From: Clostridia bacterium
GTDB lineage: Bacteria; Bacillota; Clostridia; Christensenellales; Borkfalkiaceae
Reading direction: 5' to 3'
NCBI GenBank assembly: GCA_028720205.1
Contig: JAQYLE010000058.1
Span: 1 to 41,179 of the forward strand
Length of the DNA: 41,179 nucleotides
Shown: positions 1 to 41,179 of the stretch, piece after piece
Layout: each line of letters begins with the position of its first letter
How positions within the stretch are numbered: the first letter of the stretch is position 1
The notes under the pieces: generated by a model
The model's database searches: none
The model's input: only the letters and a program-made list of their open reading frames with translations
Told to the model about the DNA's origin: nothing
Position numbers and translations under genes: made by a program

Positions 1-335
1 AACGGTAATCTTCTTCGTGCGGATTAGTTCCGCTTATTAAATTGTAGATTGTACTTAAAAAATCGTACGACAATAAAACCCACACTCCAAACCGCTTTTT
101 ACGGTTGAAATGCCTGTCTCAGTAATCGCCTCGCTTCTAACGGCAACCCTATGGAAAGCGACAGTAATTCTCCGGTTCAGTCCACAAGGGAAAGAACATC
201 TTCGGGCAACTCTTTTACGCCCGACAGCCTATTTTTATAACGCAACACTTGATTTATATCAGGCCTATTTTATCAAGTCATAATACACGAACATTTGTTT
301 GTCGATCGTTTTAAATGCGATTTTTTAGAAAAAAA

Positions 336-410
336 TTATCGATGTATATGCTGATTTTGGCAAAACAACAGATTGCAAAAAAACAATCTTATAAGTCTTG
401 ATTTTGCCAT
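336..410 (-). CDS. Possible 24-codon small ORF behind fucU
   Basis: An ATG at 410 is preceded, about 10 nt upstream, by AAAGGAGAG, which starts just after the fucU stop codon. The frame encodes 24 residues and stops at 336. The ribosome binding site is as good as those of real genes in this operon. The peptide is basic at the start and then hydrophobic, and I recognise nothing in it. It also overlaps an inverted repeat, so it may be a leader-like peptide, the stump of a lost downstream gene, or chance. Confidence 0.2.
   Translation of the reverse strand: MAKSRLIRLFFCNLLFCQNQHIHR
358..409. repeat. Nested inverted repeat after fucU
   Basis: An outer 8-bp arm (TGGCAAAA at 358-365, TTTTGCCA at 402-409) encloses an inner 6-bp arm (AGATTG at 370-375, CAATCT at 384-389). 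It sits just past the fucU stop and may form the 3' end structure of the operon transcript. No clean U-tract follows it on the minus strand, so a standard intrinsic terminator is not established. Confidence 0.4.
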
Positions 411-432
411 TTTTGTTTATCTCTCCTTTACG

Positions 433-864
433 TTACTTGATAACGCCCTTTTTTAAAATAATATTTGCATATACCGCCTCTTCGCCCGTTGCGATTACCG
501 CATACGCGTTTTTCGCCCGTTCGTAAAAGGCGTATCTTTCCAAAGCCCCGATTTTTACGTTTTTGTCGTGCTTATTTGCGATTTTTTCATACTCACCCCA
601 TATCGTGGGATTGATTTTGCCTTTGTCGCTTTCCGTCAATTCCATTAAAATAAAATTCTTCTCGGAATAGGTATCCAAGGGAATCAGCGATAAAACCGCG
701 TCCAGCATTGCCGTGCCGCTGATTCCGTCCGCGCGGATTACGCGTTTCCCGTACGTTTCCGCGGGAAAATTCCCGTCCGCTATTACGATTTCGTCGCCGT
801 GACCCGTTTCGCATAACGTTTTTAAAAGTTCCGGCGAGATTATTTTCGGTATATTTTTTAACAT
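433..864 (-). CDS. fucU: L-fucose mutarotase (FucU/RbsD family)
   Basis: The 143-residue product matches the RbsD/FucU family, cytoplasmic enzymes that interconvert alpha and beta anomers of sugars. The N-terminal motif GHGDEIVIADGNFP, with His22 and Asp30 at the positions used in E. coli FucU, points to the fucose branch rather than ribose pyranase RbsD, whose motif differs. The length is normal for the family. It is probably the last full gene of the sugar operon, 143 nt after the phosphatase gene. The ATG at 864 has only a weak purine-rich site upstream (GAAGAAAGAAA). Together with the alpha-mannosidase and the sugar transporter it suggests use of glycans that contain fucose and mannose. 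The family assignment is firm; the exact sugar is inferred. Confidence 0.87.
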   Translation of the reverse strand: MLKNIPKIISPELLKTLCETGHGDEIVIADGNFPAETYGKRVIRADGISGTAMLDAVLSLIPLDTYSEKNFILMELTESDKGKINPTIWGEYEKIANKHDKNVKIGALERYAFYERAKNAYAVIATGEEAVYANIILKKGVIK

Positions 865-1007
865 AATATTTCTTTCTTCGCATTGTTTTTTATTGAGAAG
901 ATCGGTCTTTACGGTACTGCAACGAAAATACGCGGTAGTACGTTCGGTTTGAATAGTTTCGCATTGTAAAAAATAAGTATCGTAATTTTGCCGATTTTTT
1001 TATTCTG

Positions 1008-2141
1008 TTATTGATCTGTTTTCGTCATTATTTTTTTAATGCTTTCCAAGTCTGCGGAAGAAACGCCTATATCGCGCAAAAATTTCGCAGTGTTCTCTTG
1101 GAGCGATCCTCCGCCGTATTCATGCAAAAAATCGTAAATTTCCGTTATCCTTGTAAACATAGTATCCGGCGTAGCGTTGTCTTTACAGCCTGCGTCTGAA
1201 AAAAAGGACATTTCATAGTCCGCCATTATATCGTTATAATCAGCGCCGAGAAACGCTTCGAGAACGGCGGCCAACGTTCCCGTTCTGTCGCGACCTATGG
1301 CGCAATGAAAAACGATCGGATACTTGTTCTCATCGGCAAATACTTCGATTGCTTTCGCCATGTTCTGCTGATATAACGGGTCTTTGACGCTTGCTCCGGT
1401 AGTAACGTAATACGCCCCCGGAAACGAATAATAATTTACCGTTTTCCCGAGAGATCGTTGCTTTCCCTCGCCGGTGTTTCTTAAATCGATTTCCGTTTTG
1501 ATTCCGTATTTCAAAAGCGCGTCGGTTAATCCTTTTTCGGTTACGGCGTCAAGCGAAGCCGCCCGGTAAATCATGCCTTGCTTTAAAGTTTTCGAAAAGA
1601 AAGCAATGTCCCGCACATTGGAAACGCCGTCGATAACGATCGATTTCGGCGACATTTCCGTTTTAAAACAGTCTTCTCCTTTCGCCACCTCTTTTCCGTC
1701 TTTATAAGCGGTCACTCTCCATGAGTAATCCGCAAAAACATTCAAATCGCTAACCGTAACGCTTTTTTTCAACGAACGATAGCGAAGGCAACCGGCATAA
1801 TCTCCCCCTTCCGCAATCTCCAGAACGAAGTAATCCGCATTCCCGTCGTATTCCCATTCGAAAACAACGTCTTTCCCCGCAAAATGATCTCCTTTGCCGT
1901 AATTATCCCCCAGACCGTTCGGATGATACGGGGTAAACCATTTTGCAACGTCGTCGTTGGCAAGTTGTAATAATTGGTTTTTTGCGGGTAAAACCGTCTT
2001 GATCGTTTCGTATTTAAACTCTTTATCGGAATCTTTTTGTCCGCACTGTAAATCATGAATATTATTAAACATATTGTGCCCGTAAACCGAATTTTGACGA
2101 ATAGTCCTTAAATTTTTCCGCGCGGAGATAATCCTATGCAC
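1008..2141 (-). CDS. Tyrosine-protein phosphatase (Y_phosphatase3 type) with N-terminal beta-sandwich domain
   Basis: The C-terminal half has the signs of the PtpB/LipA-type phosphatases: VSNVRDIAFF, GMIYRAASLDAVTEKG, IDLRNTGE, then the P-loop HCAIGRDRT near residue 280 with catalytic Cys and Arg. The N-terminal part, about residues 60-160, reads like a fibronectin-III-like beta-sandwich (FEWEYDGNADYFVLEI, YSWRVTAYKDGKEV). I see no signal peptide. The start is uncertain: the GTG at 2141 overlaps the end of the upstream glycosidase gene by 34 nt and has AAGGA about 12 nt before it, whereas the ATG at 2072 has no obvious binding site. Such phosphatases act on phosphotyrosine, phosphoserine/threonine or phosphoinositides; the substrate here is unknown. 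A phosphatase inside a sugar-use operon is unusual. Confidence 0.8.
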   Translation of the reverse strand: MHRIISARKNLRTIRQNSVYGHNMFNNIHDLQCGQKDSDKEFKYETIKTVLPAKNQLLQLANDDVAKWFTPYHPNGLGDNYGKGDHFAGKDVVFEWEYDGNADYFVLEIAEGGDYAGCLRYRSLKKSVTVSDLNVFADYSWRVTAYKDGKEVAKGEDCFKTEMSPKSIVIDGVSNVRDIAFFSKTLKQGMIYRAASLDAVTEKGLTDALLKYGIKTEIDLRNTGEGKQRSLGKTVNYYSFPGAYYVTTGASVKDPLYQQNMAKAIEVFADENKYPIVFHCAIGRDRTGTLAAVLEAFLGADYNDIMADYEMSFFSDAGCKDNATPDTMFTRITEIYDFLHEYGGGSLQENTAKFLRDIGVSSADLESIKKIMTKTDQ

Positions 2142-3163
2142 ACAACGTAAGTCTTTCCTTCAAAACAATACGGGGCGCTGCCGTTGCCGCTCGCACAGAA
2201 AAGACAGGCGGGTTCGCCGTTCCCGTTAAACAGCAGAGACGGGCGTTCTAGGTTGCATTGCACGGTTTTTCTTCCGTCTTCCCATTCCAGCAGACGAGAA
2301 TATGCTTTTGGAGATTCGCCGATTTCAAAATGAATGCAGTCGTCGCTTTCCGCATAAAATCCGGCCCCCCATTCCCCCGTGATTCCCCGATCGCCGTTTT
2401 TACTGTCGTCTTTCGCGATGATACAAAATTTGCCGCGTTTTTCGTCATACCACAAAAAAGGATCTTCGATATGCTTGTTTTCGTCTGCAAATCGGAATAT
2501 GGGATCTTCGGTAAGCCTTTCGAAATTTCCGTCCGGCTTATCCGCTACGGCAACGCCGAGTTGCAGCGGCTTTCCAAAGGCACGGCGGGATTTATAAATC
2601 ATATATGTCTTACCGCTTGGCAATATTGCCACGGACGGATTGGTTGTTACGGTACAATCCCAATGAGAACAGTCGCGCGGCGCTAAAACAGGAGCGTCGC
2701 GACGAACGAAATCTTTATCGATATCGTCGGCAACCGCCACGCCGATACGCTTTCTGTTCCACGTTTCCATAGCGTACTGTTCGTTAATAAGGCTGCCCGT
2801 CGGTATTTCTCCGCCGTAGGTCGTCCCCATATAGTACAGATAATATTTGCCGTTCCAGAACTTAACGCAGGTATTGTGCGTATTCATTCCGTCAAAAAAC
2901 TCTCTGCCCCGTCTCGGCAATACCGCCTTATCGAACCGATACGGCCCCTGCGGTTTATCCGAAACAAACCGACATACTTCACTGTTAAAAAGCCAGTTCC
3001 AACCGAATCCGAGTTCCTCTTTCCACCGCGAAGCAAACATGTAATATCTGCCTTTCGCCGCTATAACGCAACTGTCCCAGACGTAATACCCGTCGAGTTC
3101 AAGCGCGATATTCGCTTTTCCGCAGGAAAAATCAAAACCGTTATTATTGCCTTTATTCTCCAT
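2108..3163 (-). CDS. Beta-propeller glycosidase (GH43/GH117-like)
   Basis: The 351-residue product has the repeated short beta-strand pattern of five-bladed propeller glycosidases: KGRYYMFASRW, NGKYYLYYMGTTYG, SGKTYMIYKSRR, EDPFLWYDEKRGKFCIIAKD, LERPSLLFNGNGEPACLF. Each blade carries a tyrosine-rich strand, and acidic residues at WDS, HWD and EDP are candidate catalytic or binding residues. There is no signal peptide, so it probably acts on imported oligosaccharides. I chose the ATG at 3163 because AGGAAAGGA lies 6 nt upstream; a frame-open ATG at 3202 lacks a site. It follows the alpha-mannosidase gene by 97 nt and overlaps the longer form of the phosphatase gene. The fold call is good; the family number and substrate are not certain. 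Confidence 0.72.
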   Translation of the reverse strand: MENKGNNNGFDFSCGKANIALELDGYYVWDSCVIAAKGRYYMFASRWKEELGFGWNWLFNSEVCRFVSDKPQGPYRFDKAVLPRRGREFFDGMNTHNTCVKFWNGKYYLYYMGTTYGGEIPTGSLINEQYAMETWNRKRIGVAVADDIDKDFVRRDAPVLAPRDCSHWDCTVTTNPSVAILPSGKTYMIYKSRRAFGKPLQLGVAVADKPDGNFERLTEDPIFRFADENKHIEDPFLWYDEKRGKFCIIAKDDSKNGDRGITGEWGAGFYAESDDCIHFEIGESPKAYSRLLEWEDGRKTVQCNLERPSLLFNGNGEPACLFCASGNGSAPYCFEGKTYVVCIGLSPRGKI

Positions 3164-3260
3164 AGCCGTCCTTTCCTGAAAACCTGCCTTATATATGTGC
3201 ATTCCTTAAAAACTTTCCGCAATCGGAATCAGCGTATCGCCCTGTGCCGGAGCGTATTCG

Positions 3261-5687
3261 TTACAGCCATACTTTTTTTTCTTCGAACCGTTTCCCGTTG
3301 AAGAGCACCGTCTTCACCTCGTACTTTCCGAAACTCCACTCCGCCGTCACTCCTCCGCATCCGATACGGGCGGTTTCCGCGACGGAATTGTTATTGAACA
3401 ATCGTAACACGTATTCCCCGTCCTCGTAATAACAGGCAGACAAGGAAATCGCCCTGTTTGAAATTTCGAATTTTTTTCGTTCTTTCGTATCGCCGTGCGG
3501 GAAGTAATTGAGTCCGTCTTTTTTAGTAACGAATTCCTGTACGGCGTTTTCCACCTCGCTGCGTTTGCAATACCCGATCCGGAAACGGAAGGTGTGCCTG
3601 CCGTCTTCAACAAAAGGAACGTAACGGTCTTTTTCAAGCAGTGGTCTGTCTCCGATAGGATGGGCGCAGTACGCGACACCCCGCAGCAAAGTTACGTATA
3701 ATCCGTTTTCATCGGCGGAAAAACTGTATGCGCAATCGTTTGCAACGTACAGAACGTTTTCTCCGTCTTCCACGCCGATAAAGCGGTGCGCCGTTATTTC
3801 CTCCCCGTTTTTTTCAAACTCGTCGCAGGCGTAGGGAATCTGCCCGATAAACGCGCCTTTCAACGGCGTAGGAATACGCAGTTTCAGCCCCTTGTCTTTT
3901 TCGTTCCACAAAACGTCTGCGGTCACGTCGATATACGGAAAATCTTTGTATATCTTATAGTCCATACGGACGAAACTGCAATTTTGTTCGTAAAGCGCCT
4001 CTACTTCCGTTACGACGTCTCCGTCTTCAACGACGTTCACGTTCTTTAACCCTGCAAAAATTCCTTTATCGCAGGAAGAAAGCCCGAAATCGACGGGATT
4101 CGTACCGATTTTACGCATACCCCACCCCCACGGATCGGGGTAGTCGTCGAACATCACGGGACAAAACGCGTTTTCCGCTAACGTTTTTTTGCCGAACGAC
4201 AGGCGGAGCAAACCCGTTTCTCTGCCGATCGACGCCGTTTTGAAACAATCTTCCTCCACGATTTCCGCAGGCTTGACGAATTGCTTTTTCGGGGTGATTT
4301 TCACCGTTACGTCGAAACGGGCAACGTCGCCTGCCGGCAACTCTCCTACAAAAATCACCCGTTTCCGACGGTCGTAATTGATGTTGACGCCTTCCTTGAT
4401 CACCTGACTGCGCACAATTTTTCCGTTCTGTTTCACCGTAAGAGAATACTGCCGCGTATCCGAAACAAGGCTGTCCGGAATAAGAAATTCCCCTTCGATA
4501 ACGGCTTTTCGCTTATACGGACTGCCGTTGAAAACAAAAATGGGAAATTCGCCTTCATCCGCCTTTTCGTGTTGTTCGCAATAAGCGAAAAACGCTTTGT
4601 CGTATTCCTTTTTTAAACGGGTAAGCGCCTCTCCCGCCAACAGAAGAGAACTTTCTTCCGCCGCGCGGCAAACCGTTCCCGCCAGAAGATCGTGAAATTC
4701 GAATTTACAAAGCGCGCGCTCCGCATCGGTAAACGTTTTTTCCGGATAGTCGTTTATCAACCCGTTCATATACGCGAGAGAACAAATCTTTTCCGTTTCG
4801 AAAAGAGCGTTTTCCAACTTCACGTGCGTTTGTTTTACGGCGCTCATCGAAGCATAGCAACCGATCAGGCAGGGCTGCATCGATTTATCGAACACCTTTT
4901 CGTATTTCGCCGCAGAAAAGTATTCTTCCGGAGTAGAATGTTTTATCTCGCATTCTTCCCCGCCGAGTTTTCCCGTCGAAATCATTTCGTTTACGTCGCT
5001 GATGTCCTTTCGTGAAGGATTTCCGCCGTGATTCCCGACTCCCCACAAGAGCAATCCCACGGATTTTTCTTTATAGAGTTGCGCTTTTCTTTCCAGATCG
5101 GATTTCGCCGTGCCGAATCCGGAACAGTACAGCGTCAGATCGTCCACGCGGGATACTTTTATTTCGCTGCCGTCCTTGCCCCGCCAGATGAATTCCGTAT
5201 CCGGTAAGGGCGACATGTCCTTATCCCAACTCATCGGGCGGCAACACAGGTATCCTTCATAGCCGGTCTTTTTTAAAATCTGCACCAGACCGACGGAATG
5301 ACCAAAACTGTCGAAATTAACCGCAACGGTCGGTCTTGCGTTGAATTTTTCGGAAAAATATTTACGCCCTCTCCTGATTTGCCGCACAAAAGATTCCCCG
5401 GAGGGAAGATTGCAATCGGGCTGTAAATACCAACCGCCCATAATCTTCCATTTTCCCGCTTTTACCTGCTCCTGAATTGCGGAAAATATAGCGGGAGAAT
5501 ATTCTTCGATATATTCGTACAACAACGCTTCGTTGTGGCAAAACACGAAATCCGATTCGCTCAATAACTTCTCAGCCTGATAAAAGGTTGAAAGCGCCGC
5601 CGAAGCACCTTCGTCCCAATCCCACATCCATACGGGATCCAGATGTGAATTACAAACCAGATAATATTTCTTTTTTTCTGCGCCCAT
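3261..5687 (-). CDS. Alpha-mannosidase, glycoside hydrolase family 38
   Basis: This 808-residue enzyme shows the GH38 pattern throughout. Near the N terminus NSHLDPVWMWDWDEG (His15, Asp17) supplies zinc ligands; GGWYLQPDCNLPSGES includes Asp91; and NFDSFGHS carries the presumed nucleophile Asp126. The middle has the family helical bundle and the C-terminal half a beta-sandwich. Length is typical for bacterial GH38. No signal peptide is seen, so it should cleave terminal alpha-mannosyl residues from imported glycans in the cytoplasm. I chose the ATG at 5687 because AGGTAGGA precedes it; the ATG ten codons upstream has no site. It lies 75 nt after the surface-protein gene in the same operon. 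The linkage cleaved cannot be read from sequence. Confidence 0.92.
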   Translation of the reverse strand: MGAEKKKYYLVCNSHLDPVWMWDWDEGASAALSTFYQAEKLLSESDFVFCHNEALLYEYIEEYSPAIFSAIQEQVKAGKWKIMGGWYLQPDCNLPSGESFVRQIRRGRKYFSEKFNARPTVAVNFDSFGHSVGLVQILKKTGYEGYLCCRPMSWDKDMSPLPDTEFIWRGKDGSEIKVSRVDDLTLYCSGFGTAKSDLERKAQLYKEKSVGLLLWGVGNHGGNPSRKDISDVNEMISTGKLGGEECEIKHSTPEEYFSAAKYEKVFDKSMQPCLIGCYASMSAVKQTHVKLENALFETEKICSLAYMNGLINDYPEKTFTDAERALCKFEFHDLLAGTVCRAAEESSLLLAGEALTRLKKEYDKAFFAYCEQHEKADEGEFPIFVFNGSPYKRKAVIEGEFLIPDSLVSDTRQYSLTVKQNGKIVRSQVIKEGVNINYDRRKRVIFVGELPAGDVARFDVTVKITPKKQFVKPAEIVEEDCFKTASIGRETGLLRLSFGKKTLAENAFCPVMFDDYPDPWGWGMRKIGTNPVDFGLSSCDKGIFAGLKNVNVVEDGDVVTEVEALYEQNCSFVRMDYKIYKDFPYIDVTADVLWNEKDKGLKLRIPTPLKGAFIGQIPYACDEFEKNGEEITAHRFIGVEDGENVLYVANDCAYSFSADENGLYVTLLRGVAYCAHPIGDRPLLEKDRYVPFVEDGRHTFRFRIGYCKRSEVENAVQEFVTKKDGLNYFPHGDTKERKKFEISNRAISLSACYYEDGEYVLRLFNNNSVAETARIGCGGVTAEWSFGKYEVKTVLFNGKRFEEKKVWL

Positions 5688-5762
5688 ATTGTTCCTACCT
5701 CGCTGAAAGTAACGCATAGAGAGGACGCATTAAGCGTCCTCCCCGCGTTCAAGTGAAGATAA

Positions 5763-8576
5763 TCAGTTCTCTTTCTTCTTCTTAAAGAGCGTTGTGCTAC
5801 CAAGGATCAACACTGCCGCGCATCCGAGACCTGCCCCCGCCATGCCGCCGCAGCCGCCTTTCTTTTCCGCTTTCCAGTTCGCCACAACGGTGACGTCGGA
5901 AGTGATTGCCGCGTTGAAATCGAATTCGTTGCCGTCGGCGTCTACCCAGCCGAGGAACACGTAGCCTTCTTTCACGGGATCTTCGGGCTTAGTGATATAG
6001 GATTCTTCTTCCACAACCTGACTATCGACAGAACTTCCGCCCTGCGTATCAAACGTAACGGTATATACCTTCGCCCATTTTCCCTGAACGTTCGCGTCTG
6101 CGGTAATAACGGTAGACGTTGTAAAGTCTGCTCCGTTCAATTTCCAGCCGAGGAATTTATAGCCGGCTTTTTCAACGACGGGCAATTGAGCAACCGTTCC
6201 GCCGTCCTCGACTTCCACGGCGTTTCCGCCGTCAAAAGTTACAGTCCAGGTTACTTTTTCCGACTTTTTGTAAGAACCGTCCTCCTGTTTCACGAACATG
6301 ACGGATTCGCTCACCTCGTAATACAAAACGTCGTGAATCTCAACGCCGCCCACGGTGTTGGCGTAAATCGGCAACTGACACCCCTGGCGGATAATGATCT
6401 TAGCGGGCGCCTGCAACCCTTCGATGCGGATGGCGAACGTACCGTAAGCGGTCGCGTTGATCCAGGAGTCGATTGACGTAATTTCATTTTCGTCGATATA
6501 ATCGGCAAGGGAAACGCCGTCGAACGTGATATGGTCGTAACATGCCAGATTATACTCGAAATAGTTATCTATCCGTTTTGCTCCTTCGGTGGGATAATCG
6601 GTACCCGTCAACGAAATTTCAAGAGTGGCGTCCGCAAAAGTAACGCCCGTTGCACCGATTTCGCCGTAATTTCTGTCCACAGCCCAGTTCGTGGAGAAGA
6701 AGGCGTGGTTTTCTTGCGTCGGAGCCCAGTCCTTCAGATAAATATTCTCTGCCGCAACGTACTTTTTCACCGTAACGAGATTGCCGGAGGTGTACTCGTA
6801 CGAAGGGAATTCCGTTCCTTGGGGAATGTAGATTTTAACGATTTCATCGGCGCTGTATTTCCCGATCTGAACCGCGATACAATTCTGTTCGCCCCAGATG
6901 TTGTAATACATTTCGCCCGTCGCGGTTTCCGACGTGTAGGCCTGTTTTAAAGAAACGGGATCCGCGTCTACGGTCGTATAAAGCATAATCTTATCCAGGA
7001 AGTTATAAGCGGCCGCTTTGTCTTTGTCGATTGGAGTAGTTGCGGGTGCGTCAACAATATCCGTTGCGGTAGCAAAGAAGATCAGCAGTTTATCGTCGAT
7101 GGTTCCGTCTGTCGTGCGGTATCCGCCTCTGATATGAGCGGCGTTCGCTCTCAGATATACTTCTTCGGGTGCGTACGTCCATTTCGTAGACTGTTTGTTT
7201 TCATCGAGCCCGCCGCTTACGAAGGCGGCTTCTTTATCGGTAATATACGCGCTTGCGCCGGTTAAAGCCGAAGGGAATTCACAACCCTCCTTAACCACGA
7301 TTTTGCTTACGCTTGCATTCGTGTAAACCGAACCGTCCAGCGCGATCGCCAGGCACCCCATGTCGCCGTAGTGATTATACCAGGCGTTTTTGCCTGCGCT
7401 CATCGCATTTTTCAACGAGGCGTGCGTTTCGCCCGCATATATTTCGATGTTTTCCAGTAATGCGTCCGAAACAATATGATCGTCTGCGCCCGCGTTCACT
7501 GTCGCCTGATCGAAGTTCTGTTTGGAAAGGAAAATAAAGAGTTTATTGTCTCTCACCTGAACTTTGGTAACGGCAGTCACTTTCAATCCTTCGGAAGGAG
7601 TATCCGTTACCGTCCAGGCAACCGCATTTCCGTCTTCGCCGACCCCGCCGCTGCGATAGGTAACGTCCTGCCACTGAACAAAGGCGACGTTCCCGTTGTT
7701 ATCGGGGAACTGGCAACCGTTTTTCACCGTAACCATCTTCACCTGAGCCGCGCCGTAATTCGCCCCCATCTCCAACGCGATTGCGCCGGAAGCATAAAGA
7801 TTGTAGAATTTAGAGCCGCCCTGCTTCGCCGCCTCCGCAAGAGAAACGCCGGTTGTCTCGCTCGTCCAGATCGTTACGTTCTGCATGATGTTGCAGGCAG
7901 CAAACGCCGCGCTTGCGTCGCTGTTTGCGGTTGCATCAGCATAATCGTTCCCGTCGAAATAGAAGAACAAACGGTCATCTCTGATTTCAATCTTCTTCAC
8001 GTTGACGGCAACTCCTCCGTCCGTCTTGGCGGTATCCGTCTTCGTCCACGACGTGCAATCGCCCGACGTACCGTACCCCTCGTTCCGGTAGGTCACGTTT
8101 CCTTTCTGAACGTATCCGGCCGCATGGGTGGCTGCGGAAGGGAAAACGCATCCGTCGAGAACGGTGAGATATTTAATCTTCCCCAAGCCGTATTCCGCTT
8201 TCGTATCCAGACAAATGCTGTTTGTTTCACCCCACACGTTATAATAGATCGGTCCGCTACTGTTCCGGGCCGTCCGCAACGTTACGTACACATTGTCATC
8301 AAGATAGAGCCGGATATTATCCAGCATGGTAACGCCCGTCGCTTCCACCTCGCCGGGCGCTTCCGTAGTTGCGCCTACCGTTGAATAATCGGTATTTTCC
8401 AGAAAAAGAATTAAACGGTTGCAATTAGCGTCTCTATGCTGGATTTTCGTAACCGTCGTTTCAGGCAAAGTATCCGCCTGCGCTTTGCTCGTCACGGATA
8501 CGATACCCATTGCCGCAACAAGCAAGAATGCGAACGCGAAAAACGCGCTCAAGATGTTTCTTGTGAGTTTCTTCAT
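5763..8576 (-). CDS. Large secreted surface protein: five ~145-residue modules, two InlB B-repeats, C-terminal anchor
   Basis: The 937-residue product starts with a signal peptide (MKKLTRN, hydrophobic core, SKAQA). Five related modules follow, each built around a core such as LLENIEIYAG, an aromatic YYNVWGE-like segment and a landmark GCxFP: GCVFP near 142, GCQFP near 287, GCEFP near 431, GTEFP near 587 and GCQLP near 732, a period of 144-156 residues. Two Listeria-Bacteroides (InlB B) repeats come next (about 778-836 and 838-903, GYKFLGW and GYVFLGW). The end is GGCGG, a hydrophobic stretch and KKKK, a sortase-independent-looking membrane anchor. The ATG at 8576 has GAGGGG upstream. It lies between the ABC permeases and the glycosidases, so a role in holding glycans at the cell surface is a reasonable inference, not shown. 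I do not recognise the module. Confidence 0.85.
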   Translation of the reverse strand: MKKLTRNILSAFFAFAFLLVAAMGIVSVTSKAQADTLPETTVTKIQHRDANCNRLILFLENTDYSTVGATTEAPGEVEATGVTMLDNIRLYLDDNVYVTLRTARNSSGPIYYNVWGETNSICLDTKAEYGLGKIKYLTVLDGCVFPSAATHAAGYVQKGNVTYRNEGYGTSGDCTSWTKTDTAKTDGGVAVNVKKIEIRDDRLFFYFDGNDYADATANSDASAAFAACNIMQNVTIWTSETTGVSLAEAAKQGGSKFYNLYASGAIALEMGANYGAAQVKMVTVKNGCQFPDNNGNVAFVQWQDVTYRSGGVGEDGNAVAWTVTDTPSEGLKVTAVTKVQVRDNKLFIFLSKQNFDQATVNAGADDHIVSDALLENIEIYAGETHASLKNAMSAGKNAWYNHYGDMGCLAIALDGSVYTNASVSKIVVKEGCEFPSALTGASAYITDKEAAFVSGGLDENKQSTKWTYAPEEVYLRANAAHIRGGYRTTDGTIDDKLLIFFATATDIVDAPATTPIDKDKAAAYNFLDKIMLYTTVDADPVSLKQAYTSETATGEMYYNIWGEQNCIAVQIGKYSADEIVKIYIPQGTEFPSYEYTSGNLVTVKKYVAAENIYLKDWAPTQENHAFFSTNWAVDRNYGEIGATGVTFADATLEISLTGTDYPTEGAKRIDNYFEYNLACYDHITFDGVSLADYIDENEITSIDSWINATAYGTFAIRIEGLQAPAKIIIRQGCQLPIYANTVGGVEIHDVLYYEVSESVMFVKQEDGSYKKSEKVTWTVTFDGGNAVEVEDGGTVAQLPVVEKAGYKFLGWKLNGADFTTSTVITADANVQGKWAKVYTVTFDTQGGSSVDSQVVEEESYITKPEDPVKEGYVFLGWVDADGNEFDFNAAITSDVTVVANWKAEKKGGCGGMAGAGLGCAAVLILGSTTLFKKKKEN

Positions 8577-8670
8577 GTTTATACCCCTCAAATTTTTTTA
8601 CTTCCATGCGGGGAAAAAGTTACGCCGTTCTTCCGCCCCGCAAAAGGATCAAAATAATGTTTTCAGGCAA

Positions 8671-9534
8671 TCAGCCTTTGATTCCCACCGTGGAAACTCC
8701 TTCGATCAACTGTTTCTGGAAAACCGCAAAGAGCGCGGCGCAGGGAATCATCATCAACACGCCGACAGCCATCGTCACGTTGAGCGGATCGTTCGGCTGC
8801 CCGTATTCCAGATACAGGGCAAGGGAAAGCGTGTATTGAGTTTCTTCTTCAAGGTACATAAGAGGCCCCTGAAAGTCGTTCCAGACGCCGAAAAAGGTCT
8901 GCACGGCAAGATAGATCATAATCGGTTTAATCAGCGGCAATACAATATTCAGATAAATGTGAAAATTGCTCGCACCGTCCAATATAGCCGCTTCGGTATA
9001 CGTCTTGGGGATACCCCGCATAAACTGACGCATAAGAAAGATGTTCATCGCGCCGCCGCCGAACAACAGCGGTACCCACAAAGGATAGTTTGTCGTCGTC
9101 CAGCCGAGTTTCAGATACATTGCATAAAGAGGAATACTCGTCACCGTCGACGGCAAAAACACAGTTGCCAGAATCAGAGAAAAAACAAAATTCTGTCCTT
9201 TGAATTTCACCTTGGAAAGCCCGAACGCCGTAACCGAAGACATCACCGTGGAGCCGAAAATATTGAGTATAACCAGCAATACGGTATTCCCCAGATACTT
9301 TAACAACGACAGATCGCTGAACGCCGTTTTATAAGATTCGAAGTTAAAATAAGAAGGAAATACGGTAAACTGACTTAATTCCTCATCCGGCATAACGGAT
9401 TGTAAAAGCAAACAGAAAATCGGAAACAGAAAGAAAAGTGCGAACAAAACGAGGAAAATGTAAGATAAAACGTTTTTTACCGTTTTCCTCACGCGTCTGT
9501 TTTTAAGGAAGAACACATCTTTAACATTTTCCAT
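8671..9534 (-). CDS. ABC sugar transporter permease, MalG type (CUT1)
   Basis: This 287-residue protein has about six membrane segments and, near residue 195, the EAA loop (EAAILDGASNFHIYLNIVLP) that docks the transport ATPase. It fits the MalG/UgpE class of carbohydrate permeases in length and in its C-terminal KQLIEGVSTVGIKG, a family hallmark. The start codon lies one base after the stop of the partner permease gene, and its ribosome binding site GGAGGAAC sits inside that gene, so the two are translationally coupled. No ATPase is encoded nearby; a shared MsmX-like ATPase elsewhere would be needed. Substrate is probably an oligosaccharide released from mannose- or fucose-containing glycans, judging by neighbours. 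Confidence 0.93.
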   Translation of the reverse strand: MENVKDVFFLKNRRVRKTVKNVLSYIFLVLFALFFLFPIFCLLLQSVMPDEELSQFTVFPSYFNFESYKTAFSDLSLLKYLGNTVLLVILNIFGSTVMSSVTAFGLSKVKFKGQNFVFSLILATVFLPSTVTSIPLYAMYLKLGWTTTNYPLWVPLLFGGGAMNIFLMRQFMRGIPKTYTEAAILDGASNFHIYLNIVLPLIKPIMIYLAVQTFFGVWNDFQGPLMYLEEETQYTLSLALYLEYGQPNDPLNVTMAVGVLMMIPCAALFAVFQKQLIEGVSTVGIKG

Positions 9535-9535
9535 A

Positions 9536-10489
9536 TTATTGTTCCTCCCCGTAGTAAACCCATTTGCTCGTTTTAAACACGAGAGCCGTCAGTATACCGA
9601 TTACAAGGAACAACAGCCAGCTGAGCGTACAGCCGTAACTGAAATTCTTCCCGACGAAGGCTTCTTCATAAATATAAATCCCGATGAAATTAAGTTGATC
9701 TTTCGCCGCACTGTTCGCAGGGTTGGTAAATATTGGATAATACGCCGAAAATGTCTGCAATGCGCCGATGATGCTCATGATCAACTGGTACAGAATCATC
9801 GAAGTCGTCATCGGTACGGTAATGCTGAACACCTTTTTAAAATACGAGGCACCGTCAAGATCTGCAGATTCATACATCTCATCCGGAACGTTTTTCATCT
9901 GCGCCAACCACATAATCATGTTGCCGCCCCAGCCGAAAACGCTCAACATCAATATCGTTGGATAAACGGTCTTTGCCGAACTGTAAAACGGATAGGGGTT
10001 TGCGCCGAACACGTTTACGAGAATCGCGTTGATATAGCCGTAATCCACGTCGGTCACCGCATCCCACATCAGCGTTCCCGCAACGGCGGGCACGATGCAA
10101 GGCAGGTAATAGACGACGCGGAATCCCTCGATTCCTTTCGTTTTCTGATTCATAAAGAGCGCCAGCGCATACGAGCCTACCATGCCTACGGGAATGGTAA
10201 CCAAAGCGTATATAAAGGTCGCTTTGAACGATCCGTACACTCTGCCCCAATCGTCCGTAAACGCCTCCACATAATTCGCCAGACCTTTCCATGTATATTG
10301 ACTCTGCCCGCTGAGGGTGCTGGATACCTGACGGTATTCCCCCAGACTCCAATACAAAGAAGTGCCCATGGGAAAGACCGTGAAGATAAGAATTCCGAGC
10401 AAAACCGGAATGCACCAGACGATCCCCCCGTAATCCTTTTTGAATTGTCTGAAACTATAAGGTTTCTTGTTTTCTGTTTTATTTCTCAT
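9536..10489 (-). CDS. ABC sugar transporter permease, MalF/UgpA type (CUT1)
   Basis: This is the first permease of the transporter, 317 residues with about six membrane segments. The EAA-like loop reads YESADLDGASYFKKVFSITV, with YESA in place of the usual EAA, which is common in this class. The ATG at 10489 lies inside the last codons of the solute-binding-protein gene: the shared 11 nt are ATGAGAAATAA, an overlap that usually means coupled translation. There is no separate ribosome binding site, which fits. It forms the membrane channel with the MalG-type partner and receives cargo from the lipoprotein encoded just upstream. Confidence 0.93.
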   Translation of the reverse strand: MRNKTENKKPYSFRQFKKDYGGIVWCIPVLLGILIFTVFPMGTSLYWSLGEYRQVSSTLSGQSQYTWKGLANYVEAFTDDWGRVYGSFKATFIYALVTIPVGMVGSYALALFMNQKTKGIEGFRVVYYLPCIVPAVAGTLMWDAVTDVDYGYINAILVNVFGANPYPFYSSAKTVYPTILMLSVFGWGGNMIMWLAQMKNVPDEMYESADLDGASYFKKVFSITVPMTTSMILYQLIMSIIGALQTFSAYYPIFTNPANSAAKDQLNFIGIYIYEEAFVGKNFSYGCTLSWLLFLVIGILTALVFKTSKWVYYGEEQ

Positions 10490-11912
10490 ATTTACTCTGA
10501 TCAAAAAATACTACTTCTTTGGCAAACGCCGCCTTGTATTTGGGGAACGTGTTCTTCTCCATCGTCGCCGGAACACCGGTAACCTCGTTCTGCAACGCGC
10601 CGAACGTCGTCGTGAATATGCTGCGCAAACCGTCGCGGCACTGCGGGTCGTAAACGTTGAACGTGTTCTGTTTCAACTCCTTACCGAACGCAAACGCCCG
10701 ATGATTCATCGTGGGATCCAACGCGGTGAGCCACTTGCCCGTTTCGGCAAGAGATTTTAAAATGGGCTGAATATAACCCGCTTCGCCGCCAAGTTCCTGC
10801 CCTTCTTCCGAAATGATAAACCTGATGAAATCCCAGCAGAGTTCGCCCGAAGTTTTTGTTACGCCGTCCACCGTCTGCTCTTCCTTTTCGTGTATACTGG
10901 TGATGCCGTAACCCGAACAGCCGGCCGCCACATACTCCGTGGGATACGGCAAAAAGTCAATCGCGGGGTTTCCGTTCTTATCTTTGATCTTTTCCATAAA
11001 GGTCATTATCGTTGCGTGAGACGCCGTCGTCATGAACACCGTTCCTTTGGAAAAGGCGTCGTTTGCGTCGAAACATTGCTTGGTATCGTAAATATTATCG
11101 TAAAGGTAAGCGCATATTTCCTTATTCTTTTCGCTATCCATATTGTATACGCCGTCTTTCGTCAGACCGTCTGTGCCGAGTTCGTTGAAAATCGTTGTAT
11201 ACACGGGCTCCCAGGGCAAGAAAAGATTCGCCGCGCGTTTTGCAAGATGTTTATTTCCGCCGTCTTTGATTTTCACGGCGATTTCGTTGATCAACTGCAC
11301 GTATTCTTTAAACGTCCACCCTTCCGACGTATCGGGAACCTCAATACCGAATTCGTTGAACAGGTTCTTGTTATATACAATGGCAATCTGGTTATAGTCT
11401 CTCGGAGCGAAGTAAAGCCCGTATTGACGGGAATCGCTCTTCTCTCCCTCGTAACTGCCGGTATAAGCCGTTGTCGGTCTGAATTCGTCTGCATACGACG
11501 CCGCATGCAACATACTTTCGTAATACAGCGTATAATCGGTATCCGCGCTCTGCTCGTAATAGGGACGCAAATCAACGAAATAACCCGCGGCGGCATAATA
11601 GTCGAACTGATCGTCGGGCATCCAGATCATCATGGGAAGATCGTTTTCGCTCATGGCGTATTTCGACATGTAACTCTGGAAAAGCGCCCCTTTGAAATCT
11701 TTGATAACGATATTTACTTCGGGATGGAGTTCCTCGTATTTTTGTTTATAAATCTCCATCAATTCCACTTCGCCGCCCTCTTTCTGAACGGCTACCGTTA
11801 CGTTGTATTTTCCTTCAACTACTCCCTGCGAGTCCTTACCGCAAGCCGCCAAAGGAAAAAGAGCGCTCAGCGACATGATTCCGCAGGTGATAAGCGAGAA
11901 CAGTTTTTTCAT
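10479..11912 (-). CDS. ABC sugar-binding lipoprotein (extracellular solute-binding protein family 1)
   Basis: The 477-residue product begins with a lipoprotein signal peptide ending in the lipobox LAAC (Cys24), so it should be anchored outside the membrane. The mature part has the family 1 pattern: VTVAVQKEGGEVELMEIYKQ, then YEELHPEVNIVI, and later WDFIRFIISEEGQELGG. AGGAGG lies just before the ATG at 11912. It is the first transporter gene, 19 nt after the oxidoreductase gene, and overlaps the MalF-type permease by 11 nt. The ligand is not readable from sequence; neighbouring mannosidase and fucose mutarotase suggest an oligosaccharide. Confidence 0.93.
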   Translation of the reverse strand: MKKLFSLITCGIMSLSALFPLAACGKDSQGVVEGKYNVTVAVQKEGGEVELMEIYKQKYEELHPEVNIVIKDFKGALFQSYMSKYAMSENDLPMMIWMPDDQFDYYAAAGYFVDLRPYYEQSADTDYTLYYESMLHAASYADEFRPTTAYTGSYEGEKSDSRQYGLYFAPRDYNQIAIVYNKNLFNEFGIEVPDTSEGWTFKEYVQLINEIAVKIKDGGNKHLAKRAANLFLPWEPVYTTIFNELGTDGLTKDGVYNMDSEKNKEICAYLYDNIYDTKQCFDANDAFSKGTVFMTTASHATIMTFMEKIKDKNGNPAIDFLPYPTEYVAAGCSGYGITSIHEKEEQTVDGVTKTSGELCWDFIRFIISEEGQELGGEAGYIQPILKSLAETGKWLTALDPTMNHRAFAFGKELKQNTFNVYDPQCRDGLRSIFTTTFGALQNEVTGVPATMEKNTFPKYKAAFAKEVVFFDQSKYEK

Positions 11913-11931
11913 GATTTTCCTCCTGAAATTT

Positions 11932-13197
11932 TTATTTTCTGAACCGATCCAATTCTATTAGTTTTCCGCCCTGCATTCTGGATTCCTCCGCGGCGATGGC
12001 CATATAATGGCTTTCAAGGGATTTTTCCAGAGAGGTTTCCGGGGCTTCGTCCCGGTTTGTCAGAATCGTGTACAGATTATCGATCATTCTGTGATCGCCG
12101 CCGCCGTGCGCGCCCGTTCCCTGACCGCCGAGATTGTCGACCAATTCGGAAATTTTCCAGACGGTGTCTTCGCCGAAATATTTCTTTAATACAATGATAT
12201 TCCTGGATTCGCAAAGTTCCAGTTCGCCTTCCGTACCGAAGAAGCGAATGTCTCTTCCGCCGTATTTTACGAACGCTTCCATTTTCAACGTTGCCGTAAC
12301 GCCGTTTTCAAACTGCATAATCGTCGTCTGATTATCCACTACGTCGTTGTCGCATCTGAACACGCACTTACCGTAGCGGCTCTCCTTCACGGCTTTTTCA
12401 AGCGCTTCTTCCGTTGTGGGAGAAGCGTCCGTCACCAGATTGAACGGGAATTCGTTTTCCGGGCAACCTACGTTCTTCCACTGCTCGATATATATCCGTT
12501 TCGCGCTATATACGCAGGTATCCGCATATTTACATTGCCAGCATCTGTCCGCGCACCCTTCGGGAGCGTTTTCCTTTTTGAAATACCGCAGATCCCCCAT
12601 AGAAGATACCGATTTGCATTTGCTCCCGATAAAATATTGCAACAAATCCAGATCGTGGCAACATTTAGCCATAATCATAGAAGTCGTTTCTTCCTTGGAA
12701 TGCCAGTTTCCGCGCACGTAGGAATGCGCTTCGTGCCAGAACACCACGTTTTCGGTATGATCCACCGAAATGAGTCGGCCGATCGCGCCGTCGTCCAGCA
12801 GACTTTTAATCTTTCTCATCATAGCGGTGTAACGCAGAACGTGGCATACCACAACGCGACGTCCGCTTTCTTTGGCAACGGAAAGCAATTTTCTCAGTTC
12901 CGCCGGATCGTCCGAAATCGGTTTTTCCAGCAACAGATCGTAACCGAGTTTCAACCCTTTTTCCGCCATGGGAACGTGCAACCGATCCAGCGTGCAAACA
13001 AGTAACAAATCGCTTCTCTTTTCTTTCCAGAACTCCTCTTCGTTCGAAAATCTGTTTTCCTCGGAGACGCCGAACATATTCCCGAATTTATTCAGTCGAT
13101 CGGGATTGATATCGCAAAGAGCCACAATGCGATACTTGTCCTTTAAAACGTTACCAACACCGATAAGGGCGCTCACAATGTTCTCCAGTTTCCTCAA
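11932..13197 (-). CDS. Gfo/Idh/MocA-family oxidoreductase, N terminus disrupted
   Basis: The product is an NAD(P)-dependent sugar oxidoreductase of the Gfo/Idh/MocA family: YRIVALCDINPDRLNKF, the cofactor loop DLLLEKPIS (EKP) and HDLDLLQYF near residue 180. An unusual Cys-rich insert CADRCWQCKYADTC lies near residue 215. The Rossmann start is damaged: after ALIGVGN the roughly ten residues normally preceding the second strand are missing, and no ATG or ribosome binding site precedes this point. The frame opens only with a TTG at 13197, inside the preceding nuclease-domain gene read in another frame. I infer that a recombination or deletion near 13150-13175 removed the true start. The protein may be non-functional or weakly translated. 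Its original job was probably sugar modification for this operon. Confidence 0.8.
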   Translation of the reverse strand: MRKLENIVSALIGVGNVLKDKYRIVALCDINPDRLNKFGNMFGVSEENRFSNEEEFWKEKRSDLLLVCTLDRLHVPMAEKGLKLGYDLLLEKPISDDPAELRKLLSVAKESGRRVVVCHVLRYTAMMRKIKSLLDDGAIGRLISVDHTENVVFWHEAHSYVRGNWHSKEETTSMIMAKCCHDLDLLQYFIGSKCKSVSSMGDLRYFKKENAPEGCADRCWQCKYADTCVYSAKRIYIEQWKNVGCPENEFPFNLVTDASPTTEEALEKAVKESRYGKCVFRCDNDVVDNQTTIMQFENGVTATLKMEAFVKYGGRDIRFFGTEGELELCESRNIIVLKKYFGEDTVWKISELVDNLGGQGTGAHGGGDHRMIDNLYTILTNRDEAPETSLEKSLESHYMAIAAEESRMQGGKLIELDRFRK

Positions 13198-13777
13198 GTA
13201 CCTCTTCTGTACTCGCTTTTACTTTGCCTAAACGCCAAATATTATCGTCTATATACCGATAGTTTTGGCGAACTCTATCTGTCACTTTTTCAATCTCAAA
13301 CGGACTTTCTTCATTTGATCCGTGATACACGATATAGCAATCTATTATTTTTAAGCCACACTTATAAGCAATATATTTTTGAAATGATATATCCTTGACG
13401 AACTGCTCTTCCACATATGAACTATTTTTTACCTCATAAATATCCCACCCTGCGCCGTTTTTTCGCAATATATCCAAAGCACAATAGTTTCCGTAAAACA
13501 TCAGCGCAGCTTCACATATTACAGGAACTTTCTCCTCTATACATTCTTTTGTTTTTTGCAACATGGCATTATAATCTAATTTCCCGTCTGCCTTGTATGT
13601 TGTCGTTTCCACAAACGGTCCAAACATTCCCATTGCCTTATCGCCGAACTCATTTCCCGCGTCAAGACATGCTTGCACTTCAGGTGGAATCACTTTTAAC
13701 TCTGGATGATGTTTATCGAGCCAAAGCATTCGCGGGCACTGCATCCCTCTCATAAAGTCAGTTTTTGTTACACCCAT
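13151..13777 (-). CDS. Cas4/RecB-like nuclease-domain protein (DUF2779-like), C-terminally truncated
   Basis: The 208-residue product resembles the N-terminal part of DUF2779 proteins: a start with MQCPRMLWLDKHHPEL, a PD-(D/E)XK-like core (CALDILRKNGAGWDIYEVK, then QKYIAYKCG) and GEHCERPYRC, where Cas4-like proteins place the C-terminal cysteines of an iron-sulfur cluster. The family continues well beyond this point; here the frame ends one codon later with TGG TAA, so the rest, including at least one expected cysteine, is missing. It overlaps the truncated oxidoreductase gene by 47 nt. I chose the ATG at 13777, 10 nt after the WYL gene stop, with AGGTGGA before it; the two genes look coupled. 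It is probably inactive as a nuclease. The assignment is from motif memory and should be searched. Confidence 0.65.
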   Translation of the reverse strand: MGVTKTDFMRGMQCPRMLWLDKHHPELKVIPPEVQACLDAGNEFGDKAMGMFGPFVETTTYKADGKLDYNAMLQKTKECIEEKVPVICEAALMFYGNYCALDILRKNGAGWDIYEVKNSSYVEEQFVKDISFQKYIAYKCGLKIIDCYIVYHGSNEESPFEIEKVTDRVRQNYRYIDDNIWRLGKVKASTEEVLEETGEHCERPYRCW

Positions 13778-13787
13778 ATACTCCACC

Positions 13788-14774
13788 TCATTCGTATTGT
13801 TCCAGCGCAGATTGCAATGCGCTTTTAATTTTATCCAATACTTTCTTGGGACTTATTACTTTCATCTTATTCCCAAACGAGTTTACCCACGCAATAAATT
13901 GCGGACTTACCTGAACATCAACCTCCGTCTCAACAGAGCCAACTGACTGAGGCGTCAATTCCACGCTTTCCCCAAACTTATCGATGACGACGTCAATCAG
14001 GCTTTTATCGAAGCTCAATTTGACCGTCTCCTCATCCCCACTATACATACCGAACAATTGCCGATAGTGTTTTGCCAAATCAAACTCGTCGATTTCTTCT
14101 GATTCAACAATATCATAGTGGCTGATTCTTGTCTCCGTCATTCTGTCTATACGAAAGTGCAAAAAATTTTTATAAAAGTCATTATATCCGATAAGATAGT
14201 AATTGTCGTTACTGATTAGCATTGCATACGGATTGATATAGTAGCGCTTTTTGTCTTTGCGAAACACCTTTTCTTTTTTCTCATTATAGTCGAAGTAATA
14301 AAAGGACACCTTTTTCTTTAGAGTGATCGCAAGTTCAATTTCATTTATGTTATAATAGATGTATTCATTAGAGTGCTTAGTCGTGTTATAAATTCTTGTT
14401 TCGCTTTTCATAATTTCGCCACGATGACTGCCACCAAGCGCCGCTACCTTACCAACCAGTTCAACCGTTTTTTTGGGCGTGATAAAAGAGGCAGCATTTA
14501 CAGCATCAATTAAAATCCGTATCTCCGGCACATCAAAGCCCCTGTCTTCTATGTAGTACTCATTAGATGAACTACGATTGCAAAAAATTTCAAAGCCGTT
14601 CTCACTCAGAGCCTTAATGTCACTATATAAAGTTTCTCGACTACATTCAATCCCTTGTTCTTCAAGTTTCTTTAACAGGGTATTTGTCTGCATAGGATGA
14701 TCTGCATCTGTTTCCTGCCGAAGTATTTCCAAAATAATGACATATTTCAACTTTTGTTTACTTCCTGTGCGCAT
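13788..14774 (-). CDS. WYL-domain transcriptional regulator (HTH-WYL-WCX)
   Basis: The 328-residue protein has an N-terminal winged helix (about 8-65: LKKLEEQGIECSRETLYSDI, KALSENGFEI), a WYL domain (about 145-215, with YINPYAMLISNDNYYLIGYN and FRIDRM) and a C-terminal WCX-type extension. This architecture is that of ligand-responsive regulators, often found beside phage-defence genes. AAGGAGG precedes the ATG at 14774 and a clear promoter lies at 14818-14846. It is the first gene of a unit with the truncated nuclease-domain gene. Codon choice is more AT-rich than in the flanking metabolic genes, suggesting separate origin. Confidence 0.9.
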   Translation of the reverse strand: MRTGSKQKLKYVIILEILRQETDADHPMQTNTLLKKLEEQGIECSRETLYSDIKALSENGFEIFCNRSSSNEYYIEDRGFDVPEIRILIDAVNAASFITPKKTVELVGKVAALGGSHRGEIMKSETRIYNTTKHSNEYIYYNINEIELAITLKKKVSFYYFDYNEKKEKVFRKDKKRYYINPYAMLISNDNYYLIGYNDFYKNFLHFRIDRMTETRISHYDIVESEEIDEFDLAKHYRQLFGMYSGDEETVKLSFDKSLIDVVIDKFGESVELTPQSVGSVETEVDVQVSPQFIAWVNSFGNKMKVISPKKVLDKIKSALQSALEQYE

Positions 14775-14817
14775 TTCATCCTCCTTGGAAATAAGTAGAA
14801 TTTACCAGCATAGTGTT

Positions 14818-14846
14818 ATTATATCATAAAATGTCGTATATGTAAA
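14818..14846 (-). promoter_or_regulatory. Promoter of the WYL regulator gene
   Basis: On the minus strand TTTACA (14841-14846) and TATAAT (14818-14823) are separated by 17 bp, 44 nt before the start codon. The match to a vegetative sigma-70/sigma-A promoter is strong. Because no terminator is seen after the truncated nuclease gene, this promoter might also read into the sugar operon. Confidence 0.75.
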
Positions 14847-14885
14847 TAGTATGGTGTGATGTTTTTTCGACATCTTGCTATAAAT

Positions 14886-14917
14886 AAAAAAAGCGCGTAC
14901 CCTGTCAGGATACGCGT
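14886..14917 (-). terminator. Intrinsic terminator after the XRE gene
   Basis: On the minus strand CGCGTATCC and GGGTACGCG form a 9-bp stem with a 5-nt loop, followed by CTTTTTTT. It lies just past the stop of the XRE gene and separates it from the WYL unit. Confidence 0.85.
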
Positions 14918-14923
14918 TCATCT

Positions 14924-15229
14924 TTACTTTTTGAATGTATTTATCATCACTTTGACTGCCTTCTTTTGCTCCTCTGTCAATGAGCGCCAGTCGTCAAATA
15001 GCTCCTTTAATTCCTCATCAACTTCTATCAAATTACCCTCCGCAAAAAACTGGCTCAAAGTCATTCCAAACGCTTCGCAAATCTTTTCTATTGTTTCAAT
15101 GGACGGCATAGTATTTCTATTATACCAGTTATAAATACACTTATCAGTAATACCAGCTTTTTCCGCAAGACGATATACCGACCAACCACGGTCAAGCCGG
15201 AGTTTTTCAATTTTATCTAAAACATTCAT
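14924..15229 (-). CDS. XRE-family helix-turn-helix regulator
   Basis: This 101-residue protein has a classical HTH_3 domain at residues 5-62: RLDRGWSVYRLAEKAGITDK, then YNWYNRNTMPSIETIEKICE and AFGMTLSQFF. The C-terminal tail (EELKELFDDWRSLTEEQKKA, VKVMINTFKK) is a helix typical of small clostridial XRE regulators and may serve for dimer formation. AGGAG lies 8 nt before the ATG. The leader has an inverted repeat (15231-15270) that may be its own operator. It has its own terminator, so it is a single-gene unit. Confidence 0.88.
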   Translation of the reverse strand: MNVLDKIEKLRLDRGWSVYRLAEKAGITDKCIYNWYNRNTMPSIETIEKICEAFGMTLSQFFAEGNLIEVDEELKELFDDWRSLTEEQKKAVKVMINTFKK

Positions 15230-15230
15230 T

Positions 15231-15270
15231 GGGGAACTCCTCTTTACAAATCACAGAACAACAGTTCCCC
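15231..15270. repeat. Inverted repeat in the XRE gene leader (possible operator or RNA hairpin)
   Basis: GGGGAACT at 15231-15238 and AGTTCCCC at 15263-15270 are perfect 8-bp inverted copies 24 nt apart. A smaller one, GAACAACAGTTC, overlaps the outer copy. On the transcript the outer stem would place one arm between the ribosome binding site and the start codon. A TATAAT-like -10 box lies directly upstream. Autorepression by the XRE protein or translational control are both possible. Confidence 0.5.
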
Positions 15271-15440
15271 TATATTATAGATAAAAATTACTCAAATTAT
15301 AATAGCCACTTGTTTACTTACTATAGAATACTTGTGTAATTATGAAAAATTGATCCCGCATAGCCAAAACATCACGAATCATATCAAAATCCTCCTAAAA
15401 GAGGATCAGGAGACTATCTATTTAGAATAAAACATTATTC

Positions 15441-15490
15441 AAGACCGTTAAAATCAGATGTCGTTAGTTCGAGTCTGACACGTCGAGAAA
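15441..15490 (+). other. tRNA-like 3' fragment (possible attachment-site remnant)
   Basis: GTTAG (463-467 of 15 kb), loop TTCGAGT and CTGAC (475-479) form a 5-bp stem with a seven-base loop that fits the TTCRANT consensus of a tRNA T-arm. The bases before it (AAAATCAGATGTC) look like the end of an anticodon stem plus variable loop. No D-arm or matching acceptor stem is present. It may be the 3' half of a tRNA gene left by an integrating element, or chance. Confidence 0.3.
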
Positions 15491-15573
15491 TGACAGCTGT
15501 ATTTTTGCAACATTTTGCCCGTTTTTTGCCTGCATAAATTTGACGTTTATTCAATAATTATGCACTTTTAGAC

Positions 15574-15614
15574 AAGAAAAAAGCGAGTATTTATGCAAAA
15601 TACTCGCTTTTCTT
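15574..15614 (-). terminator. Intrinsic terminator after tRNA-Thr
   Basis: AGCGAGTATTT and AAATACTCGCT pair around a short loop, with a run of T after the stem on the minus strand (CTCGCTTTTTTCTTG). It lies 30 nt beyond the tRNA 3' end. The A-run on the other side could let it act in both directions. Confidence 0.8.
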
Positions 15615-15643
15615 GAATTGACAGCTTTTTTGTACTGCCAACA

Positions 15644-15719
15644 TGGAGCTACTGGCCGGACTTGAACCGGCGACCTGCTGATTACGAATCAGCTGCTCTA
15701 CCAACTGAGCCACAGTAGC
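15644..15719 (-). tRNA. tRNA-Thr (anticodon CGT)
   Basis: A full cloverleaf is visible. The acceptor stem is GCTACTG with CAGTAGC, followed by T and an encoded CCA. The D-arm is GCTCAGTTGGTAGAGC. The anticodon stem GCTGA/TCAGC holds the loop TTCGTAA with anticodon CGT, reading ACG (Thr). The T-arm has GGTTCAAGTCC. It spans 76 nt. Its 3' end faces the AT-rich patch with the truncated nuclease gene, the usual arrangement when a tRNA gene serves as integration site. Confidence 0.96.
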
Positions 15720-15756
15720 ATAAATGCCTGCTCGCGTTATCGCTGTAAGCCTGTAC

Positions 15757-15785
15757 ATTATACTCTATATACAAAAAAAAAGCAA
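15757..15785 (-). promoter_or_regulatory. Promoter of tRNA-Thr
   Basis: On the minus strand TTGCTT (15780-15785) and TATAAT (15757-15762) are 17 bp apart, 37 nt upstream of the tRNA 5' end. Confidence 0.65.
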
Positions 15786-15858
15786 GCGATTTTCTATGCC
15801 GTTACAAATTTTTTTTCGACTTTTACCGATTTTTCTCTGCACGGACGATTTAATGCGT

Positions 15859-16599
15859 TTACAGAGCGTACGCCGACGCCAGACGAATATATTCGTCGCA
15901 CATACCCGCATGAACGCGTCTCAAATCCCGCGCGAATACAACCGACTCCGCAATATCGCTAAGTTCTTTGCTATATTCCGCGCACGATTCCGCGCAACGT
16001 TTTATAGGTTTATCCGTATCGGAAGAAACGCTTTTACACAACGAACGCAGCACGCTTTCCACGGATTTTGCCGCGCTTTTCAACGCCGATTGACTCATGT
16101 TTCCGCTTTCCGCTCCGTCGATGGAAAACGAAAGCGCTTCCGTGCAATCTTCCAGCGTAACCAGCCACCCCGAAATTTCGTTTTTTCTCGCTTTCTGTGC
16201 GCGGGTACGGAGGTATACGGCGCCGCACCGTTGCGGCAAAATAAACGCTTTTCTGCCGTTTTTCAGCAGCGTTTCGCTGGCGTTTTCCGCCTCTTTTTCA
16301 TCGTTGTAACACGCGTATACGGCATACTCGTTTCCGTCGCGATTCAAAGCATATCCCGCGCCTCCGTACTGATACGTTAAAGCAAGGCAGGCTTGCGCGT
16401 TATCGCCGTTTGCAATCAGGAAATAAAACGTTTTATTCAGTACGATTTCCTGCGCAAAGGTTGTTTGCGCGGCATAAAAACACGAAAACGCCGTGAAGGC
16501 AACGCACGATGCAATCAAAAGGCAAAAAGCCGCTTTTTTTAAAGCGTTCGCCGAAAAACGTAAATCGCGCAATCGAAAAGAAAAAAATTCCGTCCGCAT
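15859..16599 (-). CDS. Membrane-anchored protein of unknown function, possible SPOR-like outer domain
   Basis: The 246-residue product has a basic N terminus, one membrane segment (about residues 22-45) and an outer part rich in Ala and Ser. Residues about 55-120 (TFYFLIANGDN, YAVYACYNDEKEAENASETL, LLKNGRKAFILP) have the strand-helix-strand pattern of SPOR-like peptidoglycan-binding domains, where a 'Y.V....F..E..A......L...G' pattern is usual; this is only a resemblance. The C-terminal half is predicted helical. I chose the ATG at 16599 because ACAGGAAAA precedes it at good distance; the ATG 12 codons upstream has no site. It lies downstream of the O-antigen-ligase-like gene on the same strand. 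Confidence 0.65.
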   Translation of the reverse strand: MRTEFFSFRLRDLRFSANALKKAAFCLLIASCVAFTAFSCFYAAQTTFAQEIVLNKTFYFLIANGDNAQACLALTYQYGGAGYALNRDGNEYAVYACYNDEKEAENASETLLKNGRKAFILPQRCGAVYLRTRAQKARKNEISGWLVTLEDCTEALSFSIDGAESGNMSQSALKSAAKSVESVLRSLCKSVSSDTDKPIKRCAESCAEYSKELSDIAESVVFARDLRRVHAGMCDEYIRLASAYAL

Positions 16600-16712
16600 A
16601 CGGCTTTTTCCTGTTTTTTTCCGGAAAAATTCCATAATTTATCATATGCGGCGGAACTATTTTTTTATACGTTTTTTTTCTTGGAACGCACGGTAAACGT
16701 ACGCGGAGCCGA

Positions 16713-18104
16713 TCAGCAAATTCCTTTTTGCCGCACGTCGCGATACAGGGGACGCGACGTCTGCAGGCGCACTTCCTGAAAGATAAACAGCATAACGGTG
16801 AGAAGTTCGAACGGCAACGGACAAAACTCGCCCGGGTTCACGCAACTCATCATCAATATACCGAGATAGGAAATACCGAGCACAAGCGACCAGCGATTTT
16901 TCTTTGTTAATATCAGTTTTATTCTGCCGAACATCTGATATCCGTAGCAAAACACGCCGATCAACCCCATACCGCCGATGATCTGCATCGGCATCATATG
17001 ATACCAGGTGAGCGCGCCCTTTTTACGCATTCCTTCGTAATTCAGATCGTTATCGAGCAAACCATAACCCGAAAGGGGGCGCTTGACAAATTTTCTAAGC
17101 CCTTCCCAAAGCATTTTATAACGCGATTCGTTTGTGATATCCCCTCCGAACCTCGGCAATACCATTTCTATGATAAACGGCAAAAGAGCGCATACGGCCG
17201 CCAGCAGCGCGCCGAGGCATATGAACAACCGGATTTTTCTGCGGCGCTTCGTTAATGCGGAAAAAACCCACAACGCCGCGCATACGCAAAATTCCACGCA
17301 ACCGAACAACAGTCCGCCGCGCGATCTGGTAAGAACCAGGAAGCCGAGCATCGCCACGGAACCGAACGCTATAAACCTGTTCTTGCGCGCAAGATACAGC
17401 GGAAACGGCATTGCCAACATCAGAATCGTTGCAAGATTGTTCTGCGAAAAACCTTCGTGTTGTAAAACGCTGATTGATTTATCAACGTACAAACGATAAT
17501 AACCGTTCGCTATCATAAATCCGCACAAAACGCCCATCATCGTCATTAAAAACGCGAATTTCATGCGGTATTCTTCTTTGTCGTCGTCGAACTGCGAACG
17601 CATCAGCGCGTAAACGATCAGCATGGCGAACCCCAAGCCGAAAAAGTAATACGAGCCGTAAACGTAATCCATAAACGTAAAACGCCCCATGCCGCTGAAA
17701 CAGATTGCCACGCTCACCGCAAAAATTCCTTTGGCGCTTTCGCCTACGACGAATCTGTTGCGGTATATTAAAAAATGATAGACAAGGCACGCCAGGGCGA
17801 TTGGAATATATTTTACAAAAACGATATATGTATCGTACGAATCATAGCGGTTTGTGGTAATGGTGGATATAATCAGAAAGGGCAACGTGGTGGCGCGGAT
17901 ATCGTTGCAGATCACCAGAATCGCGCCGAGCAGAATTCCGAAAACCACCGCTCCGAGTACTTCCTGCCTCAGCCATACGAAAAATGCGGCGACAAGAATC
18001 TGCAACACGTAGAACCAATAACTGTTCAGATAACTCCGCAAAACGGAAAGAGCATTTTTTCTCCACGTTTCGCTTTTAAACGTTCGTATCAAAAAGTTTG
18101 ACAT
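16713..18104 (-). CDS. O-antigen ligase/polymerase-like membrane protein (Wzy_C family)
   Basis: This 463-residue protein has about ten to twelve membrane segments and the hallmarks of the O-antigen ligase family: FSQNNLATILMLAMPFPLYL, then LTRSRGGLLFG, and an outer loop with ESRYKMLWEGLRKFVKRPLS followed by GYGLLDND. Such enzymes join or polymerise lipid-linked glycans at the outer face of the membrane; in Gram-positives they serve surface polysaccharides or wall glycopolymers. GGGGAAAGGGA precedes the ATG at 18104 at a longer than usual distance. No glycosyltransferases lie nearby, so the polymer cannot be named. Confidence 0.85.
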   Translation of the reverse strand: MSNFLIRTFKSETWRKNALSVLRSYLNSYWFYVLQILVAAFFVWLRQEVLGAVVFGILLGAILVICNDIRATTLPFLIISTITTNRYDSYDTYIVFVKYIPIALACLVYHFLIYRNRFVVGESAKGIFAVSVAICFSGMGRFTFMDYVYGSYYFFGLGFAMLIVYALMRSQFDDDKEEYRMKFAFLMTMMGVLCGFMIANGYYRLYVDKSISVLQHEGFSQNNLATILMLAMPFPLYLARKNRFIAFGSVAMLGFLVLTRSRGGLLFGCVEFCVCAALWVFSALTKRRRKIRLFICLGALLAAVCALLPFIIEMVLPRFGGDITNESRYKMLWEGLRKFVKRPLSGYGLLDNDLNYEGMRKKGALTWYHMMPMQIIGGMGLIGVFCYGYQMFGRIKLILTKKNRWSLVLGISYLGILMMSCVNPGEFCPLPFELLTVMLFIFQEVRLQTSRPLYRDVRQKGIC

Positions 18105-18208
18105 TATATAAGTTCCCTTTCCCCCATCTGTGTAAAAGGATGACGAAGAGCGATATCCGGCACTGAGGAGATTCGTCTTTGGTTTTTTCCGATCGCGGTT
18201 TTACGCCT

Positions 18209-18538
18209 TCAACGCAGGCGCTTGCCGCAACCGCCGCAAAAATCGTCTTTCTTCGAAATTTTCGTTCCGCAAAACGGACAGACGCGTCTGCATTTATCCC
18301 GGACGAGCGGCGAAAAGAACAGACACGCGGCCGAACTAAGCGCGCTTATGCCGCCGCAGGCAAGCAAAAGGCACGCTATAAAATAGCGACTGTGATCGGG
18401 CGCAAACTCTCCCGTTTTAAACAGTACGAAAGCCGCACCCCAAAGCGCGAGGGCTATAACGAACAGCGCCGTTGCAACAATAAACAAAATTTTATCCGTT
18501 TTTCTTTTTTCCGTCATTCTGTCCGTATCGTTTTTCAT
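18209..18538 (-). CDS. Small membrane protein with C-terminal zinc ribbon
   Basis: The 109-residue product has two hydrophobic segments (about residues 16-40 and 50-74) and a C-terminal zinc ribbon CPFCGTKISKKDDFCGGCGK with four cysteines as two CxxC pairs. Proteins of this build are common and mostly uncharacterised in Clostridia. The start is uncertain: the ATG at 18538 is preferred because an earlier in-frame ATG at 18595 would put a tandem duplication of 17 bp, not a multiple of three, inside the coding region. A further ATG six codons on is also possible. No strong ribosome binding site is seen for any of them. Confidence 0.65.
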   Translation of the reverse strand: MKNDTDRMTEKRKTDKILFIVATALFVIALALWGAAFVLFKTGEFAPDHSRYFIACLLLACGGISALSSAACLFFSPLVRDKCRRVCPFCGTKISKKDDFCGGCGKRLR

Positions 18539-18546
18539 CGGCTTTT

Positions 18547-18580
18547 TCCGCACAGCGTTTCCCTCCGCACAGCGTTTCCC
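18547..18580. repeat. 17-bp perfect tandem duplication
   Basis: TCCGCACAGCGTTTCCC occurs twice in direct succession (18547-18563, 18564-18580), just upstream of the likely start of the zinc-ribbon gene. It looks like a recent slippage duplication in the leader. Confidence 0.85.
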
Positions 18581-18592
18581 GCGCGGGGTAAA

Positions 18593-18633
18593 CAAAAATA
18601 AAATACCCGCTGTTTTTATTATAGCAGGTATTT
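18593..18633 (-). terminator. Probable terminator after nrdG
   Basis: On the minus strand AAATACCTGCT and AGCGGGTATTT pair (one mismatch) around an A/T-rich loop, followed by TATTTTTG. It lies 6 nt past the nrdG stop codon. Confidence 0.65.
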
Positions 18634-18638
18634 ATAAT

Positions 18639-19166
18639 TTAATCAAGATAAAACACGGGAGTTTTTAAAATTTTAGATTTTTTTACGTCGAGTACGCGCT
18701 GATTGGAAGAGCCGCGGAATTTTAAACGGATATTCTTTTTTTCTTCGATGAATTCGCCGTCCACCAGCACGTCGATATACGAGAGCAATTCTTCCGTAAC
18801 TTCGGTGTTTTTTTCTTTCTCTTTCAAAAGTCCCGTTTCGGGGTCGAACGTGTTGCCCGTATAGCACCATACGTTTTTTTGCGGAAAGCGCTTTTTCGCT
18901 TCGCGTACGAAAGGCAGCAGCGCGCGCTGATTGTCCGGTTCCAAAGGCTCGCCGCCAAGCAGGGAAAGCCCCGAAATATAATCCGCTTCCAGCCCCTGCA
19001 AAATGCTTTCCTGCACTTCTTTTGTAAAAGGAGATCCGTAATCGAAATCCCACGCGACGGCGTTGAAACAGTTTTTGCACCGCCTTGTGCAACCCGAAAC
19101 GAAGAGGGAAATTCTCACTCCCTCTCCGTTGGCGATATCCGTCCATTTGATTGTTGCGTAATTCAT
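18639..19166 (-). CDS. nrdG: Anaerobic ribonucleotide reductase activating enzyme (radical SAM)
   Basis: The 175-residue product is the radical-SAM activase that installs the glycyl radical on NrdD. The cluster motif CTRRCKNC (Cys26, Cys30, Cys33) is the CxxxCxxC signature, followed by SAM-binding LSLLGGEPLEPDNQ. Length is normal for NrdG. It begins 11 nt after the nrdD stop with no clear ribosome binding site of its own, so translation is probably coupled to nrdD. Its C-terminal RGSSNQRVLDVKKS is also typical of the family. Confidence 0.96.
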   Translation of the reverse strand: MNYATIKWTDIANGEGVRISLFVSGCTRRCKNCFNAVAWDFDYGSPFTKEVQESILQGLEADYISGLSLLGGEPLEPDNQRALLPFVREAKKRFPQKNVWCYTGNTFDPETGLLKEKEKNTEVTEELLSYIDVLVDGEFIEEKKNIRLKFRGSSNQRVLDVKKSKILKTPVFYLD

Positions 19167-19177
19167 AGCGTTTTTTA

Positions 19178-21352
19178 TTACAGATGCAGAACGCGGTCTT
19201 TAATTTCCTGCGTACGCCCCTGATTCCAGTACTGCGTGCCGATGTATCCGCACGTACGGCGCGCCACGTTCATCTTCGTCTGATCGCGGTTTTTGCAGCA
19301 AGGGCACTCCCATACGAGTTTGCCCGATTCATCGGTGACGATCTGAATTTCTCCGTTATAGCCGCACACCTGACAATAATCGCTTTTCGTGTTGAGTTCG
19401 GCGTACATAATGTTTTCGTAAATGAATTTCATTACGGAAAGCACCGCGGGGATATTATCCTGCATGTTCGGCACTTCCACGTAACTGATCGCACCGCCGG
19501 GCGAAAGTTGCTGAAATTCGCTTTCGAATTTGAGTTTGGTAAACGCGTCGATTTTTTCGGTGACGTGCACGTGATACGAATTGGTAATATAATTTTTATC
19601 CGTTACGCCTTCGATGATACCGAAGCGTTTTTGCAGGCACTTGGCAAATTTATACGTCGTGCTTTCCAGCGGCGTACCGTACAGCGAGAAATCGATGTTC
19701 TCTTTGGCTTTCCACTCCTTGCACTTATCGTTCATATGCTGCATTACGGCGAGCGCGAAAGGCTTCGCTTCTTCGTCCGTATGCGATTTACCCGTCATAT
19801 ATTTCGTACATTCGTACAGCCCCGCATAGCCGAGAGAAATGGTGGAATAGCCGCCGTACAACAATTTATCGATGGTTTCGCCCTTTTTTAACCGCGCCAG
19901 CGCGCCGTATTGCCAGAGAATGGGCGCCGCGTCGGAAAGAGTGCCTTTCAGGCGATTGTGGCGGCACATCAACGCGCGGTAGCAAAGATCCAGCCTCTCG
20001 TCGAAAATCTGCCAGAACTTCGCCTCGTCTCGCTCGGAAGAAAGCGCCACGTCCACAAGATTGATGGTAACCACGCCCTGATTGAATCTGCCGTAATACT
20101 TGGGTTTTCCGTTTTCGTCCACATACGGCGTTAAGAAACTTCTGCAACCCATACAGGTATAGCAGTGCCCCTCGCCGTTTTTGTCCACCTTGTATTCCAG
20201 CATTTTCTTTTCCGAAATATAGTCGGGCACCATACGCTTCGCCGTGCATTTCGCCGCAAGTTCGGTAAGATACCAATACTTTGTATTTTCGTCGATATTA
20301 TCCGGTTCCAAAACGTAAATGAGTTTGGGGAAAGCGGGCGTAATCCATTCGCCCGATTCGTTTTTCACGCCCTGAATACGCTGTTTCAGCGTCTCTTCGA
20401 TAATCAGCGCAAGGTCCGCCTTTTCCTGATCGTTGCGCGCTTCGTTCAGATACATAAACACCGTAACGAACGGCGCCTGACCGTTGGTGGTAAGCAACGT
20501 AACCACCTGATACTGAATCATCTGAATGCCCTTTCGCACTTCGTCGCGCAGCCGTTTTTCGGCGATCTGAGCGATATGTTCCTCGTCGGTGATATCAACA
20601 AGCGCAAGTTCGTCCGCCACTTCTTTGCGTATCTTTTTACGGCTGATATCCACAAACGGAGCCAGGTGCGTAAGCGAAATGCTCTGCCCTCCGTATTGGT
20701 TAGAAGCCACCTGCGCGATAATCTGCGTGGCGATATTGCACGCCGTGGAAAAACTGTGCGGCTTTTCTATCAGCGTGCCCGAAATCACGGTGCCGTTCTG
20801 CAACATGTCTTCGAGGTTGACGAGATCGCAATTGTGCATGTGCTGCGCGAAATAATCGGCGTCGTGAAAGTGAATGATTCCCTCGTCGTGCGCCGCTACG
20901 ATATCTTCGGGCAAAAGCACGCGGCGGGTAAGATCTTTGGAAACTTCGCCCGCCATATAGTCGCGCTGAACGCTGTTCACCGTAGGGTTTTTGTTGGAAT
21001 TTTCCTGTTTCACCTCTTCGTTGTTGCATTCGATCAGCGTAAGAATGTGCGCGTCGGTAGTGTTGGCTTTACGCGCCAGCGCGCGGGTAAAACGATAGGT
21101 AATGTACTTTCTGGCAAGCGAAAAGGCGTTCATCGCCATCAGGCGGTCTTCCACCATATCCTGAATTTCTTCCACGGACACCGAACGCCCCATATGGTTG
21201 CATTCTTTCTCTACGTCCGCCGCAAGAGCGATGATTTTATCGTCGGTGATTTTGGCAAAATCGTCCATTTCCTCGTTGGCTTTTTTTACCGCGTTTACGA
21301 TCTTTTCCCTGTCGAACAGCACTTCCTGCCCGTTTCTCTTAATGATTTTCAC
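19178..21352 (-). CDS. nrdD: Anaerobic (class III) ribonucleoside-triphosphate reductase
   Basis: This 724-residue enzyme makes deoxyribonucleotides without oxygen. An ATP-cone occupies residues 1-90 (IIKRNGQEVLFDREKIVNAV), followed by the ten-stranded barrel (HNCDLVNLEDMLQNGT, active-site region CYTCMGCRSFL). Zinc-site cysteines are in CQVCGYNGEI and CPCCKNRD, and the C-terminal glycyl radical loop reads RTCGYIGTQYWNQGR. I chose the GTG at 21352 because GGAAGGGA lies about 9 nt before it and the homology begins there; the open frame continues upstream through the promoter without homology. It is followed by nrdG. Upstream is a strong promoter with candidate NrdR boxes. Confidence 0.96.
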   Translation of the reverse strand: MKIIKRNGQEVLFDREKIVNAVKKANEEMDDFAKITDDKIIALAADVEKECNHMGRSVSVEEIQDMVEDRLMAMNAFSLARKYITYRFTRALARKANTTDAHILTLIECNNEEVKQENSNKNPTVNSVQRDYMAGEVSKDLTRRVLLPEDIVAAHDEGIIHFHDADYFAQHMHNCDLVNLEDMLQNGTVISGTLIEKPHSFSTACNIATQIIAQVASNQYGGQSISLTHLAPFVDISRKKIRKEVADELALVDITDEEHIAQIAEKRLRDEVRKGIQMIQYQVVTLLTTNGQAPFVTVFMYLNEARNDQEKADLALIIEETLKQRIQGVKNESGEWITPAFPKLIYVLEPDNIDENTKYWYLTELAAKCTAKRMVPDYISEKKMLEYKVDKNGEGHCYTCMGCRSFLTPYVDENGKPKYYGRFNQGVVTINLVDVALSSERDEAKFWQIFDERLDLCYRALMCRHNRLKGTLSDAAPILWQYGALARLKKGETIDKLLYGGYSTISLGYAGLYECTKYMTGKSHTDEEAKPFALAVMQHMNDKCKEWKAKENIDFSLYGTPLESTTYKFAKCLQKRFGIIEGVTDKNYITNSYHVHVTEKIDAFTKLKFESEFQQLSPGGAISYVEVPNMQDNIPAVLSVMKFIYENIMYAELNTKSDYCQVCGYNGEIQIVTDESGKLVWECPCCKNRDQTKMNVARRTCGYIGTQYWNQGRTQEIKDRVLHL

Positions 21353-21452
21353 GATTGTTTCCCTTCCTTTATTTTCCTGTCTGTTCTGCCTTTTCCGCCG
21401 CTTTCCCTTCGCGCAACCCCTCGCGCCCAAAAAACGCCTCTTACCACATAAA

Positions 21453-21510
21453 ACACAATATATAGTAACAAAAGCACTTACTATTATACCATATTTTGTA
21501 TATATGTCAA
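21453..21510 (-). promoter_or_regulatory. nrdDG promoter with two candidate NrdR boxes
   Basis: On the minus strand TTGACA (21505-21510) and TATAAT (21483-21488) are 16 bp apart. ACACAATATATAGT (plus, 21453-21466) matches the published NrdR-box pattern ACACWATATATNNT closely. A second, weaker box, ATACAAAATATGGT (minus, 21488-21501), lies in the promoter spacer. Their centres are 35 bp apart, slightly more than the roughly 31 bp usual for cooperating boxes. Repression by NrdR, the ATP-cone regulator of ribonucleotide reductases, is therefore likely but not certain. Confidence 0.6.
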
Positions 21511-21620
21511 GCGAATGTTCATACTTTAAGATATAAAAAATATTTATATCTCCGAATTTATCTCTACGAACCGTTTCCGAAAAAAATAAAAATCCGCCCG
21601 AAAAAAGCGCGGAGAGATTG

Positions 21621-21721
21621 AATTCGTCGCGCTTTCTATGTGTAATTATTATGCGGATATACGAAAAAATAATAAAAGCCGATAAAAATTCAACGAAAAG
21701 CCGAAAATCGCGCGACGAATT
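21621..21721. repeat. 12-bp inverted repeat downstream of ribokinase gene
   Basis: AATTCGTCGCGC (21621-21632) is repeated inverted as GCGCGACGAATT (21710-21721), 77 nt apart. The right copy is 15 nt past the ribokinase stop. Function unknown; no U-tract marks it as a standard terminator. Confidence 0.5.
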
Positions 21722-21736
21722 TCCGCCGCGGAACAA

Positions 21737-22609
21737 TCAAAAGTTTTCCGTTTCTTCTCTTGTGGGAACGGATTGTTGCGCCCCCGGACGCGTACAGGCG
21801 ATAGAAGCCGCCTTACTGCCGAACGCGCACGCTTCTTCCAGCGATTTTCCCTCCGAAAGGAAAACGCACACTCCCCCGCAAAGCGTATCCCCCGCCGCGG
21901 TGGTATCCACGGCTTTCACCTTAATGCAGGGATAGGTATGTTCCGTTATTCCGTCCGCTTGTTTTTGCGAAATTTCGTAGCCTTTCGAACCGAGCGTGGT
22001 AACGATTTGCCTGATTCCGCGTTTATAAAGTTCGTCTTTGCCGCCGAAGAGAGCGAGTTCGCTTTCGTTGGGCGTGATTAAATCCACGTAGGTAAAATAC
22101 GGAACGATTTCAAGGTTGGCAGGCGCGGGATTCAACACCGTATACATTCCCTTTGCCTTGGCTTGCCGCAACCCGTAACCGACCGTTTCGACGGGATTTT
22201 CCAGTTGCGTAAGAAATATATCGCCCGGCTTTGCTTCCGATAAAAATTCGTCGATATCCGATTCGGAAAGCAAAGCGTTCGCGCCCTTATCCAGAATGAT
22301 ACGGTTGTTCCCCTCGGTAATCACGATCATCGCGATTCCCGTGGAAACGCCCTGCGCCGTACGGATATGCGAAACGTCCGCCCCCGCGCTTTTCAGCGAA
22401 GAGATAAGGGCTTTTCCGAAGGCGTCGTCGCCAACCACGCCGCACATTTTTACTCTGCCGCCGAGTTTTGCCGCCGCGCACGCCTGATTGGCGCCTTTTC
22501 CTCCGCCGTTCGTCATAAAGTTTCCGCCCGTGACGGTTTCGCCCGCCACAGGCATATACGGCGCTTCGATACGCAAATCCATATTCAGACTGCCAGCGAT
22601 ATAAATCAT
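21737..22609 (-). CDS. rbsK: Ribokinase (PfkB family)
   Basis: The 290-residue protein has both PfkB signatures. Near the N terminus is the substrate motif GSLNMDLRIEAPYMPVAGET with NGGGKGANQACAAAKLG; near the C terminus VKAVDTTAAGDTLCGG supplies the catalytic Asp and anion hole. It phosphorylates ribose to ribose-5-phosphate in the cytoplasm; other pentoses or deoxyribose are possible, since close relatives differ in substrate. GGAAGAAAC lies before the ATG at 22609. It has its own upstream promoter and no ribose transporter beside it. Confidence 0.9.
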   Translation of the reverse strand: MIYIAGSLNMDLRIEAPYMPVAGETVTGGNFMTNGGGKGANQACAAAKLGGRVKMCGVVGDDAFGKALISSLKSAGADVSHIRTAQGVSTGIAMIVITEGNNRIILDKGANALLSESDIDEFLSEAKPGDIFLTQLENPVETVGYGLRQAKAKGMYTVLNPAPANLEIVPYFTYVDLITPNESELALFGGKDELYKRGIRQIVTTLGSKGYEISQKQADGITEHTYPCIKVKAVDTTAAGDTLCGGVCVFLSEGKSLEEACAFGSKAASIACTRPGAQQSVPTREETENF

Positions 22610-22703
22610 ATGTTTCTTCCTTTTTGGTTTATCGATTCATCGTACCGCCGGAAAACCGCCCGCGCCGATTTCAACGCGTCGGGAATTTGGCGTATTACGT
22701 AAA

Positions 22704-22734
22704 ATATTATTACAGATTATACGGCGTTTGTCAA
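22704..22734 (-). promoter_or_regulatory. Probable promoter of the ribokinase gene
   Basis: On the minus strand TTGACA (22729-22734) is followed by AATAAT (22706-22711) at 17 bp or TAATAT (22704-22709) at 19 bp. The -35 box is perfect; the -10 is imperfect. It lies about 95 nt before the ribokinase start. Confidence 0.5.
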
Positions 22735-22754
22735 GCGAATGAGAAACGATTTTT

Positions 22755-23336
22755 TTACCGATCCCCGTAATTTTTGATAATATCGTACGCCACCGCCGAT
22801 TTTTTCACGCATCTGTCCATCGCCTGTTTTTCGATAAATCTGTGCGCCTCTTCTTCGGTAAACGAAAGTCTGGAAACAAGCAGAAGTTTCGCGCGGGAAA
22901 CAAGTTTGATCTCCTCCATTTTTTCTTTGAGCGACTGCGTTTTTTTCATCAGCGTCTTTACTCTGACGTTCGCGGCGAGAGTCAGGCGCACGCCCTGGGA
23001 AAACGCCTGAGCGGAAAGGGGCTTGGGCAGACAGAATACGCCGTATTTTTCCGCGGCAAAAGCCGCGGCTTCGTACGCTTCCGTTTTTACCAGAAGCAGT
23101 ACGCCCGCGTAAGTGTCTTTGATTGCTTTTTCGGCAAGTTCTTCGCCCGTTTCGTCTTTTAACGGAGCATTGATGAGCACCGCGTCGAAATCTCTTTCCG
23201 CCAGCATGCGCCGCGCCTGCGCGCCGCTTACGGCATAATACGCGCAACAATCGGCGCCCAGATTTTTTCCGATGAACTCCGCGCCCTTTTCCGACGACGA
23301 AACAACAAGAACCGAATATTCTCTTTCCGTCGCCAT
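22755..23336 (-). CDS. ANTAR RNA-binding antiterminator with pseudo-receiver domain (NitR-like)
   Basis: The 193-residue protein has an N-terminal receiver-like domain (5-120), a coiled linker (125-145) and a C-terminal ANTAR domain (about 131-190: KEKMEEIKLVSRAKLLLVSR, LSFTEEEAHRFIEKQAMD). ANTAR proteins bind paired hexaloop hairpins in leader RNAs and prevent termination. The receiver cannot be phosphorylated normally: the acceptor Asp is Asn56 (FDAVLINAP), and the acidic pair is replaced by VVSSSE; the conserved Lys105 (LPKP) remains. It starts 3 nt after the glnA stop with no binding site of its own, so it is coupled to glnA. A similar glnA-linked regulator, NitR, is known in solvent-forming clostridia. 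Candidate targets are the leaders at 28130-28181 and 28354-28408. Confidence 0.88.
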   Translation of the reverse strand: MATEREYSVLVVSSSEKGAEFIGKNLGADCCAYYAVSGAQARRMLAERDFDAVLINAPLKDETGEELAEKAIKDTYAGVLLLVKTEAYEAAAFAAEKYGVFCLPKPLSAQAFSQGVRLTLAANVRVKTLMKKTQSLKEKMEEIKLVSRAKLLLVSRLSFTEEEAHRFIEKQAMDRCVKKSAVAYDIIKNYGDR

Positions 23337-23339
23337 AGG

Positions 23340-24527
23340 TCAGATTTTTATAAATTCTACGGGAATGTGTTTTTTGATAAAGTCGCTGTTTAACGCAATC
23401 GCCGCGGCTTCCTGCAGACTTCGGGGCAATTTTTCGCATCCTTCCCGAGCGATAAACAAATCGTTCGTACTTTCCTTTTGCAGCGGCAGCGCGTTTATCA
23501 CGCCCTCGGTCCCCGCGTACAGAATCAGCGCGTAGGCAAGATAGATATTCGCCATTCCGTCGGCTGAACGCAGTTCGAACCGTCGGCTTTCTTCTTCGCC
23601 CTTTGCGGGAATACGGATCAGCGCGGTACGGTTTTCTCTGCCCCAGGCGATCGTATCCGGCGCTTTTTGCTTGCCGAGGCGCTGATACGATTGCTCCGTG
23701 TTGTTTAAAAAATACGTCATCTCTTTAATTCTGTAAAGCACGCCCGCTATGAAACTTTCCGTAACGTCGCGTCCGTCGTCGCTGTTTACGGAAACGTTGA
23801 TGTGCATGCCGCTGCCGCTCTCCTCTTTTAAAGGTTTCGGCTGAAACGACGCCCAGAACCCGTTTTTATACGCGATTGTCTCCGCGGCGTTGCGGAAAAT
23901 CACCGCGTGATCGGCGGAAGAAAGCGCGTCGGAATAGCGGAAATCTATCTCGTTCTGCCCCGGTCCCTCTTCGTGGTGCGAACGTTCCGGGCTGAGCCCC
24001 ATTTCTTCGATGGTAAGGCAGAGTTCGCGGCGGATATTTTCACATTTATCCTGCGGCGCCACGTCCATATAGCCGGCGCGATCGGCGGGAATATACGTAC
24101 GTTCGCCGTTCTCGTCCAGCCGGAAGAGGTAAAACTCGGATTCCGTACCGAAATTGCACGAAATACCGTTTTGCGCCGCGTATTCCACGGCGGTTTTCAG
24201 AATCTGCCGCGAATCGAGCGGAAACGCTTTTCCTTCGGGCGTTTTTATCGCGCAGAAAAGCCGCGCCACCCTGCCGTGCGAAGGTCTCCAAGGCAGCAGC
24301 GTAAGCGTATCGGGATCGGGAAACAGAAACAAATCGGATTTTTCCGCGCCCGAAAACCCCGCCGCCGAGCCGTCGAAGGATATGCCGTTTCGAAACGCGC
24401 TTTCCAGACGATCGGGCATGACGGAAACGTTTCTGATTCTTCCCTTTACGTCGCAAAAAGCAAGACGTATAAATTTAACGTCCTCCTCCTTAACGTATTC
24501 CGTTACGTTGGCAATCGTGTTTTTCAT
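23340..24527 (-). CDS. glnA: Glutamine synthetase, type I (short form)
   Basis: The 395-residue product makes glutamine from glutamate, ammonia and ATP. It has the beta-grasp start (VKFIRLAFCDVKGRIRNVSV), the metal-binding HHEEGPGQNEIDFRY, SGSGMHINVSV and the substrate loop NRTALIRIP. It is about 45 residues shorter than classical GlnA (about 440), mostly in the C-terminal part, as seen in clostridial copies linked to glutamate synthase. No adenylylation site is evident. GGGAGGAAC precedes the ATG. It is fourth in a five-gene operon and is followed at 3 nt by the ANTAR gene. Because glnN (type III) lies in the divergent operon, the cell has two glutamine synthetases here. Confidence 0.92.
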   Translation of the reverse strand: MKNTIANVTEYVKEEDVKFIRLAFCDVKGRIRNVSVMPDRLESAFRNGISFDGSAAGFSGAEKSDLFLFPDPDTLTLLPWRPSHGRVARLFCAIKTPEGKAFPLDSRQILKTAVEYAAQNGISCNFGTESEFYLFRLDENGERTYIPADRAGYMDVAPQDKCENIRRELCLTIEEMGLSPERSHHEEGPGQNEIDFRYSDALSSADHAVIFRNAAETIAYKNGFWASFQPKPLKEESGSGMHINVSVNSDDGRDVTESFIAGVLYRIKEMTYFLNNTEQSYQRLGKQKAPDTIAWGRENRTALIRIPAKGEEESRRFELRSADGMANIYLAYALILYAGTEGVINALPLQKESTNDLFIAREGCEKLPRSLQEAAAIALNSDFIKKHIPVEFIKI

Positions 24528-24582
24528 AAAAGTTCCTCCCGTAATAACGTAAATGTTTTCGTTTGTGTTTCGTAACGTTTTC

Positions 24583-25386
24583 TCAGTTCATAACGTACAG
24601 CCGCTTGTAAGGGTTTGCCGAATCGGGGCGGAGCACGTAAAAAGGCGACGACAACACGCTCGCTTCGTCCGCGTTGAACAGGCGGCAATATTCCCCGATA
24701 TAGCCGCGTATGTTCCGCATGTCTTTTTCAAAAGCAGGTTCGCAACGCACCTGCAACGGCAGATCGTCGGGCGGCGTTTGCGTGCGGAGATATATTTCTC
24801 CCCCGTGCATACCCGTGCCGCAGAAATATCCCACGATGTTTCTATTGTTTTCCGTGTTGTTTACGCTCCCGCGCACGCTTGCTTTGCCGCTTTCTCCCGC
24901 GCCGTTCTTTTCGCTTTTTCCTTTGCTCTCTTTCCGCGGCAGATCAAGCACCACGATAACGCCTCCCGCCTGATATTCTCCCAGAAAACTTCCCGCCGTG
25001 CCGCCGATAACCAGCACGGGTTTTTTATCGCCGTATTCCTTCATGTGTATGCCGGCGCGGTAACCGGCGTCTCTTTCCACGTAAATCGCGCCGCCGCGCA
25101 TGGCGTACCCCGCCGCGTCGCCCGCCGAGCCGTGAATTACGATTTTTCCGCTGTTCATCGTATCGCCCACGGCGTCCTGCGCGTTGCCGAATACGGTGAT
25201 TTCGGAACCGTTGAGATACGCGCCCAACGCGTTGCCGGGCACTCCCGTGATTTCTATTTTTTTACCCGACGTGCCGTCGCATAAAAAACGCTGCCCTTCG
25301 CAATGTTCTATTCGCGCCTCCGTTACCCCGGCGATTTCCTCGTTAAGCCTCGTATAACTCTTTCCCTTCGCGTCGATGATTGTCAT
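24583..25386 (-). CDS. Glutamate synthase alpha-subunit C-terminal (GXGXG) domain protein
   Basis: The 267-residue protein is the stand-alone GXGXG beta-helix domain that closes large glutamate synthases. Right-handed helix turns are visible as repeated GN/GS steps: VPGNALGAYLNGSEITVFGN, AQDAVGDTMNSGKIVIHGSA, GDAAGYAMRGGAIYVERDAG. The domain is structural and organises the ammonia channel. A Lys/Glu-rich linker (about residues 153-165, RKESKGKSEKNGAGESGK) interrupts it and is unusual. GAGGAGAG precedes the ATG. It sits 47 nt after the FMN-domain gene and completes the split enzyme. Confidence 0.88.
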   Translation of the reverse strand: MTIIDAKGKSYTRLNEEIAGVTEARIEHCEGQRFLCDGTSGKKIEITGVPGNALGAYLNGSEITVFGNAQDAVGDTMNSGKIVIHGSAGDAAGYAMRGGAIYVERDAGYRAGIHMKEYGDKKPVLVIGGTAGSFLGEYQAGGVIVVLDLPRKESKGKSEKNGAGESGKASVRGSVNNTENNRNIVGYFCGTGMHGGEIYLRTQTPPDDLPLQVRCEPAFEKDMRNIRGYIGEYCRLFNADEASVLSSPFYVLRPDSANPYKRLYVMN

Positions 25387-25433
25387 CTGTACTCTCTCCT
25401 CGTATGCTGCGGCGTATTACGCTTTACCCGCGT

Positions 25434-26936
25434 TTATTCGCCCGCGTGCAGAATCCCCAGCACTTCAAGTTCTTTTTCGTTCAGTCCCACGCCGCGCAAC
25501 ATCAGGCGGTTGCCTTTCAGCGCCTCTACGGAATTGATTCCCATGCCGCCCATCATCTCTTTGATTTCGTGATTCCACGCCGTCAGCAGATTGCAGAGCC
25601 TCCCGCACCCTTCCTGCACGTTCAGCCTGTTCACCAGTTCCGGTACCTGCGTGGCGATGCCCCAGTTGCAATTGCCCTTCTGACAACTACGGCAAAGATG
25701 ACATCCCAGCGCCGCCAGAGCGGCCGTGGCGATATAAACCGCGTCCGCGCCGAGAGCGATTGCCTTCACCACGTCGGCGCTGTTGCGGATAGCGCCGCCC
25801 GCTATGATAGAAACGTTATCGCGTATTCCCTCTTCGCGCAGGCGTTTATCCACCGAAGCGAGGGCGAGTTCCAAAGGAATCCCCACGTTGTCGCGTATGC
25901 GCGTAGGCGCCGCGCCCGTACCGCCGCGGAACCCGTCGATGGCAATGATATCCGCGCCGCTTCGAGCAATGCCGCTGGCGATGGCGGAAATGTTATGCAC
26001 CGCCGCCACCTTTACGATGACGGGCTTTTTATGCTCCGTCGCCTCTTTTAAAGAGCATACGAGTTGGCGCAGATCTTCTATCGAATAAATATCGTGGTGC
26101 GGCGCGGGAGAAATCGCGTCCGAGCCTTCGGGAATCATTCTGGTCCGGCTTACGTCCGCCGTGATTTTCGCGCCGGGAAGATGTCCGCCGATGCCCGGTT
26201 TCGCGCCCTGCCCCATTTTGATTTCGATTGCCGCGCCCGTTTCCAGGTATTCCTTATGCACGCCGAATCTGCCCGAAGCCACCTGCACCACGGTGTTCTT
26301 ACCGTATCTGTAAAAATCTTCGTGTAAGCCGCCCTCGCCCGCGTTGTAACAGATTCCGAGTCGTTGCGCCGCCTCCGCAAGGCATTTTTGCGCGTTGTAA
26401 CTGATCGAGCCGTAACTCATTGCGGAAAACATAACCGGCATGGAAAGTTGAATGCGAGGGGGGTGTTCCGTAACGATGTTTCCGTTTTTATCCCGCCGTA
26501 TTTCGCGCGTTCTTCTGCCCAGCGTCACGCGCGTTTCCATCGGCTCGCGCAGAGGATCGATGGGCGGATTGGTTACCTGCGAGGCGTTGATTAAAATTTT
26601 ATCGAAGTATACGGGGTAATCTTCGGGATTGCCCATCGAAGATAAAAGCACGCCGCCGCTTTGCGCCTGCTTGTAAATCTCTTTTAAGTTCTGCGCGCTC
26701 CACGACTTGTTCTCTTTAAACGTTAAATCGGATTTTACTATTTTAATGGCGCGCACGGGGCACGTTTCCACGCACCTGTGGCAGTTTACGCATTTCGTCT
26801 CGTCCGCAAGCAGCGTTTTGCCCTGCGGCGTTTCCTTATAATAATGCGCGCCGTTCGAACATTCGCGCACGCATCTGCCGCAATTTATACATCTTTCTCT
26901 GTCTCTTTTTATTTCGTAATCGGCGTACTGATACAT
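25434..26936 (-). CDS. Glutamate synthase FMN-binding domain protein with N-terminal ferredoxin clusters
   Basis: The 500-residue protein fuses two 4Fe-4S ferredoxin motifs (CINCGRCVREC, CVNCHRCVETCP; residues 15-60) to the FMN-binding synthase domain of GltB. In the latter, MSYGSISYNAQKCLAEAA, GEGGLHEDFYRYGKN, KMGQGAKPGIGGHLPGAK and IDGFRGGTGAAP are the family signatures, and CRSCQKGNCNWG supplies ligands of a further Fe-S cluster. It converts 2-oxoglutarate plus ammonia to glutamate, with electrons probably delivered through ferredoxin-type centres. GGAGATAAC precedes the ATG. It lies between the amidotransferase and GXGXG genes, as in split glutamate synthases of Clostridia and archaea. 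Confidence 0.92.
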   Translation of the reverse strand: MYQYADYEIKRDRERCINCGRCVRECSNGAHYYKETPQGKTLLADETKCVNCHRCVETCPVRAIKIVKSDLTFKENKSWSAQNLKEIYKQAQSGGVLLSSMGNPEDYPVYFDKILINASQVTNPPIDPLREPMETRVTLGRRTREIRRDKNGNIVTEHPPRIQLSMPVMFSAMSYGSISYNAQKCLAEAAQRLGICYNAGEGGLHEDFYRYGKNTVVQVASGRFGVHKEYLETGAAIEIKMGQGAKPGIGGHLPGAKITADVSRTRMIPEGSDAISPAPHHDIYSIEDLRQLVCSLKEATEHKKPVIVKVAAVHNISAIASGIARSGADIIAIDGFRGGTGAAPTRIRDNVGIPLELALASVDKRLREEGIRDNVSIIAGGAIRNSADVVKAIALGADAVYIATAALAALGCHLCRSCQKGNCNWGIATQVPELVNRLNVQEGCGRLCNLLTAWNHEIKEMMGGMGINSVEALKGNRLMLRGVGLNEKELEVLGILHAGE

Positions 26937-26998
26937 CTTTCGTTATCTCCGTATCTTTCTGCATTTCGCTCCGCGCGAGCCTTTTTTTCGCCTCCCCG

Positions 26999-28078
26999 TC
27001 AGGCGCGGCGGACGATAACCGGCTCGCCGCCTTTCGGCGCGTATATTCTTTCCACGTTCGGTTCCATGTTGCGGATGGCGCATTCCTCGCTGGCGAAATA
27101 CGTTCTGTCGCCCTTCTCTCCCACCACCATCGAACGGAGTTTCAATCTGTCGTTGAGCGCCATGATTCCGTTTTCGAACCCCACGAGAATAGAAAACGGA
27201 CCCGTAACGAGAAGCGAGGGAAACTCTTCGCGCAAATACCTGTACAGCCGCTTTTTTTCTTCGGGCATTTTTTCAATCGTCCGCCAGAACGGCGCGGCGA
27301 TCACCGCCGCGGTTTCCTCCAACGTCAGTCCCTTTTTTCGTACCAGATAATCGATGATGTACGCGATGACTTCCGTATCCGTTAAAAGCGAACATTTATA
27401 GCCGAACATTTCGATAAATCTGCGGTTGGCGTCGTACGAAGAAATTTCGCCGTTATGCACGATGGAATAATCGAGCAGAGAAAAAGGGTGCGCGCCGCCC
27501 CACCAGCCCGGCGTATTGGTGGGATATCTGCCGTGCGCCGTCCAACTATACCCCTCGTACTCGTCCAGGCGGTAAAATTCGCCCACGTCTTCGGGGTAGC
27601 CCACCGCTTTGAAGCAACCCATGTTTTTACCGCTGGAAAACACGTACGCGCCCTTGATATACGTATTTATCTTTACCACGCTGCGCGCCACGTACTCCTT
27701 TTCGTCGAGTTGGGAATCGCGCAGGCGATTATGATCGGGCGTTACGAAATAGCGCCAGATGAGCGGCGCGTCGGTTATTTTCGGCGTACTGCGTACGGGA
27801 ATTTTAGAAAGATTGATGATTTCGAAGTTCTCGTCGATATACCGCTCGCATTCTTCGCGCGCGCTTTTGGAATCGTAAAACACGTGAAGCGCATAATAAT
27901 CTTTGTATTCGGGGTAAATGCCGTACCCGGCAAAACCGCCGCCCAACCCGTTCGAACGTTCGTGCATAACGCTCATCGCGTTTACGATGAGTTTTCCCGA
28001 AATTTTTTCTTCCGATTTTGTTATCACGCCCGCGATAGCGCAGCCCGAAGGTATTCTGATTTCTCCCTCTTTTTTCAT
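26999..28078 (-). CDS. Glutamate synthase amidotransferase (class II GATase) domain protein
   Basis: The 359-residue product is the glutaminase part of the split glutamate synthase. It releases ammonia from glutamine. The nucleophile is probably Cys13 in SGCAIAG, not at position 2, so an N-terminal segment may be removed or tolerated. Other class II marks are AHGRYPTNTPG, VHNGEISSYDANRR and LTDTEVIAYIIDYL. AAGGAG lies before the ATG at 28078; an upstream in-frame ATG at 28141 falls inside the terminator region of the leader and is rejected. First gene of the operon, behind a strong promoter and an attenuator-like leader. Confidence 0.9.
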   Translation of the reverse strand: MKKEGEIRIPSGCAIAGVITKSEEKISGKLIVNAMSVMHERSNGLGGGFAGYGIYPEYKDYYALHVFYDSKSAREECERYIDENFEIINLSKIPVRSTPKITDAPLIWRYFVTPDHNRLRDSQLDEKEYVARSVVKINTYIKGAYVFSSGKNMGCFKAVGYPEDVGEFYRLDEYEGYSWTAHGRYPTNTPGWWGGAHPFSLLDYSIVHNGEISSYDANRRFIEMFGYKCSLLTDTEVIAYIIDYLVRKKGLTLEETAAVIAAPFWRTIEKMPEEKKRLYRYLREEFPSLLVTGPFSILVGFENGIMALNDRLKLRSMVVGEKGDRTYFASEECAIRNMEPNVERIYAPKGGEPVIVRRA

Positions 28079-28129
28079 ATTTATACGCTCCTTATAAACG
28101 CGCGCAAACGTCTGACGTTTCCGAATACG

Positions 28130-28181
28130 AAAAAAGGGCACGGACAGCGCGCTGCATAGAAACGCCCGGACCCCTTTGCCC
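28130..28181 (-). promoter_or_regulatory. Leader attenuator of the glutamate synthase operon (hexaloop hairpin and terminator)
   Basis: Read on the minus strand, GGGC-AAAGGG-GTCC (28168-28181) can form a 4-bp stem with a six-base loop that has A at 1 and G at 4, as ANTAR proteins require. The loop bases AAAGGG are also the 5' arm of a competing terminator that pairs with CCCTTT, with inner CGG/CCG and GCG/CGC pairs, followed by TTTTTT (28130-28177). The two folds exclude each other. Binding by the ANTAR protein of this operon would favour read-through. The terminator has bulges and is weaker than the one before glnN. Confidence 0.6.
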
Positions 28182-28195
28182 CTTTTTCTCGCTTT

Positions 28196-28224
28196 ATTAT
28201 ATCACTTCAAAAATAAGTTGTCAA
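28196..28224 (-). promoter_or_regulatory. Promoter of the glutamate synthase-glnA-ANTAR operon
   Basis: On the minus strand a perfect TTGACA (28219-28224) and perfect TATAAT (28196-28201) are 17 bp apart. Transcription should start near 28189, a few bases before the hexaloop hairpin. Confidence 0.9.
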
Positions 28225-28312
28225 ACGATTTTTACGATTTTTATAGAATTTATTATTCGGAATAAGAATGAAAAAAATTTTTGAAAATTTTCAAAAAAAC
28301 GCTTGCAAACCG

Positions 28313-28341
28313 TTGACAAAATTAAAAAACAGGTTTATAAT
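28313..28341 (+). promoter_or_regulatory. Promoter of glnN-asnB operon
   Basis: TTGACA (28313-28318) and TATAAT (28336-28341), both perfect, are 17 bp apart. The start should be near 28348, just before the leader hairpins. Such a strong constitutive-type promoter fits control after initiation. Confidence 0.92.
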
Positions 28342-28353
28342 AAGCCCATAAAA

Positions 28354-28408
28354 TTTGGCAAGGGCGTCAAAGATAGTTATGCTGTCTTTGGCGCCCCTGT
28401 CTTTTTTT
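28354..28408 (+). promoter_or_regulatory. Leader attenuator of glnN (hexaloop hairpin and strong terminator)
   Basis: TTTGGC-AAGGGC-GTCAAA (28354-28371) can form a 6-bp stem with a six-base loop having A at 1 and G at 4. Its loop and 3' arm are also the start of a 15-bp terminator stem (left arm 28362-28376, right arm 28382-28396, loop TTATG) followed by CTGTCTTTTTTT. The hairpin and the terminator are therefore mutually exclusive. This fits ANTAR antitermination. Only one hexaloop hairpin is seen, whereas studied ANTAR targets have two; that is the weak point. Confidence 0.72.
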
Positions 28409-28421
28409 ATAATTTTTATAA

Positions 28422-28461
28422 TTTCAGGAAGTACGACAAAGTTTCAGGAAGTACGACGAAA
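28422..28461 (+). repeat. Two 20-bp direct repeats before glnN
   Basis: TTTCAGGAAGTACGACAAAG at 28422-28441 is followed directly by a copy at 28442-28461 that differs only near its end. It lies between the terminator and the ribosome binding site of glnN. It may be a recent duplication or a tandem protein-binding site. Confidence 0.8.
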
Positions 28462-28484
28462 AAAATCACAAAGGAGATACGATT

Positions 28485-30575
28485 ATGGAAAACATCGGCA
28501 GCATTTTCGGCAAGAACGTTTTCAACGATTCCGTAATGAAAGCGAGATTACCCAAAGAAACGTACAAAGAAGTCCGTCGCGCGATCGACGAAGGCAAACG
28601 CCTCGATATCGGCGTTGCCAACGTAGTGGCGAACGCCATGAAAGACTGGGCGGTGGAAAACGGCGCCACGCATTTTACCCATTGGTTTCAACCGATGACG
28701 GGCGTCACCGCCGAAAAACACGACAGTTTTATCTCGCCCGAAAAAGACGGCTCGGTGATTATGGAATTTTCCGGCAAAGAACTTGTCCGCGGCGAACCGG
28801 ACGCCTCCTCCTTCCCTTCGGGCGGCTTGCGCGCCACGTTTGAAGCGCGCGGCTACACCGCGTGGGACCCTACTTCGTACGCGTTTATCAAAGACGGCGT
28901 TTTGTGCATTCCCACCGCGTTCTGTTCGTACGGCGGCGAAGCGCTCGATAAAAAAACGCCGTTGTTGCGCTCGATGGAGGCGATCAATAAACAGGCGATG
29001 CGCGTTTTAAAACTGTTCGGCAATACTACGGCAAAATCGGTAAAAACCACCGTTGGCCCCGAACAGGAATACTTTTTAATTCCCAAAGAACTGTACGATA
29101 AACGCAAAGATTTAATCTACACGGGGCGCACGCTGTTCGGCGCGAAAGCGCCCAAGGGGCAGGAACTGGAAGACCATTACTTCGGCGCCATTAAGCCCCG
29201 CGTGCAGGAATTCATGAAAGAACTGAATACCGAACTTTGGAAACTGGGCATTTTAGCCAAGACCGAGCACAACGAAGTCGCGCCCGCGCAACACGAACTC
29301 GCGCCGATTTTTTCCACCACCAACATCGCCACCGATCACAACCAATTAACGATGGAACTGATGCAGAAAATCGCAAAAAAACACGGCATGGTGTGTTTAT
29401 TGCACGAAAAACCGTTTGCGGGCGTAAACGGCAGCGGCAAACACAACAACTGGTCTATTTCCACCGATACGGGCGTGAATTTGCTGGAACCGGGCGAAAC
29501 CCCGTTCGACAACGCGCAGTTTCTGCTCTTTCTCGTAGCGGTGATTAAAGCCGTAGACGAATATCAGGATCTGCTCCGTATTTCCGCCGCCTCGGCGGGC
29601 AACGATCACCGCCTCGGCGCGAACGAAGCGCCGCCCGCCGTAGTTTCCATGTTCCTCGGCGACGAACTGACGGAGATTTTGGAGGCGATTGAAAAAGACG
29701 CCCCGTACGACAGCAAAGAAAAAGTGCAGATGAAAATCGGCGTGCACGTGATTCCGAAATTTCCCAAAGACGCCACCGACCGCAACCGCACTTCTCCCTT
29801 TGCCTTTACGGGCAACAAATTCGAATTCCGTATGGTGGGGTCGTCCGCGTCGATTGCGGAAGCGAACATCGTTTTGAACACCGCCGTAGCGGAAGAGTTG
29901 AAAGAATTTGCCGACGTTCTGGAACAAGCGAAAGACTTTACCGGCGAGTTGCACGATTTAATCAAAAACACGATTAAAAACCATAAACGCATTATTTTCA
30001 ACGGCAACGGCTACAACGACGAATGGATCGCCGAGGCGGAAAAACGCGGACTACTCAATTTAAAATCCACGCCCGAATGTCTGCCGTACTTCCTTGCGGA
30101 AAAGAACGTTAAACTGTTTACGGAACACAAGGTTTTATCGGAAGCGGAAATGAAATCGCGCTACGAAATTATGCTTGAAAATTACGTGAAAACGATCAAC
30201 ATCGAAGCGCTTACGATGATCGATATGGTAAACAAAGACGTTCTGCCCGCCATAGATAAATTCATCTTTTCGCTTGCCGCTACGGCGGAAAAACGCAACG
30301 CGCTTGTTCCCTCGGCGGCGGGCGGGTACGAAACCGACCGCATCGCCAAACTTTCCGAACTTCAGAATTCTGTGTTCGCAAAGGTGACGGAACTGGAAAA
30401 ATATCTGGCGGACGCGGATTTTACCGATTCCCTGAAATGCGCGGAATATTACCGATTCACTATCTTTTCCGCCATGCAGTCGTTGCGCGTGGACGTGGAT
30501 ACCGCCGAGCGGATTACTTCCTCCGAATTCTGGCCGTATCCTTCGTACGGCGAACTGCTGTTCGGCGTACGCTGA
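28485..30575 (+). CDS. glnN: Glutamine synthetase, type III
   Basis: The 696-residue product is a type III glutamine synthetase, much longer than type I. The N-terminal part has the type III signature [18 protein letters not shown] followed by [20 protein letters not shown]. The catalytic core shows [27 protein letters not shown] and [14 protein letters not shown] with the metal and substrate residues, then [20 protein letters not shown]. Length is within the usual 690-730. AAAGGAG lies 7-9 nt before the ATG. It leads the plus-strand nitrogen operon with asnB. Expression probably depends on escape from the leader terminator. Two glutamine synthetases of different type in adjacent operons suggest use at different nitrogen levels. 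Confidence 0.96.
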
Positions 30576-30600
30576 GCGGTTCACGCATAATCGTCGGGCG

Positions 30601-30627
30601 ACGCGCCGCGGAAAATACGCGGCGCGT
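30601..30627 (+). terminator. Strong hairpin between glnN and asnB
   Basis: CGCGCCGCG (30602-30610) and CGCGGCGCG (30618-30626) form a perfect GC-rich stem with one more A-T pair and a 7-nt loop, 25 nt past the glnN stop. The tail TTAAAATTATT is a poor U-tract, so it may only partly terminate or protect the glnN transcript end. Confidence 0.6.
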
Positions 30628-30656
30628 TAAAATTATTCGACAAAGGTGAAACAAAA

Positions 30657-32234
30657 ATGTGTTCTATCATGGGTTGCCGCAAGGCGAAACTTTCCAACGA
30701 CGAATTTTTAAAGGGCTTTGACAAAACCATTTCGCGCGGACCGGACGCTTCGCGCGTCGTTAAAATCAAAGACGGCTTTCTGGCGTTCCACCGCCTGGCG
30801 ATTATGGGACTGCACGAAGCAGGCATGCAGCCTTTTTCGCTCGGCGGAAATTCGCTTGTCTGCAACGGAGAAATTTACGGATTCAGAACGGTGAAAAAAG
30901 ATCTGGAACAAAAAGGGTATACGTTCAAATCGGATTCCGATTGCGAAATTCTGTTGCCCTTATACCGCGAATACGGCGTAAAGATGTTTGAAAGGCTCGA
31001 CGCGGAATTCGCGCTGATTTTATACGACGGAGAACGGGACAAACTGCTTGCCGCGCGCGATCCGATAGGTATCCGCCCTTTGTTTTACGGCTACCGCGAA
31101 GGCGGAATCGTCTTTGCCAGCGAGGCGAAAAACCTTGTGGAACTGTGTGCAAAAATCATGCCTTTCCCCCCCGGGCATTATTACGACGGCGAAAAATTCG
31201 TATGTTACCGCGATATCGCAAAAACCGAACGATTTTGTTACGACGATATCGATACGGTATGTTTCAACATACGCGAAAAACTTGTGGCGGGCATTAAAAA
31301 GCGGCTGGACGCCGACGCGCCCGTAGGATTTCTGCTTTCGGGCGGACTGGATAGTTCTCTGGTTTGCTCGGTGGCGCAGAAATTATCGGATAAACCGATA
31401 AAAACGTTTGCCATCGGCATGAGCGGCGACGCGATCGATTTGAAATACGCCCGCGAAACCGCCGATTATATCGGCAGCGATCACACGGAAGTCGTCATCG
31501 ACAAAGCGGACGTTCTTGCCGCCGTGGAACCCGTTATAGCGCTACTCGGCACGTTCGACATCACCACGATCCGCGCGAGTATCGGCATGTATCTCGTATG
31601 CAGATATATCCATGAGAACACAAATATCCGCGTGCTTTTAACGGGCGAGATTTCCGACGAACTGTTCGGTTACAAATACACCGATTTCGCGCCGGACGCA
31701 CAAGAATTTCAGAAAGAGGCGGAAAAACGCATCCGCGAAATTTATATGTACGACGTTCTCCGCGCGGACAGATGCATTTCGGTAAACTCCCTGGAAGCGC
31801 GCGTGCCGTTCGGCGACCTCGGTTTCGTTTCGTACGTAATGTCGATCGACCCCGAAAAAAAGATGAACAAATACAACAAGGGCAAATACTTACTGCGCCG
31901 CGCTTTCGAAGGCGACTTTTTGCCCCGCGATATTTTATACCGCGAAAAAGCCGCTTTTTCCGACGCCGTGGGACATTCAATGGTAGACTACGTAAAGGAA
32001 TACGCCGATTCGCTTTATTCCGACGAGGAATTCGAAACGCGGCGCAAAAAATACGCGTACGTGCCGCCGTTTACGAAAGAATCTCTTTGGTACCGCGAAT
32101 TATTCGAAAAATATTACCCGAATCAGGCGGAAATGATAAAAGATTTCTGGATGCCAAACAAAAATTGGAAAGGCTGTAACGTGAACGATCCCTCGGCGCG
32201 CGTGTTATCCAACTACGGCGCAAGCGGCGTGTAA
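30657..32234 (+). CDS. asnB: Asparagine synthase (glutamine-hydrolysing)
   Basis: The 525-residue enzyme makes asparagine from aspartate, glutamine and ATP. Cys2 (MCSIMG) is the glutaminase nucleophile, with SRGPDAS, NGEIYGF and ARDPIGIRPLFYG completing the N-terminal amidotransferase domain (1-200). The ATP-binding loop LLSGGLDSSLVCSVAQ lies near residue 225, followed by TGEISDELFGY and NSLEARVPFGDLGFV. Length is normal for AsnB. AAAGGTGAAAC precedes the ATG. It is second in the glnN operon and depends on the glutamine made by the first gene. Confidence 0.95.
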   Translation: MCSIMGCRKAKLSNDEFLKGFDKTISRGPDASRVVKIKDGFLAFHRLAIMGLHEAGMQPFSLGGNSLVCNGEIYGFRTVKKDLEQKGYTFKSDSDCEILLPLYREYGVKMFERLDAEFALILYDGERDKLLAARDPIGIRPLFYGYREGGIVFASEAKNLVELCAKIMPFPPGHYYDGEKFVCYRDIAKTERFCYDDIDTVCFNIREKLVAGIKKRLDADAPVGFLLSGGLDSSLVCSVAQKLSDKPIKTFAIGMSGDAIDLKYARETADYIGSDHTEVVIDKADVLAAVEPVIALLGTFDITTIRASIGMYLVCRYIHENTNIRVLLTGEISDELFGYKYTDFAPDAQEFQKEAEKRIREIYMYDVLRADRCISVNSLEARVPFGDLGFVSYVMSIDPEKKMNKYNKGKYLLRRAFEGDFLPRDILYREKAAFSDAVGHSMVDYVKEYADSLYSDEEFETRRKKYAYVPPFTKESLWYRELFEKYYPNQAEMIKDFWMPNKNWKGCNVNDPSARVLSNYGASGV

Positions 32235-32251
32235 ATTTTCAAGCGCCGAAA

Positions 32252-33243
32252 AGCGCTTCTACCGCCATACATATGGTGGGCGGAATCGCCGCCCTCGTCG
32301 GCGCGATTTTTCTTGGTCCGCGTATCGGAAAATACACGCGGGATAAAAACGGAAAAATCGTAAAAGTAAACGCGATTCCCGGTCATTCTGTAACGCTGGG
32401 CGCGTTGGGTTGCTTTATTTTATGGTTCGGCAAAAATTACACGTCGACGACCCCGTGGGTGCCGTGGGCGTGCATATGGCAAACGGCGTCTGGGGAACGA
32501 TTGCCGTCGGTTTGTTCGCCGATTCAGAACTGGCAGCGGAATACGGCCTTGCCGCGGGCGGACTTTTCACCACGGGCAGTTTCGAACAACTCGGTCTGCA
32601 ACTTTTAGGTTTCGTTACCGTAGCCGCGTGGGCGGTTGTTACCATGACAATCACCTTCTTTTTGCTCTCCAAAGCGCAGAAAGGAATCCGCGTTTCAAAA
32701 ACGGAAGAAATCGAAGGCCTGGATCGTTGCGAACACGGCTTACCTTCCGCATACGCAGACTTTATAGGCGTATCGTTGCAAAGCGAAATTTTAGAAGAAG
32801 GCGACCCGGAAACGCCTTTAACGCAGGCTGACGGAGCGATAAACGAATCGGCCTTACCCGCGCCGATCCGCGAACCCGGCAACGCGGCGAAGATGCGCAA
32901 AGTCGTTATAATAACCAAACAATCCATGTTGGAAACTTTAAAAACCGCTTTGGAAAAAATCGGCATTTCGGGTATTACGGTAACGCAGGTGCTCGGATGC
33001 GGCGTACAGAAAGGCGCCGACGAATATTACCGCGGCGTAAAAATGAATATGTCGCTTCTGCCCAAAGTAAAAGTGGAAGTTATCGTATCGAAAGTTCCCG
33101 TACAGGACGTGATCGACGCGGCGAGAAAAGCGTTGTATACGGGGCACATCGGCGACGGAAAAATCTTTGTGTACGACGTGGAAGACGTGGTAAAAATACG
33201 TACCGGCGCGCGCGGTTACGACGCCTTGCAGGACGAAACGTAA
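32252..33243 (+). pseudogene. amt: Broken ammonium transporter-PII fusion gene (amt-glnK)
   Basis: Two frames carry pieces of one gene. The first (to about 32430) reads STAIHMVGGIAALVGAIFLG and then GHSVTLGALGCFILWFG, the middle of an Amt protein. The second (from about 32425) resumes with KLHVDDPVGAVGVHMANGVW, which in intact Amt lies roughly 100 residues later, and continues through the last membrane segments into a complete PII domain (116 residues from 32893: RKVVIITKQ, T-loop YYRGVKMNM, then GHIGDGKIFVYDVEDVV). So the N-terminal third is missing, about 100 residues are deleted at 32425-32435, and the frame is shifted. The PII part is intact but has no ribosome binding site of its own. 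An assembly join could give the same picture. Confidence 0.85.
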
Positions 33244-33297
33244 TAATAAAATTCCGCGAAAAATAAATGAAAAACGTCAAAATTTATCGCTTTTTTC

Positions 33298-33326
33298 TTG
33301 ACATAGAAAGACTTTTATGATAAACT
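33298..33326 (+). promoter_or_regulatory. Promoter of the riboswitch-controlled operon
   Basis: TTGACA (33298-33303) is followed after 17 bp by TAAACT (33321-33326). The -35 box is perfect, the -10 box poor. It lies about 40 nt before the riboswitch aptamer. Confidence 0.6.
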
Positions 33327-33366
33327 GATAATAAAGACAATAAAAAAACGTTTATGTTAATAAACG

Positions 33367-33442
33367 AAAATACAGGCAAAGCATACCAAAGTGTGCGACG
33401 CAAAGCTATAGGGCCTTGATGATCAGTGGCAGCCAGTTGCAA
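33367..33442 (+). ncRNA. c-di-GMP-I (GEMM) riboswitch aptamer
   Basis: The conserved GEMM-I core is present in order: ACAGGCAAAGC, a short hairpin (GCATACCAAAGTGTGC), the signature GACGCAAAGC at 33397-33406, AGGGCCT, then a second arm ending in TGGCAGCCAGTTGC. These blocks match the published c-di-GMP-I consensus (GACGCAAAGCC with GGCCUAA and GGUAGC-type 3' element) with small variations. It lies in the leader of three exported-protein genes. Binding of cyclic di-GMP should fix the aptamer fold and affect the terminator that shares its 3' bases. Confidence 0.92.
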
Positions 33443-33475
33443 ACGGATTTTCTGTTTACAACCGGCTGTTTTTTA
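33430..33475 (+). terminator. Intrinsic terminator sharing the riboswitch 3' end
   Basis: CAGCCAGTTGCAAAC (33430-33444) pairs with GTTTACAACCGGCTG (33454-33468) over 15 positions with two mismatches, followed by six T. The left arm includes the last conserved aptamer bases, so aptamer and terminator should compete; this geometry predicts that c-di-GMP turns the operon on. Confidence 0.85.
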
Positions 33476-33524
33476 TTATAAACGCCGTTTCGTTTAAAAA
33501 ATATTAAAAAAAGGAGAGATGCGA

Positions 33525-34376
33525 ATGAAAAAGCCGCGCAAAAAATTTGCCGTCTGTGCGATTGTTTTATCGGCTGTTTTTTGCGCCGTGCAATTAACCG
33601 CATCCACTTACGCCTGGCTTATCAACTTCGTTACGGGGGGCAATTTCGGTTACACCGCAAACGAACTTCCTCCGTACGCTCTCGAAATCGCGCGTATCCC
33701 CTATTCGGAAACAGGTCGCGCCGAAACGAACAGAACCTATTCCGAATGTAAAAATTATAAAATAGAAACAAACGACGACGGTACGCATCTTGCGGCAAAT
33801 CTTACCAACATGACTTTCGGCACGATTGACAACGTTGCTCAGTTAAAACCGGAAAATATCGTATATCTGCGCCTTACCGTTCCGAAAGAATCGGGCGATA
33901 CGCTGAAATTGAACTTTCATTATAAGCAGGAAAATTTTATCTCCCTTTATCAGAAGACGGTTGACGCAGACGGAAACGAGGGCACTCCGCAAGAGGTTAC
34001 GGAAGAAAGCGTTTTGACTGCTCTGCTGAACGTAGACAAGTCCTCCGGCGCAGAAACGTCCTCCGGCGACGCGTATCTGTTGTACGACGCGGCGGTGTCC
34101 GATATTGCATATGACGCAAACCGGATCGCAGAAAATATTCCGTTCGCCCAAAACGAGGCGGATTATCAGCGGTTCGGCACTTCGCAGACTGCTTTTAAAA
34201 CGCTGACGAACGAGAATTACGACAAGGAAAAAGACTACTATATCTACATAAAAGTAATACCGAATTTATCGGTTTTCGCGTATTCGATAGAATATCTGTC
34301 GGCAGTTATGCCCTGCTATATGTATTTCAATATCGGCGCGATATTCGATTCGGCAAATCCCGAAAAAACTATTTAA
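33525..34376 (+). CDS. Exported protein, TasA/camelysin-like N terminus (first gene of c-di-GMP operon)
   Basis: The 283-residue product has a basic start (MKKPRKKF), a hydrophobic segment and then STYAWLINFVTGGNFGY, the pattern seen after signal cleavage in SipW-dependent matrix proteins (compare 'TWAAF' in TasA). The mature part is beta-rich (LKPENIVYLRLTVPKESGDT, LKLNFHYKQEN), with a proline- and lysine-bounded strand resembling the PGD segment of TasA-like folds. No sortase motif is seen. AGGAGAG is well placed for the ATG at 33525, too close for the one at 33519. It is directly under the riboswitch. A role in surface fibres or matrix is inferred only. Confidence 0.7.
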   Translation: MKKPRKKFAVCAIVLSAVFCAVQLTASTYAWLINFVTGGNFGYTANELPPYALEIARIPYSETGRAETNRTYSECKNYKIETNDDGTHLAANLTNMTFGTIDNVAQLKPENIVYLRLTVPKESGDTLKLNFHYKQENFISLYQKTVDADGNEGTPQEVTEESVLTALLNVDKSSGAETSSGDAYLLYDAAVSDIAYDANRIAENIPFAQNEADYQRFGTSQTAFKTLTNENYDKEKDYYIYIKVIPNLSVFAYSIEYLSAVMPCYMYFNIGAIFDSANPEKTI

Positions 34377-34388
34377 GCGAGGCATAAA

Positions 34389-37300
34389 ATGGGCAAAACA
34401 AAAAAGACGATATGCATAATAACGATCGTGTTGCTTAGCCTGCTTACCATGGCGACAACGCTCGTTACGTTTGCCTATTTTTCTAAAAAAGAAATTTACG
34501 ACGGATATTTCAGCGGAGAAGTCGAACTGTTATTCGACAGATTAGACGGCGACGGGTTGAAAGCCTACACGGGAGATACAAACGCAGAGATAACCGACGA
34601 ATTATCCGATAACTGGGGCAGCAAAGAATACCCCTACGTAATATCCGACGTCCGTCACCTCTACAACCTTTCCGAACTGCAAAGACTCGGCTATTTTCAT
34701 AAAAAATACATAAGCCGAAACACCGAAACCGACTTTACTCATATCCCCTACTTTCTGGTGTGCACGCCGCAATATACCCCCGCTCTGATAAACGGCACAA
34801 ATTTTAAAGGGATCACTTCTATAGGCACCGATCAATATCCTTTCATCGGTTCGGTACGGGGTGTGAAAAGCACGCAGGCGCCGATAACCGTCAACGGAAA
34901 AACATGCGATACTTCTGCGATTTATAACGTAAAAGTTTCCGGCAACCCCGCCAACGCCGACGCGGGACTGTTCGGGCATATCGGTTTTCTGGGCAATAGC
35001 GCCGCAGTTGATGATAATACGGGAATGTTTTCGGGGCAAATTTCCACTCTTTCCAACCTGGTGCTGGTTGACGTGCAGGTAACCGTTCAATCGAGCCTTT
35101 GGAAAACGGTTACTTCCTTTTTAGAAGATATCGCTATCAACGCAACGGGCGGTCACAGATATTCTTTCACCGAGTTGTATAACCCGAATGATATGACAGA
35201 TTATAATAAAGTTCCGCATGAAAACCACCATATAGGCATTCTTGCGGGGCACGCCGCCTATGCAAAAATCGAATATATCAGCGTGTATTACTCTGCGGAC
35301 GATATCGTTGCGATCGATCTGAAAGATGAAACAAAGGTGGGCGAAACCGAGGCTAATTATCTTTCCGCAACGGGCATTTTAGGCTTTATCGACAACTTAA
35401 ACCCCACCGTAGCGGAAGACGGTAACGGCAATTTATCCGTTTCCGCTGGTTCAGGCGACAGCGTGAGCGATATTTCTTACGGCACGGCGGGCGGCGGCGG
35501 TATCTCTTCCGGTACGAAGCCCGGCTACGTATTAGCGTCGGAGATGTATGCTAAATACCGCTACACGAAAACGGACGAAGTAATCACAGAGGACGACGAC
35601 GGCACGATTTATCTTAAAGACGCTGTTGACAAAGACGGCAACGCGCTTTGTACCGAATGGATCCGCGACCGCATTTTATGGGGAACGGAAGCGACGGGCA
35701 GATATTATTTTTACGACGGCGTGTTCACTTTTGCGCTTTCCAGCCAGGAAGACGTTATCGAGCCCACGTGGAACAACGGTGCCGCCGACGAATTTTCAAT
35801 AGGTTCCACCGACCCTTCCGAATGGAAAGCAAAACCGATGAAGGGTAACGAATCCGTCGTTTCTTTTGTAAAAGAAATATCAAGTTTGGCTGATTTGAAT
35901 ACCGTTGCAAGCAGCGGACAACCGATATATATCGGCTATGAGCAAAGCGATGAGCAAAGCGATACCGTCTTTCTGATGTCATTAACAAACAGTGAAGAGG
36001 ATTCGGGTTTTCTTAATAATTTTTCAGACAATAAATATAAAACTTATGCGTTTCGGAAATCTTTTTTAATCGATCAAAATATAATTTCTTCTATTCAGCA
36101 AACTTTGGGGTCGATTAAGAATCAAGACGACCCGAGATTACCGCGAAAATACGACGGAACGGTCAACACGGATATCATAGAAAATATCCGCAACTATCAA
36201 CTTCTCAATCTCGGTAGTTCTGAAGATCTGAATAAATTAAAAGAGCAATACACGATTAACGTTACTACGGCAAACAACGGCTATACTTTCCAAAGCGGAA
36301 ACAGTAAATTGGCATTGTTGTGTAGAAACGGCCTTTTCTCCGGGTATACGTACAGTGTATGGGCGGGTGAAAGCAAACCAACCGGAAATTGGTACCAATC
36401 GTATGAATGGCAGACAAGCGCGACCGTAACTTATGAGGGTAATTCTTTCATCATCAGATATGATCTGACGGTTAACAATTCCAACTCTGCAACCCGATAC
36501 GTATCGTTTAACGGCGATACAAGTGCTGATAATTCAAGATTTCAAGGGACAAGCGACGGTACGAGTGCTTACGTAAACCTGAAATTTTATACCGTTGAAG
36601 GCACAAGCGACTTAAACTTCGGGCGCGTAACATTCGACCCGGTCGACGATACGTCGGACGAAACGGATTGTTATACGTTCAACGCGGGCGAAACGGTGCT
36701 GTTTGCCTCTTCCTCCCACACAAACGACGCAAACGGCAACATTTCCACAACAGATACAACTTATACGGTAACGCCGCTGAACGAACTCGGCTGGAATAAC
36801 GGCAGCGGAAAAACCGTTTCCGCCGACGATCTGCAAAGCAAATTCAAAATGGTGAAAGGCATTACGTTCGGCGCGTCTTTCAACCTGCTCAACGGCACGT
36901 TAGGTTCAAGCGGAATCATCACGGCGCCTGTGGGCACGAACGGTACCGAAGCCAACATTCCGCAAAGTTGTATCGCGTTTCGCATAAACAACGCAAATAA
37001 AGAAAACAAAATCCGGGTTATCGTTTCCGTAGCCATTTCCGAATTTTACCCCGGCGAAGAAGGCTACGATCTCGGCGCCTACACCCGCTATTTTAACCTT
37101 TGGAAAATGGAAGAAGCGGGGCAAAGCGCCGTTCAGGTATTCGAAGCAACGGGCGAAAACCTTCTGGATCGCTTTGAAGTGCCGCGTTCGCACCCGTATG
37201 AACCGGGAAAAACAGCCGCAAGCGCCGATTCCGAATATATCACGGTACAGTATAACGACAGTTCATACAGATGCTATTTAAACGGCAACCGGGTGCTCAT

Positions 37301-37841
37301 CGCCTACGAATTTTCTGTGGATACCACCGCGGAAGGACACGGCGTAGGAGTTTTCTGCCTGGGCATGTCGGGCATCGGCTCAGACGGTCAAGCCGTTGAA
37401 AACGTTCCAATGGAAATCGTTTATTTCTCGGCGGAGGGCGTAGCGAGCGCAGGGCGCGACGGAGCCTCCTGTTCGCAAATAGGAACGATCGATTTCGTAT
37501 ACGACTACGAAAGCGTCATCGTCACGGTAACGGAGACTTCCGAAACGGATACAAGCGGCAACGAAGTATATTCCAACTACTATCCGTCTTATTGTATCAT
37601 GTATTTCAACACCGCCAAACACGCCGATACGTATACCGACGCTTCCCCTGTGTATATCGACGTAAACTTTGAGCACGTAAAGGTGAGAAGGTACGTTTTA
37701 GGGGAAGCGGAAACGCCCGATTCGGACGAAGACCATAACGATACCCCCAGCCGAAGCGTAATAGCGGCTATTCTCGGCGGCGACAAAAATACCTGTATCG
37801 TGCAATATTCGCGCTACGCCGATAATGTGCAGATAAAATAA
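34389..37841 (+). CDS. Giant exported surface protein with GLUG-like repeats (second gene of c-di-GMP operon)
   Basis: The 1150-residue product begins with one membrane segment (residues 6-30) followed by TFAYFSKKEIYDGYFSGEVE, again the SipW-substrate-like 'AYFS' pattern. Residues 80-240 have GLUG-like steps: ISDVRHLYNLSELQRLGYF, GLFGHIG and TLSNLVLVDVQV, which suggest a beta-helix. The rest is beta-rich, acidic, Thr/Ser/Asn-rich and not recognised. A perfect 12-bp duplication (35940-35963) encodes EQSDEQSD, a sign of recent slippage. No LPxTG, no C-terminal membrane helix. GCGAGG lies before the ATG, 12 nt after the previous gene. It may be an adhesin or fibre component. Confidence 0.7.
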   Translation: MGKTKKTICIITIVLLSLLTMATTLVTFAYFSKKEIYDGYFSGEVELLFDRLDGDGLKAYTGDTNAEITDELSDNWGSKEYPYVISDVRHLYNLSELQRLGYFHKKYISRNTETDFTHIPYFLVCTPQYTPALINGTNFKGITSIGTDQYPFIGSVRGVKSTQAPITVNGKTCDTSAIYNVKVSGNPANADAGLFGHIGFLGNSAAVDDNTGMFSGQISTLSNLVLVDVQVTVQSSLWKTVTSFLEDIAINATGGHRYSFTELYNPNDMTDYNKVPHENHHIGILAGHAAYAKIEYISVYYSADDIVAIDLKDETKVGETEANYLSATGILGFIDNLNPTVAEDGNGNLSVSAGSGDSVSDISYGTAGGGGISSGTKPGYVLASEMYAKYRYTKTDEVITEDDDGTIYLKDAVDKDGNALCTEWIRDRILWGTEATGRYYFYDGVFTFALSSQEDVIEPTWNNGAADEFSIGSTDPSEWKAKPMKGNESVVSFVKEISSLADLNTVASSGQPIYIGYEQSDEQSDTVFLMSLTNSEEDSGFLNNFSDNKYKTYAFRKSFLIDQNIISSIQQTLGSIKNQDDPRLPRKYDGTVNTDIIENIRNYQLLNLGSSEDLNKLKEQYTINVTTANNGYTFQSGNSKLALLCRNGLFSGYTYSVWAGESKPTGNWYQSYEWQTSATVTYEGNSFIIRYDLTVNNSNSATRYVSFNGDTSADNSRFQGTSDGTSAYVNLKFYTVEGTSDLNFGRVTFDPVDDTSDETDCYTFNAGETVLFASSSHTNDANGNISTTDTTYTVTPLNELGWNNGSGKTVSADDLQSKFKMVKGITFGASFNLLNGTLGSSGIITAPVGTNGTEANIPQSCIAFRINNANKENKIRVIVSVAISEFYPGEEGYDLGAYTRYFNLWKMEEAGQSAVQVFEATGENLLDRFEVPRSHPYEPGKTAASADSEYITVQYNDSSYRCYLNGNRVLIAYEFSVDTTAEGHGVGVFCLGMSGIGSDGQAVENVPMEIVYFSAEGVASAGRDGASCSQIGTIDFVYDYESVIVTVTETSETDTSGNEVYSNYYPSYCIMYFNTAKHADTYTDASPVYIDVNFEHVKVRRYVLGEAETPDSDEDHNDTPSRSVIAAILGGDKNTCIVQYSRYADNVQIK

Positions 37842-37869
37842 TTTTACAACAACCCTATGCAAAACAACC

Positions 37870-38568
37870 ATGAAAAACACTAAACCGTACAAAAAAACGC
37901 TGTTGTGCCGAACCGTCGTAATCCTGTTATTGCTTGTAGTGCTTGGAATAAACGCCTTCATTTATTTCAACCGTTCCTGGGCTTGGTTTGCCGATAACAA
38001 AACTATACAGGCGAACGGCGCGAAAGTCAACCTCGCCTACTTCGGCGTTTCCGACGTCTACTTTTCAAAAGAGGCAGGCGAGGTTGATTATACCGAAATT
38101 TCAAGTTGGGATCACCTGTTTCTCAATCTGTCCCCCGGAGAAAGCGTTTCGATAAAGGCGCAATATACGAATCATTCCGACGTAACGCGCAAGTTAAGCG
38201 TATATTTCGGTTTGCCTTACGGTAGTACGGAAACGCCCGTTATAAAAAACGGAGATACAGGAGATAAGTACTATTATTTAAGCACGCAGTTGAAAATAAC
38301 CGGAATCGCGGTAAACGGCGTTACTCAAAGCATTGACGAAAACATGTTTCTGATGACTCCGCCGTCGGATAAAATCGCCTACGAATCCGAGCAAACGCCG
38401 CAAAACTTACCTGTTGCAGAAATCAACTTGCCTTCCGGCGAAAGCGCAACAGCGGAATTAACCATAGAATTTATCAATTATCCCGATATAGATCAGAACG
38501 ATTATCAGGGCTTCGGCAAAGGAACGGAAAACTGCTTCCGACAACTGATCGCGTATATAGACGCCTGA
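37870..38568 (+). CDS. TasA/camelysin-like exported protein (third gene of c-di-GMP operon)
   Basis: The 232-residue product has a membrane segment (about residues 13-32), then SWAWFADNKTIQANGAKVNL, close to the mature start of camelysin/TasA proteins. The segment LFLNLSPGESVSIKAQYTNH, then SDVTRKLSVYFG, parallels the TasA stretch where a 'L.PGD' turn precedes strands of the beta-sandwich. The C-terminal half repeats the idea (INLPSGESATAELTIEFINY). No ribosome binding site is evident before the ATG at 37870, which is 28 nt after the previous stop. No SipW signal peptidase gene is present in the window. The resemblance is by eye and needs a profile or structure search. Confidence 0.7.
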   Translation: MKNTKPYKKTLLCRTVVILLLLVVLGINAFIYFNRSWAWFADNKTIQANGAKVNLAYFGVSDVYFSKEAGEVDYTEISSWDHLFLNLSPGESVSIKAQYTNHSDVTRKLSVYFGLPYGSTETPVIKNGDTGDKYYYLSTQLKITGIAVNGVTQSIDENMFLMTPPSDKIAYESEQTPQNLPVAEINLPSGESATAELTIEFINYPDIDQNDYQGFGKGTENCFRQLIAYIDA

Positions 38569-38609
38569 TCTCTTCAAACCGTTCTCTTTAAAATATTGAC
38601 GTTGAGACG

Positions 38610-38643
38610 AAAAAATGACGTTTCCGTAAAGCGGAAACGTCAT
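38610..38643 (-). terminator. Intrinsic terminator between convergent genes
   Basis: ATGACGTTTCCG (38615-38626) and CGGAAACGTCAT (38632-38643) form a perfect 12-bp stem with a 5-nt loop. On the minus strand it is followed by TTTTTTCG, so it ends the GGGtGRT transcript; it may also stop the plus-strand operon. Confidence 0.88.
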
Positions 38644-38676
38644 AAAAATTTAATCGAATAATAGGGCAAACCCGAA

Positions 38677-39678
38677 TTATTTGTTCATGCCTTCCTCTAC
38701 GGCAACGGCTACGGCAACCGTAGCGCCTACCATAGGGTTGTTGCCCATACCGATGAGCCCCATCATTTCAACGTGCGCGGGAACGGAGGAAGATCCTGCA
38801 AACTGCGCGTCCGAATGCATTCTGCCCATGGTATCCGTCATGCCGTACGACGCGGGGCCCGCTGCCATATTGTCGGGGTGCAGCGTTCTGCCCGTGCCGC
38901 CGCCGCTGGCTACCGAGAAGTACTTCACGCCGTTTTCCACGCACCATTTTTTATACGTGCCCGCAACGGGGTGCTGGAATCTGGTGGGATTGGTGGAGTT
39001 GCCCGTAATGGAAACGCCCACCTTTTCTTTCTTCATAATCGCCACGCCTTCGGGCACGTCGTCGGCGCCGTAGCATTTCACCTTGGCTCTTTCGCCGGTT
39101 GAAAACGCCTTTTCGTACACCACTTTCACCGTTTCGGTGGAGTGATCGAATTCCGTTTCCACAAACGTAAAGCCGTTGATGCGGGAAATGATATACGCCG
39201 CGTCTTTGCCGAGTCCGTTTAAAATAACGCGGAGCGGATTTTTTCTAACCTTATTGGCGTTCTGCGCGATGGAAATAGCGCCTTCCGCCGCCGCGAACGA
39301 TTCGTGCCCCGCAAGAAAGCAGAAACATTCCGTTTCTTCGGAAAGGAGCATCGCGCCCAGATTGCCGTGTCCTAAGCCCACAAGGCGGTTTTGCGCCACG
39401 GAACCGGGTACGCAGAACGCCTGCAGACCGATACCGATTGCCGCCGCCGCTTCGCTGGCTTTTTTGCAGCCTTTTTTAATGGCGATCGCCGCGCCCACCG
39501 TGTACGCCCATACGGCGTTTTCGAAGCAGATCGGCTGCGTGCCTCTTACGATTTTATCGCAATCCACACCTTTTGAAAGGCAGATATCTTTACATTCTTC
39601 AACGGAAGAAATGCCGTATTCTTTCAATACGCCGTTGATTTTTTCTATTCTTCTTTCATATCCTTCAAATAATGACAT
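38677..39678 (-). CDS. GGGtGRT family protein
   Basis: The 333-residue product carries the family's naming motif, here SGGGTGRTLHPDNMAAGPAS, followed by SDAQFAGSSSVPAHVEMMGL and a C-terminal Ala/Val-rich helix. It is widespread in anaerobic Firmicutes and methanogens and regularly next to a NifU-like scaffold; no reaction has been assigned to my knowledge. Cysteines occur singly (ISSVEECKDICLSKGVDC near the N terminus). Soluble, no signal peptide. GGAGG lies before the ATG. It starts 18 nt after the scaffold gene, and both are under the promoter at 40483-40511. Confidence 0.85.
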   Translation of the reverse strand: MSLFEGYERRIEKINGVLKEYGISSVEECKDICLSKGVDCDKIVRGTQPICFENAVWAYTVGAAIAIKKGCKKASEAAAAIGIGLQAFCVPGSVAQNRLVGLGHGNLGAMLLSEETECFCFLAGHESFAAAEGAISIAQNANKVRKNPLRVILNGLGKDAAYIISRINGFTFVETEFDHSTETVKVVYEKAFSTGERAKVKCYGADDVPEGVAIMKKEKVGVSITGNSTNPTRFQHPVAGTYKKWCVENGVKYFSVASGGGTGRTLHPDNMAAGPASYGMTDTMGRMHSDAQFAGSSSVPAHVEMMGLIGMGNNPMVGATVAVAVAVEEGMNK

Positions 39679-39696
39679 ATCCGTATCCTCCCTGCC

Positions 39697-40407
39697 TTAC
39701 TCTTTGCGGGGGTCGATGAATTTCACCGCGCCCTGCTCCGCCGTAAATCTGCCGTAGTGCCCCATGGCTTTTTTGTACGCCTCGTTGGGTTCCAATCCCT
39801 TCTTGATAAAGTCGGTCATTTTACCCAGCGAAACGAATTCGTAACCGATCACTTCGTTGTTTTCGTCCAACGCAAGGCGCGTTACGTACCCTTCCGCCAT
39901 TTCAAGGTATCTTACGCCCTTTTGCAGCGTGGAATACATCGTGCCCACCTGCGAACGCAGACCTTTGCCCAGATCTTCCAGTCCCGCGCCCACGGTAAGC
40001 CCGTCGTCGGAAAACGCGGACTGCGAACGACCGTAAGCGATCTGCAAAAAAAGTTCTCTCATAGCGGTGTTGATCGCGTCGCATACAAGATCGGTATTCA
40101 ACGCTTCGAGAGGCGTTTTGCCGGGCAGAATTTCCGCCGCCATCGCCGCGGAATGCGTCATGCCGGAGCACCCGATCGTTTCCACCAGCGCTTCCTGAAT
40201 AATACCGTTTTTGATATTGAGCGTAAGTTTGCAGGCGCCCTGCTGCGGCGCGCACCAACCCACGCCGTGCGTAAAGCCGCTGATATCTTTGATTTCCTTC
40301 GCGTGAATCCACTTGCCCTCTTCGGGAATCGCGGAATTCTCGTGACGCGCGACGCCCGCGCCTTTCGCGACGCAGTACATCTGTTCAACTTCTTGTGAGA
40401 TCGTCAT
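39697..40407 (-). CDS. Iron-sulfur cluster assembly scaffold protein, NifU/IscU-like, partner of GGGtGRT protein
   Basis: The 236-residue product has an IscU/NifU-like core: GVGWCAPQQGACKLTLNIKN, then ETIGCSGMTHSAAMAAEILP and DLVCDAINTAMRELFLQIAY, with cysteines at the three places expected for cluster binding, though spacing differs from classic IscU. The C-terminal part (GYEFVSLGKMTDFIKKGLEP, YGRFTAEQGAVKFIDPRKE) is particular to this subfamily. I chose the ATG at 40407 because GGAGGAA lies about 10 nt before it; a longer frame to 40494 has no site and runs into the promoter. It forms a two-gene operon with the GGGtGRT gene. Confidence 0.85.
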   Translation of the reverse strand: MTISQEVEQMYCVAKGAGVARHENSAIPEEGKWIHAKEIKDISGFTHGVGWCAPQQGACKLTLNIKNGIIQEALVETIGCSGMTHSAAMAAEILPGKTPLEALNTDLVCDAINTAMRELFLQIAYGRSQSAFSDDGLTVGAGLEDLGKGLRSQVGTMYSTLQKGVRYLEMAEGYVTRLALDENNEVIGYEFVSLGKMTDFIKKGLEPNEAYKKAMGHYGRFTAEQGAVKFIDPRKE

Positions 40408-40482
40408 ATTTATCCATTCCTCCATAAAAATTACGTCTTTGGTTTTAAGGCGCGGCGGACAACTCCCCGAAACGCCTATAAC

Positions 40483-40511
40483 AGTATAGCACATTTCCGA
40501 TTTTTTTTCAA
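40483..40511 (-). promoter_or_regulatory. Promoter of the scaffold-GGGtGRT operon
   Basis: On the minus strand TTGAAA (40506-40511) and TATACT (40483-40488) are 17 bp apart, about 75 nt before the start codon. Confidence 0.75.
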
Positions 40512-40568
40512 CCGCTTAAAAGCGCATTTTTACGCCTTTTCCAAATTTTTTAACGAATTTTTATAAGC

Positions 40569-40609
40569 GAAAGCGCCCCGGCGCATTTAACGGCTGCCGG
40601 GGCGCTTTC
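40569..40609. terminator. Strong hairpin between short-chain dehydrogenase and scaffold genes
   Basis: GAAAGCGCCCCGGC (40569-40582) and GCCGGGGCGCTTTC (40596-40609) form a perfect 14-bp stem with a 13-nt loop. It lies 40 nt past the dehydrogenase stop on the minus strand. Neither side has a clean T-run, so it may work as terminator or 3' stabiliser. Confidence 0.65.
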
Positions 40610-40648
40610 TTCCGCATTTTTTCGTTTCTGTTTTACGTTTCTTCTTCG

Positions 40649-41179
40649 TTATTCCTTTTCTTTCTGAATATTATACACGCATTTCCGTACAAGCGCGCGC
40701 GGCGAAATCTTCATTAAAAACGTTAAAAACCGGTTGGAAAAACCGTGTACTGCCACGGCTTTTCCCTTTTCGGCTTTTTTATACCCGTATGCCGCCGTCT
40801 TTTTCGCCGAGGCGATTTTTAAATTTTTGAACAACCCCGATTTTTCAAGATCGGCGGCGCTTTCAAAACCCGTCTGCGTAGGACCGGGGCACAGCGCGGA
40901 GACCTTTACCCCGTATTTTTTCACTTCCTGATGCAATCCCTCGCTGAACGAAAGCATAAACGCCTTCGAGGCGTAATAAACGCTCATCAACGGCCCCGGA
41001 GCGAATGCGGCTACGGACGCCACGTTTAATATTACGCCGCTGTTTCGTTGCACCATTGCGGGCAGAAACAAACGCGTAAGCGCCACGGGCACGGCGGCGT
41101 TCACCTGCACCATATCGGAAAGTTTTTCTTCGCTCTCGCGGTAAAATTCGCAAAAATCCCCGAAGCCCGCGTTGTTGAC
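40649..41179 (-). CDS. Short-chain dehydrogenase/reductase, 5' end beyond window
   Basis: The visible 176 codons run off the window edge without a start. They begin with VNNAGFG, the NNAG motif that follows the third strand of the Rossmann fold, then the catalytic Ser in GVILNVASVAAF and YYASKAF (YxxxK), and CPGPTQTGF. These mark a classical SDR, an NAD(P)-dependent oxidoreductase. The N-terminal cofactor motif TGxxxGxG must lie just outside. The C-terminal LMKISPRALVRKCVYNIQKE resembles the membrane-associated DltE-like SDRs. Substrate unknown. Confidence 0.88.
   Translation of the reverse strand, partial: VNNAGFGDFCEFYRESEEKLSDMVQVNAAVPVALTRLFLPAMVQRNSGVILNVASVAAFAPGPLMSVYYASKAFMLSFSEGLHQEVKKYGVKVSALCPGPTQTGFESAADLEKSGLFKNLKIASAKKTAAYGYKKAEKGKAVAVHGFSNRFLTFLMKISPRALVRKCVYNIQKEKE

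Follow-up and report, generated by a model that had tools for sequence, protein, structure and literature searches.

A predicted c-di-GMP-switched surface-protein operon in a Clostridia bacterium and its probable tie to a SipW/CoCoPALM apparatus

The locus at 33298-38568 of the window (the whole stretch of 41,179 nucleotides that was analysed) is probably a c-di-GMP-induced surface-protein operon, and its three products would be substrates of a co-regulated SipW/CoCoPALM apparatus that is encoded elsewhere in the genome. The evidence comes from the riboswitch leader, from the N-termini of the three proteins, from a second riboswitch-headed operon in the same genome, and from what riboswitches of this class head in related genomes. 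Our literature search found no description of this two-operon regulon.

Results

Leader and genes of the operon

The features of the locus are as follows.

33298..33326, + strand: sigma-70-type promoter TTGACA-N17-TAAACT, 10/12 consensus matches
33365..33444, + strand: c-di-GMP-I (GEMM-I) riboswitch aptamer, Rfam RF01051, 56 bits, E 1.9e-8
33430..33474, + strand: intrinsic terminator, stem 33430-33468 and then T6, with its 5′ arm common to the aptamer 3′ end
33513..33518, + strand: GGAGAG, likely g1 ribosome-binding site, read off the sequence
33525-34376, + strand: g1, 283 aa, with a basic start, one hydrophobic segment and STYAWL; predicted SipW-type exported protein
34389-37841, + strand: g2, giant of 1150 aa, TFAYFSKKEIYDG; predicted exported surface protein
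37870-38568, + strand: g3, 232 aa, with SWAWFADNK and an LSPGE turn; predicted SipW-type exported protein

The promoter, GEMM-I aptamer and terminator of the original prediction are all confirmed, and the aptamer exceeds the curated RF01051 gathering score of 35 bits. Promoter-grade sites were no commoner in our scan than expected by chance (8 found and 8.2 expected). Across leaders, the best promoter-like pair (90 bases upstream of the aptamer) matched at 10-12 of 12 positions in 7/8 operon-B leaders and in 5/11 other GEMM-I leaders, where both these counts and the cross-leader terminator counts were made without a shuffle control. The expression platform is coupled to the aptamer, in that the terminator stem overlaps the aptamer end at 33444, and the fold of the leader beats 200 of 200 shuffles (z -3.7). 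This overlap is found in 16 of the 19 leaders examined, and the overlapping terminator is missing from the operon-B leaders of genomes G626 and G278.

Because the terminator shares bases with the 3′ arm of the aptamer, the riboswitch is predicted to be an ON switch in which the terminator forms only without c-di-GMP. At low c-di-GMP, the terminator at 33430-33474 would form and transcription would stop; when c-di-GMP is bound, the stabilised aptamer would hold the 5′ arm of the terminator and the operon would be read. If the riboswitch were instead an OFF switch or non-functional, the operon would not be induced by c-di-GMP. We regard this as improbable because aptamer and terminator compete for the same bases in most leaders, and the strong covariance-model score of the aptamer also argues against it.

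The three closely spaced genes lie at 33525-38568 with the lengths originally predicted, and the gaps between them are 12 nt (g1-g2) and 28 nt (g2-g3). A hairpin at 38615-38643 is terminator-like for the minus strand only, since its + strand continues with A and not T.

N-termini of the three proteins

SipW substrates have a basic start, one hydrophobic segment and an aromatic motif at the end of that segment, rather than AxA. All three proteins have this layout, with STYAWL in g1, TFAYFS in g2 and SWAWF in g3 after the single hydrophobic segment, which bears out the SipW-type N-termini of the original prediction; the LSPGE turn is likewise present in g3. A strict motif scan of the 31 ORFs in the window recognised g1, g2 and one spurious ORF, and it missed g3, where the motif comes after NRS. 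In g1-g3, neither an LPxT motif nor another strongly hydrophobic segment was found.

Beyond the N-terminus, g2 has a conserved N-terminal module, WGSKEYPYVIS..RHLYNLSELQ..GYF, and further motifs of the form IG..QYPFIG / GLFGHIG. Searches of Pfam and NCBIfam with g1 and g2 gave chance-level matches or none. The g3 protein matched DUF6672 (PF20377) at 21.5 bits, below the gathering cut-off of 24.3, and the one member of the four-sequence g3 alignment with this match was the g3 of the window itself. No peptidase was found among g1, g2 and g3 by profile search.

A second GEMM-I operon in the same genome

Two GEMM-I RNAs were found in the genome that holds the window (G000), and the other one lies on contig C6. 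Its operon encodes an EAL protein, a TM protein, two AWF proteins, SipW1, an McrB-like AAA protein, a DUF2357 protein, SipW2 and a GGDEF-EAL protein. Processing of g1-g3 had been predicted to come from elsewhere, and a search of the genome for SipW agrees with this: the two SipW-like peptidases of the C6 operon stand behind the other GEMM-I, flanking the AAA/DUF2357 pair. Against NF046067, the model of Bacillus SipW, they score 76 and 74 bits where the cut-off is 190, and TIGR02228 has three matches in the genome, one of them over the cut-off. Mere presence of such peptidases says little, since 12/12 chosen genomes have them, whether or not GEMM-I is present, and 8/14 control genomes also give a TIGR02228 match.

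The McrB-like AAA protein has the Walker A motif GISGTGKTS and NxDD in 8/8 aligned homologues. Its matches to McrB NF008457 (E 7.9e-5, 21.6 bits) and to AAA_5 (14.8 bits) are both below the cut-off. By eye in the alignment, its N-terminus is hydrophobic and then coiled-coil-looking, and an FtsB-type profile was absent among its Pfam matches at E<=0.1. The DUF2357 protein matches PF09823 at 35.1 bits against a cut-off of 23.3 in G000, the genome on which this Pfam test was run; the DUF2357 proteins of relatives are assigned by alignment.

The same riboswitch class heads both operons, and from this we infer that the two are co-regulated. SipW-type signal peptides would send the products of g1-g3 through Sec, the SipW-like peptidases from the C6 operon would then cleave them, and the levels of substrate and peptidase would rise together.

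Comparison with TasA/camelysin proteins

It had been proposed that g1 and g3 are TasA/camelysin-fold subunits of a TasA-type fibre with g2 as a GLUG partner. The SipW-type N-termini and the LSPGE turn are consistent with this, and M73 relatives carry an aromatic motif of the same kind after the signal segment. Three further results lean the same way. The g3 homologue of genome G016 matches M73 over residues 84-223 (E 0.056, 13.7 bits, below the cut-off of 22.5). Full-length hhalign comparison with M73 gives g3 a probability of 47, over 26 columns close to its C-terminus, and g1 one of 63, over 66 N-terminal columns. Finally, g3 folded alone gives a beta-rich model that, at pLDDT 47 and pTM 0.49, is too poor to serve as fold evidence, as is the model of the g2 N-terminal part with two relatives (pLDDT 30, pTM 0.27).

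The proposal is nevertheless unlikely. The PF12389 (Peptidase_M73) profile has no match in g1, g2 or g3, and at E<=0.1 it matches in 0/8 system genomes, yet it does match in B. subtilis. When the mature regions are compared by hhalign, the probability is 4.0 for g3 and 0.2 for g1, although the two profiles, of 4 and 5 sequences, are shallow. The likelier fibre subunits are the STFAWFS proteins encoded in the C6 operon, and these fail the mature-region test as well (0.8); the query profiles in these comparisons hold 4, 5 and 9 sequences. The M73 profile was built from 11 proteins, those recognised by the motif among 30 loci (L151-L180), and the positive control was M73 merely split against itself. 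A PDB sequence search for a TasA relationship gave one chance match (E 0.73) and nothing else. We have not retained TasA membership, as profile match, PDB search and mature-region comparison, shallow as the profiles are, all fail to support it. The GLUG label for g2 was also dropped, because Pfam GLUG (PF07581) matches neither g2 nor the 7 giant proteins from relatives.

The g1-g3 proteins and the AWF proteins of the C6 operon have only 36-47 N-terminal columns in common, which is what a common signal would give and so is no proof of shared structure.

Recurrence of the two operons in related genomes

The gene order behind GEMM-I, whose conservation was to be surveyed, recurs: the full g1-g2-g3 set is found in the same order on one contig in G565, which is another genus, and in G016 and G033 it is spread across several contigs. 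Homologues of g1 stand behind GEMM-I in G016, G033, G565 and G617, and of the 11 genomes in which the g2 profile has a match, 8 have a GEMM-I upstream of the g2-type gene. In two genomes, G422 and G400, the g2-type pair has no GEMM-I next to it. The g2 N-terminal profile matches in 8/398 genomes of the host family, and 7 of these 8 fall among the 32 that have GEMM-I (hypergeometric P 8.5e-8, kinship ignored). Since only 7/32 GEMM-I genomes have a g2 match, the operon can be no more than an optional component of the system. The genomes surveyed are fragmented assemblies, and relatives of A1 or A3 were absent from the viral contigs searched.

In G321, from a related family, one locus holds two GEMM-I, two AWF proteins, g3-like and g2-like proteins, SipW1, AAA, a DUF2357-like protein and SipW2. 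The g1-like and g3-like roles in G278, G321 and G626 were assigned mostly by eye, with a tblastn match for g3 in G626.

To count what GEMM-I RNAs head in the host family, 44 segments were searched by tblastn with 18 proteins of G000, G007, G565 and G321; the GEMM-I survey used stricter Infernal filters, with which weak riboswitches may be lost. Homologues of the proteins of the two operons lie within 6 kb on the same strand of 35/44 GEMM-I, and of 31/40 when the four loci that supplied queries (G000:C58, G000:C6, G007:C16 and G565:C24) are left out. Three of the 21 control-labelled segments (window 31000 forward, L099 and L012 reverse) contained parts of the system and were dropped, and tblastn matched 0 of the remaining 18.

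For nine of the 44 GEMM-I, tblastn gave no homologue from either operon; at one of these, just 198 bases were available. Four of the nine were flagged by the motif scan, and three were accepted (G669:C34, G653:C1 and G017:C43); the fourth, in G576, looked on inspection like an ordinary membrane protein and was dropped. Calls made by the motif alone are weak, since it also flagged two of the 18 controls (L009 1-6800 and L098 reverse).

These counts bear on whether g1-g3 is an ordinary c-di-GMP-switched adhesin operon that uses general Sec and signal peptidase I, while the SipW/CoCoPALM operon shares the signal only and has its own substrates. The two operons do lie on separate contigs in the genome studied here, and there are known cases of a c-di-GMP riboswitch controlling a single surface protein, for example upstream of cbpA, which encodes the surface protein CbpA of Bacillus thuringiensis (PMC7423583, in excerpt). 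Against this stand the AWL/AYF/AWF motifs, which close the hydrophobic segment in SipW-like fashion where AxA would be expected, the single continuous locus of G321 with both sets, and the share of family GEMM-I that belongs to the two operon types. We judge an ordinary adhesin operon to be rather improbable, and substrates of a SipW/CoCoPALM apparatus remain our reading of g1-g3.

Discussion

The CoCoPALM type was named in a few sentences with a fuller account deferred (Bell et al. 2024, PMC11090510), and the excerpted text offers only its name and a conjecture that it assembles pili. The C6 operon resembles it in the features that name the type: an NxD McrB-like AAA GTPase with a membrane/coiled-coil-looking N-terminus, an McrC-like DUF2357 partner and linked signal peptidase family proteins. 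The excerpted account makes no mention of a c-di-GMP riboswitch, an AWF substrate or the g1-g2-g3 operon, and the words TasA and biofilm are absent from it.

In the two-operon regulon that we propose, the short SipW-type (AWF) proteins of the C6 operon would be the likely fibre subunits, and the McrB-like GTPase in the membrane, together with the DUF2357 protein, would be the machine for assembly or export control. For the giant g2 and its small partners g1 and g3, the most likely role is that of an adhesive or tip/cargo part of the surface structure. A broader and more tentative idea, which we hold to be possible although we would not bet on it, is that CoCoPALM is a c-di-GMP-switched surface-assembly machine and not a defence system. 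Here an McrBC-derived membrane GTPase, a DUF2357 activator and two SipW peptidases would export or polymerise the AWF subunits, and the giant, exchangeable tip adhesins or cargo would come from separate GEMM-I operons such as g1-g2-g3. If the assembly-machine reading is true, a restriction-enzyme motor has been turned into a motor for cell-envelope assembly. For CoCoPALM systems, the work puts forward candidate substrates and c-di-GMP as the input signal, which makes the role of the McrBC-like pair directly testable. It also draws attention to a class of RNA switch that mostly serves, in one bacterial family, a single surface apparatus.

In the C. difficile c-di-GMP riboswitch regulon, the switch lies upstream of genes for surface or colonisation factors (PMC6200980, in excerpt). 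The likeness to that regulon and to CbpA is the riboswitch upstream of surface genes; the proteins here differ, LPxT is absent, and GEMM-I in the family is mostly tied to SipW/CoCoPALM (35/44). The tapA-sipW-tasA operon of Bacillus subtilis and sipW-bsaABC of Clostridium perfringens encode SipW-dependent secreted matrix proteins (PMC9674648 and PMC7395162, both in excerpt), and the g1-g3 operon is like them in its proteins, which are predicted to be secreted and SipW-dependent. It was originally cast as standing in place of tapA-sipW-tasA, which is misleading: g1-g3 seems to be one component of a c-di-GMP regulon that spans two operons and includes a CoCoPALM-type machine. Unlike both operons, g1-g3 has no M73 homology over the cut-off and no sipW, and has a giant partner and a c-di-GMP riboswitch; its companion C6 operon holds the McrBC-like pair.

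A three-gene operon behind a c-di-GMP-I riboswitch

The locus at 33298–38568 is a real, conserved operon of three genes (g1, g2, and g3), probably encoding surface proteins, behind a c-di-GMP-I riboswitch (GEMM-I). The original prediction had described it accurately, and we re-found the promoter, GEMM-I, terminator, three close genes, and aromatic motifs:

33298–33326, +, promoter
33365–33444, +, GEMM-I aptamer (56 bits, E 1.9e-8)
33430–33474, +, terminator, whose 5′ arm is the 3′ end of the aptamer
within 33298–38568, +, g1, g2, and g3 (283, 1150, and 232 aa; intergenic gaps of 12 and 28 nt)

Each product has in its N-terminal region a single strongly hydrophobic stretch followed by YAWL, AYFS, or WAWF, and a sequence scan of all three found neither an LPxT motif nor a further strong hydrophobic segment. 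The operon is flanked, as named by eye, by a P-II/GlnB-like gene (+, 32900–33243) on one side and on the other by a convergent gene (38677–39678) whose end resembles a GGGtGRT protein.

A survey of related genomes bears out conserved gene order behind GEMM-I. In G565, a genome of another genus, GEMM-I, g1, g2 (1771 aa), and g3 lie on one contig in the same order, and in G016 and G033 the set is broken by contig ends into pieces compatible with that order. Of 61 genomes sampled from the family, 3 have relatives of g3, own genome counted. A profile of the g2 N-terminal part found matches in 8 genomes among the 398 of the family and in 4 among 297 at order level, or 11 genomes in total with the own genome in both sets, several of them weakly (E near 1e-6). 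A g2-type operon has GEMM-I in front in 8 of these 11. G617, from the own genome's genus, contains GEMM-I along with a g1-like gene, and its g2 relative is truncated at a contig end; in G626, G278, and G321, GEMM-I occurs with a g2-type giant plus one or two small proteins of the SipW type. G422 and G400 carry the g2-type pair with no adjacent GEMM-I, and in G282 the g2-type frame leaves its contig and GEMM-I was not found. Seven of the eight g2 genomes fall within the 32 GEMM-I genomes among the 398 of the family (P 8.5e-8, uncorrected for kinship).

The order differs in G278 (L037:9370–14080), where two small SipW-type proteins precede the giant behind a single GEMM-I that has no overlapping terminator. 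In one Anaeroplasmataceae and one Bacilli genome (L035:9238–11893, L036:155–4161), a small AW-motif protein adjoins a g2-type giant with no GEMM-I over threshold in either locus, so the pairing of small protein and giant may predate the riboswitch link or extend beyond it.

Relationship to TasA and camelysin

Membership in the TasA/camelysin family, as originally predicted, was not borne out by profile searches. No Pfam or NCBIfam match exceeded its cut-off for g1, g2, or g3 (g3 reached 21.5 bits against DUF6672, under the cut-off of 24.3), and none of the 8 genomes with the system gave a match to the TasA/camelysin profile PF12389 at E≤0.1. The same profile is present in 53 genomes among 398 from the phylum at E≤0.001. 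The G016 g3 homologue alone gave a sub-threshold match (E 0.056). We then compared mature regions with a TasA/CalY-like profile of 11 proteins built from the phylum matches; the profiles are shallow, and the probabilities were 4.0 for the g3 family, 0.2 for the g1 family, and 0.8 for the STFAWFS family of the second operon described below, with 100 for a split of the profile against itself. With signal regions included these rose to 47 (26 columns near the C-terminus), 63 (66 N-terminal columns), and 92 (30 N-terminal columns), respectively. Since the mutual likeness of the three families is confined to 36–47 N-terminal columns, a common secretion signal is detectable and a common fold went undetected with these shallow profiles. 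An AlphaFold model of g3 alone is beta-rich and of poor quality (pLDDT 47, pTM 0.49), and that of the g2 N-terminal part is useless (pLDDT 30).

A second GEMM-I operon encodes SipW-like peptidases

The original prediction held that processing must come from elsewhere, and two SipW-like peptidases are indeed encoded in the own genome, which is 96% complete at 1.94 Mb in 82 contigs. They lie on contig C6, behind the other of its two GEMM-I matches (C6:28126–28204). In order, the C6 operon contains:

EAL-domain protein
membrane protein
STFAWFS protein (270 aa)
TTFSWFA protein (185 aa)
SipW1
L009:12210–13787 (L009 being the C6 locus), McrB-like membrane AAA protein (525 aa)
L009:9793–12126, DUF2357 protein (777 aa)
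SipW2
GGDEF-EAL protein

SipW2 is above the TIGR02228 cut-off and SipW1 slightly below it (50.4 vs 51.85); both score 74–76 bits with the Bacillus SipW model, under its strict cut-off. TIGR02228 matched in all 12 genomes probed (11 above cut-off), GEMM-I-free genomes among them, and in 8 of 14 control genomes, so the mere presence of such a peptidase is no evidence; what counts is its position behind the second riboswitch.

In an alignment of eight AAA proteins, every member shows Walker A GISGTGKTS, LDEMN, and an NxDD motif downstream of a hydrophobic, coiled-coil-looking N-terminus. Bell et al. (2024; PMC11090510) give the name CoCoPALM to an NxD-motif clade of McrB homologues with an FtsB-like fusion, whose partners are McrC homologues (DUF2357) and proteins of the signal peptidase family; its treatment is left for a subsequent publication. 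The C6 operon matches that description as far as seen; a profile search gave no confirmation of the FtsB-like part. The AAA/DUF2357 pair also lies between two SipW-like peptidases in G007, G016, G321, G278, and G422, and in G033 only the second peptidase is visible before the contig end. SipW processing of g1–g3 is probably supplied in trans by this CoCoPALM-type operon.

A proposed GEMM-I regulon across the family

The 398 family genomes contain 44 GEMM-I matches in 32 genomes. We searched up to 6 kb 3′ of each on the same strand (29 newly fetched segments, 15 from earlier loci) by tblastn (E≤1e-4), using as queries 18 proteins that four genomes encode in the two operons. A relative lies downstream of 35 of the 44; leaving out the four loci from which queries were taken gives 31 of 40. 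SipW-type N-termini are the sole sign at three more (G669:C34, G653:C1, G017:C43), which leaves six (G423:C65, G297:C4, G576, G412, the second site of G669:C67, and G623:C53, with 198 bases left). Eighteen control segments free of the system gave no tblastn match; the motif alone flagged two. The regulon appears mostly dedicated to the two operons.

The leaders have a common design: of the 19 examined, 16 have a terminator that starts 5–16 nt ahead of the aptamer end, and an overlapping terminator is absent from the operon-B leaders of G626 and G278 and from one G016 leader. Comparison of the g1–g3 leader with that of C6 gives 75% likeness, and the same figure holds for one G016 leader. G321 belongs to a different family of the same order, and there a single locus contains both sets, arranged as GEMM-I, membrane protein, two STYAWF proteins, GEMM-I, g3-like, g2-like (2183 aa), SipW1, AAA, DUF2357-like, SipW2.

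In G576, from the own genome's genus, the GEMM-I on contig C56 (L129) precedes unlike genes (VTC-like and a membrane protein, by eye), with no homologue of either operon within 6 kb. In another genus (L126:369–4703, L128:362–6291), a giant protein, excluded from the system genes in the count of 35, follows GEMM-I; that of L126 has LRR_4 and aBig_2 (Pfam), and after each giant comes a second exported-looking protein (AAFAALY/ASFAALF), cut at the segment end. These are perhaps exchangeable cargo operons.

Proposed mechanism

At the level of sequence, the analysis establishes the aptamer and the terminator that overlaps it, the co-linear arrangement of the genes, the type of signal, the second riboswitch before the SipW/CoCoPALM operon, and conservation. 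In the mechanism we propose, c-di-GMP would switch both operons on together, SipW1 and SipW2 would cleave g1–g3, the products would build or decorate a surface structure, and the McrB-like GTPase would aid its assembly.

Taken singly, the parts all belong to known types; their combination, the regulon, and the substrate link appear new, and an account may exist outside open-licence PubMed Central. Within its papers that pair riboswitches with SipW, TasA, McrBC, or camelysin, or SipW with McrB, we found no description of this arrangement by title and abstract start; the riboswitch mentions in passages of PMC7395162 and PMC4877802 are unrelated to it. Among papers that use the word CoCoPALM, only Bell et al. 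(2024) and its preprint have it as their subject, judged by title.

The first and last genes of the C6 operon have EAL matches, and GGDEF matches lie around it at C6:28453 and C6:17666, with two more on contig C17; the c-di-GMP turnover proteins around the operon suggest feedback. The first gene 3′ of the C6 riboswitch encodes a stand-alone EAL-domain protein (L009:17252–18055) that, by eye, has R at the EAL glutamate position (VAFRVQTV), and from this residue it may bind c-di-GMP rather than cut it.
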